From Dietzia psychralcaliphila (GTDB taxonomy: Bacteria > Actinomycetota > Actinomycetes > Mycobacteriales > Mycobacteriaceae): DNA of 64,000 nucleotides. The stretch is from positions 558,001 to 622,000 of the forward strand of contig NZ_CP015453.1 of the NCBI RefSeq assembly GCF_003096095.1. The letters are read 5' to 3'. Position 1 is the first letter of the stretch, and every line of letters begins with the position of its first letter. This document shows, in pieces, positions 1 through 64,000 of the stretch. A program made the position numbers and the translations under genes. The notes under the pieces were generated by a model. That model did not search any database. It was given only the letters and a program-made list of their open reading frames with translations, and was not told where the DNA came from.

Positions 1-321
1 GGTGGGACGAAGGTGCCCGCACCCGTCCTGGCGGCGGTGGTCCTGGGCGAGCTGTCCGGACTGCGGCCGTTCGGGTCCGCGGACGGCGTGGTGGCCCGGG
101 CGGCGTTCCGGCTGGTGACCGTGTCCACCGGTCTCGACCCGCACTGTCTGGGCGTGCCGGAGGTGACCTTCTACCGAGATCCCGCGGCGCACCGGTCGGC
201 CCTGGAGGGTTTCGTCTCCGGCACCGAGCAGGGCGTCGGTTCGTGGATCCTTCACTGCTGTAGAGCGCTGGAGGCCGGTGCGCGAGAGGCGACCTCGATC
301 GCCGATGCCGCCGGGGGCTGA
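1..321 (+). CDS. C-terminal part of an Rv3662c/SCO3559-type conserved actinobacterial protein
   Basis: The reading frame is open from the window edge (the four codons before GTG 13 are in frame), so this is the 3' end of a longer gene. The visible 106 residues carry LRPFGSADGVVARA and end in HCCRALEAGARE. I recognise these as the C-terminal signature of a family that is often annotated loosely as oxidoreductase and found beside the HAD/ssd/tad locus in actinobacteria. The PFG..DGVVAR stretch resembles a degenerate Fic motif (HPFxxGNGR) but lacks the histidine, so no activity is claimed. Divergent or convergent neighbours match the Rv3662c-Rv3661 order. Family membership is fairly secure; function is unknown. 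Confidence 0.6.
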   Translation, partial: GGTKVPAPVLAAVVLGELSGLRPFGSADGVVARAAFRLVTVSTGLDPHCLGVPEVTFYRDPAAHRSALEGFVSGTEQGVGSWILHCCRALEAGAREATSIADAAGG

Positions 322-344
322 GCGTCCTACTCCTGACACGCGAA

Positions 345-374
345 TGGCGGGTCGGCACGCGTGCCGACCCGCCA
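345..374. terminator. Perfect 30-bp palindrome, probable terminator hairpin
   Basis: Positions 345-374 are a perfect inverted repeat centred between 359 and 360 (arm 345-359, TGGCGGGTCGGCACG, followed by its exact complement). It lies 24 bases after the stop at 319-321. As RNA it would form a 13-14 bp GC-rich stem with a tiny loop and no U-tract, the form common for actinobacterial terminators. It also faces the 3' end of the HAD gene, so it could act on both strands. Confidence 0.55.
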
Positions 375-744
375 ACTCACTGCGGTTCCATCGAGAGATC
401 CGGGTACCAGGCGTCCTGTGGTCCGCCGTGTGGCCGGTCCGGGACAACCGTCGGTGACGGCTGGCGCGGACCCACGGCTGGGTTGCCTCTCGGGCGTTAT
501 CCGTCGCGTGGGTTCCGGAGTATCGATGACGGTGTCTCGGACGGGGGACCATGACTTCTCTTCCGTCACCGTCCTGGCGTCTTCGTCACCGTGCCCTGAG
601 CATGCCGCGCGGACAGGCACCCCGGCGATGGGGGGATCCCACAACGAACCCGGGGACTTGCGGGTGATTCCCGCCATCGCCTCCCGCCGGCCCGGCGACG
701 GATGATGAGGTGTTGCGCCCGAGGGGCGGGTGGAGGGACCAGGC
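375..744. other. Intergenic stretch between convergent genes, nothing recognised
   Basis: This stretch lies between the palindrome after the Rv3662c-like gene and the stop of the HAD gene. It holds overlapping open frames on both strands, but none has a convincing ribosome binding site or recognisable protein sequence. No RNA gene or repeat was seen. Confidence 0.4.
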
Positions 745-1575
745 TCAGTGGTCTCGCCGCGCGGCGCGCGCGAAGGAGAACGTCGCGGCCCCCACGGCGA
801 GCGCGATGGCCCCGACGCCGACGATCGGTCCGGTCGCACGTTCCAGCGTGGGCAGCAACGGGGTGGGGTTGGAGAAGGTGAGGATGGGCCACCCGCGCTC
901 CAGGGCCTCGCGGCGCAGGGCCCTGTCCGGGTTGATCACGGTGGGGTGGCCCACCTCCTCGAGCATCGGGAGGTCGGTGGACGAGTCCGAGTAGGCGTAC
1001 GAGCCCTCCAGGTCGTAGCCGTAGCGCTCGGCGAAAGCCCGGATCGCCTCGGCCTTGCCCGGCCCCTGGCAGTAGAACTCGATCGCCCCGCCGTACCGCC
1101 CGTCGGCGTCGCGGTTCATCCGGGTGCCGGCGTAGTGGTCCACGCCGAGCATCCGGGCGATCGGCGCCACGAGCTCCTCTCCGGAAGCGGACACGATCAC
1201 CAGGTCGTGCCCGAGGGCGCGGTGTTCGGCGAGCAGTTCCTGTGCCTCGGAGTAGACGGTCGGCGAGACGGTCTCCGTGAGCGCCTCGGTGACGATCCGC
1301 TCGACCTTCGCGGGCTCCCAGCCCTTGGTGGCGGTGGCCATGGCCTGGCGCACCTTCTGCATCTGCTCGTCGTCGGCGTCGGAGAGACTGAACGCGAGCT
1401 GCGTGTAGGCCAGGTCGATCACGGAACGACGCGATAGCAGCCCCTCGTCGAGGAACGATTTGTTGAACGCGAACACCGACGAGGTGGCGATGATCGTCTT
1501 GTCGAGGTCGAAGAACGCGGCGATCCGGCGAGGTCGGTGCGATGACCGAGGGCCCTGGCGGCGTGGGGCGGACAC
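745..1575 (-). CDS. HAD-IB family phosphatase with C-terminal membrane anchor (Rv3661-like)
   Basis: A 276-residue haloacid dehalogenase-fold hydrolase of subfamily IB (SerB-like). Motif I is FFDLDKT at residues 21-27, with D23 the nucleophile and D25 the acid/base. Motif II is VIVSAS with S129; the lysine is K174; motif III is YSDSSTDLPM with D197 and D201. The substrate is not predictable; relatives act on phosphoserine-like or phospholipid-type phosphomonoesters. Residues 251-268 are hydrophobic and could be a membrane tail. The start is GTG with almost no Shine-Dalgarno spacing, and a TATCGT element lies about 10 bases upstream, so a leaderless mRNA is plausible. It is divergent from the tad operon, as Rv3661 is from ssd. 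Confidence 0.9.
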   Translation of the reverse strand: MSAPRRQGPRSSHRPRRIAAFFDLDKTIIATSSVFAFNKSFLDEGLLSRRSVIDLAYTQLAFSLSDADDEQMQKVRQAMATATKGWEPAKVERIVTEALTETVSPTVYSEAQELLAEHRALGHDLVIVSASGEELVAPIARMLGVDHYAGTRMNRDADGRYGGAIEFYCQGPGKAEAIRAFAERYGYDLEGSYAYSDSSTDLPMLEEVGHPTVINPDRALRREALERGWPILTFSNPTPLLPTLERATGPIVGVGAIALAVGAATFSFARAARRDH

Positions 1576-1614
1576 GTCTCCACGATACGGTTCTTGTGCT
1601 CATGGCGTGGATAA

Positions 1615-1628
1615 GTGATACTGATCAC
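1615..1628. promoter_or_regulatory. CRP/GlxR-type binding site candidate upstream of the tad operon
   Basis: GTGATACTGATCAC is a perfect GTGA-N6-TCAC palindrome, the core of the GlxR/Crp consensus TGTGANNTANNTCACA. It sits in the divergent region between the HAD gene and ssd. Its centre (1621.5) is about 40 bases before the start point expected from the -10 candidate at 1649-1654, the spacing of class II CRP activation. Confidence 0.5.
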
Positions 1629-1648
1629 GCTCGAGAGAGCATCCCCCT

Positions 1649-1654
1649 ATAGGT
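1649..1654 (+). promoter_or_regulatory. Candidate -10 element for the ssd-tad operon
   Basis: TATAGG is the best -10-like hexamer before ssd. No good -35 is present at the right distance, as expected for an activator-dependent promoter with the CRP-like site at 1615-1628. Transcription would begin near 1661 and give a leader of more than 120 bases. This is prediction only. Confidence 0.3.
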
Positions 1655-1686
1655 GCTCGGTTCGTCCCCCCACGGATCGAGACTTC

Positions 1687-1720
1687 GAGAAACCGCGGCG
1701 TCCCCCTGCCGCGGTTTCTC
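1687..1720 (+). terminator. Leader hairpin (attenuator-like) before ssd
   Basis: GAGAAACCGCGGC (1687-1699) pairs perfectly with GCCGCGGTTTCTC (1708-1720) around an 8-base loop, followed by TCATTT. The 13-bp stem lies upstream of ssd and downstream of the predicted tad promoter, where a simple terminator is not expected. It may be an attenuator, the end of a short leader RNA, or a terminator for read-through on either strand. Confidence 0.5.
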
Positions 1721-1786
1721 TCATTTCGGGCGGCGGGGGCAACCGTTGTCCACACCCCCGCTCTCTCCACAGTCGGTCCGCGAACG

Positions 1787-2950
1787 GTGCTCCGGGACGC
1801 GTCTGCCGACCGGTGGGTACGCGACGCTGAGCCCGTGACCCAGAGCCCTCGATCAGCGCACATCGCAGACCTCGACCGTGTCTCGGGCCGGGCTGTCTCC
1901 ACCAGGAATGTCTCCGGCAGGACTGTGTCCGACGGGCGCACCGTCGGCACCGCCGTCGCCGTCGATGTGACCGACCCGGATCTCGACGCCGACGTCCGGG
2001 CCGTGCTCGCCGCATTGGCTCTGGACCCCGGCCCCCGCGACGGCGCCTCGGCGGACGTGGTGGTGACCGATCGTCCGGACCCCGGCGTGGGATCCGGCGG
2101 GGCGCGCGTGGTGCGGGTGGGTGCGGAGGGAGCCGGTGGCGACGACGACGAGGTGATCCGACTGCCGTCCGGCACCGCGGATCTCGTGGGGGCGCTCATG
2201 GCGCCGGTCGCCACTGGTCGAGGATCCCTGGTGGCCGTCGTGGGCGCGGTGGGCGGCTGCGGTGCCAGCACCCTGGCCGCCGCGATCGCGGTCCGCGCGG
2301 CCGATTCCGGTCGGGCCCTTCTCGTGGAGGCGGACCCTCTGGGGACCGGGATCGACCTCGTCCTGGGCATCGAGTCCGAGCCGGGCTTGAGGGTCGAGGA
2401 CGTGCGCGCCGAGCTCGGCGGCCCCGACCCCGACGCCCTGTGGGGCGCGGCCCCCGCGGCGGATCCGGGGTGCAAGGTGCTGGCACGCGCCAGAGACCGC
2501 GAGGTGGGTGAGCCCGCCTCTGATGGCGCGTTGGGCGCCGCACTGGCCCATCGGTCGGCGGGTGGACTCGTGGTCTGCGATGCGGGCCGGTTCGCGGACG
2601 GCGACCCGGTCCTCGCCCGTGCGGACCTCGTCGTCGTGGTCACCAGGGCCGATCTCCAGGGCGCCGTCGCGGCCGGACGGCCGGGCGGCGACCTCCGCGG
2701 CGCGACGCTGGTGATCCGGACGCAGCGCGGCGACCCGCTCGACGCGGCGGACGTGGCCGACTCGGCGGGCATCCCCCGGTGGCATGTGCTCCCGGAGGTC
2801 CGGGCCGTGCGGCACCTGGCCGGGACCGGCGACCTCGGCCGTGCGCTCGGCCTCGGACGGGGTGGTCGGGGCGGTCGGGGAGGTCGGGTGCGACGACTCG
2901 GCGCCGTGGCCGACGCGCTCCTGGGCGAGGTGAGCACCGGTGAGTGGTGA
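1787..2950 (+). CDS. ssd: Ssd/CpaE-like MinD-superfamily protein of the Tad locus
   Basis: Septum-site-determining-protein family (Rv3660c-like), a CpaE/MinD relative that opens Tad pilus loci and is thought to place or regulate the pilus apparatus at the membrane. The P-loop region VVGAVGGCGASTLAAAI keeps the glycines but has valine and alanine where a deviant Walker A motif (KGGxGKT) has lysines, so ATP hydrolysis is doubtful; the same lysine loss is known in Ssd. The C-terminus has a GGRGGRGGR run from 9-bp DNA repeats. GTG 1787 is the longest start; GTG 1835 (MTQSPRSAH) is an equally good alternative, and neither has a clear ribosome binding site. The gene overlaps tadA by 11 bases. Confidence 0.85.
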   Translation: MLRDASADRWVRDAEPVTQSPRSAHIADLDRVSGRAVSTRNVSGRTVSDGRTVGTAVAVDVTDPDLDADVRAVLAALALDPGPRDGASADVVVTDRPDPGVGSGGARVVRVGAEGAGGDDDEVIRLPSGTADLVGALMAPVATGRGSLVAVVGAVGGCGASTLAAAIAVRAADSGRALLVEADPLGTGIDLVLGIESEPGLRVEDVRAELGGPDPDALWGAAPAADPGCKVLARARDREVGEPASDGALGAALAHRSAGGLVVCDAGRFADGDPVLARADLVVVVTRADLQGAVAAGRPGGDLRGATLVIRTQRGDPLDAADVADSAGIPRWHVLPEVRAVRHLAGTGDLGRALGLGRGGRGGRGGRVRRLGAVADALLGEVSTGEW

Positions 2951-4124
2951 GGGTGCCGGGCCGGCTGCGCTCCCCGCGGACCTCGTGGACCGGGTCCGAG
3001 CCCGGTTGGCCGGACTGGGGGTGGACCCGGAGCCGGACGAGGTGGTCCGCGCGGTCCGGGCCGAGTCCGACGTCCTGCACGGACACCTGGACCTGCTGCG
3101 GACCGCGCGCCTGGTGCGGGAGCACCTCGCCGGCGCGGGGCCGCTCGAGGCGCTGCTGGCGAGCCCGGGGGTCACCGACGTGGTGGTGGACGGGCCGGGG
3201 CCGGCGATGGTGGACCGCGGTCACGGTCTCGAGCAAACCGACGTGGTGGTGCACTCGGAGGGTGAGTTGCGGGCCCTCGCGGTGCGCCTGGCGGGGCGTG
3301 CCGGGCAACGGCTGGACGACGCCCGGCCCTGGGCGGACGGAGTGGTCCGGTCGCGGGACGGCATGGCGTGGCGGCTGCACGCGGTGCTGCCCCCGGTGGC
3401 GGTGGACGGGACCTGCCTGTCGCTGCGGGTCTCGCGGCCCGCGCAGGCCACCTTCGACAGGCTCGTGGAGTCCGGGACCGTACCTCCGCAGGCCGAACCG
3501 CTGCTCCGGGCGCTGGTCGCCGCCCGGATCGGATACCTGGTGGTCGGCGGGACCGGGTCCGGCAAGACCACTCTCCTCGCGGCGTTGCTCGGTCTGGTCC
3601 CGGCGGGCGAGCGGCTGCTGTGCGTCGAGGACTCCCCCGAGCTGCGGCCCGCCCACCCGCACGTCGTCCGCCTGGTGGTGCGGCACGGCAACGTCGAGGG
3701 CGCGGGCGGGGTGGCCATGTCCGACCTGGTCCGCCAGGCGTTGCGGATGCGACCGGACCGGATCGCGGTGGGCGAGGTCCGCGGCGGCGAGGTCGCGGAC
3801 CTGCTCGCCGCTCTCAACACCGGACACGACGGCAGCGCCGGGACCGTCCACGCCAATTCCCCCACCGAACTCCCCGCCCGGTTGGAGGCGCTCGGGGCAC
3901 TGGGCGGGCTCGATCGTGCGGCCCTGTCCGCGCAGGTCGCGGCGTCGCTGCGGGTGGTGGTGGGGATGCGTCGCCTCCCCGACGGGCGGCGGGGGGTCGA
4001 TTCCATGGGCGTGGTCCGGCGAGAGGCGCAGGGGATCGTCGTGGACCCCGCCTGGCGCGCCGACGGGGGAGCGGTGCCCGGCAGACCGGCGTTCGACGTG
4101 CTGGTCGCGGGGGGTGGCGGGTGA
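2940..4124 (+). CDS. tadA: TadA/VirB11-family secretion ATPase
   Basis: The hexameric ATPase that powers assembly of the type IVc (Tad/Flp) pilus at the cytoplasmic face of the membrane. Over 394 residues it has an N-terminal domain, Walker A GGTGSGKT at 203-210, the Asp box CVEDSPEL at 228-235, Walker B RPDRIAVGEVRG at 271-282, and the His box around TGHDGSAGTVHANS at 294-307. Length and motifs are complete. The GTG start lies inside the end of ssd and the stop is fused to the tadB start, so the genes are translationally coupled. Confidence 0.95.
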   Translation: MSGEGAGPAALPADLVDRVRARLAGLGVDPEPDEVVRAVRAESDVLHGHLDLLRTARLVREHLAGAGPLEALLASPGVTDVVVDGPGPAMVDRGHGLEQTDVVVHSEGELRALAVRLAGRAGQRLDDARPWADGVVRSRDGMAWRLHAVLPPVAVDGTCLSLRVSRPAQATFDRLVESGTVPPQAEPLLRALVAARIGYLVVGGTGSGKTTLLAALLGLVPAGERLLCVEDSPELRPAHPHVVRLVVRHGNVEGAGGVAMSDLVRQALRMRPDRIAVGEVRGGEVADLLAALNTGHDGSAGTVHANSPTELPARLEALGALGGLDRAALSAQVAASLRVVVGMRRLPDGRRGVDSMGVVRREAQGIVVDPAWRADGGAVPGRPAFDVLVAGGGG

Positions 4125-5011
4125 TGCTCGCGGCGGCGCTCCTGGCCGGGGCCCTGCTCGTCTGGCCGGACGGGGTGGCCCGGATGCGGCTCCGTCACCT
4201 GGGCCCCGTGCCGGACGCGGGCCTGCAGGGCCTGCGCGCGGTGGTGGGTCGGGCGCCGACGACTGTGCTGGTTCCCGCTGTCGCTGGGCTCGCCGGGCTG
4301 ATGGTGGCCGGGCCCCTCCACGCCTGCGCCGCCGCCCTGCTCGGGGCCGTGGCGTCAGACCTGCGCAGGCGGGCGGGCGTGCGTGGGCGGAGGCTGGAGC
4401 GGCTCGGTTCCTGGGAGCGCGCTCTCGACGACACCTCCTCGGCGCTGCGTGCCGGAGCGGGACCGGAGGAGGCCCTGAGCCGGGCTGCGGAGGGCGCACG
4501 GTCCGGCGACCCCGAGGTCGCGGCGATCCTGACTGCAGCCGGTTCCCATGCCCGGTTGGGCGGGGACGTCGCAGCTGCGCTGTACGCGGTCGGCGCCCGG
4601 CAGACAGGTGGGAGTGCGGCGGGTGGGGGAGCGGCGGGAGCGGGCAGTGGAGGAGCGGAAGGTGGCCGGGGGGTCGATCGCGTGGCGGGCGAGCTCGCTG
4701 GCGCGTGGCTTCTGGCGACCCGTCACGGGGTGGTGCTGGCCGAGGTCGTGGACGGGCTCCGGGCGGACGTGGCCTCGCGCCGCGAGCGGGCGGTCCGCGT
4801 GGACGCCGCACTCGCCGGTCCCCGCGCCACCGCGGTGATCCTCACTGCACTGCCCGGGTTCGGCGTGCTGCTGGGTTCGGGTTTCGGCGCCGACCCTCTC
4901 GGGGTGCTGGTCGGTGGCCCGATTGGCGGCGTGTTGTGCCTGATCGGAGCCGGTTTCCTGGCGGCGGGTCTGTTGTGGACGGACCGGATCGTGGACCGGG
5001 CATCCAGATGA
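4124..5011 (+). CDS. tadB: TadB-like inner-membrane platform protein
   Basis: A 295-residue type II secretion system F-domain protein that would form the membrane platform of the pilus machine with TadC. It has an N-terminal hydrophobic pair (about residues 1-15 and 40-75), a central cytoplasmic F-domain with WERALDDTSSALRAGAGPEE, a Gly/Ala-rich insert (about 165-185), and two C-terminal hydrophobic segments including LTALPGFGVLLGSGFG. The ATG at 4124 overlaps the tadA stop (TGATG); GTG 4121 is an alternative. The frame remains open far upstream through tadA, which is a GC artefact. Confidence 0.85.
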   Translation: MLAAALLAGALLVWPDGVARMRLRHLGPVPDAGLQGLRAVVGRAPTTVLVPAVAGLAGLMVAGPLHACAAALLGAVASDLRRRAGVRGRRLERLGSWERALDDTSSALRAGAGPEEALSRAAEGARSGDPEVAAILTAAGSHARLGGDVAAALYAVGARQTGGSAAGGGAAGAGSGGAEGGRGVDRVAGELAGAWLLATRHGVVLAEVVDGLRADVASRRERAVRVDAALAGPRATAVILTALPGFGVLLGSGFGADPLGVLVGGPIGGVLCLIGAGFLAAGLLWTDRIVDRASR

Positions 5012-5676
5012 GTGCGGCTCTGCTGCTGGTCGCCGCCGCGGTGTGCGTGGCCCCGTGGCGGGGCGCCGCCACGGAGCGGTTGCGGGGACTCGCCCTCGCG
5101 TCCGCTTCCATCCCCTCTCCCTCTGCCTCTGCCTCTGCCCGGCGCACGGCCGGGCTGTCGCGGTCGCACCTGCTGTTACCGGTCCTCGAGTGGGTCCGGC
5201 GGCGGCGCGCGGGGCCCGCGGATACCGGGTCCCTGGCGCGGATGCTCGATCTGCTCGCGGTGGCGCTGCTCGCCGGGCTGCCCACCCATCTGGCGTTGGC
5301 CGCGGTCGGCGACGCGGTGGCTCCCACCGAGCCGGATCTGGCTGGGCCCCTCCACGCCGCGGCGGCCCGGGTCCGGCTCGGTGCGACTCCGGCGCAGGCG
5401 TGGCGTGAGGTGCCCGGGGCGGACCGGCTGGCCCCGGTCTCCTCGGTGCTCGCCCGTGCCACGGACGGGGGCGGATCCGTCCGCTCGGCGCTCGACCACG
5501 CGGCCCACCGCATGCGCTCGGACGCCGACGCCGCCGCGACCGCCCGCGCCGAGCGTGCCGCCGTGCTCGTGGCCGGCCCGCTGGGCCTGTGCTTCCTCCC
5601 GGCGTTCGTCTGCCTGGGAGTGCTCCCCGTCGTCGTGGGTCTGGCCGACGGGATGTTGCCGGGGGTCCTGCCGTGA
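5008..5676 (+). CDS. tadC: TadC-like inner-membrane platform protein
   Basis: A 222-residue type II secretion system F-domain protein and the expected partner of TadB. After an N-terminal hydrophobic stretch and a low-complexity segment (IPSPSASASARR, encoded by 6-bp CTCTGC repeats), the F-domain spans about residues 75-190 (ARMLDLLAVALLAGLPTHLAL, then VSSVLARATDGGGSVRSAL). It ends in a strong hydrophobic segment, LCFLPAFVCLGVLPVVVG. The ATG overlaps the tadB stop by four bases (ATGA). Confidence 0.85.
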   Translation: MSAALLLVAAAVCVAPWRGAATERLRGLALASASIPSPSASASARRTAGLSRSHLLLPVLEWVRRRRAGPADTGSLARMLDLLAVALLAGLPTHLALAAVGDAVAPTEPDLAGPLHAAAARVRLGATPAQAWREVPGADRLAPVSSVLARATDGGGSVRSALDHAAHRMRSDADAAATARAERAAVLVAGPLGLCFLPAFVCLGVLPVVVGLADGMLPGVLP

Positions 5677-5742
5677 GCCGGCGCCCCGCCCACCGATTCC
5701 GGGGCGGAGACGCCGCCCCGGTCACCATGAAGGAGAAGCACG

Positions 5743-5994
5743 ATGAACATGCACCACAACTCCCGGATCGCCTCCACTACCCACAGTTCCCTTATCCACC
5801 GCGCCCGCGCCGCCCTGACTCGCCGATTCGCCACCATCGCCGGCCGCGACGCCGGGATGTCCACTGTGGAGTACGCGGTGGGGACAATCGCGGCCGCCGC
5901 CTTTGGGGCGGTGCTCTACACGGTCGTGAGCGGCGACTCGATACCTGACGCTCTCGGCGGGATCATCGAGCAGGCGCTCAACACCTCGGTGTGA
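5743..5994 (+). CDS. DUF4244 Flp-type pilin
   Basis: An 83-residue DUF4244 protein, the likely major pilin of this Tad locus. A 38-residue basic leader ends in RDAG, and cleavage between G38 and M39 would give MSTVEYAVGTIAAAAFGAVL with glutamate at mature position 5, the classic type IVb pilin signature. AAGGAG precedes the ATG at good spacing. No prepilin peptidase gene is present in the window, so a TadV/CpaA-type enzyme must be encoded elsewhere. The stop overlaps the next start. Confidence 0.85.
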   Translation: MNMHHNSRIASTTHSSLIHRARAALTRRFATIAGRDAGMSTVEYAVGTIAAAAFGAVLYTVVSGDSIPDALGGIIEQALNTSV

Positions 5995-6353
5995 TGCCGA
6001 CGCGTCGGTTCCGCGGGGCGGCCACCGGGGACGGCGGGTCGGTGACCGTCGAGGCGGCGCTGGGGATCGCCTCTCTCGTCGTGGTCCTGGCCGTGGCCGC
6101 CTCCGGAGCCGCCGCGGCGCTCACCCAGATCCGGGTCGTCGACGCCGCGCGGGAAGCCGCCAGGGTGGCGGCCATGTCCGGTGCGGGGGAGGGCGTCGCG
6201 GCCGGGCGGGCGGCGGCGCCGGGTGCCGACGTGTCGGTCGACAGTGGCGGCGGGAGCGTGACGGCGCAGGTCAGCGTGCCGGCCCGCGGCTTGCCCGGGG
6301 TTGTGCTGACGGGCCGTGCGGTGGCGCGGGCCGAACCGGGGGTGACCGGGTGA
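5994..6353 (+). CDS. TadE-like pseudopilin
   Basis: A TadE-family minor pilin (pseudopilin). After a short basic N-terminus comes DGGSVTVEAALGIASLVVVLAVAASG, the pilin-like hydrophobic helix with glutamate in the pilin position, followed by a short extracytoplasmic domain. ATG 5994 forms TGATG with the DUF4244 stop; GTG 5991 is an alternative. The protein probably joins the pilus tip or base with the next gene product. Confidence 0.8.
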   Translation: MPTRRFRGAATGDGGSVTVEAALGIASLVVVLAVAASGAAAALTQIRVVDAAREAARVAAMSGAGEGVAAGRAAAPGADVSVDSGGGSVTAQVSVPARGLPGVVLTGRAVARAEPGVTG

Positions 6354-6745
6354 GGGGGCCGGGCCCGGGCCGCCGTGCCGGTGTGGGTCGACGCGGTGTG
6401 GGGCGGTTCGACGACGACGAGGGGTACATGAGCGTCGTGACCGCGTTCGCGGCGGCCGCCGTCCTTGCCCTCACCGTGGCGGTGCTGCTGGTGGGGCGGG
6501 CGGCGGTGGCCGCGCACTCCGCACGATCGGCGGCGGACCTGGCCGCCCTCGCCGGGGCGCACGCGCTGCGCACCGCCGAGAACCCGTGCTCTGTAGCGGC
6601 CGGGGTGGCCACCGCCAACCGGGCAGTCGTGGCCGGGTGCACGGTCGACGGCCACGACGTGGTGATCCGGGCCGAGGTCCGGATCGAGCTCGGGATCCTG
6701 GGAGCGCGGGCGGCGTCGGCGGTGGCCCGCGCTGGGCCGCTATGA
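6350..6745 (+). CDS. TadE/TadG-like protein (Rv3654c-like)
   Basis: A 131-residue protein of the Rv3654c type, often described as TadE-like in a helicase/secretion neighbourhood. It has a pilin-like segment DEGYMSVVTAFAAAAVLALT with glutamate near the putative cleavage glycine, then SARSAADLAALAGAHAL, typical of the family, and a short domain with two cysteines (C79 and about C95) that could pair outside the cell. GTG 6350 overlaps the previous stop by four bases. Its 3' end overlaps the convergent helicase gene by six bases. Confidence 0.8.
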   Translation: MRGPGPGRRAGVGRRGVGRFDDDEGYMSVVTAFAAAAVLALTVAVLLVGRAAVAAHSARSAADLAALAGAHALRTAENPCSVAAGVATANRAVVAGCTVDGHDVVIRAEVRIELGILGARAASAVARAGPL

Positions 6746-9076
6746 GTCGACGGCCTCCGAGAGCTGCCCCACGACCTCGGTCAACAGCGCGATCGCGCCC
6801 GGCTTGGAGAGCGGGTCGTTGCCGTTCCCGCACTTGGGGGACTGGATGCACGAGGGACACCCGGTCTCGCACTCGCACGAGCGGATGGCGTCGAGCGTCG
6901 CCCGGAGCCACGAAGTCGCGCGCCGGTACCCGCGTTCGGCGAAGCCCGCGCCGCCCGCGTAGCCGTCGTAGACGAACACCGTGGGCAGTCCGGTGTCGGG
7001 GTGGAGGGCGGTCGACACGCCGCCGATGTCCCAGCGGTCGCAGGTCGCGACCAGCGGCAGCAGGCCGATGGCCGCGTGCTCGGCGGCGTGCAGCGCGCCC
7101 GGCCAGTCGGCCTCCTCCAGGCCGGCGACGCGCAGCAGCTGCGGGGTCAGGGTGTACACGACCGCCCGGGTGGCGAGGATGGTTTCGGGCAGGTCCAGCG
7201 GCGTCACGTCGAGGATCTCCCCGCCGCGCAGGCGCCGCTGGTACCCGGTCACGCGGGCGGTCACCTCGACGTCGGCCAGGGACAGGGTCACCGGCCCGGC
7301 GGAGACGGACTCCAGGGTCTCGATCAGGTCGATCGACACCTGCTCCCGGGCCGAGGTGGTCCATTCCGGTTCCTCCGGGCGACACAGGGCGAGCCCGTCG
7401 TCCAGGTCCAGCTCGTCCACCACGAAGGACTCCCCTTGATGCAGGTAGAGCGCCCCCGGGTGGACCTGCGACCGGGCCCGGACCGAGTCGATGGTGCCGA
7501 GCATCCGGCCGTCGACGGCGTCGACGATCACCACCTCGGCCCCGCCGGTCCCGCGGATGTCGACCTCCGTGTGCGGGGTGTGGTCGTCCGCCGCCGGGTA
7601 CCACCCCACGGGCCGGCGCCGGACCAGGCCCCGCGCGGCCATCTCCTCCAGGACCTCGGTGGCGCCCCACGCCCGGGCCTCCTCGTGCGACATGGGCCGT
7701 TCGCTGACCGCGCACCGCAGCTGCCCGGCCAGCAGGACCGGGTTGCGGGGGTCGGTCACCGTGGCCTCGACCGGTTTGCCCAGCAGCGCCTCGGGATGGT
7801 GGACGAGATAGGTGTCGAGGGGGTCGTCGCGCGCCACCAGGACCACCAGCGCGCCCTGTCCCCGTCGACCGGCCCGCCCCGCCTGCTGCCAGAACGAGGC
7901 GATGGTCCCCGGGAATCCCGCACTGACTACGGCGTCCAGTCCGGAGATGTCCACACCCAGTTCGAGCGCGGAGGTCGAGGCCACACCCACCAGGTCCCCC
8001 TCGGCCAACCCGCGCTCGAGTCGTCGTCGGTCCTCGGCCAGATACCCGGCGCGGTACGCGGCGATCCGCCCGGCCAACTCCCGGCCCCGCTCACCGTGGT
8101 CGGAGATCAGCCGCTCGCGCGCCCGCAGCGCGGTGGACTCGGCGCCCGCACGCGAGCGCACGAAGGTCAGCGTCCGGGCGCCCTCGGCCACCAACCCGGC
8201 CATCAGGGTGGACGCCTCGACGGGCGCCGGCCGCCGCACGGGGGCCCCGTTCTCCCCGGAGAGCCCCTCCATGAGCGGCGGTTCCCACAGCGCGACGGTC
8301 CGGCCCCCCTGGGGCGAGGCGTCGTCGGTGACCTCCACGCACTGGCGGCCGACGAGGGTGCTGGCGGCCATACCGGCGTCCGAGGTGGTGGCGGAGGCCA
8401 GGACGAACGTCGGTTCGGCGCCCAGGGCCCGGGCGAGCCGGTCGAGCCGACGCAGAATCAGGGCGACGTTGGAGCCGAACACGCCGCGGTAGGAGTGACA
8501 CTCGTCGACGACGACGTAGCGGAGCCCCCGCAGGATGCGGGTCCACTGGCGGGACCGGCCGAGCACCGACAAATGGAGCATGTCCGGGTTGGTGACGATC
8601 CATCGCGAGTTCTCCCGGATCCACGGCCGGGCGTCGGTGGGGGTGTCGCCGTCATAGGACGCGGGGGCCACATGCGCCAACCCGGGCACGGAGTCCACCA
8701 GCGACACCACCGACGACAACTGGTCCTGGCCCAGCGCCTTGGTGGGGGACAGGTACAACACGCAGGCCCCCCGGTCCGCGGCGAGGGTGCTGAGCGCGGG
8801 CAGTTGGTAGCCGAGGGACTTGCCGGACGCCGTGCCGGTGGCCACCACCACGTTCCGTCCCGCGTGCGCGTGCTCGGCCGTGGCCACCTGGTGGGCCCAG
8901 GGCCTGGCGACACCTCGTCCGCGCAGTTCGTCGACCAATCCCGGGTGTGCCCAGGTCGGCCAGTCGGCGTACCGGGCCTCGCGGGCGGGCAACTCCGCTG
9001 TGTGGGTGACGGGGGACGGCCCGGCCGGGAGCTGCTCGAGCAGGTGGCCCAGGAGTTCGCGTCCGTACGTCGTCAC
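6740..9076 (-). CDS. DEAD/DEAH-box helicase with C-terminal DUF1998 zinc module (Rv3649/MrfA-like)
   Basis: A 778-residue superfamily 2 helicase of the YprA/MrfA/Lhr-like group; Bacillus MrfA acts in repair of mitomycin-type DNA damage. RecA domain 1 has GTASGKS at 81-87 and the DECH box at 191-194; domain 2 has QQAGRAGRRGQGALVV. The C-terminus is DUF1998 with the cysteine cluster CECETGCPSCIQSPKCGN, a probable zinc site. The length is full. The order next to the tad genes and cspA matches M. tuberculosis. The gene ends inside the convergent Rv3654c-like gene, so neither has room for its own terminator. Confidence 0.9.
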   Translation of the reverse strand: MTTYGRELLGHLLEQLPAGPSPVTHTAELPAREARYADWPTWAHPGLVDELRGRGVARPWAHQVATAEHAHAGRNVVVATGTASGKSLGYQLPALSTLAADRGACVLYLSPTKALGQDQLSSVVSLVDSVPGLAHVAPASYDGDTPTDARPWIRENSRWIVTNPDMLHLSVLGRSRQWTRILRGLRYVVVDECHSYRGVFGSNVALILRRLDRLARALGAEPTFVLASATTSDAGMAASTLVGRQCVEVTDDASPQGGRTVALWEPPLMEGLSGENGAPVRRPAPVEASTLMAGLVAEGARTLTFVRSRAGAESTALRARERLISDHGERGRELAGRIAAYRAGYLAEDRRRLERGLAEGDLVGVASTSALELGVDISGLDAVVSAGFPGTIASFWQQAGRAGRRGQGALVVLVARDDPLDTYLVHHPEALLGKPVEATVTDPRNPVLLAGQLRCAVSERPMSHEEARAWGATEVLEEMAARGLVRRRPVGWYPAADDHTPHTEVDIRGTGGAEVVIVDAVDGRMLGTIDSVRARSQVHPGALYLHQGESFVVDELDLDDGLALCRPEEPEWTTSAREQVSIDLIETLESVSAGPVTLSLADVEVTARVTGYQRRLRGGEILDVTPLDLPETILATRAVVYTLTPQLLRVAGLEEADWPGALHAAEHAAIGLLPLVATCDRWDIGGVSTALHPDTGLPTVFVYDGYAGGAGFAERGYRRATSWLRATLDAIRSCECETGCPSCIQSPKCGNGNDPLSKPGAIALLTEVVGQLSEAVDS

Positions 9077-9369
9077 CCCTCGACCGTAGAGGGCAACCCG
9101 CCCGGACGATCACCCGAGCACGGTGTGGAGTCACCGTGGGGGAGGATCGGAACACCGGCAACAACCTCCGGGCTCGCGTCCGGGCGGGAGAGGGATCCCC
9201 GGCGGGACGGACAGCCCTGCGGAGATCGGTTCACCTGGCGCGGGTCTCGTGGTCTACTTGACGCGGTCGTCGACGCCGCCCGCGGGCTCCCCGCGGACGG
9301 AAGGGCGACCCGATTCGCGTGGCCATCCCGTGGGTCGCACCAGGCAGTACGGAAAAGGAACACAACAAC

Positions 9370-9573
9370 ATGGCACAGGGCACCGTCAAGTGGTTCAACG
9401 CGGAGAAGGGCTACGGGTTCATCGCCCCCGAGGACGGCTCCGCCGATCTCTTCGTCCACTACTCCTCCATCGAGGGCAGCGGTTTCAAGTCGCTCGAGGA
9501 GAACCAGCGCGTCGAGTTCGAGCTCGGCGAGGGGCAGAAGGGCCCGCAGGCCCAGGAGGTCCGCGCCATCTGA
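9370..9573 (+). CDS. cspA: Cold shock protein (CspA family)
   Basis: A 67-residue single cold-shock domain protein, [20 protein letters not shown]..., with RNP1 (KGYGFI) and RNP2 (LFVHYSSI). It binds single-stranded RNA/DNA as an RNA chaperone. ATG 9370 is the family start; an upstream in-frame start at 9319 would add an unrelated tail. AAAAGGAA lies upstream with a long A-rich spacer. It is followed at once by a strong terminator, so it is probably monocistronic, as Rv3648c is. Confidence 0.95.
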
Positions 9574-9592
9574 GGCGCGACGGTCAGTGATC

Positions 9593-9630
9593 GACGAGGC
9601 CCCCGCCGCGCGAGCGTCGGGGGCCTCGTC
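9593..9630 (+). terminator. Terminator after cspA
   Basis: GACGAGGCCCCCG (9593-9605) pairs perfectly with CGGGGGCCTCGTC (9618-9630) around a 12-base loop, starting 20 bases after the cspA stop and followed by GTGTGT. The stem is 13 bp. Confidence 0.75.
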
Positions 9631-9662
9631 GTGTGTCCGAGGGCGGCCGTAGGCTCGGCCCC

Positions 9663-10250
9663 GTGACGCAGCTGTCGTTCTTCGCCGCCGACGAGCACGT
9701 CCCCGAGCCGACCGACCTCGAGGGCGCCCTCGCCGCCCGCGGCCAGTCCACCCTCACGGGGGCCCTCGCGCAGGTGTCCGTGGTGCTCGATGCCGCCTGG
9801 CGCGCGGACGCCCTCGTCACGCTGCTCTCCGAGGCCGGACTCGACCCCGTCCGCTCCGCGGCCGGCCCGGACGGCCGGTGCACGGTGTCCACCGCGCGGA
9901 CCTCGGTTCTCGTCCCCGTGGTGCGGCGCTGGCGGCGCGGCGCCGTGACCGCCGTGCCGGACGGGTGGACCCCGTCGGCGGGGGCGCTGCGGGTCTGGTT
10001 TGTCACCGCCGGCCGGATCTCGGCGAGCGGGGCGGTCGATCTGGGGATCGACGCCGGCGTCGAGCAGCACGCGCCACGACGGGTGGCACTCGGTGAGGCG
10101 CTGGGCAGGGCCGGGATCCGTACCACCTATGTCGGCCCGCGGGGTGACGGGCCACTGCTGCGGCTGGGTACTGCTCGCGCCCGCTCACGGTTGGCGCAGA
10201 CCCTCGGCGCGGCGCCCCCCGGGGTGCCGTCGGCACTCTGGCCTGGCTGA
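9663..10250 (+). CDS. Conserved hypothetical protein, Rv3647c-like
   Basis: A 195-residue protein beginning MTQLSFFAADEHVPEPTDLE. It is placed between cspA and topA as Rv3647c is in M. tuberculosis. No catalytic motif, signal peptide or membrane segment is apparent; the centre has a basic patch (VVRRWRRG) and the C-terminus is basic (RLGTARARSRLAQTL), so nucleic-acid contact is possible but unproven. GTG 9663 is chosen over 9633 because the longer form would start inside the cspA terminator. The stop lies inside the first unit of a 13-bp tandem repeat. Confidence 0.7.
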   Translation: MTQLSFFAADEHVPEPTDLEGALAARGQSTLTGALAQVSVVLDAAWRADALVTLLSEAGLDPVRSAAGPDGRCTVSTARTSVLVPVVRRWRRGAVTAVPDGWTPSAGALRVWFVTAGRISASGAVDLGIDAGVEQHAPRRVALGEALGRAGIRTTYVGPRGDGPLLRLGTARARSRLAQTLGAAPPGVPSALWPG

Positions 10251-10320
10251 GCGGCCGGGCTGAGCGGCCGGGCTGAGCGGCCGGGCTGAGCGGCCGGGCT
10301 GAGCGGCCGGGCTGAGCGGA
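10248..10320. repeat. 13-bp tandem repeat starting at a stop codon
   Basis: Five perfect copies of TGAGCGGCCGGGC (10248-10312) plus a partial sixth. The first TGA is the stop codon of the preceding gene. Degenerate related sequence continues to about 10390. Because 13 is not a multiple of three, successive copies place TGA in all three frames. Confidence 0.95.
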
Positions 10321-10453
10321 CGCACCGGGTGCCGGGCTGAGCGCCTGGGTCGAGTGCCCGGGTCGAGTGCAAGGGCCGAGTCGGGGGCCGCGAGTCCCCA
10401 CCCACGAGGCCCTGTGTTGCGCCTGGTCATCCGGTGCGGAAGTGTTCGATCCC

Positions 10454-11239
10454 ATGTGCATGCTCGTCGTCGCCCGCCGGGTCCACCCCCGTTACCCGCT
10501 GGTGCTGGTGGCCAACCGGGACGAGGTCCACGCCCGCCCCACCGAACCGCTGCACGAATGGACGATCGACAGCGAGGGAGTCGGGGGCATCGTCGCAGGC
10601 CGCGACGTCACGGCCGGCGGGACGTGGCTCTCGCTTGCCTCCGGAGCACGCCTGGCCGCGGTCACCAACGTCCGCGAGGGCGGCCCGGTGCTCCCGGCGA
10701 CCGCGTCCCGCGGGGAGTTGCCGATCGATGCACTCACCGGACCTGTCCCCGTGACGGGGTTCGCAGGTCACGTCGTCGACGATCTCGACCGGTACGGGCC
10801 GGTCAACCTCCTGGCCGGCGACCTCGACGAGATGTGGTGGGCGTCCAATCGCTCCAGTCGGGGGCCGATACGGCTGGGCGCCGGGGTCCACGGTCTGTCC
10901 AACGCGGCGCTGGACACCCCGTGGCCCAAGGTCGTCGGCGCGGTCGGGCAGGTGCGAGCCCTGATGGGCACCGAGGCGATCTCCGGTCCGGGCTGGTCGG
11001 GCCCTCTACTCGACCTGCTCGCCGACCGTCGTAAGGCTCCGCTGCGGCACCTGCCGCGTACGGGGGTCCCGCTCTGGCACGAGTGGCGCCTGTCGTCGCG
11101 TTTCGTCCGGATCGGCCGGTGGTACGGGACCCGGTCGACGACGGCGGTGCGGATCGACGAGCACGGTACGGCCGACGTGGTGGAGCGCACCTGGGACGCC
11201 CGTGGACGCATCGCGGGGACGGCCACCGCACGGATCTGA
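10454..11239 (+). CDS. NRDE (TANGO2-like) family protein
   Basis: A 261-residue protein opening MCMLVVARR with VLVANRDEVHARP following; the NRDE motif is at residues 21-24. In this family Cys2 is exposed after methionine removal and could be an N-terminal nucleophile, but the biochemical role is not established (eukaryotic TANGO2 is linked to lipid and haem handling). VTNVREGG and HGLSNAALDTPWPKV are also family-typical. ATG 10454 is chosen because it places Cys at position 2. The gene is convergent with korB. Confidence 0.85.
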   Translation: MCMLVVARRVHPRYPLVLVANRDEVHARPTEPLHEWTIDSEGVGGIVAGRDVTAGGTWLSLASGARLAAVTNVREGGPVLPATASRGELPIDALTGPVPVTGFAGHVVDDLDRYGPVNLLAGDLDEMWWASNRSSRGPIRLGAGVHGLSNAALDTPWPKVVGAVGQVRALMGTEAISGPGWSGPLLDLLADRRKAPLRHLPRTGVPLWHEWRLSSRFVRIGRWYGTRSTTAVRIDEHGTADVVERTWDARGRIAGTATARI

Positions 11240-11297
11240 GTAACTCGCAGATCCGAGCGGCGACCGCCCCCGGGGACGGCCTCGCGTGTGTGGCCCT

Positions 11298-12368
11298 CTA
11301 GCCGACGGTCCAGGTGTTGCTGCCGTTGAGCAGCGACTGCAGATCCGACGGTGCGGTCTCCTTGGCGGCGGCGACCTGGGCGCGAGCCTGGTCGTCGTAG
11401 GTTTCCCGCCGGACCTGCCGGATGATGCCGGTGACGGTGTACTCGAGGTCCTGGCTGGACAGGTTGGCCAGCGCGTGCGCGTAGGAGGGGTCCTCGGCAT
11501 GGGCGTCGTGGACGATGATGTCGGCCTCGTCGACCTCGGCGGTCGCGGCGACCCTGAGCGAGAATCCGGAGCGGATCACGCAGTGCTGGCCGTCGTCGCC
11601 GAAGATGATCTTCTCGCCGTGGCGCACCGGGATGAGGTGGTCGCCGGCGTCCTCCTTGCGCAGCAGGTCGAACGAGCCGTCGTTGAAGATCGGGCAGTCC
11701 TGGAGGATCTCCACGAAGCTGGTGCCGCGGTGGCGGGCGGCGGCCTCGAGGACCTCGGTCAGTCCCTTGCGGTCCGAATCCAGGGCGCGGGCGACGAAGC
11801 TCGCCTGGGCGCCGAGCACCAGCGACAGCGGGTTGAACGGGTGGTCCAACGAACCCATGGGGCTGGACTTGGTGACCTTGCCCGGCTCCGAGGTGGGCGA
11901 GTACTGGCCCTTGGTCAACCCGTAGATCCGGTTGTTGAACATCAGGATGTTCAGGTTGACGTTGCGGCGCAGGGTGTGGATGAGGTGGTTGCCGCCGATC
12001 GACATGGCGTCGCCGTCACCGGTGACCACCCACACCGACTGGTCGGGGCGGGCGGTCGCCAGACCGGTGGCGATGGCCGGGGCTCGGCCGTGGATCGAGT
12101 GCATCCCGTAGGTCTCGAGGTAGTACGGGAAGCGGCTCGAGCAGCCGATCCCGGAGATGAAGGTGATGTTCTCCCGCTTGAGACCGAGCTTGGGCAGTAG
12201 GGCGCGGATGGTGGCCAGGATGACGTAGTCACCGCAACCGGGGCACCAGCGCACCTCCTGGTCGGAGGTGTAGTCCTTGGGCTTCTGTGGCGCATCGCTC
12301 TTGGGTACGGAGGCCAACGCGTCCAGCGGCAGCGGGCTGCCGACGAGTCCGGGTTCGGTGGTGGTCAT
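11298..12368 (-). CDS. korB: 2-oxoglutarate:ferredoxin oxidoreductase, beta subunit
   Basis: Thiamine-diphosphate subunit (356 residues) of the oxidoreductase that decarboxylates 2-oxoglutarate to succinyl-CoA with reduction of ferredoxin, a low-potential TCA route. The sequence has the FeS-associated WCPGCGDYVI, HGRAPAIATGLATARPD, and the ThDP/Mg motif GDGDAMSIGGNHLIH with NNRIYGLTKGQYSPT. GAGGAGAGGA lies six bases before the ATG. It is the second gene of the korAB operon, 23 bases after korA; the mycobacterial counterpart is Rv2454c. Confidence 0.93.
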   Translation of the reverse strand: MTTTEPGLVGSPLPLDALASVPKSDAPQKPKDYTSDQEVRWCPGCGDYVILATIRALLPKLGLKRENITFISGIGCSSRFPYYLETYGMHSIHGRAPAIATGLATARPDQSVWVVTGDGDAMSIGGNHLIHTLRRNVNLNILMFNNRIYGLTKGQYSPTSEPGKVTKSSPMGSLDHPFNPLSLVLGAQASFVARALDSDRKGLTEVLEAAARHRGTSFVEILQDCPIFNDGSFDLLRKEDAGDHLIPVRHGEKIIFGDDGQHCVIRSGFSLRVAATAEVDEADIIVHDAHAEDPSYAHALANLSSQDLEYTVTGIIRQVRRETYDDQARAQVAAAKETAPSDLQSLLNGSNTWTVG

Positions 12369-12391
12369 GGGAATCCTCTCCTCGCTCGTGG

Positions 12392-14392
12392 TCAGCGGGT
12401 TCGGTTGGCGGTGGTGGTACCGGTGGCGGTGTGGCCGATCCGCCGGTTGCGCGCAGCGGGCTCGCCGGTGGTGGTGATGACCCCGTCGAGCGCCAGGCGG
12501 TACTTGTCGTGCTCGGTATGCGTGAGTCGGCCGGCGAACTCGGCCTCGATGGCGGTCTGCAGCTCCTCCGCCGAGAACGCCATGCCGTGAACCTTGGTGA
12601 TGGGCTGGATCTGTGCCGGGAAGCGGGCCTTGAGCAGCATGGCGAGCTGCCCCAGGTTCATCTCCGGAACGAGTACCCGGTTGTACTTGGCGAGCACCTC
12701 ACCGATGTTGTCCGGGAGCGGGTTGAGGTGACGGACGTGGGCGCGGGCCACGCGGTGGCCGTTGGCGCGGGCGCGGCGGACGGCCTCACCGATGGGGCCG
12801 TAGGAGGATCCCCAGCCCACCACCAGGACGTCGGCTTCGCCGGACGGGTCGTCGACCTCGAGGTCGGGCACGTCGATGAGCGCGATCCGCAGGGCCCTGG
12901 TCCGGGTCATGAGGTCGTGGTTCTCCGCCGTGTACGAGATGTTGCCCGTGCCGTTGGCCTTCTCGAGGCCGCCGATACGGTGTTCGAGTCCGGGCTCGCC
13001 CGGGACTGCCCAGTCGCGCGCGAGTGTCTCCGGGTCGCGGGCGTAGGGCAGGTACTCCCCGGCTGCCTCGGTCTCGCCGTCGGCGCCGGCGGCGGGCGCC
13101 GTGGCGAGGTTCTTCTCGATCGGCGGCAGATCGGCGACGTCGGGCAGCAGCCACGGCTCGGAACCGTTCGCGATCGCGCCGTCGGACAGCACGATGACCG
13201 GGGTGCGGTAGGTGACCGCGATCCGGGCCGCCTCGCGGGCGATCTCGAAGCAGTCCGAGGGTGACTGAGGAGCGATCACCGCGACGGGAGACTCACCGTT
13301 GCGGCCGAACAGCGCCTGCAGCAGGTCCGACTGCTCGGTCTTGGTGGGCAGGCCGGTCGAGGGGCCGCCCCGCTGGACATCGATGATCACCAGCGGCAGC
13401 TCGGTCATCACGGCCAGGCCGATGGCCTCGGACTTCAGTGCGAGACCGGGTCCGGACGTCGAGGTGACGCCCAGCGCCCCGCCGTAGGAGGCACCGAGGG
13501 CGGCGCCGATGCCGGCGATCTCGTCCTCCGCCTGGAAGGTGGTCACGTCGAACTGCTTGAGCTTGCTCAGCTCGTGCAGGATGTCCGAGGCGGGCGTGAT
13601 GGGGTAGGTGCCCAGGAAGACGGGCATGTCAGCCGACTTGCCGGCGGTGACCAGGCCGTAGGCCATCGCCGTGTTGCCGGTGATCTGGCGGTAGCGCCCC
13701 TGCGGCAGCTGGGCCGGCATGATCTCGTACTCGGAGGCGAAGGCCTCGGTGGTCTCGCCGTAGTTCCAGCCCGCGTGCAGGGCCAGGACGTTGGCCGCGA
13801 GGATGGCGGGCTTCTTGCCGAACTTGCTGCCCAGGAACTTCTCGATCGAGTCGACCGTGCGGCCGTACATCCAGGTGAGCAGTCCCAGCGCGAACATGTT
13901 CTTGCAGCGCTCGGCGTCCTTCTTGCCGATGTCCACGGACTCGACCGCGCCTATGGTCAGAGTGCCCATGGCCACCTCGTGCACCTGGAACGCCTCGAAC
14001 GCCGGGGAGCCGAGAGGGTTGGACTCGTAGCCCACCTTGGTGAGATTGCGTTTGGTGAACTCGTCCGAGTTGACGATGAGGATGCCGCCGGAGGGCAGGT
14101 CGTCGATGTTGGCCTTGAGCGCGGCCGGGTTCATCGCCACCAGCACGTCGGGGCGGTCCCCGGCGGTGAGGATGTCGTAGTCCGCGATCTGGATCTGGAA
14201 GCTCGACACCCCGTGGATCGTGCCCTGTGGGGCCCGGATCTCCGCGGGGTAGTTGGGCTGGGTCGCCAGGTCGTTACCGAAGGCCGCGGCCTCCGAGGTG
14301 AACTGGTCACCGGCGAGCTGCATGCCGTCGCCGGAGTCGCCCGCGATGCGGATGACCACCTTGTCCAGCTTGGTCTTGGACACATTGCCCAC
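12392..14392 (-). CDS. korA: 2-oxoglutarate:ferredoxin oxidoreductase, alpha subunit
   Basis: A 666-residue fused gamma-alpha subunit, usual for actinobacterial KorA (Rv2455c). The N-terminal gamma domain (about 1-190) begins with VVIRIAGDSGDGMQLAGDQF; the alpha domain follows (NTAMAYGLVTAGKSADMPVFLGTYPITPASDILHEL split across 225-265), with QAEDEIAGIGAALGASYGG and TSTSGPGLALKSEAIGLA binding the pyrophosphate and CoA side. A ferredoxin partner gene is not visible here. The GTG start is preceded by GGAGG at nine bases. Confidence 0.93.
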   Translation of the reverse strand: MGNVSKTKLDKVVIRIAGDSGDGMQLAGDQFTSEAAAFGNDLATQPNYPAEIRAPQGTIHGVSSFQIQIADYDILTAGDRPDVLVAMNPAALKANIDDLPSGGILIVNSDEFTKRNLTKVGYESNPLGSPAFEAFQVHEVAMGTLTIGAVESVDIGKKDAERCKNMFALGLLTWMYGRTVDSIEKFLGSKFGKKPAILAANVLALHAGWNYGETTEAFASEYEIMPAQLPQGRYRQITGNTAMAYGLVTAGKSADMPVFLGTYPITPASDILHELSKLKQFDVTTFQAEDEIAGIGAALGASYGGALGVTSTSGPGLALKSEAIGLAVMTELPLVIIDVQRGGPSTGLPTKTEQSDLLQALFGRNGESPVAVIAPQSPSDCFEIAREAARIAVTYRTPVIVLSDGAIANGSEPWLLPDVADLPPIEKNLATAPAAGADGETEAAGEYLPYARDPETLARDWAVPGEPGLEHRIGGLEKANGTGNISYTAENHDLMTRTRALRIALIDVPDLEVDDPSGEADVLVVGWGSSYGPIGEAVRRARANGHRVARAHVRHLNPLPDNIGEVLAKYNRVLVPEMNLGQLAMLLKARFPAQIQPITKVHGMAFSAEELQTAIEAEFAGRLTHTEHDKYRLALDGVITTTGEPAARNRRIGHTATGTTTANRTR

Positions 14393-14804
14393 CGCTGCTG
14401 ACCTCCGTTGCGTCTTAGATGATCGGGGCTTGTCGTGACTCCCGTACGGCCACCGACGGTACGCCGGTTCCGGCGCAGCCCCGTGGCCACGACCGAGTTG
14501 AAAAACGGTAACACGTTCCAGTTCGGCGTAGTGGCCTCTCGTCTCTACGGTAGACCGATCTGTCTAACTGTGCCAATCCGCTGCGCCGGTTGCGCATTTT
14601 TCGGCGGATGACCGGCCAAGATGAGAAAGTCATGATCGTGACGGATTCTCCTGGGCTGTTCCCCTGGACAGCGACGGCCGTCGCTCCGGCGCCCCTCGTA
14701 CCGACCTCGGGCGTGACGTCCCCCCGGAGCGGGGCGGCCGGCGGCACCCCCATCCCGAGCATCCCCTCCATCCGCCGCGAAGAATCCGCAGGAAGAAGAA
14801 ATCC
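14393..14804. other. Divergent intergenic region korA / alpha-beta hydrolase
   Basis: This 412-base stretch must carry promoters for both flanking genes. It is less GC-rich around 14510-14600 and contains TCTACGGTAGA (14554-14564, a 5-bp inverted repeat) next to AGACCGATCTGTCT, either of which could be an operator half-site pair. The hydrolase start is preceded by AGGAAGAAG. No RNA gene or coding frame of note was seen. Confidence 0.35.
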
Positions 14805-16505
14805 GTGATCAAGGCTCGCCTCTGTCGCCCGCCAGCAGTGCTGGTCGTGGCTGCCGCGCTCGTCCTGGGCCTGACGCCCACAGCGGCCACGGCCCCTCTG
14901 GGTACAGCGATCGCCGGTGTCGACACGGTCGCCTGGACCCCCTGTCCCGCTGACTCGGCGGTCGACGAGATGTTTGGTCTGCCCCGTGCGGACGTGCTCT
15001 GCTCATCGGTCTCGGTACCGGTCGATCACGACGTCGCGGACGGCCGCCGCGTCGACGTGGAGGTGCGCAGGATCACCGCCACAGGGGACCGTGCGGGAGC
15101 GGTGTTCGGGAATCCCGGTGGTCCGGGCGCCGACGCACGGCAACTCTGGTACAGCGCGCTCAACGGGGAGTACGACGACGCGATCGATGAGGTCCGACGC
15201 GATCACGACCTGGTGATCGTCCAACCCCGCGGGTTGGAGGGTGCGGGAGCGCTCGAGTGCTCCGGTGGCGGCGAGACCGTGGGGACCGACCACCTCGCAC
15301 GGGCGAAGAGGTGCATGGACAGCGATCCGGAATTCGTCTCGTCGTTCACCACCGAGAACATCGTCCGCGATCACGAGGTGGTCCGCGAGGCGATGGGACT
15401 CGAGCGGATCTCGTTCCTGGGGTACTCCTACGGCACCGCGCTCGGGATGATGTACCAGACACTGTTCCCGGACAGGATCGAGCGGATGGTCCTGGACTCG
15501 GCGGTCGGGCCCACCGACTACTGGTGGTACGAGATCGACCGCCAGCAGGCGGTGACCCGCCACCAGGCCCGTGACTACGTCATGCAGTGGATCGCCGATC
15601 ACGACTCCACCTATGAACTGGGCGACACCCCGCTGAAGGTCTACAACAACATCCGCGCACTGGACCGCCAGGACGGCAGTGGGGCGTCACGGTTCCTGCC
15701 GCCGCCCGCGCAACCGGGGGACGGCGTCCCGGGCTCCCTGGCCACCGGATCCCTCGGCACGGGTTCGGTGGACGGGCTCGCCACCGGGTCGGTCCGACTG
15801 GACAACGCCGCCCTCGCCTCGACCGGAGAACTCGACCGCGAGATAGAGGACTCGGTCCGGTTCTTCGCCCTGCTGGACGCGGTCGTGGGGTCACCCAGGC
15901 GCTGGTCGGACGTCGCCTGGCTGATTTCGGCCGGGGCGAACGGATGGCTCGAGGGAGAAGTCGACGGGGACGACCTGGAGGAGAAGGTCGAGGAGCAGCT
16001 GGCGATGCAGTCCGAGGTCCCGGAGCTGACCTCGGACATGGAGACGTACCTGACGATCCTCCAGTGCAACGAGACCGCTCCGCCGGTGCGTAATCCGCTG
16101 GCCCCGGCGCTGCTGGGCAGCAGCGACGCCGTCGGCAGCACGGTCGAGGACGTGAAGAACCTGGAGCATCAGACGGCGTTCTGTCCCTTCCCGCCGTCGA
16201 CGGTCCCGCCGCGCATCGTGGCCAACCCCATGGTCGCCGCCCCGCTGGTCCTCCAGGCGGACCACGACACCCAGACGCCCGGGATGTTCGGGCCGGCGAC
16301 CGCCGCGGCGACCGGCGGGACCCTGGTCCGGATCCGCGGGACGGTGCACTGCCACTTCGACACCGGCAACCCGGCGGTCGACGAGGTGGTCCTGAACTAC
16401 CTGCGCACGGGTGAGGTGGCCCAGGGGCAGTACCTGGACACCCCCCGGCCGGCGCCCGGCCCGGTGCCGAGTGACGACGAGGACGGAGCCGGAGACGGCC
16501 GATGA
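14805..16505 (+). CDS. Secreted alpha/beta hydrolase (tripeptidyl-aminopeptidase-like, TAP C-terminal domain)
   Basis: A 566-residue exported serine hydrolase. The signal peptide spans about residues 1-30 (basic start, hydrophobic core VLVVAAALVLGLTPTAATA). The oxyanion segment is FGNPGGPGAD, the nucleophile elbow is GYSYGTALG, the acid lies in QADHDTQTPG, and the histidine is in GTVHCHFDTGNP, the layout of SlpD/TAP peptidases and related mycobacterial esterases. A Gly/Thr/Ser-rich insertion (about 300-335) with repeated GSLATGS-type segments interrupts the lid. GTG start with AGGAAGAAG upstream. Substrate (peptide or ester) is undetermined. Confidence 0.82.
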   Translation: MIKARLCRPPAVLVVAAALVLGLTPTAATAPLGTAIAGVDTVAWTPCPADSAVDEMFGLPRADVLCSSVSVPVDHDVADGRRVDVEVRRITATGDRAGAVFGNPGGPGADARQLWYSALNGEYDDAIDEVRRDHDLVIVQPRGLEGAGALECSGGGETVGTDHLARAKRCMDSDPEFVSSFTTENIVRDHEVVREAMGLERISFLGYSYGTALGMMYQTLFPDRIERMVLDSAVGPTDYWWYEIDRQQAVTRHQARDYVMQWIADHDSTYELGDTPLKVYNNIRALDRQDGSGASRFLPPPAQPGDGVPGSLATGSLGTGSVDGLATGSVRLDNAALASTGELDREIEDSVRFFALLDAVVGSPRRWSDVAWLISAGANGWLEGEVDGDDLEEKVEEQLAMQSEVPELTSDMETYLTILQCNETAPPVRNPLAPALLGSSDAVGSTVEDVKNLEHQTAFCPFPPSTVPPRIVANPMVAAPLVLQADHDTQTPGMFGPATAAATGGTLVRIRGTVHCHFDTGNPAVDEVVLNYLRTGEVAQGQYLDTPRPAPGPVPSDDEDGAGDGR

Positions 16506-16817
16506 CGCCACACGATCAGTCCGGCGCGATGTCCGGCAACCCCGGCGGGCCGGGCGACCGTGTCCGTAGCCCCGTGGGAGGGTGCGGAGGGAGGGTCGGT
16601 GCCCGACACGACGGGCAGTGTCCGCGCGGAGAGGCCTCCGAGGGGCGGCACTGGCCAGCCGGTTCGGGGGCCCCTCCCCGGTAGAGCGCGACTCTCGGGG
16701 AGCGCCCGTGGCCTGGTATGAATTCTCATAGACAGGCCCCGGCACGCGTACCGTATCCGGGACCGGAGGTCGGTGACACACGTCGTCGACGGATCAGCGC
16801 AGGTTGGGAGCAGTTCA
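16506..16817. other. Intergenic region before topA with one hairpin
   Basis: A 312-base gap. CTCCCCG (16674-16680) and CGGGGAG (16696-16702) bracket a second pairing (AGAG/CTCT), forming a compact hairpin that may end the upstream transcript or structure the topA leader. TATGA-ATTC-TCATA at 16718-16731 is an AT-rich inverted repeat in the likely topA promoter region. Nothing else is supported. Confidence 0.4.
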
Positions 16818-19793
16818 GTGGCGAGCAAGCAGACAGCATCGGGCGGAAAGCGGAGCCTGGTGATCGTCGAGTCCGCCACCAAGGCCCGCAAGATCCAGCC
16901 CTACCTGGGCTCCGACTACGTGGTCGAGGCGTCGGTCGGCCACATCCGTGACCTGCCCAAGGGCGCCGCGGACATCCCTGCGAAGTACAAGAAGGAACCG
17001 TGGGCACGGCTCGGCGTGAACCCGGAGGACAACTTCGAGCCGATCTACGTGGTGAGCGCGGACAAGAAGAAGAAGGTCGCCGAGCTCAAGAAGGAACTGG
17101 CGGGCGTGGACCAGCTCCTGCTGGCCACCGACCCCGACCGCGAGGGCGAGGCGATCGCCTGGCACCTGCTCGAGGTGCTCAAGCCCAAGGTCCCCGTCAA
17201 GCGCATGGTGTTCCACGAGATCACCAAACCGGCGATCCTCGCCGCGGCCGAGAACACCCGCGAGCTGGACACCGACCTCGTCGACGCCCAGGAGACCCGA
17301 CGGATCCTGGACCGTCTCTACGGCTACGAGGTCTCACCGGTCCTGTGGAAGAAGGTCATGCCGCGGCTCTCCGCCGGGCGTGTGCAGTCCGTGGCCACCC
17401 GCGTGATCGTCGAGCGCGAGCGCGAGCGCATGGCGTTCGTCGCCGCCGACTACTGGGACATCACCGCGACCCTGACCACGCAGCAGGCGACCGGCGGGGA
17501 TGCGGGCGAACCGCGCAGCTTCACGGCCCGCCTCGCGGCGGTGGACGGGGCCCGGGTGGCGCAGGGTCGCGACTTCGGCCAGAACGGCCAGCTCAAGACC
17601 ACCGGCGCCGCCAAGGACTCGGTGGTGCTCGGCGAGACGGCGGCCCGCGCGTTGTCGGACGCACTCGACGGCGCCGACTTCGTCGTCGACTCGGTGGAGT
17701 CCAAGCCGTACACCCGTCGCCCCTACCCGCCGTTCATGACCTCGACGCTGCAGCAGGAGGCAGGCCGCAAGCTGCGCTACACCTCCGAACGCACCATGCG
17801 CATCGCGCAGCGGTTGTACGAGAACGGCTACATCACCTACATGCGTACCGACTCCACGACGCTGTCCGAGGGGGGAATGTCGGCCGCCCGCGCGCAGGCC
17901 ACGGAGTTGTACGGGAGCGAGTACGTCTCGCCCACCCCGCGCCAGTACACCCGCAAGGTCAAGAACTCGCAGGAGGCACACGAGGCCATCCGCCCGGCCG
18001 GAGAGACCTTCGCCACCCCGGGTCAGCTGCATAGCGCACTGGACGCCGAGGAGTTCCGCCTGTACGAGCTCATCTGGCAGCGCACCGTCGCCTCCCAGAT
18101 GGCCGACGCCAAGGGCACCTCGGTGAGCATCCGGATCTCGGGGGCCGCGGGCCAGAACCCGTCCGGGTACAGCCGTGCGACGTTCGCCGCCTCGGGACGC
18201 ACCATCACGTTCCCCGGATTCCTCAAGGCGTACGTCGAGGCGGCGGAGGAGTCCACCGAGTCGTCCGACAAGCCCATGGCGGACGACGCCGAGCGACGGC
18301 TACCCCGGCTCAACGAGGGCCAGCAGCTCACGGGGTCGGACCTGTCCGCCGACGGCCACACCACCAGCCCGCCGGCCCGCTACAACGAGGCCAGCTTGGT
18401 CAAGATCATGGAGGAGATGGGCATCGGCCGCCCCTCCACCTATGCCAGCATCATCCGCACCATCCAGGACCGCGGATACGTCTACTCCCGCGGTAACGCA
18501 CTCGTGCCCAGCTGGGTGGCCTTCGCCGTGATCGGTCTGCTCGAGCAGAACTTCGGCCGACTGGTGGACTACGACTTCACCTCACTCATGGAGGACGAGC
18601 TCGACGAGATCGCCGAGGGGCGCGAGAACCGCGACGACTGGCTGCGTCGCTTCTACTTCGGCGACCCCGAGGGCGGCGGGTCGAGCGGGGGAGCGGACCG
18701 CGCGGTCGGGCTCAAGAACCTCATCGACGTGAATCTCGAGGCAATCGACGCCCGCAGTATCAACTCCATCCGGGTCTTCGACGACACCGAGGGGCGACCG
18801 GTCCACGTCCGCGTCGGCCGCTACGGCCCGTACCTCGAGCGCATGGTCCAAGGGGAGGACGGTGAGCAGGAGTCGCAGCGCGCCAACCTGCCCGAGGGGA
18901 TGAGCCCCGACGAGCTCACCCTCGAGGTGGCGGAGAAGCTCTTCTCGACTCCGCAGGACGGCCGCCCGCTGGGCGTGGACCCGGAGACCGGTCACGAGAT
19001 CGTGGTCAAGGACGGCCGGTTCGGCCCCTACGTCACCGAGAAGCTGCCCGAGCCCACGGACGCCGAGAAGGCCGAGTGGGCCAAGAAGGTGCTCGCCGAC
19101 GCCGAGGCGGAGAAGAAGAAGATCGACGCCGAGCGCGACGCCGCCATGGCGGCCGCGAAGGACGACGAGGCCAAGGCGGAGGCCAAGAAGGCCGCGACCA
19201 AGGCCAAGTCCGCCGTCACCCGCAAGGCCAAGAAGGAATCCGACAACCCGACCGGCCCCAAGCCGCGGACCGGGTCGCTGATGCAGTCCATGGAACCGGC
19301 CACGGTCACGCTGGAGGAGGCGCTCAAGCTGCTGTCGCTGCCGCGGGTGCTGGGGGTCGACCCCACGAGCGGTGAGGAGATCACGGCGCAGCTCGGCCGC
19401 TACGGGCCCTACCTGAGGAAGGGCACCGATTCGCGGACCCTGGACACAGAGGACGCCGTCTTCACCATCACGCTCGAGGAGGCTCTGAAGATCTATTCCG
19501 AGCCCAAGCGTCGCGGGCGGCAGGCCGCTGCTCCCAAGGCGCTGCGCGAGATGGGGGTCGACGAGGTCTCCGGTAAGCAGATGCTGGTCAAGGACGGGCG
19601 CTTCGGCCCCTATGTGACCGACGGGGAGTCGAACGCGTCACTGCGCAAGGGCGACACGGTCGAGACGCTCACTGACGCGCGCGCCTCGGAGTTGCTCTCG
19701 GAGCGACGCGCCAAGTCGCCACCGAAGAAGGCCGCCGCGAAGAAGGCGCCGGCCCGGAAGTCACCGGCCAAGAAGGCCGCCGCGGGCCGCTGA
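16818..19793 (+). CDS. topA: DNA topoisomerase I
   Basis: Type IA topoisomerase that relaxes negative supercoils. The Toprim domain opens LVIVESATKARKI and contains the acidic LATDPDREGEAIAWHL; the active-site tyrosine is Y341 in GYITYMRTDSTT. The C-terminal region has repeated domains of actinobacterial type (DGRFGPYV and RYGPYL repeats) instead of zinc fingers, then a Lys/Ala-rich tail with KKAAAKKAPARK-type repeats. GTG 16818 (MASKQTASGG) has GGGAG seven bases upstream and matches the mycobacterial N-terminus; GTG 16773 would add 15 residues. In M. tuberculosis the next gene is the adenylate cyclase Rv3645; here an IS30 element has come between them. Confidence 0.96.
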   Translation: MASKQTASGGKRSLVIVESATKARKIQPYLGSDYVVEASVGHIRDLPKGAADIPAKYKKEPWARLGVNPEDNFEPIYVVSADKKKKVAELKKELAGVDQLLLATDPDREGEAIAWHLLEVLKPKVPVKRMVFHEITKPAILAAAENTRELDTDLVDAQETRRILDRLYGYEVSPVLWKKVMPRLSAGRVQSVATRVIVERERERMAFVAADYWDITATLTTQQATGGDAGEPRSFTARLAAVDGARVAQGRDFGQNGQLKTTGAAKDSVVLGETAARALSDALDGADFVVDSVESKPYTRRPYPPFMTSTLQQEAGRKLRYTSERTMRIAQRLYENGYITYMRTDSTTLSEGGMSAARAQATELYGSEYVSPTPRQYTRKVKNSQEAHEAIRPAGETFATPGQLHSALDAEEFRLYELIWQRTVASQMADAKGTSVSIRISGAAGQNPSGYSRATFAASGRTITFPGFLKAYVEAAEESTESSDKPMADDAERRLPRLNEGQQLTGSDLSADGHTTSPPARYNEASLVKIMEEMGIGRPSTYASIIRTIQDRGYVYSRGNALVPSWVAFAVIGLLEQNFGRLVDYDFTSLMEDELDEIAEGRENRDDWLRRFYFGDPEGGGSSGGADRAVGLKNLIDVNLEAIDARSINSIRVFDDTEGRPVHVRVGRYGPYLERMVQGEDGEQESQRANLPEGMSPDELTLEVAEKLFSTPQDGRPLGVDPETGHEIVVKDGRFGPYVTEKLPEPTDAEKAEWAKKVLADAEAEKKKIDAERDAAMAAAKDDEAKAEAKKAATKAKSAVTRKAKKESDNPTGPKPRTGSLMQSMEPATVTLEEALKLLSLPRVLGVDPTSGEEITAQLGRYGPYLRKGTDSRTLDTEDAVFTITLEEALKIYSEPKRRGRQAAAPKALREMGVDEVSGKQMLVKDGRFGPYVTDGESNASLRKGDTVETLTDARASELLSERRAKSPPKKAAAKKAPARKSPAKKAAAGR

Positions 19794-19796
19794 TCC

Positions 19797-19849
19797 GGCC
19801 GCGGACACCCTCCCCGCGGTTGGCGGACACCTCCTCCGCGCTGGCGGAC
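19797..19849. repeat. Left array of ~21-bp repeats, after topA
   Basis: Three degenerate units with cores at 19797-19806 (GGCCGCGGAC), 19819-19828 (GTTGGCGGAC) and 19840-19849 (GCTGGCGGAC), spaced 22 and 21 bases, separated by C/T-rich spacers. The array begins three bases after the topA stop and is the inverted counterpart of the array at 21159-21242. Confidence 0.8.
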
Positions 19850-19889
19850 AGGATCGGTGCTCACGGGCCGGTGAAGTCATACAGTCGAA

Positions 19890-19910
19890 GCAACGCTGAA
19901 GGAGCGTTGC
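19890..19910 (+). promoter_or_regulatory. Hairpin holding the transposase ribosome binding site in its loop
   Basis: GCAACGC (19890-19896) and GCGTTGC (19904-19910) pair perfectly around TGAAGGA, with the ATG one base further on. The Shine-Dalgarno AAGGAG therefore lies in the loop and stem edge, so read-through transcripts entering the IS would hide it. Such control is known for other insertion sequences. Confidence 0.6.
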
Positions 19911-19911
19911 T

Positions 19912-20331
19912 ATGCCGAAGTTGTTGCCACGGGAACTGCGTGAGGTATTCGTTCGATACATGTGCGAGGGAGAGACGATTCGGTCCGCCGCGGCGAGAGC
20001 TGGCGTGTCGAAGAGCGGTGCGTGGCAGTGGTGGGGCGAGTGTGGACACATGGAGCTCACCCTGCGTGTTGGCACTCGTGGCATTGGCCCATGGCCGGCC
20101 GATCTTCCCGAGGAGGGGCGCACCCGTCGCCCGCTGTCCATCGATGACCGGGTGGGGATCGCTGCCGGGGTTAAGCAGGGGGCGTCTGCGCAGGAGATCG
20201 GTGAGGACATCGGACGAGACAAGACGACCGTCTGGCGGGAGGTCAGGCGGAACATCAGCCCTGACGGTGCTTATCGGGCGGCTATCGCTCATCGGGCCGC
20301 AGCCAGACGACGTTCCGGCCCAAGCCGATGA
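19912..20331 (+). pseudogene. IS30-family transposase, N-terminal fragment (frameshifted)
   Basis: Encodes the DNA-binding half (139 residues) of an IS30-type transposase: a first helix-turn-helix (FVRYMCEGETIRSAAARAGVSKSGAWQWW split over residues 13-42) and the second, IS30-type HTH (IAAGVKQGASAQEIGEDIGRDKTTVWREVRRN, about 80-111). The frame runs into RRRSGPSR-stop. Reading the same DNA one frame over gives FRPKPMKL, the usual continuation in this family, so a single-base change around 20305-20325 has split the gene. No A- or T-rich slippery site is present, making programmed frameshifting unlikely. Confidence 0.8.
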
Positions 20332-21107
20332 AACTGTCATTGCACCCTGGCCTGTGTCGTCAGATCGAGGCATGGATGGACGATGGCTGGTCGCCGAAGC
20401 TGATCAGTGATGTCCTTGCCCGGGACAGCGACACTGTCACGGTGAGCCACGAGACGATCTACCAGAACCTGTACGTGCAAACACGAGGCTCTCTGCGTGC
20501 TGACCTGCATCGATGCCTGAGCTTGGGGCGAAGTCGGCGTCAGACTCGCGCCCGCGGTCGCCGGGACCCCTCGCCCTACAAGGAGGCGTTCAAGATCAGT
20601 GAGCGACCAGCTGAGGTTGATGACCGCGCCGTCCCGGGGCACTGGGAAGGAGACCTCATCATGGGAGGCACGGCCTCGAACTCGGCGATCGGCACACTCG
20701 TTGAGCGCACCAGTCGGTTCACGATTTTGCTTCACTTACCTGACGGTCACAATTCTGCGGCAGTAGCGGAGGCGATGATCCGCGAAATGCGTAAGTTGCC
20801 AGAGCATTTGCGTAGGTCGATCACCTGGGACCGCGGCCGCGAACTGGCCAAGTACGCCGAGATTCAGCTCGCCCTGGACGCGGACCTGTACTTCTGCGAC
20901 CCACACTCGCCTTGGCAACGGGGCACTAACGAGAACACCAACAGGTTGTTGCGGCACTGGTTCAAGAAGGGAAGTGACCTATCTACCCACTCCGCTGAGG
21001 ACCTCGCCAAAGTCGCGGGCACCCTAAACTCACGACCCAGGCCGACCCTCAATCTGGCCACCCCCGCGGACAAACTCAACGAGCTGCTACTCACCGCAGC
21101 CACCTAA
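20328..21107 (+). pseudogene. IS30-family transposase, catalytic fragment (frameshifted)
   Basis: Continues the transposase in another frame, with ATG 20328 overlapping the previous stop (ATGA), so some coupled translation is possible. It contains WSPKLISDVLAR, HETIYQNLYV and the DDE catalytic core: D in HWEGDLIMG, D in SITWDRGRELAKY, and E in CDPHSPWQRGTNENTNRLLR, all intact. The C-terminal STHSAEDLAKVAGTLNSRPRP is typical of IS30. It would lack both HTH domains, so activity in this state is doubtful. Confidence 0.82.
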
Positions 21108-21158
21108 CCCACGATTGCTTCGACCACTTGACTTCGGGGCCCTCAGGACGCGGAATTC

Positions 21159-21242
21159 GTCCGCCAACGGCGCGGAGGCGTCCGCCAACTGCGTGGGGAT
21201 GGCCGCCAACGGCGCAGTGGGGTCCGCCAACTGTGGGGGTGG
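21159..21242. repeat. Right array of four 21-bp repeats, after the adenylate cyclase
   Basis: Four consecutive 21-bp units start at 21159, 21180, 21201 and 21222, each with core GTCCGCCAAC or GGCCGCCAAC followed by a G-rich spacer. Read on the cyclase strand they are GTTGGCGGAC units directly after its stop, the same orientation relative to the gene as the left array relative to topA. Confidence 0.9.
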
Positions 21243-21252
21243 CGGGCGCGGA

Positions 21253-22836
21253 TCAGGTGTCGGCGGTGTCGACGCCCTCGACGGTGGGGCGCAGTGCCAC
21301 GTTCCCGGCCTGCCACCGGTCCGCCAGGGTGGGCCGGAGCGGCCGGGCCAGCTGCGTCATGATGCCGCGCCCACGCAGTTCGACGCTGCGTCCCAGCACC
21401 CACCTCGCAGCCTCGGGAGCGTCGGCGTTGCGGATCGCGGCGGCCGACGCCAGGACGTGGCCCTGTTCGGACTTGGCCAGGGTGGTCAGCCGTGCGGCCT
21501 CGTTGACCGGGTCACCGATCACGGTGTACTCGAAGCGCTTGGCGTGACCGATGTGACCCGCGATCACGGTGCCGTAGGAGACCCCGATGCCTGCCGACAG
21601 CGGGGAGAGTCCGGCGAGCTGACTCTGGAGGGCGCGGGCGGCCCGTAGCGCCCGCCCGGCCTCGTTCTCCACCTCCAGGGGCGCCCCGAACACCGCGAGC
21701 AGTGCGTCACCCTGGAACTTATTGATGTAGCCGCCGTTGGTGTCGACGGCCTCCACCGCGATGCGGAAGAACTCGTTGAGCACCGCGACGACCTCGGCCG
21801 GTTCGTGCGCGGCGGCGAACTCCGTCGAGCCGGTCAGGTCGACGAACAGCACCGCGACCTGACGCTCCTGGCCCCCCAGTTCCGTTCCCCGCTCGAGGGC
21901 GTTCCGCGCCACGTCCTCGCCGACGTAGCGACCGAAGAGGTCCTGGATGGCCTCGCGCTCCTGCAGTCCGGTCACCATCTCGTTGAAGCCCTGGCCGAGG
22001 CGGCCGATCTCGGAACTGTCGTAGATGGTGACGCGGGCTTCCAGGTCGCCCTTCTTGACCCGTCCGACCCCCGCCTGCATCTCGCGGACGGGGTCGGCGA
22101 TGGAGTCCGAGACCAGGCCCATGCCGATGGCACCCGCGATCACGGCGACACTGGCCATCACCGCCAGTGCCACGAGGATGTGCCCCGGGTCGTCGCCGAA
22201 CAGCCCGACCCACTGCCCGGTGAGGATCAGCAGGATCCCGGCGACGGGGATGACGGTGGTCAGTGCCCAGCCGAGGAAGATCCGCCGCCTCACTCCCGGG
22301 ACGTGCCGGTTGGCCGGCACCCCGTGGGCGAGGGCGCGGACGGTGATCGGCCGCATGATCCGCTCGGCCTGGAGGTAGGAGATCAGGCAGGTGGTCGTCC
22401 CGCCGAGGATGCTCGTCACGCCCACGACGAGGGCGAGGCGGGGGGAGTGACCCACGTTGGCGACGACAAAGACGAAGGTGCCGATCAGCCACATGGCGCC
22501 GGAGATGAGCGCCTGGTGGAACGGCAGCCCCAGGGCGCGGTTGCGGATCGCTCCCCCGAACTCCTCACCCGAGCGGTCGACCCGGAGGACGGGGAGCAGC
22601 AACAGGGTCGATGCGATGACCCCGCCGATGAACGCCAGGACCAGATAGCCGATGAACAGGTATTGGTTGAGGAACCGAAACTGGTCCAGGTCGAGGAAGC
22701 GGTCCATCGGGAGGACGAAACGCAGGAACGCGAAGACGAATACCGCGCCGATGATGTTGGCCTGGACCATCGTCAGGGCATAGACGGGCCAGGGGGTGGC
22801 CCACAGCCACCGGAACAGCCTGACCCAACGCTCCAT
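21253..22836 (-). CDS. Membrane adenylate cyclase, class III, with HAMP domain (Rv3645-like)
   Basis: A 527-residue protein with six predicted membrane segments in residues 1-245, a HAMP linker (SDSIADPVREMQAGVGRVKKGDLEARV), then a class III catalytic domain. Metal-binding aspartates lie in VLFVDLTGSTEF and NKFQGDALLAVFG; the purine-selecting lysine is in YINKFQGDA, and IGDPVNEAARL is the other family block. It makes cAMP from ATP at the membrane. The topology and place next to holB match Rv3645. The two CRP-like palindromes in this window could be downstream targets. Confidence 0.93.
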   Translation of the reverse strand: MERWVRLFRWLWATPWPVYALTMVQANIIGAVFVFAFLRFVLPMDRFLDLDQFRFLNQYLFIGYLVLAFIGGVIASTLLLLPVLRVDRSGEEFGGAIRNRALGLPFHQALISGAMWLIGTFVFVVANVGHSPRLALVVGVTSILGGTTTCLISYLQAERIMRPITVRALAHGVPANRHVPGVRRRIFLGWALTTVIPVAGILLILTGQWVGLFGDDPGHILVALAVMASVAVIAGAIGMGLVSDSIADPVREMQAGVGRVKKGDLEARVTIYDSSEIGRLGQGFNEMVTGLQEREAIQDLFGRYVGEDVARNALERGTELGGQERQVAVLFVDLTGSTEFAAAHEPAEVVAVLNEFFRIAVEAVDTNGGYINKFQGDALLAVFGAPLEVENEAGRALRAARALQSQLAGLSPLSAGIGVSYGTVIAGHIGHAKRFEYTVIGDPVNEAARLTTLAKSEQGHVLASAAAIRNADAPEAARWVLGRSVELRGRGIMTQLARPLRPTLADRWQAGNVALRPTVEGVDTADT

Positions 22837-22908
22837 TGGGTCAAGGGTAGTTCCCGGCCCTCGTCACGGGAACGCAGGTGTGACGGACTGCGGCGATATG
22901 GTGGAGTC

Positions 22909-24120
22909 ATGCCAGGGGTGTTCGATCGGTTGGCCGGTCAGGCCGACGTCGTGGCGGAGCTGACCGCTGCGGCGTTGGCCGCGCGTGCGCGCGTCCCCGG
23001 CCAGGGGTGGGAGGCGTCGGACGCCCGGATGGTCCACGCATGGCTGTTCACCGGCCCGCCGGGTAGCGGCCGGAGCGTCGCCGCCACGTGTTTCGCCGCC
23101 GCGTTGCAGTGCGAACACCCGGAGATCGTGGGCTGTGGCGAGTGCCGGTCCTGCCACACCGTGCTGGCGGGGACCCACGCGGATGTCCACCTCCTGGCTC
23201 CGCAGGGCGTCAACATCCTTCTCAAGGACGTCAAGGAGACCATCCACCGCGCCGCCAGTCGCCCGAGCACCGGCCGCTGGCAGATCGTGGTGGTCGAGGA
23301 GGCGGACCGGCTCACGGAGCAGTCCGGCAACGCGCTGCTCAAGGTGGTGGAGGAGCCGCCGAGTCGTACGGTGTTCCTGTTGTGCTCTCCCACGACCGAC
23401 CCGATGGACATCATGGTGACCCTGCGGTCCCGGTCCCGGAACGTCGCACTGCGCCAACCGGACGCCACCGCGGTCGAGAGCGCGCTCCTCGCCGGCGGGG
23501 GGATCGACCCCGAGCGGGCGCGGTGGGCTGCGGCGGTCTCCTCCGGACACATCGGCCGCGCCCGGTGGTTGGCCACCGACGAGGCCACCCGGGATCGCCG
23601 GGACGTGGTGTTGGAGCTGCCCATGGTCATGCACAACCCCGGCCGGGCGTTCCCGCTGGCGGACCGTCTGGTCAGCGCCGCAGAGCAGGAGGCGCTCGCC
23701 CGAAATTCCCAGAACGACGAGCGTGAGGTGGAGGAACTGCGCACCGCGATGGGTGTGGGCGGCACCGGAAAAGGTGCGGTGGCGGCGGGTCGCGGCGCCG
23801 CGGGCGCGGTGAAGGAGCTGGAGAAGGCGCAGAAGTCGCGGCGGACCCGCTCCACCCGTGACTCGCTCGACCTGGCGTTGGTCGACCTGGCGGGCTTCTA
23901 CCGGGACGCGCTCATGGCCGGCCTCGGAGTGGCGGACGTCGCCCCGGTTCACCCGGACAAGGCGGAGGAGTCGGCGCGCCTCGGGGGGCACTATCCGCCG
24001 GCGTCGGTGCTGAGGGCCATCGAGGCTATCCAGGAGTGTCGCGCCGCCATCGAGGTCAACGTGAAGCCGAAGTTCGCCGTGTCCGCGATGGTGGGGGCGA
24101 TCCGCGAGGCGCTGGGTTGA
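22909..24120 (+). CDS. holB: DNA polymerase III subunit delta'
   Basis: Clamp-loader subunit, 403 residues, AAA+ fold. The P-loop is GPPGSGRS (lysine replaced, as in non-hydrolysing delta' subunits). The zinc module is CEHPEIVGCGECRSCH, followed by VVVEEADRLTEQSGNALLKVVEEPP (sensor and arginine-side region, about residues 125-150). A Gly/Ala-rich linker around residue 285-305 is typical of mycobacterial homologues. ATG 22909 is in line with the family start; the frame stays open far upstream as an artefact. Divergent from the cyclase, with tRNA-Thr downstream, as Rv3644c. Confidence 0.92.
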   Translation: MPGVFDRLAGQADVVAELTAAALAARARVPGQGWEASDARMVHAWLFTGPPGSGRSVAATCFAAALQCEHPEIVGCGECRSCHTVLAGTHADVHLLAPQGVNILLKDVKETIHRAASRPSTGRWQIVVVEEADRLTEQSGNALLKVVEEPPSRTVFLLCSPTTDPMDIMVTLRSRSRNVALRQPDATAVESALLAGGGIDPERARWAAAVSSGHIGRARWLATDEATRDRRDVVLELPMVMHNPGRAFPLADRLVSAAEQEALARNSQNDEREVEELRTAMGVGGTGKGAVAAGRGAAGAVKELEKAQKSRRTRSTRDSLDLALVDLAGFYRDALMAGLGVADVAPVHPDKAEESARLGGHYPPASVLRAIEAIQECRAAIEVNVKPKFAVSAMVGAIREALG

Positions 24121-24158
24121 CGGAGCAGAGTTGATGGAGCAGGGGTGATGTACCAGGG
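24117..24158. repeat. 14-bp degenerate tandem repeat at the holB stop codon
   Basis: Three units, TTGACGGAGCAGAG, TTGATGGAGCAGGG and GTGATGTACCAGGG. The first contains the holB stop (24118-24120); the second and third each repeat a TGA in a shifted frame. Confidence 0.75.
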
Positions 24159-24215
24159 TGGAGGCCACCCGCACCCGGGGTACCGGTCGTTTTCCGGCGG
24201 CGAGAGCCGGTCGTA

Positions 24216-24221
24216 TATAGT
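24216..24221 (+). promoter_or_regulatory. Candidate -10 element for tRNA-Thr
   Basis: TATAGT within the AT-rich TCGTATATAGTTG is the only AT-rich element between holB and the tRNA, 21 bases before the mature 5' end. No clear -35 was found. Confidence 0.4.
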
Positions 24222-24242
24222 TGCGTCGCCCCACAAGGGCTC

Positions 24243-24315
24243 GCCGCGTTAGCTCAGTCGGTAGAGCATTTCACTCGTAATGAAAAGGTCGTCGGTTCGA
24301 TTCCGACACGCGGCT
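24243..24315 (+). tRNA. tRNA-Thr (anticodon CGT)
   Basis: A 73-base cloverleaf. The acceptor stem GCCGCGT (24243-24249) pairs with ACGCGGC (24308-24314) with discriminator T at 24315. D arm TAGCTCAGTCGGTAGAGCA; anticodon stem-loop TTTCACTCGTAATGAAA with CGT at 24276-24278, reading ACG; T arm GTCGGTTCGATTCCGAC. CCA is not encoded. Its position after holB matches the mycobacterial arrangement. No integrase or partial duplicate was found nearby. Confidence 0.97.
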
Positions 24316-24323
24316 CAGATGGA

Positions 24324-24365
24324 AGAACGCCCCTGATCTCGGGAAACCGAGGGCGGGGGCGTTCT
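24324..24365 (+). terminator. Terminator after tRNA-Thr
   Basis: AGAACGCCCC (24324-24333) pairs perfectly with GGGGCGTTCT (24356-24365), with a second small pairing inside (CTCGG/CCGAG). It starts eight bases after the tRNA. Confidence 0.8.
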
Positions 24366-24456
24366 GCGTCGGAGCCCCAGTCATGTCGCGGTAGGGAGTT
24401 CCCGACTGTCCGGTCTGGGTAGACCAGGTCTCCTCAGGGCTTTCGCGCCAGAAAGT

Positions 24457-25062
24457 TCAGCAGCGCAGTTCCACGCGAGCGTGGCGAATGAACCAACTCT
24501 CCCACTGCTCTGGTGTCCATCCTCGTTCACGCGTCAGCCTCAACCACACTGACCTGGCCGTGAGCATCCACATCGCGTCGACGACGACGTCGGGGGGAGG
24601 AGAGCCGAGGATGAGCCCGGAGGCCCACCGCACCTCGTCCCAACGGGTGCGTTCCCGTTCTGCGAGTCGCCCCGCGGCGACGTCGTCGACGACGGCGGCC
24701 TCATCGAGAACGTACTGGATGGCGGCCGATCGTTCGTGCGCCCCGCGCAGCCATCTCGCGCCGGCGGCCAGGCGGTCCTCGACAGCTCCCTCGCCCATCT
24801 TGACGTAGTCCGGCAACTCGCGGACGGGGGAGTTCGCGCCATCAGACAACGACAGATCAATGCAGGTGTCGAGAAGGGTGAGCTTCCCGTCGAACTGCTG
24901 GTAGACGGTCTGCCGGGTGAGGCCTGCGGCGGAGGCGACGTCGGACATCGTCGTGGCCACCCATCCCCGTTCGATGAACATCTCCCGCGCGACGTCCACC
25001 ACTGCCGCCCGGTTGAGGCGAGCCCGCTCCGCACGGAGCTCCGACGAGTAGGTCCTGGCCAT
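24457..25062 (-). CDS. TetR-family transcriptional regulator
   Basis: A 201-residue TetR-type repressor. The N-terminal HTH is REMFIERGWVATTMSDVASAAGLTRQTVYQQFDGK (about residues 26-60, written here as the usual helix-turn-helix span); the C-terminal ligand domain shows no known family. It is divergent from the hydrolase-like gene with only 46 bases between starts, and a 27-bp palindrome fills that gap, so it very likely controls itself and its neighbour. Inducer unknown. Confidence 0.88.
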   Translation of the reverse strand: MARTYSSELRAERARLNRAAVVDVAREMFIERGWVATTMSDVASAAGLTRQTVYQQFDGKLTLLDTCIDLSLSDGANSPVRELPDYVKMGEGAVEDRLAAGARWLRGAHERSAAIQYVLDEAAVVDDVAAGRLAERERTRWDEVRWASGLILGSPPPDVVVDAMWMLTARSVWLRLTRERGWTPEQWESWFIRHARVELRC

Positions 25063-25080
25063 GATCCGAGTCTAGACAGA

Positions 25081-25107
25081 ATTGAGTTTACGATGTGTAA
25101 TGTCAAT
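25081..25107. promoter_or_regulatory. 27-bp palindromic operator between tetR and the hydrolase-like gene
   Basis: The sequence follows ATTGA-NN-TTAC-N5-GTAA-NN-TCAAT, with 18 of 22 arm positions symmetric. On the tetR strand it begins with TTGACA (a consensus -35), so bound repressor would block the tetR promoter. On the other strand it overlaps ATG 25100, which favours ATG 25109 as the start of the hydrolase-like gene. Confidence 0.7.
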
Positions 25108-25108
25108 T

Positions 25109-25933
25109 ATGGATTCAGGATTCGTCGATACGCGGCTCGGCCGGCTCCACGTCGATGTGGTCGGCGAAGGCCCGCCACTCGTGCTGTGGCACAGCATGTT
25201 CGTCGACTCGACGAGCTGGAACCGACTGGTGCCGCTGCTGAAGGGCGCCCATCGTCTCCACCTGATCGACGCACCGTCCTGCGGGAGAAGTGACCCGTTG
25301 CGCGAGGCGACGGACATCTCCGCATGTGCGGACGCCGCGATCGAGGTGCTGGAGCATGTCCGGGGGTCGTCCGGGCAGGACGGGGTCGACTGGCTCGGCA
25401 ATGCGTGGGGTGGTCACGTTGGCATCGAGGTGGCCGCTCGCAGGCCCGACCTGATCCGCAGTCTCGTCGCCGTCAGCGCGCCGACTCACCCGATTGATCG
25501 ACCCCTCCGCCGCAAGGTCCGGATGCTGGTCCCGCTCTACCGGCTGATCGGGCCCCGCGGTCCGGTGAGGTCCGCGATCGAGGAGACCATCTTCACCGAC
25601 CGCACCCGCGCGCACGATCCCGAGGCCGTCGAGGTGTTGCGTGGTGCGCTCGACCGGGCGGGGCGCACGGCGACGATTCGGGCCATCGAGACCGCGATCC
25701 TCAATCGTGTCGACCTGCTCTCGGCGGCACTGGAGGTGACGTGCCCGGCCCTGTTCGTCACCACCGACGACCGCGGCGAGTGGACGCCGGAGCAGGCCCG
25801 CGCGGTCGCCGCCGAGATGATCGACGCACGCGAGTCGACGGTGTCCGGGGCGCGGGTGATACCCGCGCTCGAACAGCCCGAGTCGACCTTCCTCGCCCTG
25901 GGCGAGTTCTGGGCGGGGCTGGATCGCCGCTGA
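25109..25933 (+). CDS. Alpha/beta-hydrolase-fold protein lacking the catalytic Ser and His
   Basis: A 274-residue protein aligning well with alpha/beta hydrolases (LVLWHSMFVDSTSWNRLVPL near the N-terminus, DWLGNAWGGHVGIEVAARRP in the middle). The nucleophile elbow reads G-N-A-W-G, with alanine at residue 99 where Ser, Asp or Cys is needed, and the C-terminal segment RVIPALEQPESTF lacks the histidine normally found before the LEQPE-type motif. It is therefore probably a non-catalytic binding or sensor protein, or a cofactor-free oxygenase-like variant. ATG 25109 is preferred because ATG 25100 and TTG 25082 fall in the operator. Under TetR control by context. Confidence 0.7.
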   Translation: MDSGFVDTRLGRLHVDVVGEGPPLVLWHSMFVDSTSWNRLVPLLKGAHRLHLIDAPSCGRSDPLREATDISACADAAIEVLEHVRGSSGQDGVDWLGNAWGGHVGIEVAARRPDLIRSLVAVSAPTHPIDRPLRRKVRMLVPLYRLIGPRGPVRSAIEETIFTDRTRAHDPEAVEVLRGALDRAGRTATIRAIETAILNRVDLLSAALEVTCPALFVTTDDRGEWTPEQARAVAAEMIDARESTVSGARVIPALEQPESTFLALGEFWAGLDRR

Positions 25934-25943
25934 TGCGCGAGGT

Positions 25944-25985
25944 GTTCGGCCATCCTGGGGTTTCCCCGGTGGGGGACCGCCGAAC
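25944..25985. terminator. Hairpin after the hydrolase-like gene
   Basis: GTTCGGC (25944-25950) pairs with GCCGAAC (25979-25985); inside, GGGG-TTT-CCCC forms a second stem. It lies ten bases after the stop and is a probable terminator. Confidence 0.5.
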
Positions 25986-26111
25986 CCATCGGGGCACGGC
26001 TCTGCCGATATGGCGAACACTGGCGGTGACGACGACCGCTCGCTACAGTCGAGTAACGGATTACGTAGTTAGATAGCGCGAATTGGCGTCCCCTCGACCG
26101 AAGGATCCCTG

Positions 26112-26915
26112 ATGACTACCTCCCCTCTGCTCGTCGAGCGAGCCGACCACATCGAGACGTGGACACTCAACCTGCCGGATTCCCGGAACGCGATCTCCGA
26201 TCCTGCGATCGTCGACGCCCTGTGTGACCGGGTCGCAGCGGTCAATGCCGACCATGACGTCCGGGCCGTCGTGCTCACCGGCGCCGGCTCGGCGTTCTCC
26301 GCCGGCGGCAACGTCAAGGACATGGTCGACAAGGCGGGGATGTTCGGGGGGAGCCCGTACGAGCTCCGTAACGGCTACCGGGGAGGGATCCAGCGGATCC
26401 CCCGCGCGCTGTATCACTGCGAGGTGCCGGTGGTCGCGGCCGTCAACGGCCCCGCGGTGGGCGCGGGTTGTGACCTGGCGGTGATGTGCGACCTGCGGGT
26501 GGCCTCGACCAAGGCGTGGTTCGCCGAGAGTTTCGTCCAGCTGGGGATCATCCCGGGCGACGGTGGCGCATGGCTGCTGACCAAGGCCATCGGCCCGGCC
26601 CGGGCGGCCGAGATGGCGCTCACCGGAGATCGCGTCAAGGCCGAGCAGGCCGCCGCGTGGGGGCTGGTCAACGAGGTCGTGGAGCCCGAGAACCTGCTGG
26701 AGGCGGCCCACGCCCTCGCCGCACGGGTGGCCAAGAACCCGCCGCACGCGGTGCGGATGGCCAAGAAGCTGCTCCGCGAGTCGCAGCACCAGTCGCTCGA
26801 GTCGCTGCTCGAGCTCTCGGCGGCGATGCAGGCGCTCGCGCACCACACCGCCGATCACCGTGAGGCGCTCGCGGCGTTCGCGGAGAAGCGCGCAGGGGAG
26901 TACACGGGGCGCTGA
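26112..26915 (+). CDS. Enoyl-CoA hydratase/isomerase family protein
   Basis: A 267-residue crotonase. The oxyanion-hole segment is GSAFSAGGNVKDM and the second is NGPAVGAGCDLAVMCDLRVAS. Of the two catalytic glutamates of classical hydratases, the first is aspartate here (GCDL) and the second is kept (FAESFVQLGIIPGDGG), so it may be an isomerase or a hydratase of altered specificity. ATG start with GAAGGATCC upstream. It points toward the convergent IclR gene and probably shares a catabolic pathway with the acyl-CoA dehydrogenase/CaiB genes beyond it. Confidence 0.85.
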   Translation: MTTSPLLVERADHIETWTLNLPDSRNAISDPAIVDALCDRVAAVNADHDVRAVVLTGAGSAFSAGGNVKDMVDKAGMFGGSPYELRNGYRGGIQRIPRALYHCEVPVVAAVNGPAVGAGCDLAVMCDLRVASTKAWFAESFVQLGIIPGDGGAWLLTKAIGPARAAEMALTGDRVKAEQAAAWGLVNEVVEPENLLEAAHALAARVAKNPPHAVRMAKKLLRESQHQSLESLLELSAAMQALAHHTADHREALAAFAEKRAGEYTGR

Positions 26916-27010
26916 CCCGCCCCCGGGACTTCTCGGGGCGCTTATCCGCGCCCCCCGGGGCCACGCAGGGCGCTGATCCGCCCCCCGGGACTTCACGGGG
27001 CGCGGATCTG
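26905..27010. repeat. ~30-bp degenerate tandem repeat spanning the crotonase stop codon
   Basis: Units begin at 26905, 26934, 26966 and 26996, each opening CGGGGCGC or CAGGGCGC and continuing through a C-rich block; lengths are 29, 32, 30 and a partial. The first unit contains the stop codon (26913-26915), and the array fills the gap to the convergent IclR gene. Confidence 0.8.
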
Positions 27011-27059
27011 TCGCCGAGTCCATGGTCGGCCGGGGCCTCGCGTCAGCGCGGGCCCCGGT

Positions 27060-27839
27060 TCAGCGCAGACCCCAGGCGGTGGCGTGCCGGAGGCAGGTCT
27101 GGGCCAGCTCCTCGCTGCGCTGGACGATGAGGTCCCGCGCGGCGATGACGCCGACGGTCGCGATCGTCCGTCCCCCCTCGCGCAGTGCGACCGAGACACC
27201 GTCGCCACCGTCCACGGCCACGCCGGGGGCCGTACACACACCGGTCTCGCGGAGCTCTTCGAGCGAGGCCAGGAACCTGTCGACGAACTCGGATTCCGCA
27301 GCCGGCCGGGCGTTCAGGTAGGCCCACACGTCACGCTTCTCCCGGTCGGCCAGGAGCAGCCAGCCCGAGGAGGTCCGCAGCAGCGAGCGTCGCAACCGGT
27401 TCTCCGCGATGTACGCGTAGTGCGCATCGGCGGCGACGTGGTCCACATAGAAGAGGTCGTCACCGACGTCGGTCGACAGCGCGGTGGTCAGACCGGTTTC
27501 GGCGTGGAGTGCGGTGAGCTGCTCCCGCGACACGGAGGTGACGGGCGGCCGACCGGCGATCACGTTGAGGAGATACGGCGCGGTCCCCAGCGTGTAGACG
27601 CGATTGCGCTCGTCGAGGTAGCCGACGGCGACCAGGCCGTTGAGCAGGCCCTGCGTGGAGCTGATCGGGGCGTCGAGGGCCTTGGCGACCGCGGTGAGGG
27701 TCAGCCCGGTTCCCGACCTGGCGACCAGTTCCATGATCGCTGCGACCCGGTCGACCATGCGGTGGCGAGGACGCTCGGGGACCTTGTCCATGCTGGGCTG
27801 CTCGGTGCGCCCGCTGTCTCCCGCATCCGGTTGCGTCAT
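27060..27839 (-). CDS. IclR-family transcriptional regulator
   Basis: A 259-residue IclR-type regulator. The N-terminal winged helix is about residues 28-80 (IMELVARSGTGLTLTAVAKALDAPISSTQ split around the recognition helix), followed by an IclR effector domain (TALHAETGLTTALSTDVGDDLFYVDHV, then LLLADREKRDVW). It is divergent from the acyl-CoA dehydrogenase pair and convergent with the crotonase, so it probably senses an aromatic or CoA-linked intermediate and controls the adjacent operon. Confidence 0.9.
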   Translation of the reverse strand: MTQPDAGDSGRTEQPSMDKVPERPRHRMVDRVAAIMELVARSGTGLTLTAVAKALDAPISSTQGLLNGLVAVGYLDERNRVYTLGTAPYLLNVIAGRPPVTSVSREQLTALHAETGLTTALSTDVGDDLFYVDHVAADAHYAYIAENRLRRSLLRTSSGWLLLADREKRDVWAYLNARPAAESEFVDRFLASLEELRETGVCTAPGVAVDGGDGVSVALREGGRTIATVGVIAARDLIVQRSEELAQTCLRHATAWGLR

Positions 27840-27878
27840 GGGGTAAGACTATCCGCCCTTGCGGGACGCACGCCGCGC

Positions 27879-27933
27879 ATACGAGAGAGCGTATCCCGAT
27901 CCGCTATTGCGTAAAATCGCCATTCGTGCGATT
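27879..27933. promoter_or_regulatory. Candidate IclR operators in the divergent promoter region
   Basis: Two inverted repeats lie between the iclR and acyl-CoA dehydrogenase starts: ATACG-N6-CGTAT (27879-27894) and AATCG-N9-CGATT (27915-27933). The second is in an AT-rich segment (GCGTAAAATCGCCATT). Either could bind IclR; assignment is inference. Confidence 0.45.
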
Positions 27934-28009
27934 CTCGAGCACGTGGTCCGGGTCACCATCCGGGCCCCGATCAGGCACACATGACACCAACCCCTTTCGA
28001 GGAGGCCCG

Positions 28010-29176
28010 ATGCGGTCCGCACTCGCTCCACCGACCACCCTGGCGTCGGCGGACATGGACGCCCTGCGAGTGGAGGTCCGTGACTTCCTCTCCGAAGAGA
28101 TCGCCGCCGGTCGGCTCACGCCGTGGATCGACACCTGGCTCACGCGATGGGACGAGGACTTCACCCGTCGCCTCGCCGAGCGCGGCTGGGTCGGCATGGC
28201 GATCCCCACCGAGTACGGCGGCCGGGGACGCACGCACCTCGAGCGTTTCGTCGTCACCGAGGAGTTGCTGTCCGTCGGGGCGCCCGTGGCCGCTCAGTGG
28301 GTCGCCGACCGTCAGATCGCCCCCTCTCTCCTGCGGTATGGAACGGAGGAGCAGAAGCGCGAGTACCTGCCCCGGATCGCCGCGGGGGAGTGCTGCTTCG
28401 GCATCGGGATGAGCGAGCCGGACTCCGGCTCCGACCTCGCTAGCGTGCGGACGAAGGGCGTCCGCGTCGACGGCGGCTGGACCGTCACCGGGACCAAGGT
28501 GTGGACCTCCGGTGCGCAGCACGCGGAGGCGTTCATCGCCCTGGCCCGCACCGAGCCGCTGGACACCTCCCACCGCCATGCGGGGCTGAGCCAGTTCATC
28601 GTGGACCTGCGCGGAGAGGGCGTCACCATCCGCCCGATCGTCTCCCTGTCCGGAGACCGTCACTTCAACGAGGTCGTGCTCGACGAGGTGTTCGTCCCGG
28701 ACTCCCGCGTGTTCGGCACGATCGGGCAGGGATGGGAACAGGTCAACTCCGAGCTCGCCTTCGAGCGCAGCGGTCCCGAGCGGTTCCTCTCGTCCTTCCG
28801 CCTGTTCGCCGCCGAGATCGGCGCGATCGCCGAAGGGCGGTTGCCCGCGCGCACTGATCTGGGCCGCTCGGTCGCGCGGATGGCGGGGCTGCACGCCCTG
28901 AGCCAGAACATCGCCGGGGCACTGCAACGCGGGGAGCCCGCGGACAACGCCGCTGCACTGATCAAACTCCTGGGCACCACCACCGAGGGTGACATCGTCG
29001 ATGTGGTCTCCACCCGGCTCGGCGACGAGTTCTCGCCGGGCGAGGCGGACACCGCCTCGTCCGAACTCGCCGACCTGCTCCGTGCGGGACTGCACCAGCG
29101 GCCCGGCTTCACGCTGCGGGGCGGGACCAACGAGATTCTGCGCGGCGTGATCGCGCGAGGAATGGGGATGCGATGA
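28010..29176 (+). CDS. Acyl-CoA dehydrogenase, subunit 1 of a coupled pair
   Basis: A 388-residue FAD-dependent acyl-CoA dehydrogenase. Family blocks are EYGGRGRTHLERFVVTEELL, CCFGIGMSEPDSGSDLAS (flavin and substrate binding) and the C-terminal GGTNEILRGVIARGMG. The glutamate of the usual YEGTNEI is absent (TLRGGTNEI), so the base may be elsewhere (ELAFERSGPERF) or activity may depend on the partner. ATG 28010 has GAGGAGG eight bases upstream. It is coupled to the next dehydrogenase by ATGA overlap, like the alpha2beta2 heteromeric dehydrogenases of steroid side-chain degradation. Confidence 0.87.
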   Translation: MRSALAPPTTLASADMDALRVEVRDFLSEEIAAGRLTPWIDTWLTRWDEDFTRRLAERGWVGMAIPTEYGGRGRTHLERFVVTEELLSVGAPVAAQWVADRQIAPSLLRYGTEEQKREYLPRIAAGECCFGIGMSEPDSGSDLASVRTKGVRVDGGWTVTGTKVWTSGAQHAEAFIALARTEPLDTSHRHAGLSQFIVDLRGEGVTIRPIVSLSGDRHFNEVVLDEVFVPDSRVFGTIGQGWEQVNSELAFERSGPERFLSSFRLFAAEIGAIAEGRLPARTDLGRSVARMAGLHALSQNIAGALQRGEPADNAAALIKLLGTTTEGDIVDVVSTRLGDEFSPGEADTASSELADLLRAGLHQRPGFTLRGGTNEILRGVIARGMGMR

Positions 29177-30300
29177 ACGCGAACACCTCCACCAGTGAGA
29201 CCGCCGGGAACGCCGAGACCGTCGGACTCGAGGTCGACGAGGACCTCGAGTCGATGATGGCGGGCGTCCTGGCACAGTTCTCCGGGCCCACCGTCGATCC
29301 CGATGCCGGTGCGGTGTGGCAGGCCCTGACCGAGGTGGGGATCAGCCGACTCACCGCTCCCGAGGAGACCGGGGGCAGTGGCGCGGGGTGGGCCGAGGCC
29401 GCCACCCTGCTCCGGCTGGCCGCCGCCGCCGGCGTCGCGGTCCCGTTTGCGGAGACCGACCTCGTCGTCGGGCCACTCCGCCGCTCCGCCGGCCTCGATG
29501 ACTCCTCGCCCGGGACGGCGACCCTCGCCGTCCTCGGCCCCGACGGCCGCGCCCGGCGCGTGTCCTGGGCACGGGAGACCGACACCGTGCTGTTCGTACG
29601 CAGGTCAGCGGCCACCGGTGACGACGCGCCGCGGTACGAGATCGTGGACATCGCGACCGACCGTGCGGAGATCACGCCCGCTGACGGCACCTCGGCCGTA
29701 CCTCGCGGTGACGTCACCCCGCCGCCCGACGCGGACTGGACCACGGTCGACGCCACGGCCGTGGAGGCGGCGGTGATGCGCGGCGCGCTCGCCCGGGCCG
29801 TCCAGTGCATGGGCGCCGCCGAGGGGATGCTCGATGCCGCGATCGCCCATACGACCGAGCGCAACCAGTTCGGTCGGGCACTCGCCAAGTTCCAGTCCGT
29901 GCAGAACCTCGTCGTCGACATCGCGGCCGAGACCGTCCTGGCCCGCGCGGCGGTCGACCAGGCCGTCGCCGACGCCCACGCGACGGACCTCGGTGGACCG
30001 CTCTCGGGCTTCCGGGTCGCCGTCGCCCGCAGCGTGGCCTCCCAGGCCGTCGCCGTCGCCGTGCGCAACACACATCAGGTGCACGGCGCCATCGGCACCA
30101 CACACGAACACACCCTCCACCGACTGACCCTGCCGGCGCTGCAGTGGCGCGGGGAGTTCGGATCCGCGGAGTTCTGGGAGACCCGGCTCACCGACGCCGC
30201 GGTCACCGGCGGGATGGACGGCGCCTGGCCCATGGTCGTCGACGGAGTCAGCGTCGACGGCGCCGCGGCCGCGTGGCTCGACCGGGTCACCGGAGCCTGA
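29173..30300 (+). CDS. Acyl-CoA dehydrogenase, subunit 2 of a coupled pair
   Basis: A 375-residue, more divergent acyl-CoA dehydrogenase. The N-terminal lid is shortened and the FAD-binding beta-barrel is weakly conserved; the C-terminal helical domain is clear (ALARAVQCMGAAEGMLDAAIAHTTERNQFGRALAKFQSVQ region, VHGAIGTTHEHTLHRLTL). In two-gene dehydrogenases this second subunit often supplies part of the active site. Start overlaps the previous stop by four bases. Immediately followed by a 15-bp repeat array and the CaiB gene. Confidence 0.85.
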   Translation: MNANTSTSETAGNAETVGLEVDEDLESMMAGVLAQFSGPTVDPDAGAVWQALTEVGISRLTAPEETGGSGAGWAEAATLLRLAAAAGVAVPFAETDLVVGPLRRSAGLDDSSPGTATLAVLGPDGRARRVSWARETDTVLFVRRSAATGDDAPRYEIVDIATDRAEITPADGTSAVPRGDVTPPPDADWTTVDATAVEAAVMRGALARAVQCMGAAEGMLDAAIAHTTERNQFGRALAKFQSVQNLVVDIAAETVLARAAVDQAVADAHATDLGGPLSGFRVAVARSVASQAVAVAVRNTHQVHGAIGTTHEHTLHRLTLPALQWRGEFGSAEFWETRLTDAAVTGGMDGAWPMVVDGVSVDGAAAAWLDRVTGA

Positions 30301-30304
30301 ACCC

Positions 30305-31588
30305 GTGCCCGAGACGCCCCAGACTGCGACGCCGAGGCCCGAGACGCTACGGCTCGAGACGCCGCGGCCCGAGACGCTACGGCCCGGGGCACCGCGGCCC
30401 GGGACACCGCTGACCGACATGCCCCGGACCGGTGCCCTCACAGACATCCGGGTCGTGGATCTGTCCCGGGTCCTCGCCGGGCCGTTGTGCGGCCAGATGC
30501 TGGCCGACCACGGCGCCGACGTGATCAAGGTCGAGCCGCCGGGCGGTGACGAGACCCGCGGCTGGGGGCCGCCCTTCGTGCGGGACGACCACAGCGCGTA
30601 CTTCGACGGGCTCAACCGCAACAAGCGGAACATCTGCATCGATCTGCGCGACGAGGAGGGGCAGGCACTGCTCGGCAGGATGCTCGAGGGCGCGGACGTG
30701 GTGATCGAGAACTTCAGGGCCGGAACCCTCGAGAAGTGGGGATTCGGCGACGACGAGCTCGCCGAGCGCTTCCCGCGCCTGATCCACTGCCGCATCACCG
30801 GGTACGGCGTCGACGGGCCCCTCGGTGGCGCGCCCGGGTACGACGCCGTCCTGCAGGGACTCTCGGGCCTGATGAGCATCAACGGCGAGCCCGACGGGGC
30901 AGCGATGCGGATCGGGATCCCACTGGTGGATATCGTCACCAGTCTCAACGCGATGAACGGCATCCTGATGGCCCTGCACGTGCGGGCCACCACAGGCCGC
31001 GGACAGCTGGTGGACCTCGCGTTGCTCGACACCGCGGTGTCGATCCTGCACCCCCACGCGGGCACGTGGTTCGCCACCGGCGAACCGCCCGTCCGGACCG
31101 GAGTCGCGCACCCGACCATCTGCCCGTACGAGACCTTCACCTGCTCCGACGGGCCCTTCTTCATCGGCGCCGGCAACGACCGGCAGTTCCGCGCCCTCGC
31201 CCTCGCGCTGGACGCGCCCGAGCTGGTCGACGATCCCCGGTTCCTCACCAACCCGGACCGCCTGGAGAACTCGCCGGCGCTGCGGGCGATCCTCGGCGGA
31301 CTCGTCCGCGATATCCGTCGCGACGAGCTGGCGGAACGCTTGCGTGAGGCGGGAGTGCCCTCGGGGGCGGTGAACGACGTCGGGGAGGCGCTGGCCATGC
31401 CCCAGGTGCTCCATCGCGAGATGGTGGTCGAGCGCGAGGGGTACCGCGGCGTCGGGATCCCGGTCAAGCTCTCCGAGACCCCGGGATCCGTGCGATTCGG
31501 TCCCCGTCCCCGGGGAGCGGACACCGGGGCGGTGCTGGCGGAATTCGGTGCGGAGTGCGCGACGGCACCCGGCCCGGAGGACCGCTGA
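30305..31588 (+). CDS. CaiB/BaiF-family CoA transferase with N-terminal pentapeptide repeats
   Basis: A 427-residue family III CoA transferase. The core begins at about residue 39 (MPRTGALTDIRVVDLSRVLAGP), with HGADVIKVEPPGGDETRGWGPP, NRNKRNICIDL, and RGQLVDLALLDTAV, whose VD aspartate is the catalytic residue in this family. It probably activates or recycles the acid handled by the two dehydrogenases. GTG 30305 is five bases after the upstream stop with GGAG at nine bases; using it adds PRPET/LRLET-type pentapeptides encoded by a 15-bp DNA repeat. ATG 30419 is the conserved-core start but has no Shine-Dalgarno, so the repeats are probably translated. Confidence 0.87.
   Translation: MPETPQTATPRPETLRLETPRPETLRPGAPRPGTPLTDMPRTGALTDIRVVDLSRVLAGPLCGQMLADHGADVIKVEPPGGDETRGWGPPFVRDDHSAYFDGLNRNKRNICIDLRDEEGQALLGRMLEGADVVIENFRAGTLEKWGFGDDELAERFPRLIHCRITGYGVDGPLGGAPGYDAVLQGLSGLMSINGEPDGAAMRIGIPLVDIVTSLNAMNGILMALHVRATTGRGQLVDLALLDTAVSILHPHAGTWFATGEPPVRTGVAHPTICPYETFTCSDGPFFIGAGNDRQFRALALALDAPELVDDPRFLTNPDRLENSPALRAILGGLVRDIRRDELAERLREAGVPSGAVNDVGEALAMPQVLHREMVVEREGYRGVGIPVKLSETPGSVRFGPRPRGADTGAVLAEFGAECATAPGPEDR
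30308..30412. repeat. 15-bp tandem repeat, seven units, extending the CaiB N-terminus
   Basis: Seven contiguous 15-bp units based on CCCGAGACGCTACGG. Units 3 and 5 are identical and alternate with GCCGCGG-type units, giving a 30-bp higher-order period. The array starts eight bases after the dehydrogenase stop and is in frame with the CaiB gene. Confidence 0.9.
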
Positions 31589-31643
31589 CCGGCCGGCGGC
31601 AATCTCGGTAGGCTCGATCAGTAGTACCGAGAAAGGTCGACCC

Positions 31644-32528
31644 GTGGAATTCCTCCTCATCGCCGCAGTGATCGCGGTGGCCGTCGCGGTGGTCTCCCGC
31701 AGCCAGAACAAGGGCCAGACGCAGCTGCAGGCGCACGACAACCGCCATCTCGAAGACCATCGAGCCGAGGCCGCGCGCTGGGTCGAACGACTCGGCGGTC
31801 AGGTGTTCAATATCGACGGCACCGACGAGGCCTCCAAGCAGGCCATGGCCGATGCCTCCGAGCGCTACACCGCCGCCGTGACGGAGCTGGAGAACGCGCG
31901 CACCCCGGTCCAGGCGCAGTTGGCCAAGGACACCGCGCTGGAGGGGCTCTACTACGTGCGGGCCGCCCGCTCGGCGATGGGCTTGGACCCCGGCCCGGAG
32001 CTGCCCAGCACCCCCGGCCAGGACCGGGCGGGTCGGGTCACCGAGGACCGCACCGTCGACGTCGAGGGTCGGACCATGAAGGCCGCCACCGATCCGAGCG
32101 ACGAGACGCCGCACTACTACCCGGGCGGCGTGGTGGCCGGACGGCCCGTGCCCGCGGGCTGGTACTCGGAGCCGTGGTGGGCCTCCGCCCTGACCACGGG
32201 CGTGTGGATGATGGGCTCGATGATGATGTTCAACATGATGTTCGCCGGTATGTCGGGCATCGGCTACTCCGGTGACGACTTCGCGGCCGGGGTCGGCGAG
32301 GGCGGCGCGGACGTCAGCGACATGGGTGGCGGCGACGGCGGCGAGGGGTTCTTCGACGGCGGACTCATGGGCGGTGACGGCGGCGGTGGCGACGGCGGCG
32401 ACGGTGGCGACGGTGGCGGGTTCTTCGACGGCGGCCTGTTCGGCGGCGACGGCGGGGGTGACGGCGGCGGGGGATTCTTCGACGGCGGCCTGTTCGGTGG
32501 CGACGGCGGAGGGTTTTTCGACTTCTGA
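31644..32528 (+). CDS. Membrane-anchored protein with Gly/Phe/Asp-rich C-terminal repeats
   Basis: A 294-residue protein of unknown function. Residues 2-16 (EFLLIAAVIAVAVAVV) are a signal-anchor. A coiled or helical region follows (about 25-110), then HYYPGGVVAGRPVPAGWYSEPWW, a second hydrophobic stretch with many methionines (WMMGSMMMFNMMFAGMSG), and a low-complexity tail with three GGFFDGGL(F/M)GGDGGG repeats ending FFDF. GTG 31644 has GAAAGG upstream and puts the anchor at the N-terminus. The gene is convergent with the HNH nuclease. An envelope-scaffold role is conceivable but not shown. Confidence 0.7.
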   Translation: MEFLLIAAVIAVAVAVVSRSQNKGQTQLQAHDNRHLEDHRAEAARWVERLGGQVFNIDGTDEASKQAMADASERYTAAVTELENARTPVQAQLAKDTALEGLYYVRAARSAMGLDPGPELPSTPGQDRAGRVTEDRTVDVEGRTMKAATDPSDETPHYYPGGVVAGRPVPAGWYSEPWWASALTTGVWMMGSMMMFNMMFAGMSGIGYSGDDFAAGVGEGGADVSDMGGGDGGEGFFDGGLMGGDGGGGDGGDGGDGGGFFDGGLFGGDGGGDGGGGFFDGGLFGGDGGGFFDF

Positions 32529-32545
32529 CCCGAGGTGCGGCCGCC

Positions 32546-33364
32546 TCAGCCGCAGCCGGTCAGGATCCGCTCCATGGCCTCGTGCTCGGCCGCGGTCACC
32601 CAGAGTCCGTAGCGCTCCTTGACCAGGATCTGCCGCGAGACCATGGAGCAGCGGAACTCCCGGCGCGGGGGGAGCCAGGTGGCCGCGTCCCCGTCGCTCT
32701 TGCTCTGGTTGGCGTGACCCGCCACCGCCAGCAGGTTGAGCGGGTCGTTGGCCAGGTCGCGACGCTGGTCGGCGGTGAGTTGTTGAGCGCCCTTCTGCCA
32801 CGCGTCCGACAGTGCCACCACGTGGTCGATCTGCACTGCCGTCGAGGTGTCCTGACCGCGCTCGAACTCGATCCGTTCCCCGGTGTAGGGCCCGTACAGG
32901 ACCCCGGTGAGCACCACGCAGTCCCGGGTTCCCGGGCGCACCGTGATGTCGTGCAGATCGCGCCGCAGGATGTCGTTGCGCGTGTCGCAGCCGTTGCGTC
33001 CGAACTCCACGGAGACGTCGTCGGACCACGCCTGACCGAACAGGTCTCGGTCGTATCCGGTCTTGGGTGCGCGACCCTTGACCTCGAGTTGGGGCAGGGC
33101 CAGCCGCGCTGAGGCGACAAGTGGATCGCCCGGCGGGATGGCCTCGGGCGGCGCCGGCTCGGGGACGGGCGGGGCCGCCGGGTCCGACATCGGTGGTGGG
33201 GGCGGTGGGGCGAGGGACGACGACGAGACGGGCATCCCGATATCGCCGCCCATGCCCGGTTCGACATCGGCGCACCGACCCAGTCCGGCCAGGACGAGGA
33301 TCGCCAACACCGAGACCACTGTGACGCGAGTGGTACGGGTGGCTCGAGGGGTTCGTGATGCCAT
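32546..33364 (-). CDS. Secreted or lipid-free surface HNH endonuclease (DUF1524-type)
   Basis: A 272-residue exported nuclease. A signal peptide or anchor spans about residues 13-32 (VTVVSVLAILVLAGLGRC), followed by a Pro-rich linker (PPPPPPMSDPAAPPVPEPAPP within 51-80). The catalytic region has QIDHVVALSDAWQKGA (DH pair), NDPLNLLAVAGHANQSKSDGDAATWLPP (asparagine and final acidic/lysine part). Such secreted HNH proteins are common in actinobacteria and probably degrade extracellular DNA. Only 17 bases separate it from the convergent Gly-rich protein gene. Confidence 0.85.
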   Translation of the reverse strand: MASRTPRATRTTRVTVVSVLAILVLAGLGRCADVEPGMGGDIGMPVSSSSLAPPPPPPMSDPAAPPVPEPAPPEAIPPGDPLVASARLALPQLEVKGRAPKTGYDRDLFGQAWSDDVSVEFGRNGCDTRNDILRRDLHDITVRPGTRDCVVLTGVLYGPYTGERIEFERGQDTSTAVQIDHVVALSDAWQKGAQQLTADQRRDLANDPLNLLAVAGHANQSKSDGDAATWLPPRREFRCSMVSRQILVKERYGLWVTAAEHEAMERILTGCG

Positions 33365-33424
33365 GCAGGCACCCTAGCGACACCCTCCGACACCGAGGCC
33401 CTCCGTACGGTTACGCTGACGCCG

Positions 33425-35365
33425 ATGCCGTCCCTGACCGACCCCCAGCTGACAGCCCACGACCCCGCGAGTGCCGGGTCGCGACGGCGGGACCCGGGTG
33501 AGGTGGCCCGCCCGGCGCCCCGCGTGGTGGCGGCGTGCGCGCTGATCGTCGTGGTGTTCACCGCGATCCGCACCTGGGTGGCGGCCGCGGGCTGGTTCTA
33601 CTGGGACGACCTGATCCTGCACGGGAAGGCCGCCGCGCACCGCTTCCCGGACCCGGGATTCCTGCTCGCGGACCACGACGGCCACCTGATGCCCGGAGGG
33701 ATGGCCCTGGCATGGGTCGCGGCGCATGTGGCCCCGCTCGACTTCCGTCTGCCGCTGGTGCAGATCGCGGTGCTCCAGCTGATCGCGGGTGCCGCGCTCG
33801 CCCGGATGCTGTGGGTGCTGCTGCGGGGTCGGCCGGTCCTGCTTGTCCCCCTGGTCCTGGCGCTGGCGATCCCGCTGGGGTTGCCCGCGGCCACCTGGTG
33901 GGCGTCGGCCGTCAACTCGTTGCCGATGGCCGCGGCCATGGCCTGGGCGGTGGCCTCGACGATCCGGCTGGCCGAGACGGGGCGCCGCCGGAACGCGGTG
34001 GGCGCGGTCCTGGCCACCGCGGTCGGCCTGCTGTTCGTGGAGAAGGCGGTCCTCGTTCCGGTGGTGGCGGCCGCGGTGCTGTGGTGCTGGTGGTGGACCG
34101 GACGGTCCGAGCGGGGCCATGACCGGGGCCAGCACAGCGACCACCACGACGACGAGGTGGGCTCCCGCGAACCTCTCGGCGCCGCCGCGCCGACCTGGAC
34201 TGCGGTGTGGCGCTCCACCCGGTGGATGTGGGCGGGCCAGGCGGTGCTGCTGGTGGGATGGGCGGCAGTCTTCGCGTCGACGGTGGGGAGGGCCGGCGGG
34301 GGGGAGGTCGACAGTGACTCCGACGGGCCGGGTCCGGGTCTCTGGGCGTTGATCGACAAGACCTACCGACTGGCGGTGGGGCCGACGCTGGCGGGCGGCC
34401 CGTGGCGGTGGGAGCGCTGGCACCCGGGGCCGCCGATTGCCGAGCCGCCCGCTCTCGCGGTGGTGGCCGGGGCCCTGCTGTGTGCGTCGGTGCTCGCGTG
34501 GTCACTGCTGACCCGCGAGCGTACGGGTCCGGCGTGGGCGTTCGCGGCGGTGTACCCGCTGGCGTCCGTCCTCATGGTGGCGGTGGGCCGCTTCGGGCCG
34601 GACACCGCTGCCGAGATCGTGCAGACGCTCCGCTATCACGCCGACTCGGCGATCGTCTTGGCCGCCGTGCTGGCGATGGCGCTGGCCGCACCCCGGCGCG
34701 ACGGACCGCTCCCGCGCGCCGCCGCCCGGTGGGAGGGGTGGGCACTGGCGGGGCTGGTCGTGGTGGTGGTCTCGTCGTCGTCGATCTCCACGGCGACCTA
34801 CCGCGAGGTCTGGGCCGAACAACCCTCCCGCGACTACGTCCTGCCCCTGGTGGACGCGCTCCGCGCGCGCGACGCGCCGATGCTGCAGGCGGACGTACCG
34901 CCTGAGGTCCTGTTGCCCGTCACAGCGCCGGCACACCGGCTGGCCTCCGTCCTCGCCGGGGTGCCCGGGTTGCCACCGATCGGATCGTGGACGACAGAAC
35001 CGGTGGTGGTGGACGCGGCCGGTCGGCTGCACCCGGCCGACGTGGTCCCCGGTCGGACCCTCGGCCAGGGGCCGGAGCCAGGGTGCGGACACCGGATCGA
35101 CGCCGGAGGGACGCGGATCGGGCTGGACGGGCCACTGCTGGGTCGCGACTGGGTGCTGCGTGTGAACTACCTGGCCGCCCGCGATGGCACCGTCGAGGTG
35201 CGGCTGGACGAGGGCGACCGGGTCGAGGTGCCCGTGACGGCGGGGCTGGCGACGGTGTTCGTGCGCGTCGAGGGCTCCGGTACCGGGGTCACCTTCACTC
35301 CCGGAGAGGGTCTCGGGGAGCTGTGCATCGGTAGCGGACCGGTCGGTGTGCTCGTGCCGCGCTGA
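33425..35365 (+). CDS. Polytopic membrane protein, GT-C-like, envelope glycan cluster
   Basis: A 646-residue protein with about ten predicted membrane segments. After TM1 comes GWFYWDDLILHGKAAAHRFP, an acidic first loop of the sort that holds the catalytic Asp in GT-C glycosyltransferases, then LLADHDGHLMPGGMALAW. The C-terminal 180 residues are soluble and beta-rich, possibly carbohydrate-binding. The large His/Asp-rich loop near residue 235 (GHDRGQHSDHHDD) could bind metal. It probably transfers or modifies a cell-wall sugar from a polyprenyl donor; the specific reaction is not known. Confidence 0.65.
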   Translation: MPSLTDPQLTAHDPASAGSRRRDPGEVARPAPRVVAACALIVVVFTAIRTWVAAAGWFYWDDLILHGKAAAHRFPDPGFLLADHDGHLMPGGMALAWVAAHVAPLDFRLPLVQIAVLQLIAGAALARMLWVLLRGRPVLLVPLVLALAIPLGLPAATWWASAVNSLPMAAAMAWAVASTIRLAETGRRRNAVGAVLATAVGLLFVEKAVLVPVVAAAVLWCWWWTGRSERGHDRGQHSDHHDDEVGSREPLGAAAPTWTAVWRSTRWMWAGQAVLLVGWAAVFASTVGRAGGGEVDSDSDGPGPGLWALIDKTYRLAVGPTLAGGPWRWERWHPGPPIAEPPALAVVAGALLCASVLAWSLLTRERTGPAWAFAAVYPLASVLMVAVGRFGPDTAAEIVQTLRYHADSAIVLAAVLAMALAAPRRDGPLPRAAARWEGWALAGLVVVVVSSSSISTATYREVWAEQPSRDYVLPLVDALRARDAPMLQADVPPEVLLPVTAPAHRLASVLAGVPGLPPIGSWTTEPVVVDAAGRLHPADVVPGRTLGQGPEPGCGHRIDAGGTRIGLDGPLLGRDWVLRVNYLAARDGTVEVRLDEGDRVEVPVTAGLATVFVRVEGSGTGVTFTPGEGLGELCIGSGPVGVLVPR

Positions 35366-35442
35366 GGTCCGCGGGGCGGGTGGACCATAATGGGCTGATC
35401 GGATGAGGACGACAGGGACGGAGGCAGGTCATCGACATCGCG

Positions 35443-37545
35443 ATGGTCATGCTGACCCTCACCGCACTCCTCGTGGTCCCCGGGCTGATCGTGGGACTGG
35501 CCGCACAGCTACCCCTCCGGCTGGCGGTGGGCACGTCGATCCCGGTGTCCGCGGGAATCGTCACGATCGCCACCTATGCGTACGGCCGGTCGGGTGTGCC
35601 CTGGTCCCTGGGCGGGTATGCGGTCGCCACGGCGATCACCACGGTGGTGGTGGGTCTGGTCGGTCTGTTCATCTCGGGTTCGGTCTGGATGTGGCGACGA
35701 CGGAGACGTCGGACGGGCCGGACTGTCCATCCGGCCGCGCCCCCGGGCCGTCGACACTCCCGGTGGTGGCTGCTGCCGGCCGCGTCGGTCCTGGTGAGCG
35801 CGTGGCTGATCGGGCAGATGATCATCACCGAGCTCTCGGCCACCCCGGACGGCACGGCGAACATCTTCCAGGGTTGGGACGCCCACTGGCACGCCAACTA
35901 CATCCAGTTCATTCACCAGACGGGCCTGGCATCGCCCGACCAGGCGGGTGAGCTGCGGTACCCCGAGAACGGGGCCACCCTCTACTACCCGAGCACCTGG
36001 CACGCCATCGCCGCCCTGGTCATGGGGCTGCGGGGGATAGGGGCGGTCGAGACCTACAACCTCGTGCAGATCGGCACCATGGCGGTGGCGTTCCCGCTCG
36101 GTGTGGCCGCACTGACCTGGCTCATCACGCACCGCCGGTTCTCGCGGCCGGCCGTCGCCACCTCGGCGGCCGTGGCCGCGATGGCCACCCCGCTGTTCCC
36201 CGGACTGCCCTTCGTCGAGGTCATGGTGGCCGCGACCCCGTCCGGGGTGGCCAACGGACTGGCGGGCCTGGTGGCCGCGGTGGTGGTGGCCGCGCTGGCC
36301 GACCGCCGCCTCGTGCCCGCCGCCGCGCTCGGACTGGTCGGCATCAGCGGTGTGCACCCGTCGGCGATGGTCACCGCCGGGGTCATCGTGCTGTTCTGGT
36401 GGTTGTTCGAGGGGCTGTGGCGGCCTGTCAGGGGGCGCCTGCGTGACTTCCTCGTCCTGGCCGGGATCGGCCTCGCGGGGGTGCTCACACTGCTGCCGCA
36501 GATCCTCACCGTCTCCGAGGACGCTGACGAGATCTCGGCCTTCGAGTTCGAGATCGACGCCGACCGGGCAGCCGTCTGGGGAAGGGCCCTCACCCTCCAG
36601 GTGCGGCACGTGCAGGACTGGGGCGTGCGCTGGGTACTGCTGGCCCTCGCGGTCCTGGGCGTGATCATCCTGCTCCGCCGACTGGTGCTGTGGCCGATCC
36701 TGCTGTGGGGCGGACTGCTGGTGGTGTGCGTCAACTCGATGAGCACGTTCGGTAACTGGACCGGCGGCGTGCTCCGCGGGATCGGGAGCATCTACTACAA
36801 CGACCCGCGCCGGATCGGGGTGATCCTGGCGATCGTCGTGGCGGCCGCGGTCGGTGTGGGCGTGGGGGTGACGGTCCAGGCACTGGCGGGCTGGTTGGCG
36901 CGGCTGATCGACCCGATCACCGACCCGCGCGGGACCGGAGCGGCGGGCCTTCGGGTCGCGGTCGCACTGGCCGCGCTGGTGGCCACCGGGTCGTGGGTCG
37001 TCCAGGCCTCGCCCGAGTACGCCGTGGCGGCGGGCGCGAACCAGCGCGCGGGTCGGATGGTCGACAGTCACGATCTGCGGGCCTTCGAGTGGCTCTCCGA
37101 GCAACCGCAGGCGTACTCGGGCCTGATCTACACCAACCCCGACGAGGGGTCGGGATGGATGTACGCCACCCATGGACTGCCCTCTACCGCGCGCCACTAC
37201 CTGCAATCGGGTTCGACCGCTCCGCTCACGACCACCCTGTTCTTCAGCATGGACCGGGCCGGGACCGACCCGCGTGTCGACGCCGCGCTCGACCAGCTCG
37301 GCGTGACCTACGTGTACGTCAGCCCGCCCAACTACTGGGGCTTCCAGAAACCCAACGAGCACCTGCTCCGGCTCGACCAGGCCCCTGGCCTGGTCAAGGT
37401 CTACTCGGACTCGCAGGTGCGGATCTTCGCCGTCCGGGCCGCCTTCACCGAGGGGGAGATCGCACAGATACTCGCCGACTCGCCCTTCCCACCGGACAGG
37501 CGTACGCCGCTGACACGCGCCTCCGCGCTGTACGGCGGGGAGTGA
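35443..37545 (+). CDS. DUF6541-type polytopic membrane protein, GT-C-like (Rv3635-region homologue)
   Basis: A 700-residue protein with about 12-13 predicted membrane segments. The first large loop contains NIFQGWDAHWHANYIQFIHQ, an acidic/aromatic loop like GT-C active sites, followed by LRYPENGATLYYPSTWHAIAA. The C-terminal domain (about 530-700) is extracytoplasmic. It lies directly upstream of the epimerase, as the 13-TM protein Rv3635 lies beside galE1. Start ATG 35443 is chosen for want of an alternative; the nearest GGAGG is 18 bases upstream, which is unusually far. Confidence 0.7.
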   Translation: MVMLTLTALLVVPGLIVGLAAQLPLRLAVGTSIPVSAGIVTIATYAYGRSGVPWSLGGYAVATAITTVVVGLVGLFISGSVWMWRRRRRRTGRTVHPAAPPGRRHSRWWLLPAASVLVSAWLIGQMIITELSATPDGTANIFQGWDAHWHANYIQFIHQTGLASPDQAGELRYPENGATLYYPSTWHAIAALVMGLRGIGAVETYNLVQIGTMAVAFPLGVAALTWLITHRRFSRPAVATSAAVAAMATPLFPGLPFVEVMVAATPSGVANGLAGLVAAVVVAALADRRLVPAAALGLVGISGVHPSAMVTAGVIVLFWWLFEGLWRPVRGRLRDFLVLAGIGLAGVLTLLPQILTVSEDADEISAFEFEIDADRAAVWGRALTLQVRHVQDWGVRWVLLALAVLGVIILLRRLVLWPILLWGGLLVVCVNSMSTFGNWTGGVLRGIGSIYYNDPRRIGVILAIVVAAAVGVGVGVTVQALAGWLARLIDPITDPRGTGAAGLRVAVALAALVATGSWVVQASPEYAVAAGANQRAGRMVDSHDLRAFEWLSEQPQAYSGLIYTNPDEGSGWMYATHGLPSTARHYLQSGSTAPLTTTLFFSMDRAGTDPRVDAALDQLGVTYVYVSPPNYWGFQKPNEHLLRLDQAPGLVKVYSDSQVRIFAVRAAFTEGEIAQILADSPFPPDRRTPLTRASALYGGE

Positions 37546-37634
37546 CCGACTCCCGCCGGGCCGGGTCGTATCCTTGGGGCTGTCGTCCGACAGGGCGCCG
37601 CGGTGGAGTCGCCGCACACCGGGAGGGGATCTGA

Positions 37635-38573
<939 letters not shown>

Positions 38574-38621
38574 GTCGCGGCACGTGGGCCCAGCGCTCCG
38601 GCCCACACACGGGTGTAGGTG

Positions 38622-39311
38622 TCAGCCCGCGTCGTCCGCGTTCGCCTGACCCTCGTCCGCTACTCCGGTCCCGGCTCCGGTTCTGACGTCCGCTGCGGGT
38701 GCCTGCTGCGCCACGTTCGGCTGCGGCAGGAACGGGCGCACCAGGTCGATGAGTCCCGGGAGGACACCCCCCGGCGCGGGGCGGGGCTCGACCGGCTGGG
38801 TGATCTCCTGTTCCGAGGGCTCCCCGGTGGCATCCCCGGTGGGTTCGGCGGCGGCGCCGTCGCCGGTTGTGGCCGGCGTCGCCGGGGTCGACACCCGGGG
38901 CTGCGCCGGTGACTGGACGGACGGCTGCGGGGCGGTGGCCGCGAGGGTCGCCGCCGGTGGGGGAACTGCCTGACGGGGCACGGCGACCTCGGTCGGCACG
39001 ATCGCGGCGGGGGCCGCGGCCTCCACCTCGGCCGGCTCCGGAGGCTCGGGGCTCTCGGTGGGGTTCCCGGTCGATTCGGGTGTGCTGCTGCCGGTGGACC
39101 GCTCGGAGCTGGACGCGGCGACGGGCTCCGGCGCGGCGTGGGCGGTCTGAGCGGTGTTGACCTGCTGACGCGCCCGCTCGACCGCCTGTTCGCTGCGGTG
39201 CGAGTCGTACCAGAGGCCGGTTGAGATCAGGCCGACGGACACCACGCCCACAGCGCCCATCCCCAGAGCGGTGATCGAGGGGCGGGTGAAACGGGTGTCA
39301 CGTGGAGCCAT
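38622..39311 (-). CDS. Single-pass membrane protein with Pro/Ala/Ser-rich exterior
   Basis: A 229-residue protein I do not recognise. Residues 14-33 (ALGMGAVGVVSVGLISTGLW) are a membrane segment after a short basic N-terminus; the rest is low-complexity Pro/Ala/Glu/Thr-rich, as in wall-spanning linkers, with a short hydrophobic patch GVLPGLIDLVRPFLPQP near residue 185-200. It follows the DUF1023-like operon in the same direction by 11 bases and may belong to it. Confidence 0.6.
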   Translation of the reverse strand: MAPRDTRFTRPSITALGMGAVGVVSVGLISTGLWYDSHRSEQAVERARQQVNTAQTAHAAPEPVAASSSERSTGSSTPESTGNPTESPEPPEPAEVEAAAPAAIVPTEVAVPRQAVPPPAATLAATAPQPSVQSPAQPRVSTPATPATTGDGAAAEPTGDATGEPSEQEITQPVEPRPAPGGVLPGLIDLVRPFLPQPNVAQQAPAADVRTGAGTGVADEGQANADDAG

Positions 39312-39322
39312 GGGCCCCAGTA

Positions 39323-40993
39323 TCAGTCACCCCCGGTGCCCGGGACAACCCCGTGCCCCGCCGCGCGTGTCGACACCGGAACCGGGACAAGGCGTTCCGG
39401 GGACTCCCACAGGACCTCCGCGTCGCCGTACGGGTCGTCCGCCCGGTGGAGCCATAGTCCTCTGACATGACGCCACACGGTGGGCAGGACCCGCCCGTCG
39501 TCCCCCCGCCGGACGCGCGTGTGCCGGGCACGGATCTCGCGGTCGCGCCAGAGCGGCACCCGGCCACCGAGCATCACGGCGAGCATCGCGTCGAACGCGC
39601 CGCATCCGCGATAGAACACCCCGCCATGGCCGCGCGTGCCGTAGACGGGGGTGCCGTCGGCGAAGTACCCGGTGTCCAGGCGGACGGCACCGTCGCCGAG
39701 GTCGGAGGTGGACCAGCTCCGCCGCAGGCCTGACCTGACCTGCAACAGCTCCACCGGGTCCCCGGGGGCGGTGAACGAGAACCGTCGCACCGGGCCCGGG
39801 GAACGCCAGTCGGCCGGCCCGGACACGCCCACCCCGAGATCCGGGGACTCGGCGTAGATCACCCGGTCGGCGCGCAGTCCCCGCCGCTCCGCGGTCCCGA
39901 CGATCCGCCCGCCGTAGGAGTGGCCCACCACGGTCAGTGCGGCGCCCGGGCACTCGATCCCGATCACGCGGTCCACCTCGCGGCAGAACCGGACCAGCCG
40001 CGGAGCCATCGCCTCGGCGTAGCGCGGGTTACCGGCGTCGGCCATGATGTCCTGCGGGAACTCTCCGTCCAGGAAGGCCACCACGGCCACCCGGCCCCCG
40101 CCGGCCTCGACCAGGTCCACCGCGACGTCGGTGTTGACGTGGGACATGTCGAGGTTGGTGCCCGTGCCGGGGACGTAGACGGCGACCGCCTCGGTGCGAG
40201 GGCCCAGGTCGCCCACCACCTCGATCATCCGCCCTCCGCGGAGCGGGGAGAACGCCACGAACGACCGACGACGACGACCAGGGCCCCGCCGCGCCATGGT
40301 CTCCAGTCGCCCGATCCTGGGACTCCACGGTGTCCCGGCCAGTTGCTCACGGTGCAGCGCCCGGCGAACGGCGACGGCGTTCGCACGCGCCCGCACCGCC
40401 CACGGCACGCCGTAGGTCCCGCCGACGACCTCCGGCTCGGCCAGCGCGAGCAGGCGCCGGTCGGCGGTGCTCATGTGCTCGACGCCCGAGTACACCTCCT
40501 CGGGCGTGGCCCCGGCCCAGGCCGCGACGGTGGCCCGGGTGTCCAGGGTGGCCCGTGTATCGGGGGTGTCCCGTGTGCCGGGGGTGTCCCGGGTGTCTCG
40601 GGTGTCCAGGGCGCCGGCGCCCGAGCGCCCGGGCGGGCCCGTCCCGGCCATCCGGGCCATGTCGGTGAGCGTGTTGTCGACGGCCCGGTCCAATGACGCG
40701 CGCAGGCGGTCGCGGTCCGCGACGGGCGCCGGCTCCGGGCCGTCGAGGTCGGCCCAGATGTCCTCGGCGAGCTCGACGAGCCGGTACACGCCCGCCAGGA
40801 GTTCATCCACCCCCCTGGCCTCGCCGTCGATCGCGTCGGCAAGGGCGACCAGTGCGGGCGAGCGGGTCGGTGACGACGCGAGTGCGTCGCGCGCCGTGGT
40901 GAGCGCGTCCCGCGCCGCCACCAGCCGGGCCGCCAGCTCGAGCAGTCTCCGCACCTGCCCCGGTGGTGGGTTCTCCGGCAGAGCACCGGTCAT
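39323..40993 (-). CDS. DUF1023-type alpha/beta hydrolase
   Basis: A 556-residue protein. The C-terminal half is a DUF1023 alpha/beta hydrolase: VYVPGTGTNLDMSHVN, the nucleophile elbow TVVGHSYGGRIVG, and a downstream FTAPGDPVELL and GTRGHGGVFY supplying acid and histidine. The N-terminal 200 residues are helical, resembling the WXG100-like or helical prefix seen on such hydrolases, with a DTRDTRDTPGTRDTPDTRAT linker (about 128-147) built from DNA repeats. Its start overlaps the preceding small gene (ATGA), placing it in one operon with PpgS and DUF2304. The substrate is unknown. Confidence 0.75.
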   Translation of the reverse strand: MTGALPENPPPGQVRRLLELAARLVAARDALTTARDALASSPTRSPALVALADAIDGEARGVDELLAGVYRLVELAEDIWADLDGPEPAPVADRDRLRASLDRAVDNTLTDMARMAGTGPPGRSGAGALDTRDTRDTPGTRDTPDTRATLDTRATVAAWAGATPEEVYSGVEHMSTADRRLLALAEPEVVGGTYGVPWAVRARANAVAVRRALHREQLAGTPWSPRIGRLETMARRGPGRRRRSFVAFSPLRGGRMIEVVGDLGPRTEAVAVYVPGTGTNLDMSHVNTDVAVDLVEAGGGRVAVVAFLDGEFPQDIMADAGNPRYAEAMAPRLVRFCREVDRVIGIECPGAALTVVGHSYGGRIVGTAERRGLRADRVIYAESPDLGVGVSGPADWRSPGPVRRFSFTAPGDPVELLQVRSGLRRSWSTSDLGDGAVRLDTGYFADGTPVYGTRGHGGVFYRGCGAFDAMLAVMLGGRVPLWRDREIRARHTRVRRGDDGRVLPTVWRHVRGLWLHRADDPYGDAEVLWESPERLVPVPVSTRAAGHGVVPGTGGD

Positions 40994-41337
40994 CTGGGTC
41001 GCCGGTTCGGCTGGGTGTCGGCCAGTGCGCGCACCGCCTGCGCGGCCGACTCCTCCGACGCCGAGCCGTCCGCCAGTGACCGGGCGATCTCGTGCAGTCG
41101 GGCGACCCTGGCCACCGCGGGGGCCAGGAGGGTGCGCACCTCGTCGTCGTCGAGTCCGGGGCCGGTCGCGACGCCCCCGGCCGGGGCGCGCGGCGGTGGC
41201 GGGGGACTACCAGGGGCGGGGGTCGGGTCACGCGGGTCGAGGGCGGCGTCGAGACGCGTCCGCGCCAGTTCGAGCCGGTGCACGAGCCGGGCGGCCTCGC
41301 CGCGGACCTCCGCGTCGTGGTCCGGCCTCCCGGTCAC
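40990..41337 (-). CDS. Small helical protein coupled to the DUF1023 hydrolase
   Basis: A 115-residue protein of unknown function, two helical segments joined by a Pro-rich linker (GSPPPPPRAPAGG). No membrane segment. Start (GTG 41337) and stop overlap its neighbours by four bases each, so it is translated in a fixed ratio with them, as a small partner (ESX/WXG100-like geometry without the WXG motif) of the helical N-terminus of the next protein might be. That role is inference. Confidence 0.55.
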   Translation of the reverse strand: MTGRPDHDAEVRGEAARLVHRLELARTRLDAALDPRDPTPAPGSPPPPPRAPAGGVATGPGLDDDEVRTLLAPAVARVARLHEIARSLADGSASEESAAQAVRALADTQPNRRPR

Positions 41338-41723
41338 CGTCGCAGGCGGTCGTCGTCGTCCGCGGCGGGCGTCACCGCGGTCGCATCGGGTTGGTCCTCG
41401 GGCCGCACCGCGTTCTGCAGCGCGATCGACCGTGCCAGCCGGGCGTAGCGCATCTCCTGCTCGCGGAACCGCACATAAGTGGAGACGGTGACAAAGGCGA
41501 AGCCCATGACCAGCGCGTACAGCACCAGGTCGGTGCCGCGCTGAACGCCCAGCGCGTTGGCCACCACGGTGAGGTCGTCCGGGCGCATCACGGCGTAGAC
41601 CATGAACACCACGAACAGCACGAAGCCGATCTTGACGCCGGCCTTGGCCCGCGCCTTGCGGCGGTTGGCCAGGAAGAACGCCACCAGTGCGGCGCCGGCG
41701 AGCAGCAGGAGTGCCTTGATCAT
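41334..41723 (-). CDS. DUF2304 small membrane protein (PpgS partner, Rv3632-like)
   Basis: A 129-residue DUF2304 protein: MIKALLLLAGAALVAFFLA, then KIGFVLFVVFMVYAVMRPDDLTVVANALGVQRGTDLVLY and a conserved TYVRFREQEMRYARLARSIAL, which is the family signature. It has three membrane helices. In M. tuberculosis Rv3632 stimulates the polyprenyl-phosphate GalNAc synthase Rv3631. ATG 41723 overlaps the PpgS stop by four bases and excludes an unrelated upstream extension. Confidence 0.85.
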   Translation of the reverse strand: MIKALLLLAGAALVAFFLANRRKARAKAGVKIGFVLFVVFMVYAVMRPDDLTVVANALGVQRGTDLVLYALVMGFAFVTVSTYVRFREQEMRYARLARSIALQNAVRPEDQPDATAVTPAADDDDRLRR

Positions 41724-42487
41724 CGGGGCAGCCTCTTTCCCACGAGACCGTCGGAGAGGATGTTGATCCCGTTGAGCAGCGACTGCCCCTTCGACATGGA
41801 GTACTCGGTGTAGAGGATGTCGACGGGCTGCTCGGCCACGCGCCATCCGCGGCTGTCCATCAGCTCCACGAACTCGCTGGCGTGACTCATGCCGTTCATG
41901 CGCAGGTTGAGATCGTCCGCCACCCGCCGGTTGAACACCCGCAGTCCGTTGTGGGCGTCGGTCAGGCCGAGTCTCCGTGTGCGTGGACTGAGCATGACGA
42001 CGGTCTTCAGGACGACACGCTTGATCAGCGGGACCTGGTCGCCCTCGCGGCGTGGGCGACCGAAGCGGGTGCCCACCACGATGTCCACCGGCTCGGCGCG
42101 CAGTCGCTCGACCATCGCGAGCACGTCCTTGACCTGGTGCTGGCCGTCGGCGTCGAAGGTGACGAAGTAGCGGGCGCCGGGTTGCACGCGCGCGTACTCG
42201 ACGCCGGTCTGGATCGCGGCCCCCTGACCGAGGTTGACCGGGTGTCGGACCAGGTGTGCGCCCGCGCTGTGGATCGCCGCTGCCGATTCGTCGGCCGACC
42301 CGTCGTCCACCGCCACGATGTTCGGGAACGTCTCACGCGCGCTGCTGAGTACATCCTCGATCACGGTGCCCTCGTTGAAGCAGGGGACGACCAGCCAGAC
42401 GTCACGGTTGCGCACCGGGTCGCCCGGGCCCGTGTCGCCCCCGGCCGTCGCGCCGTGCCCTGGGAGTCGCTCACTGTTACTGCTCAT
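41720..42487 (-). CDS. ppgS: Polyprenyl-phosphate glycosyltransferase, PpgS/DPM1-like (Rv3631 homologue)
   Basis: A 255-residue GT2 enzyme of the dolichol-phosphate-mannose-synthase type: VVPCFNEGTVIEDVL, VDDGSADESAA, HPVNLGQGAAIQTG and the metal-binding FVTFDADGQHQVKD. Rv3631 transfers GalNAc from UDP-GalNAc to decaprenyl phosphate, supplying the galactosamine substituent of arabinogalactan. The following DUF2304 gene is its known partner. A TAGTAT element ends at 42497 just upstream on this strand, so the transcript may be leaderless or nearly so. Confidence 0.87.
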   Translation of the reverse strand: MSSNSERLPGHGATAGGDTGPGDPVRNRDVWLVVPCFNEGTVIEDVLSSARETFPNIVAVDDGSADESAAAIHSAGAHLVRHPVNLGQGAAIQTGVEYARVQPGARYFVTFDADGQHQVKDVLAMVERLRAEPVDIVVGTRFGRPRREGDQVPLIKRVVLKTVVMLSPRTRRLGLTDAHNGLRVFNRRVADDLNLRMNGMSHASEFVELMDSRGWRVAEQPVDILYTEYSMSKGQSLLNGINILSDGLVGKRLPR

Positions 42488-42496
42488 CGCCGGTCG

Positions 42497-42503
42497 ATAC
42501 TAT
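42497..42503. promoter_or_regulatory. Overlapping divergent -10 elements between ppgS and the GT2 gene
   Basis: The seven bases ATACTAT read as TACTAT on the plus strand and TAGTAT on the minus strand, both good -10 hexamers (TAnnnT). If used, plus transcripts would start near 42510 and minus transcripts near 42490, so polymerases would compete for the same DNA. Confidence 0.4.
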
Positions 42504-42549
42504 GCGATCGAACGGAAAACCCGGTGACGAGAAGGACGGCGGTTCCCCG

Positions 42550-43446
42550 ATGGCCATCGATGTGATGCTCCCCTACTACGGGGACGTCGGCCACTTCAAG
42601 AAGGCCGTGGACAGTGTCCTCGCCCAGAGCTACCGGGACTTCCGTCTCGTCGTGGTGGACGACGGGTACCCGGACCCGGAGCCGGCCCGCTACATGGGGG
42701 AGATCACGGCGCGCGACGAGCGGGTGACCTACGAGAAGAACGAGACCAATCTCGGCGCCAACGGCAACTACCGCAGGTGCCTGGGGATGGTCACCGCGCC
42801 GATCGTGGTGGTGATGGGTGCCGACGACGTCATGCTGCCCAACTACCTGCAAGTGGTGGCCGACGGGTTCGCGGCCGTTCCCGACGCCGCCGTGATGGAG
42901 GTGGGCGTCAACGTCATCGACGAGCACGGCGCCCCCGTGCGCCCCCTGTCGGACACGGTCAAGGCGTTCACCTCGCCCAAGGCCGACGGTCGCACCGTGC
43001 TGCACGGCGAGAAGCTCATGACCTCGCTCATGCACGGCAACTGGACCTACTTCCCGTCGCTGGCGTGGAATTCCGAGTGGATCCGCCGTATCGGGTTCCG
43101 CGAGGGGCTCGACGTGGTGCAGGACCTGGCGCTGCTGGTCGATGTGATCACCGCCGGTGGCCACATGGTCTACGACCCGACGCTCGCCTTCCTCTACCGC
43201 AGGCACTCCGCGTCCGATTCCTCGGTCCGGGCGCTCGACGGCCGCCGCTTCGACGAGGAGGCCCGGTTCTTCGCCGGCGAGGCCGACGCGTTCGCGGCCC
43301 GCGGGTGGAAGAACGCCGAACGGGCTACGCGCCTGCACCTGACGTCGCGGTTCAACGCGCTGTCGCTGCTGCCCTCCGCGGCCAGGGCGGGCAAGTTCGC
43401 CGAAGGCGGCAAGCGGTTGCTCGGCCACAGCTTCCGAAAGTTCTGA
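42550..43446 (+). CDS. GT2-family glycosyltransferase
   Basis: A 298-residue inverting glycosyltransferase with the standard opening AIDVMLPYYGDVGHFKKAVDSVLAQSYRDF, VVVDDGYPDPEP, NETNLGANGNYRRCLG and the DxD-like VMGADDVMLPNY. No membrane segment is predicted. It is divergent from ppgS in the arabinogalactan-related cluster. ATG 42550 is preferred over ATG 42502 because 42502 lies inside the proposed -10 element and would add a tail unlike GT2 proteins. Acceptor unknown. Confidence 0.8.
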   Translation: MAIDVMLPYYGDVGHFKKAVDSVLAQSYRDFRLVVVDDGYPDPEPARYMGEITARDERVTYEKNETNLGANGNYRRCLGMVTAPIVVVMGADDVMLPNYLQVVADGFAAVPDAAVMEVGVNVIDEHGAPVRPLSDTVKAFTSPKADGRTVLHGEKLMTSLMHGNWTYFPSLAWNSEWIRRIGFREGLDVVQDLALLVDVITAGGHMVYDPTLAFLYRRHSASDSSVRALDGRRFDEEARFFAGEADAFAARGWKNAERATRLHLTSRFNALSLLPSAARAGKFAEGGKRLLGHSFRKF

Positions 43447-43591
43447 CCCCGGCGGCTTCCGGCGGCCGCGTCGATCGCGGTCACCGCAACGTGGTCGTCG
43501 CTGCTGCGCCGGATCGGGCCCGGCGCAGCAGTGGGCACGACCAGAATTCGCGGAGAGCAGCTGGATAGCACCCGATGGGAGGAGGACCCAC

Positions 43592-43939
43592 ATGATTCCC
43601 GAGTCGTGGATCGCGCACCGGCGCGGCGACGGCGAGACGATCGGCTGGATCGACATGACCGTCGCCGAGCCACGGTTCGTGCCGATCGACCGCCTCGGCC
43701 GTGCACTCGACCCGGTCGACGACTGGCACGAGGCGGAGGACGTGCTCGACGGGATCGGCCTGCGGTTCCTCATGGATCGCTACGTCGTGGAGGAGGACGA
43801 TCGCGACACCGTGGTCCGGATATCTCACGTCTACGAGGACCGGATCGTGCTCTCCACGGCGCTCACGGACGCGATCGAAGAGGTCGGCCGCGAGATCGTG
43901 GCACCGTTCCCGGCGCCGACGACCCTGCGGCCCGCCTGA
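43592..43939 (+). CDS. Small hypothetical protein, 115 residues
   Basis: A well-started gene (GGGAGGAGG ten bases before ATG) encoding an acidic soluble protein: MIPESWIAHRRGDGETIGWIDM..., FLMDRYVVEEDDRDTVVRISHVYEDRIVLS. The alternating hydrophobic/acidic pattern suggests a small alpha/beta fold; I do not recognise a family. The final residues PAPTTLRPA are encoded by the first copy of a repeat that runs past the stop codon. Confidence 0.6.
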   Translation: MIPESWIAHRRGDGETIGWIDMTVAEPRFVPIDRLGRALDPVDDWHEAEDVLDGIGLRFLMDRYVVEEDDRDTVVRISHVYEDRIVLSTALTDAIEEVGREIVAPFPAPTTLRPA

Positions 43940-44009
43940 CGGCGCCGACGACCCTACGCCCGCTGTACCTGCGAACCGCCTGACCGCGCCGACGACCCTG
44001 CGGCCCGCC
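43912..44009. repeat. Imperfect tandem repeat (29/44 bp) spanning a stop codon
   Basis: Three units start at 43912, 43941 and 43985, each opening (G/C)GCGCCGACGACCCT. Unit 2 carries a 15-bp expansion. The first two units end with a TGA (43937-43939, the gene's stop, and 43981-43983). The array reaches to within five bases of the convergent aftA stop. Confidence 0.85.
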
Positions 44010-44013
44010 CCGG

Positions 44014-46074
44014 TCACCGCCGCACGATCACCATCCGCGAGCCCACCTCGCGGACGTCGAACAGTTCCGGGTCCGCGAAGAGTTCCGGGTGGAACCGGAT
44101 CTTCTCCCGACTGTTGTTCCGGGCCAGGGGCATCCGGTTGACCATCACCGGCAGCACCCAGTTCCGCGAACCCTCCCGTTCGAGCACCATCACGTCCGGA
44201 CCACGGAAGGGGCCGGAGCTCACCGCGTCTGCCAGGTCGCCGGGGGAGGTGGTGGTGGCCCACCGACGGATCTCGTCCGTCCGTTCGGTGTAGCGACCGG
44301 CCGGGGTGGCATAGGCCTGCGTGGGCGCCTGGAAGGTGAAGAACGGGCGGTAGGCGTAGACCGTCGGGACCGAGGTGAGGACCACCAGGTCGGAGGGCTC
44401 CCGACCGGGGGTCATCTCGTCGATCGCGGCCAGCACCTCCGTCGGGGGCGCCGGGGCCTCGCGGGCTGCGGCGGCGAAATCCGAGTCCTCCTGGGAGACG
44501 TGCTGCATCATCTGGATGGCGGCGAGTGCGGCCACCACCACGGCGGCCGCGGCGACCCGGCCGCGGGAGCGGGCGGGCGACGTGGCCACCGCCCACCGGG
44601 CCAGGGCGAGCGAGCCGACCACCCCGGCGAGTGCGAGAGCGAGCGTGATCACCGGGATCATCCGGAACGGCAGCAGCGTGGACCCGGTGACGGCTCGCAG
44701 TCCCGAGAGCGCGTACCAGCCGAACACCGTCAGGGTCATCAACCCCAGCGCCTGCGCCAGGACGAGCGCGCGGGCGGGTGACGGGAGCGGCCAGCCCGGG
44801 CGGGAGAGGGTGGCCTCCTCGTCGTCGTCTCCGTGGTTGTGGTCGTGGTCGTCCTCGACGGAGTCGATCCGCGCGCTCAGCGACGCTGCACCGCGGTCGG
44901 CGAGCCGACCGGCACCGCCCGGCCACACCGTCACCACCAGCCACACCACGCCGATCAGGCACAACAGGCCCGCGGCGGACACCTCGAACATCGGCAGCGG
45001 CCAGTGTGAGCCGATCTCCGGGGCGAAGTCATTGGCCACGGACGGCTCGGTCTCGGCGCCACCCAGTACAGCCAGGAGGAAGCGGTGCCAGAACACCGAT
45101 GCGAGCAGTGCGGAGATCCCGGCCGCCGCTACCAGGCGGACGAGCAGCGCGGCGACCAGGCCGCGCTCGGCGCGGTACCGCCAGGTGTGGACGACGACGA
45201 CGAGGGCCACCAGCAACGCCGCGAAACCCGCGATGAGCGTGTACCCCAGAGCGGCCCAGCCCAGGTAGACGCCGATCGTCACGACCAGCGGCCACGTGGG
45301 TCGCCCGGCCCCTGCGCCCCGCGACCGCGCGGCGGCGCGGGCGCAGAGCAGGAAGGTCGCCACCACGACCTGCGGGAGCAGGCAGATGAGGATCCACGAG
45401 TAGGGCTCGTAGGCGTTGGTGTGCCCGCCGACTACCGCGGTGACCAGGCCGAACAGCACGGCCAGCCGGGTCGGCACCAGCCAGCGCCAGGCGACGAACG
45501 CGATCGCGCCCGCGATCGCCATGGTGATGATCGCGTAGGGCTTGTAGAACTCCCAGCCCTCGACCCCTGCCAGAGCAGCCAGCCGCCCGCCCACCCAGAA
45601 CCACTGCGGCGGGTAGAAGGGAGCGGCATCGGCGTAGAAGGGGTCGTTCAGGGCGGGCGAGTCGGCGAAGCGGGTCACGTAGGCGACGCGGTTGAGCTGG
45701 TCGCCGCCGAGTCCGAACAGGTAGTGCGGGGTGCCGTTCAGCAGCAGGCCGAGGTGGGAGGAGGCGAGGAACGCGGGTCCGGCGGTCCCGAGGATCCACA
45801 GTCCGCGCTCGCCGGTCCCTGGGCCAGTTCCGGGGCCGGCCACGCGCCCGCCGTGCCCCCCGGCACCCCGACGGCCCCGGCGCAGCAGGTGCCAGCCGGT
45901 CACCACCACCAGACCCGCGGCGACGGTGGCGCCCAGAGCCTCGGGCAGCCAGCTGGGGTCCGGAAGGGACAGGGCGTCGATCGCCGTGAGGGTCGACGCG
46001 CCGACGAGTGCGGCCACGACGAGCCCCGCCAGCAGTTCGCCCGCGCGCCACGCGAGCAGCCTGGCCGCGCTCAT
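44014..46074 (-). CDS. aftA: Galactan 5-O-arabinofuranosyltransferase AftA
   Basis: A 686-residue GT-C membrane enzyme that adds the first arabinofuranose from decaprenyl-phosphoryl-arabinose to galactan in arabinogalactan synthesis. About 12 membrane segments; the first large loop holds GLGGDQLNRVAYVTRFADSP and DPFYADAAPFYPPQWFWVGGRL, then WEFYKPYAI, blocks I recognise from AftA N-terminal domains; the last 180 residues are the extracytoplasmic domain. The ATG at 46074 overlaps the preceding stop by one base. In M. tuberculosis aftA lies in the emb cluster; here it is beside PpgS genes. Confidence 0.8.
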   Translation of the reverse strand: MSAARLLAWRAGELLAGLVVAALVGASTLTAIDALSLPDPSWLPEALGATVAAGLVVVTGWHLLRRGRRGAGGHGGRVAGPGTGPGTGERGLWILGTAGPAFLASSHLGLLLNGTPHYLFGLGGDQLNRVAYVTRFADSPALNDPFYADAAPFYPPQWFWVGGRLAALAGVEGWEFYKPYAIITMAIAGAIAFVAWRWLVPTRLAVLFGLVTAVVGGHTNAYEPYSWILICLLPQVVVATFLLCARAAARSRGAGAGRPTWPLVVTIGVYLGWAALGYTLIAGFAALLVALVVVVHTWRYRAERGLVAALLVRLVAAAGISALLASVFWHRFLLAVLGGAETEPSVANDFAPEIGSHWPLPMFEVSAAGLLCLIGVVWLVVTVWPGGAGRLADRGAASLSARIDSVEDDHDHNHGDDDEEATLSRPGWPLPSPARALVLAQALGLMTLTVFGWYALSGLRAVTGSTLLPFRMIPVITLALALAGVVGSLALARWAVATSPARSRGRVAAAAVVVAALAAIQMMQHVSQEDSDFAAAAREAPAPPTEVLAAIDEMTPGREPSDLVVLTSVPTVYAYRPFFTFQAPTQAYATPAGRYTERTDEIRRWATTTSPGDLADAVSSGPFRGPDVMVLEREGSRNWVLPVMVNRMPLARNNSREKIRFHPELFADPELFDVREVGSRMVIVRR

Positions 46075-47411
46075 CAGGCGGGCCCCGGCTCGGGGCGGGC
46101 GCTCGCCGCGAGGCCCACGATGTGCACCACCACCCCGATGCCGGGTCCGGCGAGGAGGGCGATGGCCGAACGCACGTCGAGCGGGCCGGGGACCGACACC
46201 AGGAGGATCAGGGCGGCCAGCACCGCCACCCACCAGCCGACGTTGTAGAGCAGATGCCTGTCGAAGGCCAGTGCGGCGTTACCCGTCACCATCAGCGCGG
46301 CGGTACCCACGGAGGCCGCGGTGAGGGCGGCCAGGACCGCCCCGGGGAGCTCGAACTCGGCGCCGAACAGCACGCGGATGAGCCACGGGCCCACGAGCCA
46401 GGCCGCGCCGGCGCCCACCATGCCGACCGCGGTGACCAGGCCGAGGGGCCCGGCCAGGGCGCGTGGGCCGAGGTCGCGACGCTGGACGAAGTAGACGATG
46501 ATCGCGCTCTGGAAGCTGGTCAGCGGCACCAGCAGCGGGGCCCTGGTGAGGGTGATGGCCAGGATGACCGCGCCCACCAGGGGCGCGGGGTCCGACTCGC
46601 GGACGGTGGCGGTGACGAACACGGGGAAGCCCACCACGAGCACGGCCGTCCCCGCCGAGGCCAGCATCGCGGAGGCGGTGTTGCGCCAGAACCGTCGGCG
46701 CCCCACGTCGAGTGCACGGGCCAGGGCCTCGCGGGTGACCGGGGAGAGCGCGATCATCAGTGCCCAGGTGAACGCCCCGGCGACGGTGGCCAGCGCGAAC
46801 CCGAGTCCGGCGTCGCCGAACCACCACGCCACCCCCGCCACCACCAGCCGCAGTGCGGCATCCACGGTGAGCAGCACCGCGTACAGGCCCCAGCGCTCGG
46901 TGCCCGAGAGCGCGCCCGCGGTGGCGGCCTGCATGGAGAAGCCGAGGATCCCGAACGCCATCACCGCCACACCGATCCCGGAGAAGGTGGGCAGACCCAG
47001 GGCGGGCCAGACGGGGGCGCTCACCATCACGACGGCGGCCAACACCAGGCCCAGCACCAGCCCGGCGGGCAGGAGTCTGACCCGGCTGCCCGGGCCCGGT
47101 GCCGGGACGGGGGTCACGCGCCCGGCGGCGGTCATGCCCGCGGCGTCCGGCGTGGAACTCAGGCGCGCCGAGCGCACCGCCCGGGTGGCCTCCTGCATGA
47201 GCCCGTTGGCCACTCCGCCCAGCGCGAAGAACGCGCCCCAGTAGGTGGCGAAGAGCGGATAGTCCGCCGGGCCCAGCGCACGGCCGGCGACAAGCATCAC
47301 CAGGTAGCCGGAGGCGGCGGCGAACACCGTCGCCAGGGTCAGCGCCCGCATCCCACCCGCGGCGCGGTGGCCGGTCGTGGGCGTCGGATCAGCGGCGGCC
47401 GGCGTGGTCAT
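46074..47411 (-). CDS. Polysaccharide-export/flippase-like membrane protein (Rv3630-like)
   Basis: A 445-residue protein with about 12 membrane segments, e.g. LTLATVFAAASGYLVMLVAGRALGPADY and FATYWGAFFALGGVANGLMQEATRAVR, the pattern of Wzx/MATE-type polysaccharide transporters and of Rv3630. It probably flips or helps export a lipid-linked sugar used by the neighbouring glycosyltransferases. ATG 47411 lies within the end of the M1 peptidase gene (23-base overlap); the longer frame at 47558 would be a shadow of that gene. Confidence 0.72.
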   Translation of the reverse strand: MTTPAAADPTPTTGHRAAGGMRALTLATVFAAASGYLVMLVAGRALGPADYPLFATYWGAFFALGGVANGLMQEATRAVRSARLSSTPDAAGMTAAGRVTPVPAPGPGSRVRLLPAGLVLGLVLAAVVMVSAPVWPALGLPTFSGIGVAVMAFGILGFSMQAATAGALSGTERWGLYAVLLTVDAALRLVVAGVAWWFGDAGLGFALATVAGAFTWALMIALSPVTREALARALDVGRRRFWRNTASAMLASAGTAVLVVGFPVFVTATVRESDPAPLVGAVILAITLTRAPLLVPLTSFQSAIIVYFVQRRDLGPRALAGPLGLVTAVGMVGAGAAWLVGPWLIRVLFGAEFELPGAVLAALTAASVGTAALMVTGNAALAFDRHLLYNVGWWVAVLAALILLVSVPGPLDVRSAIALLAGPGIGVVVHIVGLAASARPEPGPA

Positions 47412-48783
47412 CGGGCATGCCGAGGGTGGACGGCAGCGGTTCCGAGAACAGCCACGCGGCCCACAGGGGCCGCAGGTCCACGGGGGAGTGGTCGGCAGCC
47501 ATGTGCAGGAAGTCGTCGGTGGTCGCGGTGCTGCCCGAGTACTTGGCCACCCAGTCACGCAGCAACTGGAAGAACTTCTCGTCGCCGATCGTCAGGCGCA
47601 GCGCGTGCAGGGTGAGCGCGCCGCGCTTGTAGACGCGGTCGTCGAACATGTCCTTGGGTCCGGGGTCGGCCAGGAGGAGGTTCTGCGGTGAGTTCTGCAG
47701 CTTGGAGTAGTAGCGCAGCGCGTGGCTGCCCGCGTCCGCGCCGCCGGAGAACTCGGTCCACAGCCACTCGGCGTAGCAGGCGAAGCCCTCGTGGAGCCAG
47801 ATGTGCTTCCATTCGGCGGCGGTGACGGCGTTGCCGAACCACTGGTGGGCGAGCTCGTGGGCGATCAGGCGTTCGTCGCCGGTCCCCGCCTCGGCGGTAT
47901 TGCGACCGAACGTGGACATCCCCATCGCCTCGAGGGGGATCTCCAGCTCGTCGTCGGTCACCACGACCTTGTAGTCCGGGAACGGGTACGGGCCGAACAG
48001 GTCGGTGAAGACGTCGATCATCTCGACCTGGCGGGCGAACGCGACGCGGAAGTCGCGCTTGAGGTCGGCGGGCAGGTAGGCCCGGAACGGCACCTTCCCG
48101 CCGGTCACCTCCAGGTGCTCGTACAGCCCCAGGTTGATGGTGACGAGGTAGGTGGAGGTGGGCTGCGGGAGGTCGAACTCCCACGTGGTCATGCTGCCGC
48201 TGCGCTTCTTGCCCACCAGTGAGCCCGTCACGACGGCGCGGTAGGGCGAGTCCGTGGTGAGCCGGATCCGGAACGGCGCCTTGGACGACGGGTGGTCGTC
48301 GCACGGGAACCAACTGGCGGCACCATTGGGCTGGTTGGCCACGAGGACGCCGTCGGTGAGCTCCTCCCACCCGACCTCGCCCCAGGCGCCGCGGATGGGC
48401 CGCGGGTTACCCGAGTACCGGATGGTGAGCGTGAACGCGGCGCCCACGGGGATCGGCTCGGCCGGGGTGACGGTGAGCTTGCCCCGCGGACGGGTGTACT
48501 TGGCCACCCGGCCGCGGTCCAGCGACACCTTGGCCACCTCGAGGTGGGGGGACATGTCGAGCTGGACGGACTCGAGCGGCTCGGTGGCGGTGGCGGTGAT
48601 CACGGCCCCGCCACGCAGGTTGTTGGAGCTCATCTTGTAGGTGAGGTCCAGTTCGTACCGGGTGACCCGGTAGCCGTGGTTACCGGCGCTGGGCAGGTAG
48701 GGGTCGACCGGATCGGCGCGCGACGAATCACGGGGAGCAGCGATCTTGGCGACGAGGTCCTTCTTGACTGCCTTCAAATCCAT
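47389..48783 (-). CDS. M1-family zinc metallopeptidase
   Basis: A 464-residue, short aminopeptidase-N-like enzyme. Zinc site HELAHQWFGN at H309-H313 with E332 in LHEGFACYAEWLW; the substrate-binding GAMEN motif is replaced by LEAMGMSTFG, as in some actinobacterial M1 proteins. Active-site tyrosine is probably in the DRVYKRGALTLHAL region. No signal peptide. ATG 48783 has only a weak ribosome binding site (GCAGG). It is the first gene of the M1-flippase-aftA operon. An N-terminal peptidase with lysine preference would be of interest given the nearby NRPS, but specificity cannot be read from sequence. Confidence 0.82.
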   Translation of the reverse strand: MDLKAVKKDLVAKIAAPRDSSRADPVDPYLPSAGNHGYRVTRYELDLTYKMSSNNLRGGAVITATATEPLESVQLDMSPHLEVAKVSLDRGRVAKYTRPRGKLTVTPAEPIPVGAAFTLTIRYSGNPRPIRGAWGEVGWEELTDGVLVANQPNGAASWFPCDDHPSSKAPFRIRLTTDSPYRAVVTGSLVGKKRSGSMTTWEFDLPQPTSTYLVTINLGLYEHLEVTGGKVPFRAYLPADLKRDFRVAFARQVEMIDVFTDLFGPYPFPDYKVVVTDDELEIPLEAMGMSTFGRNTAEAGTGDERLIAHELAHQWFGNAVTAAEWKHIWLHEGFACYAEWLWTEFSGGADAGSHALRYYSKLQNSPQNLLLADPGPKDMFDDRVYKRGALTLHALRLTIGDEKFFQLLRDWVAKYSGSTATTDDFLHMAADHSPVDLRPLWAAWLFSEPLPSTLGMPDDHAGRR

Positions 48784-48933
48784 GACCTGCGCGAGTGTAG
48801 TGGACCCGGGGGGATCGGCTGCGTCACCGGCCCGCCATCCGGGCACCGGCACCCCACCCAGGCACCGGCCCGGCCCGGGCACGGTAGCGGCAACGGCCCC
48901 GGCTCCGACCTGAGGCGAGAAGGCCACAATCGA

Positions 48934-48971
48934 GAAAGTACTTGCCAAACTGGAAAGTAGTTGCCTATGGT
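48934..48971 (+). promoter_or_regulatory. Promoter with duplicated operator for the membrane-protein/winged-helix operon
   Basis: GAAAGTACTTGCC (48934-48946) recurs as GAAAGTAGTTGCC (48953-48965), 19 bases apart. The first overlaps a -35-like TTGCCA (48942-48947) and the second fills the 18-base spacer before -10 TATGGT (48966-48971). A regulator binding both copies on nearly the same helix face would block the promoter; the winged-helix protein encoded in the operon is the obvious candidate. Confidence 0.6.
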
Positions 48972-49025
48972 CTAGTCATCGCTCGGGTGGAAACCCGCCG
49001 GAGTCGCCACGAGAAAGGTGTCGCC

Positions 49026-49475
49026 ATGACCACGGAGAACCCCACCACCGGCCCGCTCGATCGCACCGAGGCCGCCCGGCTCCTCGCCGAGGTCGAGGGG
49101 CGCCCGCCCGTCAGTTCCACCCGCGACGCCCGCGTCTTCGCCTGGTTCGCCGCGGTCATCGCGGTGGTGATGGGTGTCGGGACCATCGCGATCATGTTCA
49201 CCAACTGGGCGATGGTGCCGTACCTGGTGCTGCTGTTCGCCGTGATCTTCTGGCAGCGGCGATCGATCGGCGCCAGCCCCCGCGGATCGAGTCGGACGTA
49301 CCTCTGGGGGGTCGCGGGATCCGGCGCGATGGTCCTCGTCGTCGTCACCGGGTTGCACGTCATCCGCACCACGATCGGCCTCACCCCCTGGTGGTATCTC
49401 CTCGGCGCGGTGCTGGTGGCGGTGCCCGGACTGGTGGCCGCCGCGCGCATCGCGCGACGGGGCACGGCCCGATGA
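49026..49475 (+). CDS. Small integral membrane protein, 149 residues
   Basis: Four predicted membrane helices (VFAWFAAVIAVVMGVGTIAIM, MVPYLVLLFAVIFW, YLWGVAGSGAMVLVVVTGL, WWYLLGAVLVAVPGLVAAARI) after a soluble 40-residue N-terminus. The family is unknown to me; similar membrane proteins commonly precede a PF13601-type winged-helix regulator, as here. ATG 49026 follows GAAAGGTG. Its stop overlaps the regulator start by four bases. Confidence 0.7.
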   Translation: MTTENPTTGPLDRTEAARLLAEVEGRPPVSSTRDARVFAWFAAVIAVVMGVGTIAIMFTNWAMVPYLVLLFAVIFWQRRSIGASPRGSSRTYLWGVAGSGAMVLVVVTGLHVIRTTIGLTPWWYLLGAVLVAVPGLVAAARIARRGTAR

Positions 49476-49912
49476 GCGACGCGGTGGGCGGCGCCAAGGG
49501 AGACGATCCGACGACGACGAGCGCACCGGCCGAATCGGGGGGATCCTCCCCGGGCGTATCCGGAGGCTCCGACCCGGGCGAGCCGGGGGGTTCCGCTCCG
49601 CGCTCCGACAGTCAGCCGGAGGGGCACGCCCGGCACCGGCTCGACGAGGTGATCCACGCCCCGGTGCGCTTCTCCATAGTCGCGGCGCTGGCAGGGGTGG
49701 ACGACGCGGAGTTCGCCACGATCCGTGATGCGGTCGAGGTGTCCGACTCCGCGCTGTCCAAGCAGGTCGCGGTGCTCGAGAAGGCCGGGTACGTCAAGGT
49801 GCGCAAGGGCTATGTGGGCAAGCGGCCCCGGACGTGGCTCTCCCTCAGCCGCGAGGGTCGCAGGGCCTACGGGTCGCACCTGGAGGCGCTGCGCGCGATC
49901 GCCGGCGGCTGA
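49472..49912 (+). CDS. Winged-helix (HTH_34/MarR-like) transcriptional regulator
   Basis: A 146-residue protein with a disordered Gly/Ser/Pro-rich N-terminus (about 1-50) and a winged helix: LDEVIHAPVRFSIVAALAGV, ATIRDAVEVSDSALSKQVAVLEKAGYVKVRKGYVGKRPRTWLSL split over residues 80-125, and REGRRAYGSHLEALRAI. ATGA overlap with the membrane protein. It probably represses its own operon through the duplicated site at 48934-48965. Confidence 0.83.
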   Translation: MSDAVGGAKGDDPTTTSAPAESGGSSPGVSGGSDPGEPGGSAPRSDSQPEGHARHRLDEVIHAPVRFSIVAALAGVDDAEFATIRDAVEVSDSALSKQVAVLEKAGYVKVRKGYVGKRPRTWLSLSREGRRAYGSHLEALRAIAGG

Positions 49913-49927
49913 CCCCGCCGCCCCACC

Positions 49928-49975
49928 CCCACCCCGGCCCCGCCGCAACCCACCCCGGCCCCGATGCCGCCGCAA
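49928..49975. repeat. C-rich tandem duplication downstream of the regulator stop
   Basis: CCCACCCCGGCCCC begins both units (49928-49948, 21 bp; 49949-49975, 27 bp), and both end GCCGCAA; the second has a 6-bp insertion. It lies between two convergent genes, 16 bases after the regulator stop. Confidence 0.7.
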
Positions 49976-50007
49976 CCCAGGGTGGTGGGTGGCGGTCTGC
50001 AGCCTGC

Positions 50008-53000
50008 TCAGCCGCGCCAGGGGGCGATCGGGTTGCCCTGCCAGCGGGTGCCCGGGGGGATGCGGTCGCCGCGCATGACCAGCGAGGCCGGGCCCACGGT
50101 GGAGCCGTCGCCGATCGAGGACGCCGGGAGGGTCACGCAGTGGCAGCCCAGGGTGGCGCCGTCGGCCAGGTCCACCCGGTCGATCTGCATGATGCGGTCG
50201 TGGAACAGGTGGGTCTGGACCACGCAGCCGCGGTTGACGGTGACGCCGTCGCCCAGCGAGATCAGGTCGGCCTCGGGCAGCCAGTACGACTCACACCACA
50301 CTCCGCGGCCGATGCGCGACCCGAGCAGCCGCAACATCACGTTGAGGATCGGGGTGCCCGTGGCGGGGCGGGCCACCCAGGGCGCGGCGAGGAGTTCGAC
50401 GAACGAGTCGGCGACCTCGTTCCTCCACACGAAGGAGGACCACAGCGGTTGCTCTCCCACCCGGATCCTGCCCACGAACAGCCACTTGGCCAGCACGGAG
50501 ACGAAAAGTGCCACGAGGCCCGCGTAGGCGAGGGTGATCCCTGAGGTCAGCGCCGCGACGCCGAAGCCCCACTCCTGATGGATCTCCTGCATCACCACCA
50601 GCACGCTGACCAGCAGCAGGAACGAGAGCCACACGGGGACCAGGCGCAGCGTCTCCCACGCGCCCCGGGCGATCTTGAGGCGCCGGGGCGGCTGGTAGGT
50701 ACGCGCGTCGCTGTCGCCGTCGGTCACGGCCCGGGGCAGCTTCTGCGGCGGTGAACCGAGCCACGAGGTGCCCTTCTTGGCCTTCTGCGGTGCGGAGGAC
50801 AACACTGCGACCAGCCCACGCGCGGGGACCTTGCGACCGGCGGACGCGATGCCTGAGTTACCCAGGAACGCGCGTTTTCCGATCTGCGCCTGTTCCAACC
50901 GCATCCATCCCGATCCCAGCTCGTACGGCGCCACCATCGTGTCGTCGGCGAGGAACGCCCCGTCACGGACGGTGGTGAGCGAGGGGATCAGCAGGACGGT
51001 CGAGGCCTCCACGTCCTTACCGATCCTCGCGCCCAGCGCCCGCAGCCACATCGGGGTCAGCATCGAGGCGTAGAGGGGGTACAGCCAGTTCCGGGAGGCG
51101 TCCATGATGCGCTCGCTGCACCAGGCCTGCCATGCGATGCGGGAGTGGACCGGGTGGAACCCTTCCCGGAGGCCGACCGAGAGCAACCGGACCGACACCA
51201 GGGTGAGCGCGGCGAACAGTGCGAGTGCGACCAACGTCCCGGGGACGGACCACAGGGCGGCGCGGAGCAACAGCTGGCCGGGGGTCGCGGCGTCCCGCGC
51301 ACCCCAGACCACCAACGCGAGTCCGGCGGCCACGGCGAGTAGCGGCATCGCGCCGAGCGCCACCGCGGAGAGCTGGTAGACCAGGCTCCACACGCGGTTG
51401 TGGGGTGCGGGCTCGGCCGGCCAACTGGACCCGCGTTTGCCCCGCTTGAGAGCCGGTGAGCCGGCATACCGTTTCCCGGCCTTGACGGTGCCCACCACGG
51501 CGGATCCGATCTCCACGTGCGCGCCCCGGCCCACCACCGCGCCGGGCAGCAGCGTGGACCGGGCTCCCACCACGGCGTTCTCGCCGATCTCCACGGCCCC
51601 GATGTGCAGGACGTCGCCGTCGAGCCAGTGGCCTGCCAGGTCCACCTCCGGTTCGATCGAGGCGCCGTCGCCCACGGTCAGCAGTCCGGTGACGGGTGGC
51701 ATGGTGTGCATGTCCACGCCGTGGCCGATCTGCGCGCCGAGCATGCGGGCGAACGGGGTGAGCCAGCCGGCGCCCTCCAGGTTGGCGACGCCGGAGACCT
51801 CGACCAGCCGTTCGGCCGCCCAGAGGCGGAGGTGGACCGAACCCGCCCTCGGATAGGCACCCGGCGTGACCCCGGCCATGAGGGCCCGGCACAGCAGACC
51901 CGTCACCACCATGCGGCCCGCGGGCAACAGCAGCAGCACCGCGAGGACCCCGAGCACCCACCACGAGACCGGGCGCGCCCAGGGGATGCCCACGGCGGCG
52001 GCGACGTTGTTGGCGATCCCGAGCCAGGTCAGCCATTGCAGTCCGGTGATCGTGAGCAGCGGGAGGGTGGCCAGGACCTGCACGACCTGGGCGCCGCGGC
52101 CGACGGGTCGCACGTGTCGCGGTTCCACGGCGGCCACCGGTTCCAACTCGTCGAGGTACCCGGCGAAGTCGCCCAGGCGCGGGCGGTCGTAGATGTCTCC
52201 CACCGTGACGCCGGGAAAACGCTCCCGGACCGCCACCACCACGTGGGCCGCGGCGAGCGAACCGCCGCCGAGGGCGAAGAAGTCCTCGTCCACCCCGGAG
52301 ACGTCGGCCCCGAGGGCCGAGGACCACAGTTCGGCCACCCACGCATCGGTGCCGTCCAGTTCGGTCTCCGCGGCCGAGGTCTGCGCCAGGGGCCACGGCA
52401 GGGCGGCGCGGTCGACCTTCCCCGACGTGCGGGTGGGCAGCTCGTCGACCAGGGTCAGCCGGGGGACCACCCCTGCCGGCAGGCGGTCCCGCAGGATCCC
52501 GGCGGCGTCGGCGAGGTCGAAGTGCTCGGGGTCGTCGGCCACGAGGTAGGCGACGAGTACGGACTGACCGGCATCGGTCTTCTTGACCGCGGCGGCTCCG
52601 GCGCTCACGCCCGGCAGGGCGGACACGGCGGTGTCGACCTCGCCCAGCTCGAGCCGGCGACCACCGATCTTGACCTGGTCGTCCACGCGCCCGGTGAAGT
52701 ACAGGCCGTCGGCCTCGAGGCGCACGACGTCACCGGACCGGTAGGCACGCTCCCACCCGAGGCTGTCCATGGGCGCGTACTTCTCGGCGTCCTTGTCCGG
52801 GTCGAGGTATCGGGCCAGTCCCACGCCGCCGATCACCAGCTCGCCGGACTCGCCGTAGCCGACCGGCAGGCCGGTGGCGTCGACCACGGCCAGGTCCCAC
52901 CCGTCCAGCGGCAGGCCGATCGAGACCTCACCGCTGCCGTCCAGCTGCGCGGCGCACGCCACCACGGTGGCCTCGGTGGGACCGTAGGTGTTCCAGACCT

Positions 53001-53859
53001 CCCGGCCGTCACCGGCGAGTCGCGCGGCGAGCTCGGGCGGGCAGGCCTCGCCGCCGAGGATCACCAGGCGGATGTCGGCGAGCATCTCCTCCGGCCATAT
53101 CGAGGCCAGGGTCGGCACGGTGGAGATCACCGTGATCCCGCGCTCGCGCAGCCACGGACCCAGGTCGAGCCCGGATTTGACGATCGACCGGGGTGCGGGC
53201 ACCAGGCACGCCCCGTGCGCCCAGGCCAGCCACATCTCCTCGCAGGAGGCGTCGAACGCCACGGACAACCCGGCCAGCACCCGGTCGCCCGGGCCGAGTG
53301 GGGCGTCGGACAGGAAGATCCGCGACTCGGCGTCCACGAACGCGGCCGCGCTGCGATGGGTCACCGCCACTCCCTTGGGCAGGCCGGTGGTGCCGGAGGT
53401 GAAGATGATCCAGCAGTCGTCGTCGACGGTGGGGCCCCGGTGTCGCGACGGGTCGACCGGACGCCCGGGGTCGGTGACCCGCATCCCCTGGGCGGTGTAG
53501 ACGGCCGCCACCTTTGCCTGCCCGAACACCAACTCGGCGCGTTCGGCCGGATCGTCGACGTCCACGGGGACGTACGCGGCACCGGCGGCCAGGGTCGACA
53601 GGATCGCCAGGTACAGCTCGACCCCACCCGAGGGCATGTGGATGCCCACGCGGTCTCCCGCCCCGACCCCCTGGCTCTGCATCCAGCGCGCGGAGGTGTG
53701 GATCTCCTCCCACACCTCGCGGTAGCTCAGGACGCGCGAACCGTCGTCCAGGCAGGGAGCGTCAGGGTGACCCTGGGCGGCGGAGCCCAGAATGTCCAGC
53801 AGCGACCGGGGGTCCGGGGCCTGTGAGCTGCGAAGATACTGCTCAGGGATGGTGTGCAC
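50008..53859 (-). CDS. Pls/PosA-type non-ribosomal peptide synthetase, predicted lysine-activating
   Basis: A 1283-residue single-module membrane NRPS without a classical condensation domain. The adenylation domain spans about 1-490: FTSGTTGLPKG (153-163), FDAS (202-205), NTYGPTEATV (290-299), TSGK (478-481). The thiolation domain is about 500-575 with phosphopantetheine Ser534 in LGGGSL. Six membrane segments separate three C-terminal tandem domains with hexapeptide (left-handed beta-helix) character such as VGARSTLLPGAVVGRGAHVEIGS. This is the layout and size of epsilon-poly-L-lysine synthetase. Aligned by eye to GrsA, the specificity residues are D203 A204 E207 S246 I267 G269 T291 V299 V300 K481, close to the lysine code DAESIGSVAK recalled for BacB. 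The gene is divergent from the SDR. Confidence 0.85.
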   Translation of the reverse strand: MHTIPEQYLRSSQAPDPRSLLDILGSAAQGHPDAPCLDDGSRVLSYREVWEEIHTSARWMQSQGVGAGDRVGIHMPSGGVELYLAILSTLAAGAAYVPVDVDDPAERAELVFGQAKVAAVYTAQGMRVTDPGRPVDPSRHRGPTVDDDCWIIFTSGTTGLPKGVAVTHRSAAAFVDAESRIFLSDAPLGPGDRVLAGLSVAFDASCEEMWLAWAHGACLVPAPRSIVKSGLDLGPWLRERGITVISTVPTLASIWPEEMLADIRLVILGGEACPPELAARLAGDGREVWNTYGPTEATVVACAAQLDGSGEVSIGLPLDGWDLAVVDATGLPVGYGESGELVIGGVGLARYLDPDKDAEKYAPMDSLGWERAYRSGDVVRLEADGLYFTGRVDDQVKIGGRRLELGEVDTAVSALPGVSAGAAAVKKTDAGQSVLVAYLVADDPEHFDLADAAGILRDRLPAGVVPRLTLVDELPTRTSGKVDRAALPWPLAQTSAAETELDGTDAWVAELWSSALGADVSGVDEDFFALGGGSLAAAHVVVAVRERFPGVTVGDIYDRPRLGDFAGYLDELEPVAAVEPRHVRPVGRGAQVVQVLATLPLLTITGLQWLTWLGIANNVAAAVGIPWARPVSWWVLGVLAVLLLLPAGRMVVTGLLCRALMAGVTPGAYPRAGSVHLRLWAAERLVEVSGVANLEGAGWLTPFARMLGAQIGHGVDMHTMPPVTGLLTVGDGASIEPEVDLAGHWLDGDVLHIGAVEIGENAVVGARSTLLPGAVVGRGAHVEIGSAVVGTVKAGKRYAGSPALKRGKRGSSWPAEPAPHNRVWSLVYQLSAVALGAMPLLAVAAGLALVVWGARDAATPGQLLLRAALWSVPGTLVALALFAALTLVSVRLLSVGLREGFHPVHSRIAWQAWCSERIMDASRNWLYPLYASMLTPMWLRALGARIGKDVEASTVLLIPSLTTVRDGAFLADDTMVAPYELGSGWMRLEQAQIGKRAFLGNSGIASAGRKVPARGLVAVLSSAPQKAKKGTSWLGSPPQKLPRAVTDGDSDARTYQPPRRLKIARGAWETLRLVPVWLSFLLLVSVLVVMQEIHQEWGFGVAALTSGITLAYAGLVALFVSVLAKWLFVGRIRVGEQPLWSSFVWRNEVADSFVELLAAPWVARPATGTPILNVMLRLLGSRIGRGVWCESYWLPEADLISLGDGVTVNRGCVVQTHLFHDRIMQIDRVDLADGATLGCHCVTLPASSIGDGSTVGPASLVMRGDRIPPGTRWQGNPIAPWRG

Positions 53860-53926
53860 GTGCGGATGCTATCCCGGTCGGGTGAACTTCCCCCCACAGC
53901 GTGGGTGGAACTGGTTCTATTAACTC

Positions 53927-54754
53927 ATGTCAGAATCGCTCGAGGACAAGACCGTCGTGATCGTGGGAGCGGGGCCCGGTTTCGGGCGGACCCTCGCACT
54001 GCGGGCCGCCGAGAGGGGCGCGACCGTCGTGGTCGCCGCCCGGACCGCCTCCAGGCTCGACGGGATCGTCGACGAGGTCCGCGCGGCAGGTGGCAGGGCG
54101 ATCGCCGCTGCGGTGGACGCCACGGAGCCGGAGTCGGTGCGGGCGTTGCGCGAGACCGTCGCCCAGCACACCGACGCCGTCCACGGCCTGGTCTACAGCG
54201 CGTTCGCGGTGCCCAGCATGAAGCCGCTGGCCCAGACCGACCACGAGCAGATCTCGCGGGGGATCGACCTGTCCGTGCTCGGCGCGTTGCGCGCCACCCA
54301 GGAGTTCACACCGCTGCTCGAGGCGGGCGGGGCCCAGGGTGACGAGACACAAGGCGACGGGGCGCACCGCAGCCCGAGCTCGGTCGTGATGATGGCCTCG
54401 GCGGTCATCCACCACTCCCGCGAGCGGTACGCCGGCTACAAGATCGCCAAGACCGCACTCGTCGCGCTGGGGCATTCCCTGGCCACCGAGCTCGGACCGC
54501 GTGGGATCCGCGTCAACACCGTGGCGCCCGGTTACATCTACGGCGACACCCTCAGGGCGTACTTCGAGCACCTCGCCACCAAGTACGGCGGGACCGTGGA
54601 GGACGTCTACGAGCACACCGCCGCCAAGATGGACCTGCGTCGTCTGCCCAGCGAGCGCGAGATCGTCGACCCGGTGCTGTTCCTGCTCTCGGACGCCGCC
54701 TCCGCGGTCACCGGTCAGACCCTGACCGTGGACTGCGGTGAGTTCCACACCTGA
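53927..54754 (+). CDS. SDR-family oxidoreductase
   Basis: A 275-residue classical short-chain dehydrogenase: VVIVGAGPGFGRTLALRAAERGA (nucleotide binding, altered TGxxxGxG), LVYSAFAVPSMKPL, MMASAVIHHSRERYAGYKIAKTAL with the YxxxK pair, and TVAPGYIYGDTLRAYF. The C-terminal LFLLSDAASAVTGQTLTVDCG is standard. Sixty-seven bases separate its start from the NRPS start in the opposite direction, so the two may share a promoter region. Substrate unknown; annotation as a mycofactocin- or steroid-type SDR is not supported. Confidence 0.87.
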   Translation: MSESLEDKTVVIVGAGPGFGRTLALRAAERGATVVVAARTASRLDGIVDEVRAAGGRAIAAAVDATEPESVRALRETVAQHTDAVHGLVYSAFAVPSMKPLAQTDHEQISRGIDLSVLGALRATQEFTPLLEAGGAQGDETQGDGAHRSPSSVVMMASAVIHHSRERYAGYKIAKTALVALGHSLATELGPRGIRVNTVAPGYIYGDTLRAYFEHLATKYGGTVEDVYEHTAAKMDLRRLPSEREIVDPVLFLLSDAASAVTGQTLTVDCGEFHT

Positions 54755-54820
54755 CCGCGTGATCCTGACCGCGTGATCCCGACCGCGTGATCCTGACCGA
54801 GTGATCCCGAGCGGGAGATC
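54751..54820. repeat. 14-bp tandem repeat, five units, at the SDR stop codon
   Basis: Five 14-bp units based on CTGACCGCGTGATC begin at 54751, 54765, 54779, 54793 and 54807. Units 1 and 2 are identical, later ones drift. The first TGA (54752-54754) is the SDR stop; each unit carries a TGA or a TGA-like variant in a new frame. Confidence 0.93.
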
Positions 54821-54931
54821 AGGGTCGCGACCGGGGCTTTCCCCGATGTGCCCGGGGACGAGAAGGAGGACAGTGGAGGTCACGGGGGAGACGATCCCCG
54901 ACCATCCGGGAACCACGACGAGGAGATCATC

Positions 54932-55138
54932 ATGGACTACAACGCAGGCTCAGGTGCGAAGCGACTGACCCGTTCCGAGGACCGCTGGGTCGGAGGGGTG
55001 TGTGGCGGCCTGGCGGACTACTTCGGGCTGGACCCGGTGTTGGTCCGCGTGCTGTTCGTGGCATCGATGCTGCTGCCGGGCCCGCAGGTGCTGCTGTACG
55101 TGATCTTGTGGTTCGTCATGCCCGACGTCCGCGCCTGA
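54932..55138 (+). CDS. PspC-domain small membrane protein
   Basis: A 68-residue PspC domain: KRLTRSEDRWVGGVCGGLADYFGLDP followed by one or two membrane helices (LVRVLFVASMLLPGPQVLLYVILWFVMP). PspC domains sense or respond to envelope stress. ATG 54932 has GAGGAG six bases upstream, so upstream in-frame starts are not needed. It stands alone between the SDR and the crotonase. Confidence 0.9.
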   Translation: MDYNAGSGAKRLTRSEDRWVGGVCGGLADYFGLDPVLVRVLFVASMLLPGPQVLLYVILWFVMPDVRA

Positions 55139-55161
55139 TCCGGTTCTGGCAGGCTGAGCGT

Positions 55162-56022
55162 ATGAGCGAAACCACCTCAGCCACGCCTGGTCAGTACTCG
55201 TCCGTCCGCATCGAGAAGGGGGTCCGGGACCCGTACGTCGCCCAGGTGACGCTCATCGGACCCGGCCCCCACAACGGCATGGGCCCCGACTTCTGGGCGG
55301 AGATGCCCCGAGTGATGGCCGAGCTCGACGCCGATCCGGAGGTCCGCGCGGCCGTCATCGCCGGAGAGGGCCGCAACTTCTCCTACGGGCTGGATCTGAT
55401 GGCGATGATGCCGCAGTTCATGGAGTTCCTGCCCCAGGACAAGACCCCCGACGCCTCCAGGAACGAGCGGATCCTGGACTTCGTGGAGAACATGCGGCGG
55501 GCCATCGACTCGGTCGCGGCGGCCCGTACGCCCACCGTGGCCGCCGTTCAGGGCCGCTGCATCGGTGGCGCGGTGGACCTGATCTCGGCGTGCGATGTCC
55601 GCCACGGCGCGGCCGACTCCACCTATTCGATCCGTGAGGTCAAGGTGGGCATCGTCGCAGACATGGGCTCGCTCGCTCGGCTGCCCCACATCATCGGCCA
55701 GGGTCTGACCAGGGAGCTCGCCCTGACGGGACGGGACATCGACGCCGAGGCCGCCCTGCGTTACGGGCTGGTCACCCACGTTGCCGACGACGCCGCCGGC
55801 GTGCTGGACTCGGCCCACGCCACCGCCGCCGAGATCGCGGGCAACCCGCCGCTCGTCGTGCGCGGAACCCGAGAGGTGCTGAACCGCGGCATCGAGGGGC
55901 AGATCTACGAGAACAACCGCTACGTGGCCACGTGGAACGCGGGTTTCCTCGCCTCCGCCGACATGATGGAGGCCATCTCGGCGACGTTCGAGAAGCGCGA
56001 GGCCAGGTTCACCGGCCGCTGA
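55162..56022 (+). CDS. Crotonase, delta3,5-delta2,4-dienoyl-CoA isomerase-like
   Basis: A 286-residue crotonase. Oxyanion-hole segment GEGRNFSYGLDL; active-site region QGRCIGGAVDLISACDVRHGA...IREVKVGIVADMGSLARLP (about 130-175) has Asp, Glu and Asp where mammalian ECH1 has its catalytic Asp176/Glu196/Asp204, unlike ordinary enoyl-CoA hydratases. It would move double bonds in dienoyl-CoAs during oxidation of unsaturated fatty acids. ATG 55162 with GAGCG upstream is chosen over GTG 55000, which would overlap the PspC gene. Confidence 0.85.
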   Translation: MSETTSATPGQYSSVRIEKGVRDPYVAQVTLIGPGPHNGMGPDFWAEMPRVMAELDADPEVRAAVIAGEGRNFSYGLDLMAMMPQFMEFLPQDKTPDASRNERILDFVENMRRAIDSVAAARTPTVAAVQGRCIGGAVDLISACDVRHGAADSTYSIREVKVGIVADMGSLARLPHIIGQGLTRELALTGRDIDAEAALRYGLVTHVADDAAGVLDSAHATAAEIAGNPPLVVRGTREVLNRGIEGQIYENNRYVATWNAGFLASADMMEAISATFEKREARFTGR

Positions 56023-56055
56023 GTCGACCGGCTCCGCCCGGCCTCCTGCATCGAA

Positions 56056-56105
56056 AAGAGCGTTCCGCACACCCGCCTCTCGGGCGATGTGTGCGGAACT
56101 CTCTT
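56056..56105. terminator. Bidirectional terminator between crotonase and ppa
   Basis: TTCCGCACAC (56063-56072) pairs with GTGTGCGGAA (56089-56098), flanked by AAGAG/CTCTT pairing beyond a short mismatch and with a further CCCG/CGGG stem inside. A-rich (GAAAAG) and T-rich (CTCTTCTC) flanks suit termination on both strands. Confidence 0.75.
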
Positions 56106-56138
56106 CTCGTGCTCGTCGGACGGGATTCGCGTGTCTGT

Positions 56139-56155
56139 CGGACGGGCGCCGTCCG
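56139..56155 (-). terminator. Hairpin after ppa
   Basis: CGGACGG-GCG-CCGTCCG, a 7-bp perfect stem nine bases beyond the ppa stop on the ppa strand. Probable first terminator before the larger hairpin at 56056-56105. Confidence 0.5.
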
Positions 56156-56163
56156 GGCCGGGG

Positions 56164-56676
56164 TCAGCCGCGGAAGGGCTCGGCCTTCTCCTCGGGGTGC
56201 TCGCGGAAGTTCTCGATGCCCTCGGCCACGAGCTTCTCGCCGTGGGCCTTGTCCCTCCACTCACCGGGCGTGACGTGCTTGCCCGGCTCGAGGTCCTTGT
56301 AGTGGAGGAAGAAGTGCTCGATCGCCTTGAGCTCGAACTCCGGGACGTCGTTGACGTCCTGGATGTGCTCCCAGCGCGGGTCCAGGGCCGGGACGCACAG
56401 CAGCTTGTCGTCGCCGCCGGCCTCGTCGGACATCGTGTAGACGCCCACGACGCGGGAGTTGACGATCACGCCGGGGTACACCGACTCGTCGAGCAGGACC
56501 AATGCGTCGCACGGGTCGCCGTCGTCGGCCAGCGTGTGGTCGATGTAGCCGTAGTCGGCCGGGTAGCCCATCGAGGTGAACAGGAACCGGTCGAGGTAGA
56601 TCTTCCCGGTCTCGTGGTGGATCTCGTACTTGTTGCGCGAACCCTTGGGGATCTCGATGGTCACTTCGACGGACAC
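56164..56676 (-). CDS. ppa: Inorganic pyrophosphatase
   Basis: A 170-residue family I soluble pyrophosphatase hydrolysing PPi from biosynthesis. [16 protein letters not shown] opens the fold; the metal-binding block is [16 protein letters not shown] with [10 protein letters not shown] and [18 protein letters not shown] 56676 with GAGG seven bases upstream matches the mycobacterial Ppa (Rv3628) N-terminus; the longer frame to 56760 is not homologous. Divergent from dacB as in M. tuberculosis. Confidence 0.95.
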
Positions 56677-56858
56677 TGGCGTACCTCGCTGATCGTCATT
56701 CTCGGGACCCGGGACGCGCGCCCGGGAATTCGCAACGATTCTAGTAGGCAGGCGCGGCACCGGGGGCGGTCGCCGTCACGTCGCCCGCTAGCGTGGGTGA
56801 CTGGTGGCCGCTGCCCGGTCGGGCGCGGGGTGGAGCGAGTCCAGGAGGGTGGGGGTCC

Positions 56859-58253
56859 GTGACCGAGCGGCGCGTGTGGCGCGAGCGGGGCCCGGCGTGG
56901 CGGATCGGGGTCGTCCTGGTGGTGGTCGCGCTGCTGGTGGCGGGCCTCGTGGTGGCGGCACTTCTCACCGATGTCGAGGGAGAACTGCGTGGCGGCCGGG
57001 ACGCGTCGGCGTCCGGGGCGCCACCGCCGTCCCCCGGTCTTATCGCGGCAGGCGACGACGCGCCGGTCCCCGACCCGGCCGCCCTCGACCGGATCATGGG
57101 GCCGCTGGCCTCGTCACCGGCCGTCGGAGATCTGACCGCGAGCGTGGTGGACGACGCCACCGGGCAGGTCCTGTGGGAGCGCCGTCCCCGCGACGCCAAG
57201 GTCCCGGCCTCCACGGTCAAGCTGCTCACGGCCGTCGCCGCGCTCAGTCGCCTGCCCGCCGACGCGCGCGTCGACACCGTCCTGGCACGCGGCACCCAGC
57301 CCGACACTCTCGTGGTGGTCCCGGGCGGCGACCCCACCATGTCGGGTGCCGCCGATCCCGGCCCGCTCTTCCCGGGCGCGGCGACGATCGCGCAGGCCGC
57401 GGGGGTCGTGCGCACGGCCGGCCAGACCCCCGCACGCATCGTCGTGGCCCCGGGCCCGTACACCGGCTCGCGACTCGGACCCGGCTGGTCCCCGGTCGAC
57501 ATCGCGGCGGGGAACATCGCCCCCGTCCAGGCGTGGATGCTCGACGCCGGTCGCCTCGATCCGGCGGACGAGTACTCGCCCCGCACCTCCGAGCCCACGC
57601 TGGCGGCCGGCCGGGCACTGGCCCGTGAGCTGGGTATCGACCCCGCGGAGGTCCGTGTCTCGGAGGAGCCGGTGGAGACGACGGAGGAGTTCGGCCGCGT
57701 GTCCTCCGCGCCGCTCACCGAACGGGTGAGGTCGATGCTCGTCCACTCGGACAACGTGCTGGCGGAGACGATCTGCCGTGAGGTGGCGCTCGACCGGGAT
57801 CCCGACCAGAAGGCAGGTTTCGGGGAGGGCAGCGCCGCCGTGGTGGAGACGCTCTCCGAGCGGGGGCTCGACATGTCCGGGGTCCGCCTCGACGATTGTT
57901 CGGGGATGAGCGCCGGCAACCGGCTCTCGTCGGCCGCCCTCACCGACGTCCTGCGCACCGCCGCCGCTCCCGATGCGACGAGGGAGTTGCGCGACCTGCT
58001 CGACGCCCTGCCCGTCGCCGCGGGTTCGGGAACCCTCGCCGACCGCTTCGACGGCCCGTCGGCGGCGGGCGCGGGGTGGGTGCGGGCCAAGACCGGCACC
58101 CTCAGGGAGACGAGCGCGCTGGCCGGGACCGTCACCAGCGCCGATGGCCGCACGATGAGTTTCGCGCTGCTGGCCTCCGGCACCGACCCGGCTGTCGCAC
58201 GACCGGTCCTCGACCGGATCGCCGCCGAGCTGCGCAGCTGTGGCTGCAGGTAG
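56859..58253 (+). CDS. dacB: D-alanyl-D-alanine carboxypeptidase/endopeptidase (PBP4 family, Rv3627c-like)
   Basis: A 464-residue low-molecular-weight class C penicillin-binding protein anchored by a membrane segment (about residues 12-36). Catalytic motifs: S118-K121 in ASTVKLL, S297-N299 in HSDN, K411 in AKTGTL. It trims or cleaves peptidoglycan cross-links outside the membrane. GTG 56859 has AGGAGG eight to ten bases upstream. The operon continues with tilS and hpt, the conserved dacB-tilS-hpt order. Confidence 0.93.
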   Translation: MTERRVWRERGPAWRIGVVLVVVALLVAGLVVAALLTDVEGELRGGRDASASGAPPPSPGLIAAGDDAPVPDPAALDRIMGPLASSPAVGDLTASVVDDATGQVLWERRPRDAKVPASTVKLLTAVAALSRLPADARVDTVLARGTQPDTLVVVPGGDPTMSGAADPGPLFPGAATIAQAAGVVRTAGQTPARIVVAPGPYTGSRLGPGWSPVDIAAGNIAPVQAWMLDAGRLDPADEYSPRTSEPTLAAGRALARELGIDPAEVRVSEEPVETTEEFGRVSSAPLTERVRSMLVHSDNVLAETICREVALDRDPDQKAGFGEGSAAVVETLSERGLDMSGVRLDDCSGMSAGNRLSSAALTDVLRTAAAPDATRELRDLLDALPVAAGSGTLADRFDGPSAAGAGWVRAKTGTLRETSALAGTVTSADGRTMSFALLASGTDPAVARPVLDRIAAELRSCGCR

Positions 58254-58260
58254 CGGGCCC

Positions 58261-59331
58261 ATGCGGTCCGGCGCCGAATCGGACCGCTCCGCCTCGTCCG
58301 GCCCCGAATCGGACCGCTCCGCCTCGACCGGCTCCGCATGGACCGGCCGGGCCTGGCTGGTCCGCGCGGCCGTGCGGGCCTTCCGCCGCGCCCACCCCGA
58401 GGTGGGCGACGAGGTGTGCGTGGCGCTGTCCGGGGGAGCGGACTCGCTCGCGCTCACCGCCGCCGCGGTCACCGAGTTCTCCGCCGTGACCGCCCTGGTG
58501 GTGGACCACGGACTGCAGGCCGGATCCGACGAGGTCGCCCGGGACGCGTGCCGGGCGGCCGAACGACTGGGTGCGCTGTCGCGGGGCCTCGTCGTCGTCG
58601 TCGACCCCGACGGTTCGGGCCCCGAGGCCGCCGCCCGCACCGCGCGGTACGCCGCGCTCGACGCCGCGCGCGAGGGCCGCCCGGTCCTGCTCGCCCACAC
58701 CCTCGACGACCAGGCCGAGACCGTCCTGCTGGGTCTCGGCCGCGGTTCGGGCGCGCGGTCCCTGCGCGGGATGGCCGCCTGGGACGCGCCGTGGGGCCGT
58801 CCGTTGCTCGGGGTGCGGGCGACCGACACCCGCGCCGTCTGCCGCGCCCTCGACCTGGACTGGTGGGAGGACCCGCACAACGTCGACCCGGCGTTCACCC
58901 GCGTGCGACTGCGCCGCGAGGTGCTCCCCCTGCTCGAGGACGTCCTGGGGGGCGGGGTGGCGGAGGGGTTGGCGCGGACCGCGGAGCTGCTCCGGGTCGA
59001 CGACGACGAGCTGGACAGCCTCGCCACGTCCGTGCCCGTCTCCGGCGACGGCGGGCTGGACGTCTCCGTCCTCGAGCCGTTGCCGACGGCTGTGCTGACC
59101 CGGGTCCTGCGTCGATGGCTGCTGGCGCACGGGTGCCCGTCGCCCACGTACGCGCACCTCACGGCGATCGCCGCGCTCGTCACGGACTGGCACGGCCAGG
59201 GGGGCGTGGCGGTCGGCGGGACCGGTCCCGCGGAGCCGGGTGTGGCGGGGGACCGGGGCAGGTTGGTCGCGCGGCGGCGGCATGGAAGGGTGGTCCTGGA
59301 GATCGACCGGGCGAGCGGAGCGGGGACGTAG
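58261..59331 (+). CDS. tilS: tRNA(Ile)-lysidine synthetase
   Basis: A 356-residue N-type ATP pyrophosphatase that converts C34 of the CAU-anticodon tRNA-Ile to lysidine. PP-loop SGGADS at 57-62, VVDHGLQAGSDEVA, and the HTLDDQAETVLLGLGRGSG and WWEDPHNVDPAFTRVRLR motifs. ATG 58261 lies seven bases after the dacB stop. The N-terminus SGAESDRSAS-SGPESDRSAS is a decapeptide duplication encoded by a 30-bp DNA repeat, an extension absent from standard TilS. Confidence 0.93.
   Translation: MRSGAESDRSASSGPESDRSASTGSAWTGRAWLVRAAVRAFRRAHPEVGDEVCVALSGGADSLALTAAAVTEFSAVTALVVDHGLQAGSDEVARDACRAAERLGALSRGLVVVVDPDGSGPEAAARTARYAALDAAREGRPVLLAHTLDDQAETVLLGLGRGSGARSLRGMAAWDAPWGRPLLGVRATDTRAVCRALDLDWWEDPHNVDPAFTRVRLRREVLPLLEDVLGGGVAEGLARTAELLRVDDDELDSLATSVPVSGDGGLDVSVLEPLPTAVLTRVLRRWLLAHGCPSPTYAHLTAIAALVTDWHGQGGVAVGGTGPAEPGVAGDRGRLVARRRHGRVVLEIDRASGAGT
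58267..58326. repeat. 30-bp tandem duplication in the tilS N-terminus
   Basis: Units 58267-58296 and 58297-58326 differ at one base and are followed by a decayed third copy (58327-58345). It lies immediately after the dacB stop codon and encodes the decapeptide repeat at the start of TilS. Confidence 0.9.
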
Positions 59332-59889
59332 ATGAGCACGGACAAGTACGCCGACGAGATCGAGTCGGTGCTCATCGACGCCGACGTGATCCGGGACCGG
59401 ATCGCCGAGATGGGCGCGATGATCGGGGAGCGCTACCGGGACTCCGAGCAGGAGGTCGTGCTGGTCGCCGTCCTCAAGGGTGCCGCGATCTTCGTCTCCG
59501 ACTTCGCCCGCGCGCTGTCCATACCGTCCGAGCTGGAGTTCATGGCGGTCAGCTCCTATGGCTCCTCGACCAGCTCCTCGGGCGTGGTGCGGATCCTCAA
59601 GGACCTCGACCGGGACATCGCCGACCGCGACGTGATCATCGTGGAGGACATCATCGACTCGGGTCTGACCCTGTCGTGGCTGATGCGCAACCTCCGGACC
59701 CGCAACCCGCGCTCGCTGGAGATCGTGACCCTGCTGCGCAAGCCCGACGCGGTCAAGGCCGACCTGGACATCCTGGAGATCGGGTTCGACATCCCCAACG
59801 AGTTCGTCGTGGGCTACGGGCTGGACTTCTCCGAGCGGTACCGCGACCTGCCGTACATCGGCCGGCTGCACCCGCGCATGTATTCCTGA
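59332..59889 (+). CDS. hpt: Hypoxanthine phosphoribosyltransferase
   Basis: A 185-residue purine salvage enzyme forming IMP/GMP from hypoxanthine/guanine and PRPP. The PRPP motif is [17 protein letters not shown], with [15 protein letters not shown] in the flexible loop and the C-terminal [16 protein letters not shown]. The ATG directly follows the tilS stop (TAGATG). In M. tuberculosis ftsH lies downstream; here an acyl-CoA synthetase follows. Confidence 0.96.
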
Positions 59890-59989
59890 CGGGTTCGCGG
59901 CGCCGGGTTCGGCGGCACCCGCGCGCCTGCGTCATACGTTCCCGCTGACGCGGGTTCTCCGGCGAGTTGGACGCTTGTCTGCCAATTGC

Positions 59990-60003
59990 GTGATCCAGGT
60001 CAC
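59990..60003. promoter_or_regulatory. CRP/GlxR-type site before the acyl-CoA synthetase
   Basis: GTGATCCAGGTCAC is a GTGA-N6-TCAC palindrome. A -10-like TAGCCT (60014-60019) places the transcription start at or just before ATG 60026, so the mRNA is probably leaderless and the site is centred about 29 bases upstream, overlapping the -35 region; this geometry favours repression. Confidence 0.5.
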
Positions 60004-60025
60004 GTCCGGCGGTTAGCCTGACGAC

Positions 60026-61576
60026 ATGTTCCCAGGTTCCTTCGCCGCCACCACTCCCGACAAGCCCGCCGTCATCCGCCCCGCGACGGGCGAACAGATC
60101 ACCTACGCCGAGCTCGAGGCCAGATCGGCCCAGCTCGCCCGCGTGCTCACCGAGGACTGGGGTCTGCGACCGGGGGACACCATCGCCGTGGTGTCGGACA
60201 ACGCCCTGGAGATGGTCGAGATCTACTGGGGCGCGCTGCGCGTGGGCCTGTACATCGCGGCGATCAACCATCACCTGACGGCAGACGAGTCGTCGTACAT
60301 CATCAGTGACTGCGGGGCGCGGGCCCTGTTCGTCTCCGCATCGGTGGCCGACCACGTCGACGTGGCCCCGGGTGCGCACCCCGGCGTGGAGCACCGCGTG
60401 GCCTTCGGCGGGGCGCTCGAGGGATTCGAGGACTACCGGTCCCTGCTCGACGGGAAACCGACCGACCCGCCCGCCGACCAGCCCCGCGGCCACGACTTCC
60501 TCTACTCCTCAGGAACCACCGGCCGGCCCAAGGGCGTGCGCGTGGACCCGCCCGAGGGGCAGATCGACGAGGTCCCCGACCCGTACACGCCGGTGTTCAG
60601 CTTCCTCTACGCCTTCGACGCCGACAGCGTCTACCTGTGCCCCGCTCCGCTCTACCACGCCGCGCCGCTGCGCTTCTGCGGCGTGGTCAACTCGGTGGGC
60701 GGGACGGTGATCCTCATGGACCGCTTCGACGCCGAGGAGTCGCTGCGGCTCATCGAGCAGTACCGGGTGACGCACTCGCAGTGGGTGCCGACGATGTTCG
60801 TGCGCATGCTCAAGCTTCCGGACGAGGTCCGCGAGCGCTACGACGTGTCCAGCATGACCCACGCGATCCACGCCGCCGCACCGTGTCCGCCCGAGGTCAA
60901 GCGCCGGATGATCGAGTGGTGGGGCCCGGTGATCCACGAGTACTACTCGGCCACCGAAGGCATGGGCATCACGTTCATCAATTCGCAGGAGGCGCTCGAG
61001 CGCCCCGGATCGGTGGGCCGCGACGGGCTCAAGGGCATCGCGCACATCTGCGACGAGGAGGGCCGCGAGCTCCCCATCGGCGAGATCGGCACCATCTACT
61101 GGCAGCAGGACGAGGGCACCTTCACCTACCACGGCGATCCGGACAAAACCGCGTCCGTCTTCCACCCCGAGCACCCCAACTGGTCCACCTTCGGTGACGT
61201 GGGGTACCTCGACGAGGACCGCTTTCTCTACCTCACCGACCGCAAGGCGTTCACCATCATCTCCGGCGGCGTGAACATCTACCCACAGGAGATCGAGAAC
61301 GCGCTCGCTCTGCACCCGGCGGTCGAGGACGTGGCGGTGATCGGGATCCCGGACGAGGAGATGGGGGAGAAGGTCCACGCCGTGGTGGTGCCCGCCCCCG
61401 ACCGGGTCGGTGACCCCGACCTGGGCGAGAAGATCCTCGGATCGCTCCGTGGCCATGTCTCCGACTTCAAGATTCCGCGCGCGGTGGACTTCGTCGACGA
61501 GCTGCCCCGCACCCCTACCGGAAAGCTGGTCAAGCGGCGGATCCTGGACAGCTACACCAGTGGAAGCGTCTCCTGA
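60026..61576 (+). CDS. Acyl-CoA synthetase (FadD-type AMP-binding enzyme)
   Basis: A 516-residue ANL-family ligase: SSGTTGRPKGVRV (P-loop A3), YYSATEGMGITFIN, FGDVGYLDEDRFLYLTDRKAFTIISGGVNIYPQEIE (hinge and A8), and catalytic lysine in TPTGKLVKRRI. It would activate a fatty or carboxylic acid through an acyl-adenylate to the CoA thioester. No Shine-Dalgarno is present; the start fits a leaderless message. Substrate chain length cannot be read reliably. It has no operon partner. Confidence 0.9.
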   Translation: MFPGSFAATTPDKPAVIRPATGEQITYAELEARSAQLARVLTEDWGLRPGDTIAVVSDNALEMVEIYWGALRVGLYIAAINHHLTADESSYIISDCGARALFVSASVADHVDVAPGAHPGVEHRVAFGGALEGFEDYRSLLDGKPTDPPADQPRGHDFLYSSGTTGRPKGVRVDPPEGQIDEVPDPYTPVFSFLYAFDADSVYLCPAPLYHAAPLRFCGVVNSVGGTVILMDRFDAEESLRLIEQYRVTHSQWVPTMFVRMLKLPDEVRERYDVSSMTHAIHAAAPCPPEVKRRMIEWWGPVIHEYYSATEGMGITFINSQEALERPGSVGRDGLKGIAHICDEEGRELPIGEIGTIYWQQDEGTFTYHGDPDKTASVFHPEHPNWSTFGDVGYLDEDRFLYLTDRKAFTIISGGVNIYPQEIENALALHPAVEDVAVIGIPDEEMGEKVHAVVVPAPDRVGDPDLGEKILGSLRGHVSDFKIPRAVDFVDELPRTPTGKLVKRRILDSYTSGSVS

Positions 61577-61653
61577 TCCGTCACGCCCCGCGGGTACCCG
61601 CCGGTACTCCTAGGGCGTGGCCGGAGACGGGACCCGCCGATAGCATTGCCCGC

Positions 61654-62112
61654 ATGAGCGCCAGCATCTCCGGTCTCGCCGGCACCTGGACCCTGTCCGC
61701 CTACGGCGAGCTCACCCTCGACGACGCCCCCACCGGCTGGCTCACCGAGCCGCCCACGCCGATGCCGGACGCCACGCCCAACTCGGGGGTCACGCTCACC
61801 ATCGGTGACCAGGGGCGGTTCACCGAGTCCGGCCGGCCCACGGAGTACGCCCTGTTCCACTCCTACGACGGCGTGCTCGGCGACGCGAACGACCTCTTCG
61901 ACGGCTACCTCGCCGCGGTGGACGGTCAGGACGGCCGGGTCTTCGTGTTCAGCGACGAGGTGGCTCCGGTCGGGTGCCTGCGCGTCGACGACGGCGACAC
62001 CGCCATCACCGACGAGGTCCGTCTCGACGGACCGTCCCTCCTGCGGGTGGTCTCGGTGGTCACCGACGGGGTGTACGCCTCCCGCTACCTCTACCGGTAC
62101 GGACGGGGCTGA
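61654..62112 (+). CDS. Small beta-rich protein, lipocalin-like opening
   Basis: A 152-residue protein starting MSASISGLAGTWTLSAYGEL. The G-x-W near the N-terminus followed by about eight predicted strands (VTLTIGDQGRFTESG, EYALFHSYDGVLGD, GRVFVFSDEVAPVGCLRVDD, LLRVVSVVTDGVYASRYLYRY) recalls lipocalin-type barrels, but this is pattern resemblance only. No signal peptide. A TAGCAT hexamer just upstream suggests a leaderless or short leader. Function unknown. Confidence 0.6.
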   Translation: MSASISGLAGTWTLSAYGELTLDDAPTGWLTEPPTPMPDATPNSGVTLTIGDQGRFTESGRPTEYALFHSYDGVLGDANDLFDGYLAAVDGQDGRVFVFSDEVAPVGCLRVDDGDTAITDEVRLDGPSLLRVVSVVTDGVYASRYLYRYGRG

Positions 62113-62160
62113 GCGGCGCGCGGGTCCGTCCGGGCGGCTCGGAACGGGGATGATGCGTGG

Positions 62161-62997
62161 ATGGACCTGACCGGCGAGTTCGAGCACGAGCGGCCCAGAC
62201 TCACGCGGATCGCGGCGCGGGTCCTCGGTGACCCGGCCGAGGCCGAGGACGCGGTCCAACAGGCGTGGCTGCGATTGGCGAGGACGGACGTCACCGCCGT
62301 CGACAATCTGCCGGGGTGGCTGACCACCGTGGTCACCAGGGTGTGTCTGGATCGTCTCAAGGCGGCGGTGCCGGCGCCCCACGAACCGCCCGACCGTGCG
62401 GGTGTCGATCCCGGCCCGGCCGAGGAGGTGGCCCTCGCCGACTCGGTGGGTTCGGCTCTGCACCTGGTGCTCGACCGGCTGACCCCGGCCGAGCGGGTGG
62501 CGTTGGTCCTGCACGACTCCTTCGCGGTCGACTTCGCCACCATCGCCGGGATTCTGGACTGCACCCCGGTCGCCGCCCGCAAGCACGCGTCGAGGGCACG
62601 GTCGAAGGTCGCGGCGCCGCCGGACGGACACGGATCGGTGGACTGGCAGGTGGTCGACGCCTTCCTCTCCGCGGCCAGGGACGGCGAGTTCTCCCGTCTA
62701 CTGGAACTCCTCGCACCGGGGGTGGTGGTGGCCGGCGACCCGGTCGCGGTGGGCCTCGGCACCCCCGCGCGCATCGAGGGCCGCGACGCGGTGGCGGAGT
62801 TCTTCGACGGCGCGGCGGCCGCCGCGTTGCCGGTGTTCGTCCTCGGCCGGCCGGGCGCGGCGTGGTTCGACCGCGGAGTCGCTCGGGTGGCGTTCGACTT
62901 CCGCGTCTCGGCCGGATTGGTGACGCGCATCGACTTCCGAGCCGAACCGGAGGCGCTGGAGACCATCGACCGACGGCGGGACGGCGACCGGCGCTGA
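62161..62997 (+). CDS. ECF sigma factor with C-terminal SnoaL-like domain
   Basis: A 278-residue sigma-70-family factor. Sigma2 is ARVLGDPAEAEDAVQQAWLRLAR with LPGWLTTVVTRVCLDRLK; sigma4 is DRLTPAERVALVLHDSFAVDFATIAGILDCTPVAARKHASRARSKV split over 112-158. The C-terminal 110 residues (VDAFLSAARDGEFSRLLELLAPGVVV...) form a SnoaL/NTF2-like domain that in ECF41-type factors replaces an anti-sigma factor. I do not see the DGGGK motif of ECF41, so it may belong to a sister group. No cognate anti-sigma gene is adjacent. Confidence 0.88.
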   Translation: MDLTGEFEHERPRLTRIAARVLGDPAEAEDAVQQAWLRLARTDVTAVDNLPGWLTTVVTRVCLDRLKAAVPAPHEPPDRAGVDPGPAEEVALADSVGSALHLVLDRLTPAERVALVLHDSFAVDFATIAGILDCTPVAARKHASRARSKVAAPPDGHGSVDWQVVDAFLSAARDGEFSRLLELLAPGVVVAGDPVAVGLGTPARIEGRDAVAEFFDGAAAAALPVFVLGRPGAAWFDRGVARVAFDFRVSAGLVTRIDFRAEPEALETIDRRRDGDRR

Positions 62998-63093
62998 CCC
63001 CCCCACCCGGGAGAGGTCACATCTCGGTCCCGCCGCTCGTCATCATGGTGAGGAGCGCACACCGCGCTACCCGGACACGGGAGGAACGATCAC

Positions 63094-63330
63094 ATGAAGA
63101 CCATGACCTGCAGAGACCTCGGCGGACCCTGCGACCTCGCGCATCGCGGCGAGACCGCGGACGACGTGATCAACGCCCAGGACGCCCACCTGAAGGAGCT
63201 CGTCAAGGGAGGCGACGAGGCGCACGGGCCCGCACGGAAGGAGATGAAGGGGCGGTGGATGCGGCCCCGGCAGGCGCTCGGGTGGTACAACGACGTCAAG
63301 ACGCGCTTCGCCGAACTACCGGAGGACTGA
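63094..63330 (+). CDS. DUF1059-like small protein
   Basis: A 78-residue protein MKTMTCRDLGGPCDLAHRGETADDVINAQDAHLKELV..., matching DUF1059 (short proteins with two N-terminal cysteines, here C6 and C13, and a following helix). GGGAGG nine bases before ATG. It directly follows the ECF sigma gene, so it may be its target or companion. The function of DUF1059 is unknown. Confidence 0.75.
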   Translation: MKTMTCRDLGGPCDLAHRGETADDVINAQDAHLKELVKGGDEAHGPARKEMKGRWMRPRQALGWYNDVKTRFAELPED

Positions 63331-63331
63331 C

Positions 63332-63403
63332 CGCGTCTCTCGAACGTCCCGCGCCTCTCGAAAGTCCCTGGTCTCTCGACCGTCGCGCGTCTCTCGGACG
63401 TCG
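63332..63403. repeat. 18-bp tandem repeat, four units, after the DUF1059 stop
   Basis: Four 18-bp units beginning at 63332, 63350, 63368 and 63386, based on CGCGTCTCTCGAACGTCC, starting two bases after the stop codon and filling the gap to the convergent amidase gene. Confidence 0.88.
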
Positions 63404-63413
63404 CCGTGTCGCC

Positions 63414-64000
63414 TCAGGTCCCGGCCTGGTCGATCGCCCCGGCCTGGTCGATCGCGCCAGCCTGTTCGATCGCGCTGGCCAGTGCGAGCAGGGTCGTCTC
63501 CGAACCGGGACGACCGATGAGTTGCACCGAGGTGGGGAGGTCCCTGCCTGCGGGGGTCACGGTGCGACCGCACGGAACGGACATCGCGGGCCAGCCGAGC
63601 ACGTTGGCCAGTGGGGTGAACGGGGAGAACCGCATCGACGCCCAGAGTGAGCGGCCCCATGAACGCCGGTGCCATTCGGTGGCCTCGGGCGGCACGTCGG
63701 CCAGCGCCGGGGTGAGCCACACGTCCACTCCGGCGGCGTCCATCGCGCGTTCGACCTCGGTTCGCAACGCCTCGGTCGCCCGGTTCCACCTGGTGTCCCC
63801 GTCGTCGGCCCCGCCGTGTCGGAACACGGTGCGGCCCAGCAGTGCGTGGTGTCGGGTGCGGCGCTCCATCGCCGAGAGCGGGAGGTTCTCGTCCTCGGCG
63901 GCGCGGGCCACCGCGGAGGTCCACCGCGCCAGATAGAGCACCGGGTCGCGAGGGGACGGCAGGGGGGTCTCGACGACGACGAGGTCGCGCGCCCGCAGCA
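63414..64000 (-). CDS. Amidase-signature family protein, C-terminal part
   Basis: The last 195 residues of an amidase; the frame continues to the window edge (LRARDLVVVETPLPSPRDP before the internal GTG 63941). DVWLTPALADVPPE, FTPLANVLGWPAMSVPCG and LPTSVQLIGRPGSETTLLALA are the conserved C-terminal blocks of the family (substrate pocket and core). The Ser-Ser-Lys triad lies outside the window. The C-terminus ends in AIEQAG-AIDQAG-AIDQAG, hexapeptides from an 18-bp DNA repeat. Confidence 0.88.
   Translation of the reverse strand, partial: LRARDLVVVETPLPSPRDPVLYLARWTSAVARAAEDENLPLSAMERRTRHHALLGRTVFRHGGADDGDTRWNRATEALRTEVERAMDAAGVDVWLTPALADVPPEATEWHRRSWGRSLWASMRFSPFTPLANVLGWPAMSVPCGRTVTPAGRDLPTSVQLIGRPGSETTLLALASAIEQAGAIDQAGAIDQAGT
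63423..63476. repeat. 18-bp tandem repeat at the amidase 3' end
   Basis: Units 63423-63440, 63441-63458 and 63459-63476, based on GGCCTGGTCGATCGCGCC. It is in frame with the amidase gene and encodes (A-I-D/E-Q-A-G) repeats just before the stop. Confidence 0.9.

Follow-up and report, generated by a model that had tools for sequence, protein, structure and literature searches.

The described system with which the present locus is most readily compared is that of PDB entry 7WEW, entitled epsilon-poly-L-lysine synthase, the source organism of which we take to be Streptomyces albulus. In S. albulus, pls and the peptidase gene are reported to be translationally coupled (PMC9223678), and the gene that follows 7WEW-like (Streptomyces-type) pls is probably PldII, as judged from PMC9223678 and PMC8117764. 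A further actinobacterial pls accompanied by a peptidase gene is that of Corynebacterium variabile, a member of another genus that can be likened to the present case by its published description. The C. variabile Pls is 51 % identical to the Streptomyces enzyme, adjoins a peptidase gene, and leads to epsilon-poly-L-lysine (epsilon-PL) when expressed in S. coelicolor; in the same study, no epsilon-PL was detectable in native C. variabile, nor in C. glutamicum carrying the C. variabile gene (PMC8117764). PosA, the delta-poly-L-ornithine synthetase of Acinetobacter baumannii, is likewise of the TIGR02353 type (PMC10522769), and nfa3790 of Nocardia farcinica, a genus related to Dietzia, is known by annotation as a Pls homologue with 55 % identity to S. 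albulus Pls (PMC4035055). Other actinobacteria are on record as having Pls homologues whose specificity codes are the same or closely similar (PMC8117764, PMC10522769, PMC4035055), and the undescribed product proposed in the first-pass annotation is not supported.

The window, a stretch of 64,000 nt from Dietzia psychralcaliphila, contains a gene that we identify, with a probability of roughly 0.87, as pls, encoding an epsilon-poly-L-lysine synthetase, with the downstream peptidase gene as its PldII-type partner. This reading is based on family membership, an identical code, an intact carrier site and conserved residues, the partner gene, and purifying selection. In common with the 7WEW Pls and PldII, the Dietzia locus displays the same layout, the code DAESIGTVVK and a peptidase downstream on the same strand, whilst identity to 7WEW-like Pls proteins is 62 % in the adenylation (A) domain (7WEW itself) and about 52–54 % over the full length, with a value of 52.6 % for one Pls that matches 7WEW at 93 % identity in its A domain.

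The pls gene is an uninterrupted frame running from position 53859 to 50008 on the minus strand, with a GTG start and 1283 aa, and is arranged as A-T-six TM-C1/C2/C3. The A domain (residues 5–492; 52384–53847, minus strand) is recovered by phmmer against 7WEW_A with an E-value of 2.1e-187, and by the Pfam AMP-binding profile over residues 27–350. It is followed by a carrier (thiolation) domain (PP-binding, PF00550, 40.3 bits; residues 507–569; 52153–52341, minus strand), in which the motif FFALGGGSL identifies Ser534 as the carrier serine. The remainder constitutes the predicted membrane polymerisation region with C1–C3 (residues 592–1278; 50026–52086, minus strand), which covers profile positions 1–695 of 695 in TIGR02353 (Pls/PosA), scoring 732.7 bits where the model requires 423.1, and includes a hexapeptide repeat at residues 756–782 (Pfam). 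A simple Kyte–Doolittle scan (19-residue mean > 1.5) returned 12 partly overlapping segments, which after merging leave six predicted hydrophobic segments in the C-terminal half (592–610, 627–661, 823–858, 863–898, 1068–1095 and 1098–1134). The soluble half contributes two further segments, both weak (79–97 and 526–545), and segment 592–610 is also weak, at 1.56. No condensation or thioesterase domain was returned by Pfam at E-values up to 10, a search in which the HMMER filters drop most matches above approximately 0.1. The layout proposed in the first-pass annotation, comprising 1283 residues, Ser534, six transmembrane segments and no condensation domain, is thus borne out by TIGR02353, Pfam, motif and hydropathy alike.

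The same annotation had termed the enzyme an orphan, with no release or modification enzyme adjacent; this is contradicted by an M1 metallopeptidase gene next door, at 47389–48948 on the minus strand (open frame; the likelier start by inspection is an ATG at approximately 48783). It lies 1.06 kb downstream of pls on the same strand, with a two-gene cassette between. Its product matches PF01433 (104.6 bits) and PF17900 (51.3 bits), harbours the motif HELAH-X18-E (HExxH-X18-E) at residue 364 of the frame, and is, across 435 aa, 40 % identical to the peptidase encoded after the pls with the 93 % A-domain identity to 7WEW, all of which mark it as a PldII-type partner. With regard to the closest 80 loci, the peptidase then follows pls in 78 (tblastn), and the remaining two contigs end at pls. 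As a control, eight DFE-type loci were read over 12–16 kb, and none contained a close PldII relative; four of the eight did, however, possess a distant M1-family stretch approximately 4–5 kb from the synthetase gene (24–30 % identity to the M1 peptidase of the Dietzia window), and pls is therefore not alone in having an M1 gene in its broader surroundings.

In 7WEW-like loci the peptidase is the next gene, whereas in Dietzia the cassette on the opposite strand intervenes, which counts somewhat against the pls–pldII reading and means that translational coupling of the S. albulus type cannot hold here. Its first gene encodes a small hydrophobic protein (48942–49475, plus strand) without a Pfam or NCBIfam match at E-values up to 0.001; of 16 Dietzia loci retrieved, seven have a homologue of it in the interval separating pls from the peptidase gene. 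The second encodes a winged-helix regulator (HTH_34, PF13601, 92.2 bits; 49391–49912, plus strand) that adjoins pls in nine of 22 other Dietzia genomes. In the present genome and these nine, the cassette sits inside the pair wherever both pls and the peptidase are visible.

Beyond the peptidase, the surroundings of pls have invited a broader interpretation, namely that an ancestral, vertically inherited pls–pldII module of mycolic-acid bacteria supplies epsilon-PL as an envelope component or charge modulator, instead of or in addition to its use as a secreted antibiotic, and that an amino sugar guards against the polymer. On this account the module would have a fixed chromosomal location in Dietzia and in a number of mycobacteria, between ppa/dacB and envelope-glycan genes resembling those for arabinogalactan galactosamine. 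The GT2 and DUF2304 pair of the window may, as judged from domains and order, be the counterpart of M. tuberculosis Rv3631/Rv3632, the gene order being that of Rv3628–Rv3635. In 14 of 80 loci, one flank retains one or more of the genes ppa, dacB, tilS and hpt, and the opposite flank retains the membrane protein. Against this, no such membrane protein is seen in 57 of the 80, and no such GT2 in 64, within flanks that are in some cases short; moreover, synteny seems to extend over the entire block, and hence the neighbourhood alone says little on function. We consider the envelope interpretation improbable.

Among the evidence for the pls–pldII reading itself is the specificity code. Alignment to 7WEW yields D203, A204, E207, S246, I267, G269, T291, V299, V300 and K481, which is DAESIGTVVK and is identical at 10/10 positions, as the first-pass annotation had read it, Glu207 included. 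That annotation had reached lysine through likeness, at eight of ten positions, to the lysine code DAESIGSVAK that it gave for BacB; the lysine call stands, but BacB is not the closest match, given the complete identity to the epsilon-PL synthase. The code is also found in 79 of 79 close relatives scored, L063 being left out as its frame runs off the contig, and, because the 80 relatives were the nearest ones in a set of at least 589, this agreement counts as that of a near-neighbour sample. The spacing of the code residues agrees with the published PosA residue numbers, apart from a shift of 14, then 13.

It is conceivable, nonetheless, that a Pls-type enzyme of this kind acts on ornithine, diaminobutyrate, diaminopropionate or beta-lysine to give a different cationic polymer, as family and layout would be the same and substrates vary among PosA-family members (PMC10522769). 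In that work, Ala at code position 2 is associated with enzymes that use lysine, and Glu at position 3 with the amine of the side chain, whilst Dap/Dab polymer synthetases carry Phe at position 2, where the Dietzia enzyme has Ala204. The ornithine code of PosA, DMEHNGTVSK, is identical at positions 1, 3, 6, 7, 8 and 10, but has Met, His, Asn and Ser at positions 2, 4, 5 and 9 in place of Ala, Ser, Ile and Val, and the epsilon-poly-beta-lysine synthetase code, DGESISVVNK, does not fit either (PMC10522769). Furthermore, the five outgroup paralogues, with their DFE-type codes, form a separate group (support 100, approximately 29–33 % identity). A different diamino acid is, as such, improbable. 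Non-lysine substrates were rejected on the code, as it is that of 7WEW, and lysine as the predicted substrate, together with the Pls-type layout, is well supported.

In a quick tree, Dietzia Pls falls among Mycobacteriales Pls and far from the DFE-type group, but in a larger clade outside the seven-row clade of 7WEW-like Streptomyces proteins, which weighs against the pls–pldII reading. Dietzia, Nocardia and Tsukamurella rows each group together, and the Mycobacterium rows form one group with sister genera and three further rows. Horizontal acquisition of pls is not favoured, on account of this genus-wise grouping and the 14 of 80 loci with kept flanks. The sole experimental support encountered outside the 7WEW-like clade is the C. 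variabile work, the sequence of which is not among the tree rows. TIGR02353-family members above cut-off are present in 18 of 23 Dietzia genomes and 128 of 298 genomes of the order, whilst, in a phylum-wide sample of 296 genomes (own genome included), the 7WEW A domain as query at 1e-120 finds a match in only 14.

Across 102 homologues, 222 alignment columns are conserved at ≥ 97 %, and Dietzia Pls carries the conserved residue in every one of them; dN/dS is 0.10–0.175 against four other Dietzia, for which reasons the gene is not a chance occurrence. That pls is a silent or decayed relic, retained with no polymer made, is improbable. In its favour, five of 23 Dietzia genomes are without a match above cut-off, among them genomes of 95 % and 99 % completeness, and C. 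variabile Pls protein went undetected in the native strain under the conditions tried (PMC8117764); the selection and conservation values speak against decay but have no bearing on silence.

For the pls–pldII reading, the lack of detectable epsilon-PL in native C. variabile, and in C. glutamicum with its gene, is a further point on the opposing side (PMC8117764). By analogy with characterised relatives, from which substrate, product, linkage, export and peptidase role in Dietzia would be carried over, L-lysine would be activated with ATP by the A domain and loaded onto the phosphopantetheine arm at Ser534, before the membrane-embedded C1–C3 region connects successive lysines through epsilon-amide bonds, giving a chain a few tens of residues in length. 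This chain would then leave the cell, and the M1 peptidase may trim or degrade it, limiting self-harm.

Among the entries listed in searches of open-access literature, none deals with a role of epsilon-PL in mycolic-acid bacteria. The Dietzia enzyme is most likely a version of the known epsilon-PL enzyme, from a widespread gene family, and no new kind of system. On this reading, Dietzia joins the genera with a complete pls–pldII pair; the more useful point, perhaps, is that pls–pldII is common, and probably old, among mycolic-acid bacteria.

The pls gene (50008-53859, minus strand, GTG start) encodes a protein of 1283 residues, and is most likely a Dietzia epsilon-poly-L-lysine (epsilon-PL) synthetase gene with a PldII-type peptidase as its partner. 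Residues 592-1278 of Pls cover 695 of the 695 positions of TIGR02353 ('Pls/PosA family non-ribosomal peptide synthetase'), scoring 732.7 bits against a cut-off of 423.1. This is the one stretch in the whole Dietzia psychralcaliphila genome (3.9 Mb, two contigs) to pass that cut-off, the remaining matches to the pls adenylation (A) domain displaying 26-49 % identity and partial coverage. Pfam recovers an adenylation and a carrier domain along with a single hexapeptide-repeat stretch (two under a looser cut-off); its search found no condensation or thioesterase domain. A simple Kyte-Doolittle scan, rather than a trained predictor, places six hydrophobic segments (overlaps merged; the first weak) within the C-terminal half and two weak ones within the soluble half. 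For PosA, the delta-poly-L-ornithine synthetase of Acinetobacter baumannii, the region of terminal polymerisation domains C1-C3 has been modelled with three left-handed beta-helices that sit on six helices (PMC10522769).

The ten code residues of Pls are D203, A204, E207, S246, I267, G269, T291, V299, V300 and K481. The resulting DAESIGTVVK occurs in 98 of 104 alignment rows, including those of both the window and 7WEW, the PDB entry for an A domain named only 'Epsilon-poly-L-lysine synthase' and presumably from S. albulus; the code given in the first-pass annotation, which had cited the BacB lysine code for comparison, is therefore right and equals that of the epsilon-PL synthase. One row carries DAESVGTVVK and five, all outgroup paralogues, carry DFE-type codes. 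The rows comprise the window, 7WEW, 23 further proteins and 79 of 80 loci (L063 was dropped, its frame running off the contig), and as these loci are the best-scoring 80 of at least 589 relatives, they represent near neighbours and not a random sample. The spacing of the Pls code also fits the PosA pocket (Asp217, Met218, Glu221, His260, Asn280, Thr304, Val312 and Ser313; PMC10522769), with a shift of 14 through position 4 and of 13 thereafter. The same work associates Ala, Met and Phe at position 2 with lysine, ornithine and Dap/Dab, respectively, and ties the side-chain amine to Glu at position 3 (PMC10522769). Separately, a Pls-family protein of genome G098 (L093/L156) has the unusual code DFECLSVVTK, and its branch is very long, at 2.85 changes per column; it possibly uses another substrate.

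Homologues of Pls whose codes are identical or highly similar are described from Corynebacterium, Brevibacterium, Arthrobacter, Rhodococcus and others, with a peptidase gene common to their loci, and C. variabile pls expressed in S. coelicolor yields epsilon-PL (PMC8117764); a Nocardia homologue is likewise described (PMC4035055). The main text of PMC8117764 does not mention Dietzia, and the open-access papers found on Dietzia with poly-L-lysine or nonribosomal peptide synthetase hold nothing on pls in their titles and the starts of their abstracts. The product, earlier called undescribed, is predicted to be epsilon-PL, not a product of an undescribed type.

An M1 metallopeptidase frame lies near pls at 47389-48948 (minus strand; PF01433 104.6 bits, PF17900 51.3 bits, HELAH-X18-E), its likelier start, by inspection, being the ATG at about 48783. 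By tblastn, this M1 peptidase adjoins pls in 78 of the best 80 of at least 589 relatives, and in the other two (L001 and L063) the contig stops within about 210 bases of pls. The pair is thus a regular feature of the clade, and the initial statement that no release or modification enzyme is adjacent fails. In five genomes whose pls A domains are 85-93 % identical to 7WEW, the gene following pls is homologous to the window peptidase (38-42 % identity over 432-488 aa), and by position the gene after such a 7WEW-like pls would be PldII. In S. albulus, the gene adjoining pls is PldII, a metallopeptidase reported to be the main enzyme degrading epsilon-PL, to lie outside the membrane and to be coupled translationally to pls (PMC9223678).

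Genome G987, of the presumed Streptomyces genus, holds two pls genes of two clades (L123 and L124), each with its own M1 peptidase; their A domains are 85 and 68 % identical to 7WEW, and the second has the code DAESVGTVVK. Amongst DFE-type (probable Dap/Dab) loci, four of the eight read (L152, L153, L154 and L159) carry, about 4-5 kb from the synthetase gene, a stretch distantly related to the M1 family (24-30 % identity to the window M1).

Within the window, pls and the peptidase are parted by a plus-strand cassette (48942-49912) of two genes, one for a small hydrophobic protein (48942-49475), the other for an HTH_34 regulator (49391-49912). The regulator adjoins pls in eight of 16 other Dietzia loci fetched, in one of which (L137) the contig ends there, leaving the peptidase out of view; G008 is a ninth genome with this arrangement, giving nine of 22 other Dietzia genomes. 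In the eight loci where it is not beside pls, the peptidase starts no more than about 130 bases past the pls match in seven, and in L151 lies about 0.3 kb from an incomplete match. The L151 match (genome G013) covers 1064 residues and TIGR02353 positions 2-668, falling short at the C-terminal end; this pls is possibly a damaged or misassembled copy. The cassette genes were found in none of 76 loci outside Dietzia, so the cassette seems to have been inserted within this genus. Many Dietzia genomes also carry weaker relatives of the regulator (38-56 % identity) at other places.

Upstream of pls are an SDR, an enoyl-CoA hydratase-like gene, ppa, a D-Ala-D-Ala carboxypeptidase, tilS and a phosphoribosyltransferase, and downstream a membrane protein without Pfam match, AftA, GT2 and DUF2304 proteins and an epimerase. 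The block running from phosphoribosyltransferase-tilS-carboxypeptidase-ppa through pls-peptidase to membrane protein-AftA-GT2-DUF2304-epimerase (33425-59889) looks like ancestral synteny. Within the flanks of the same best 80 of at least 589 loci, ppa was seen in 25, the membrane protein in 23, and GT2 and DUF2304 in 16 each, with AftA found in three Dietzia loci and nowhere else. At least one marker on each side of pls is kept in 14 of the 80 (three Dietzia, nine titled Mycobacterium or Mycolicibacterium, two uncultured), so pls may there occupy an ancestral chromosomal place; in the other loci such an arrangement was not seen, in some owing to a short flank. Arabinogalactan galactosamine has been linked to Rv3631 and Rv3632, and UDP-GalNAc epimerisation to Rv3634c (PMC5389812, PMC6487176); from domains and order, window genes would correspond to these three, and a functional tie between neighbourhood and predicted polymer is possible.

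Of 23 Dietzia genomes, 18 match TIGR02353 above its cut-off (13 of the 15 at least 90 % complete, by our own count), as do 128 of 298 genomes in the order; a strong match is present in 47 of 54 sampled same-family genomes (own count, G000 excluded). Such pls genes are rarer across the phylum than within the order, the 7WEW A domain as query matching 14 of 296 sampled phylum genomes at 1e-120. The genus around G475 is presumably Streptomyces, judging by identity to 7WEW, and matches at 1e-150 occur in 166 of 392 genomes there. A quick tree of 103 rows groups the window with four Dietzia (five rows, support 100); their wider cluster consists of Mycobacteriales rows plus the long-branched L132 from another order. 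The tree leaves 20 forks open among its 100 inner branches and includes several long ones, so no deep order is claimed. The closest named relatives among the best 80 of at least 589 are D. cercidiphylli (95 % identity) and D. natronolimnaea (93 %), and pls dN/dS against Dietzia relatives is 0.10 (L001), 0.11 (L002), 0.175 (L003) and 0.14 (L004).
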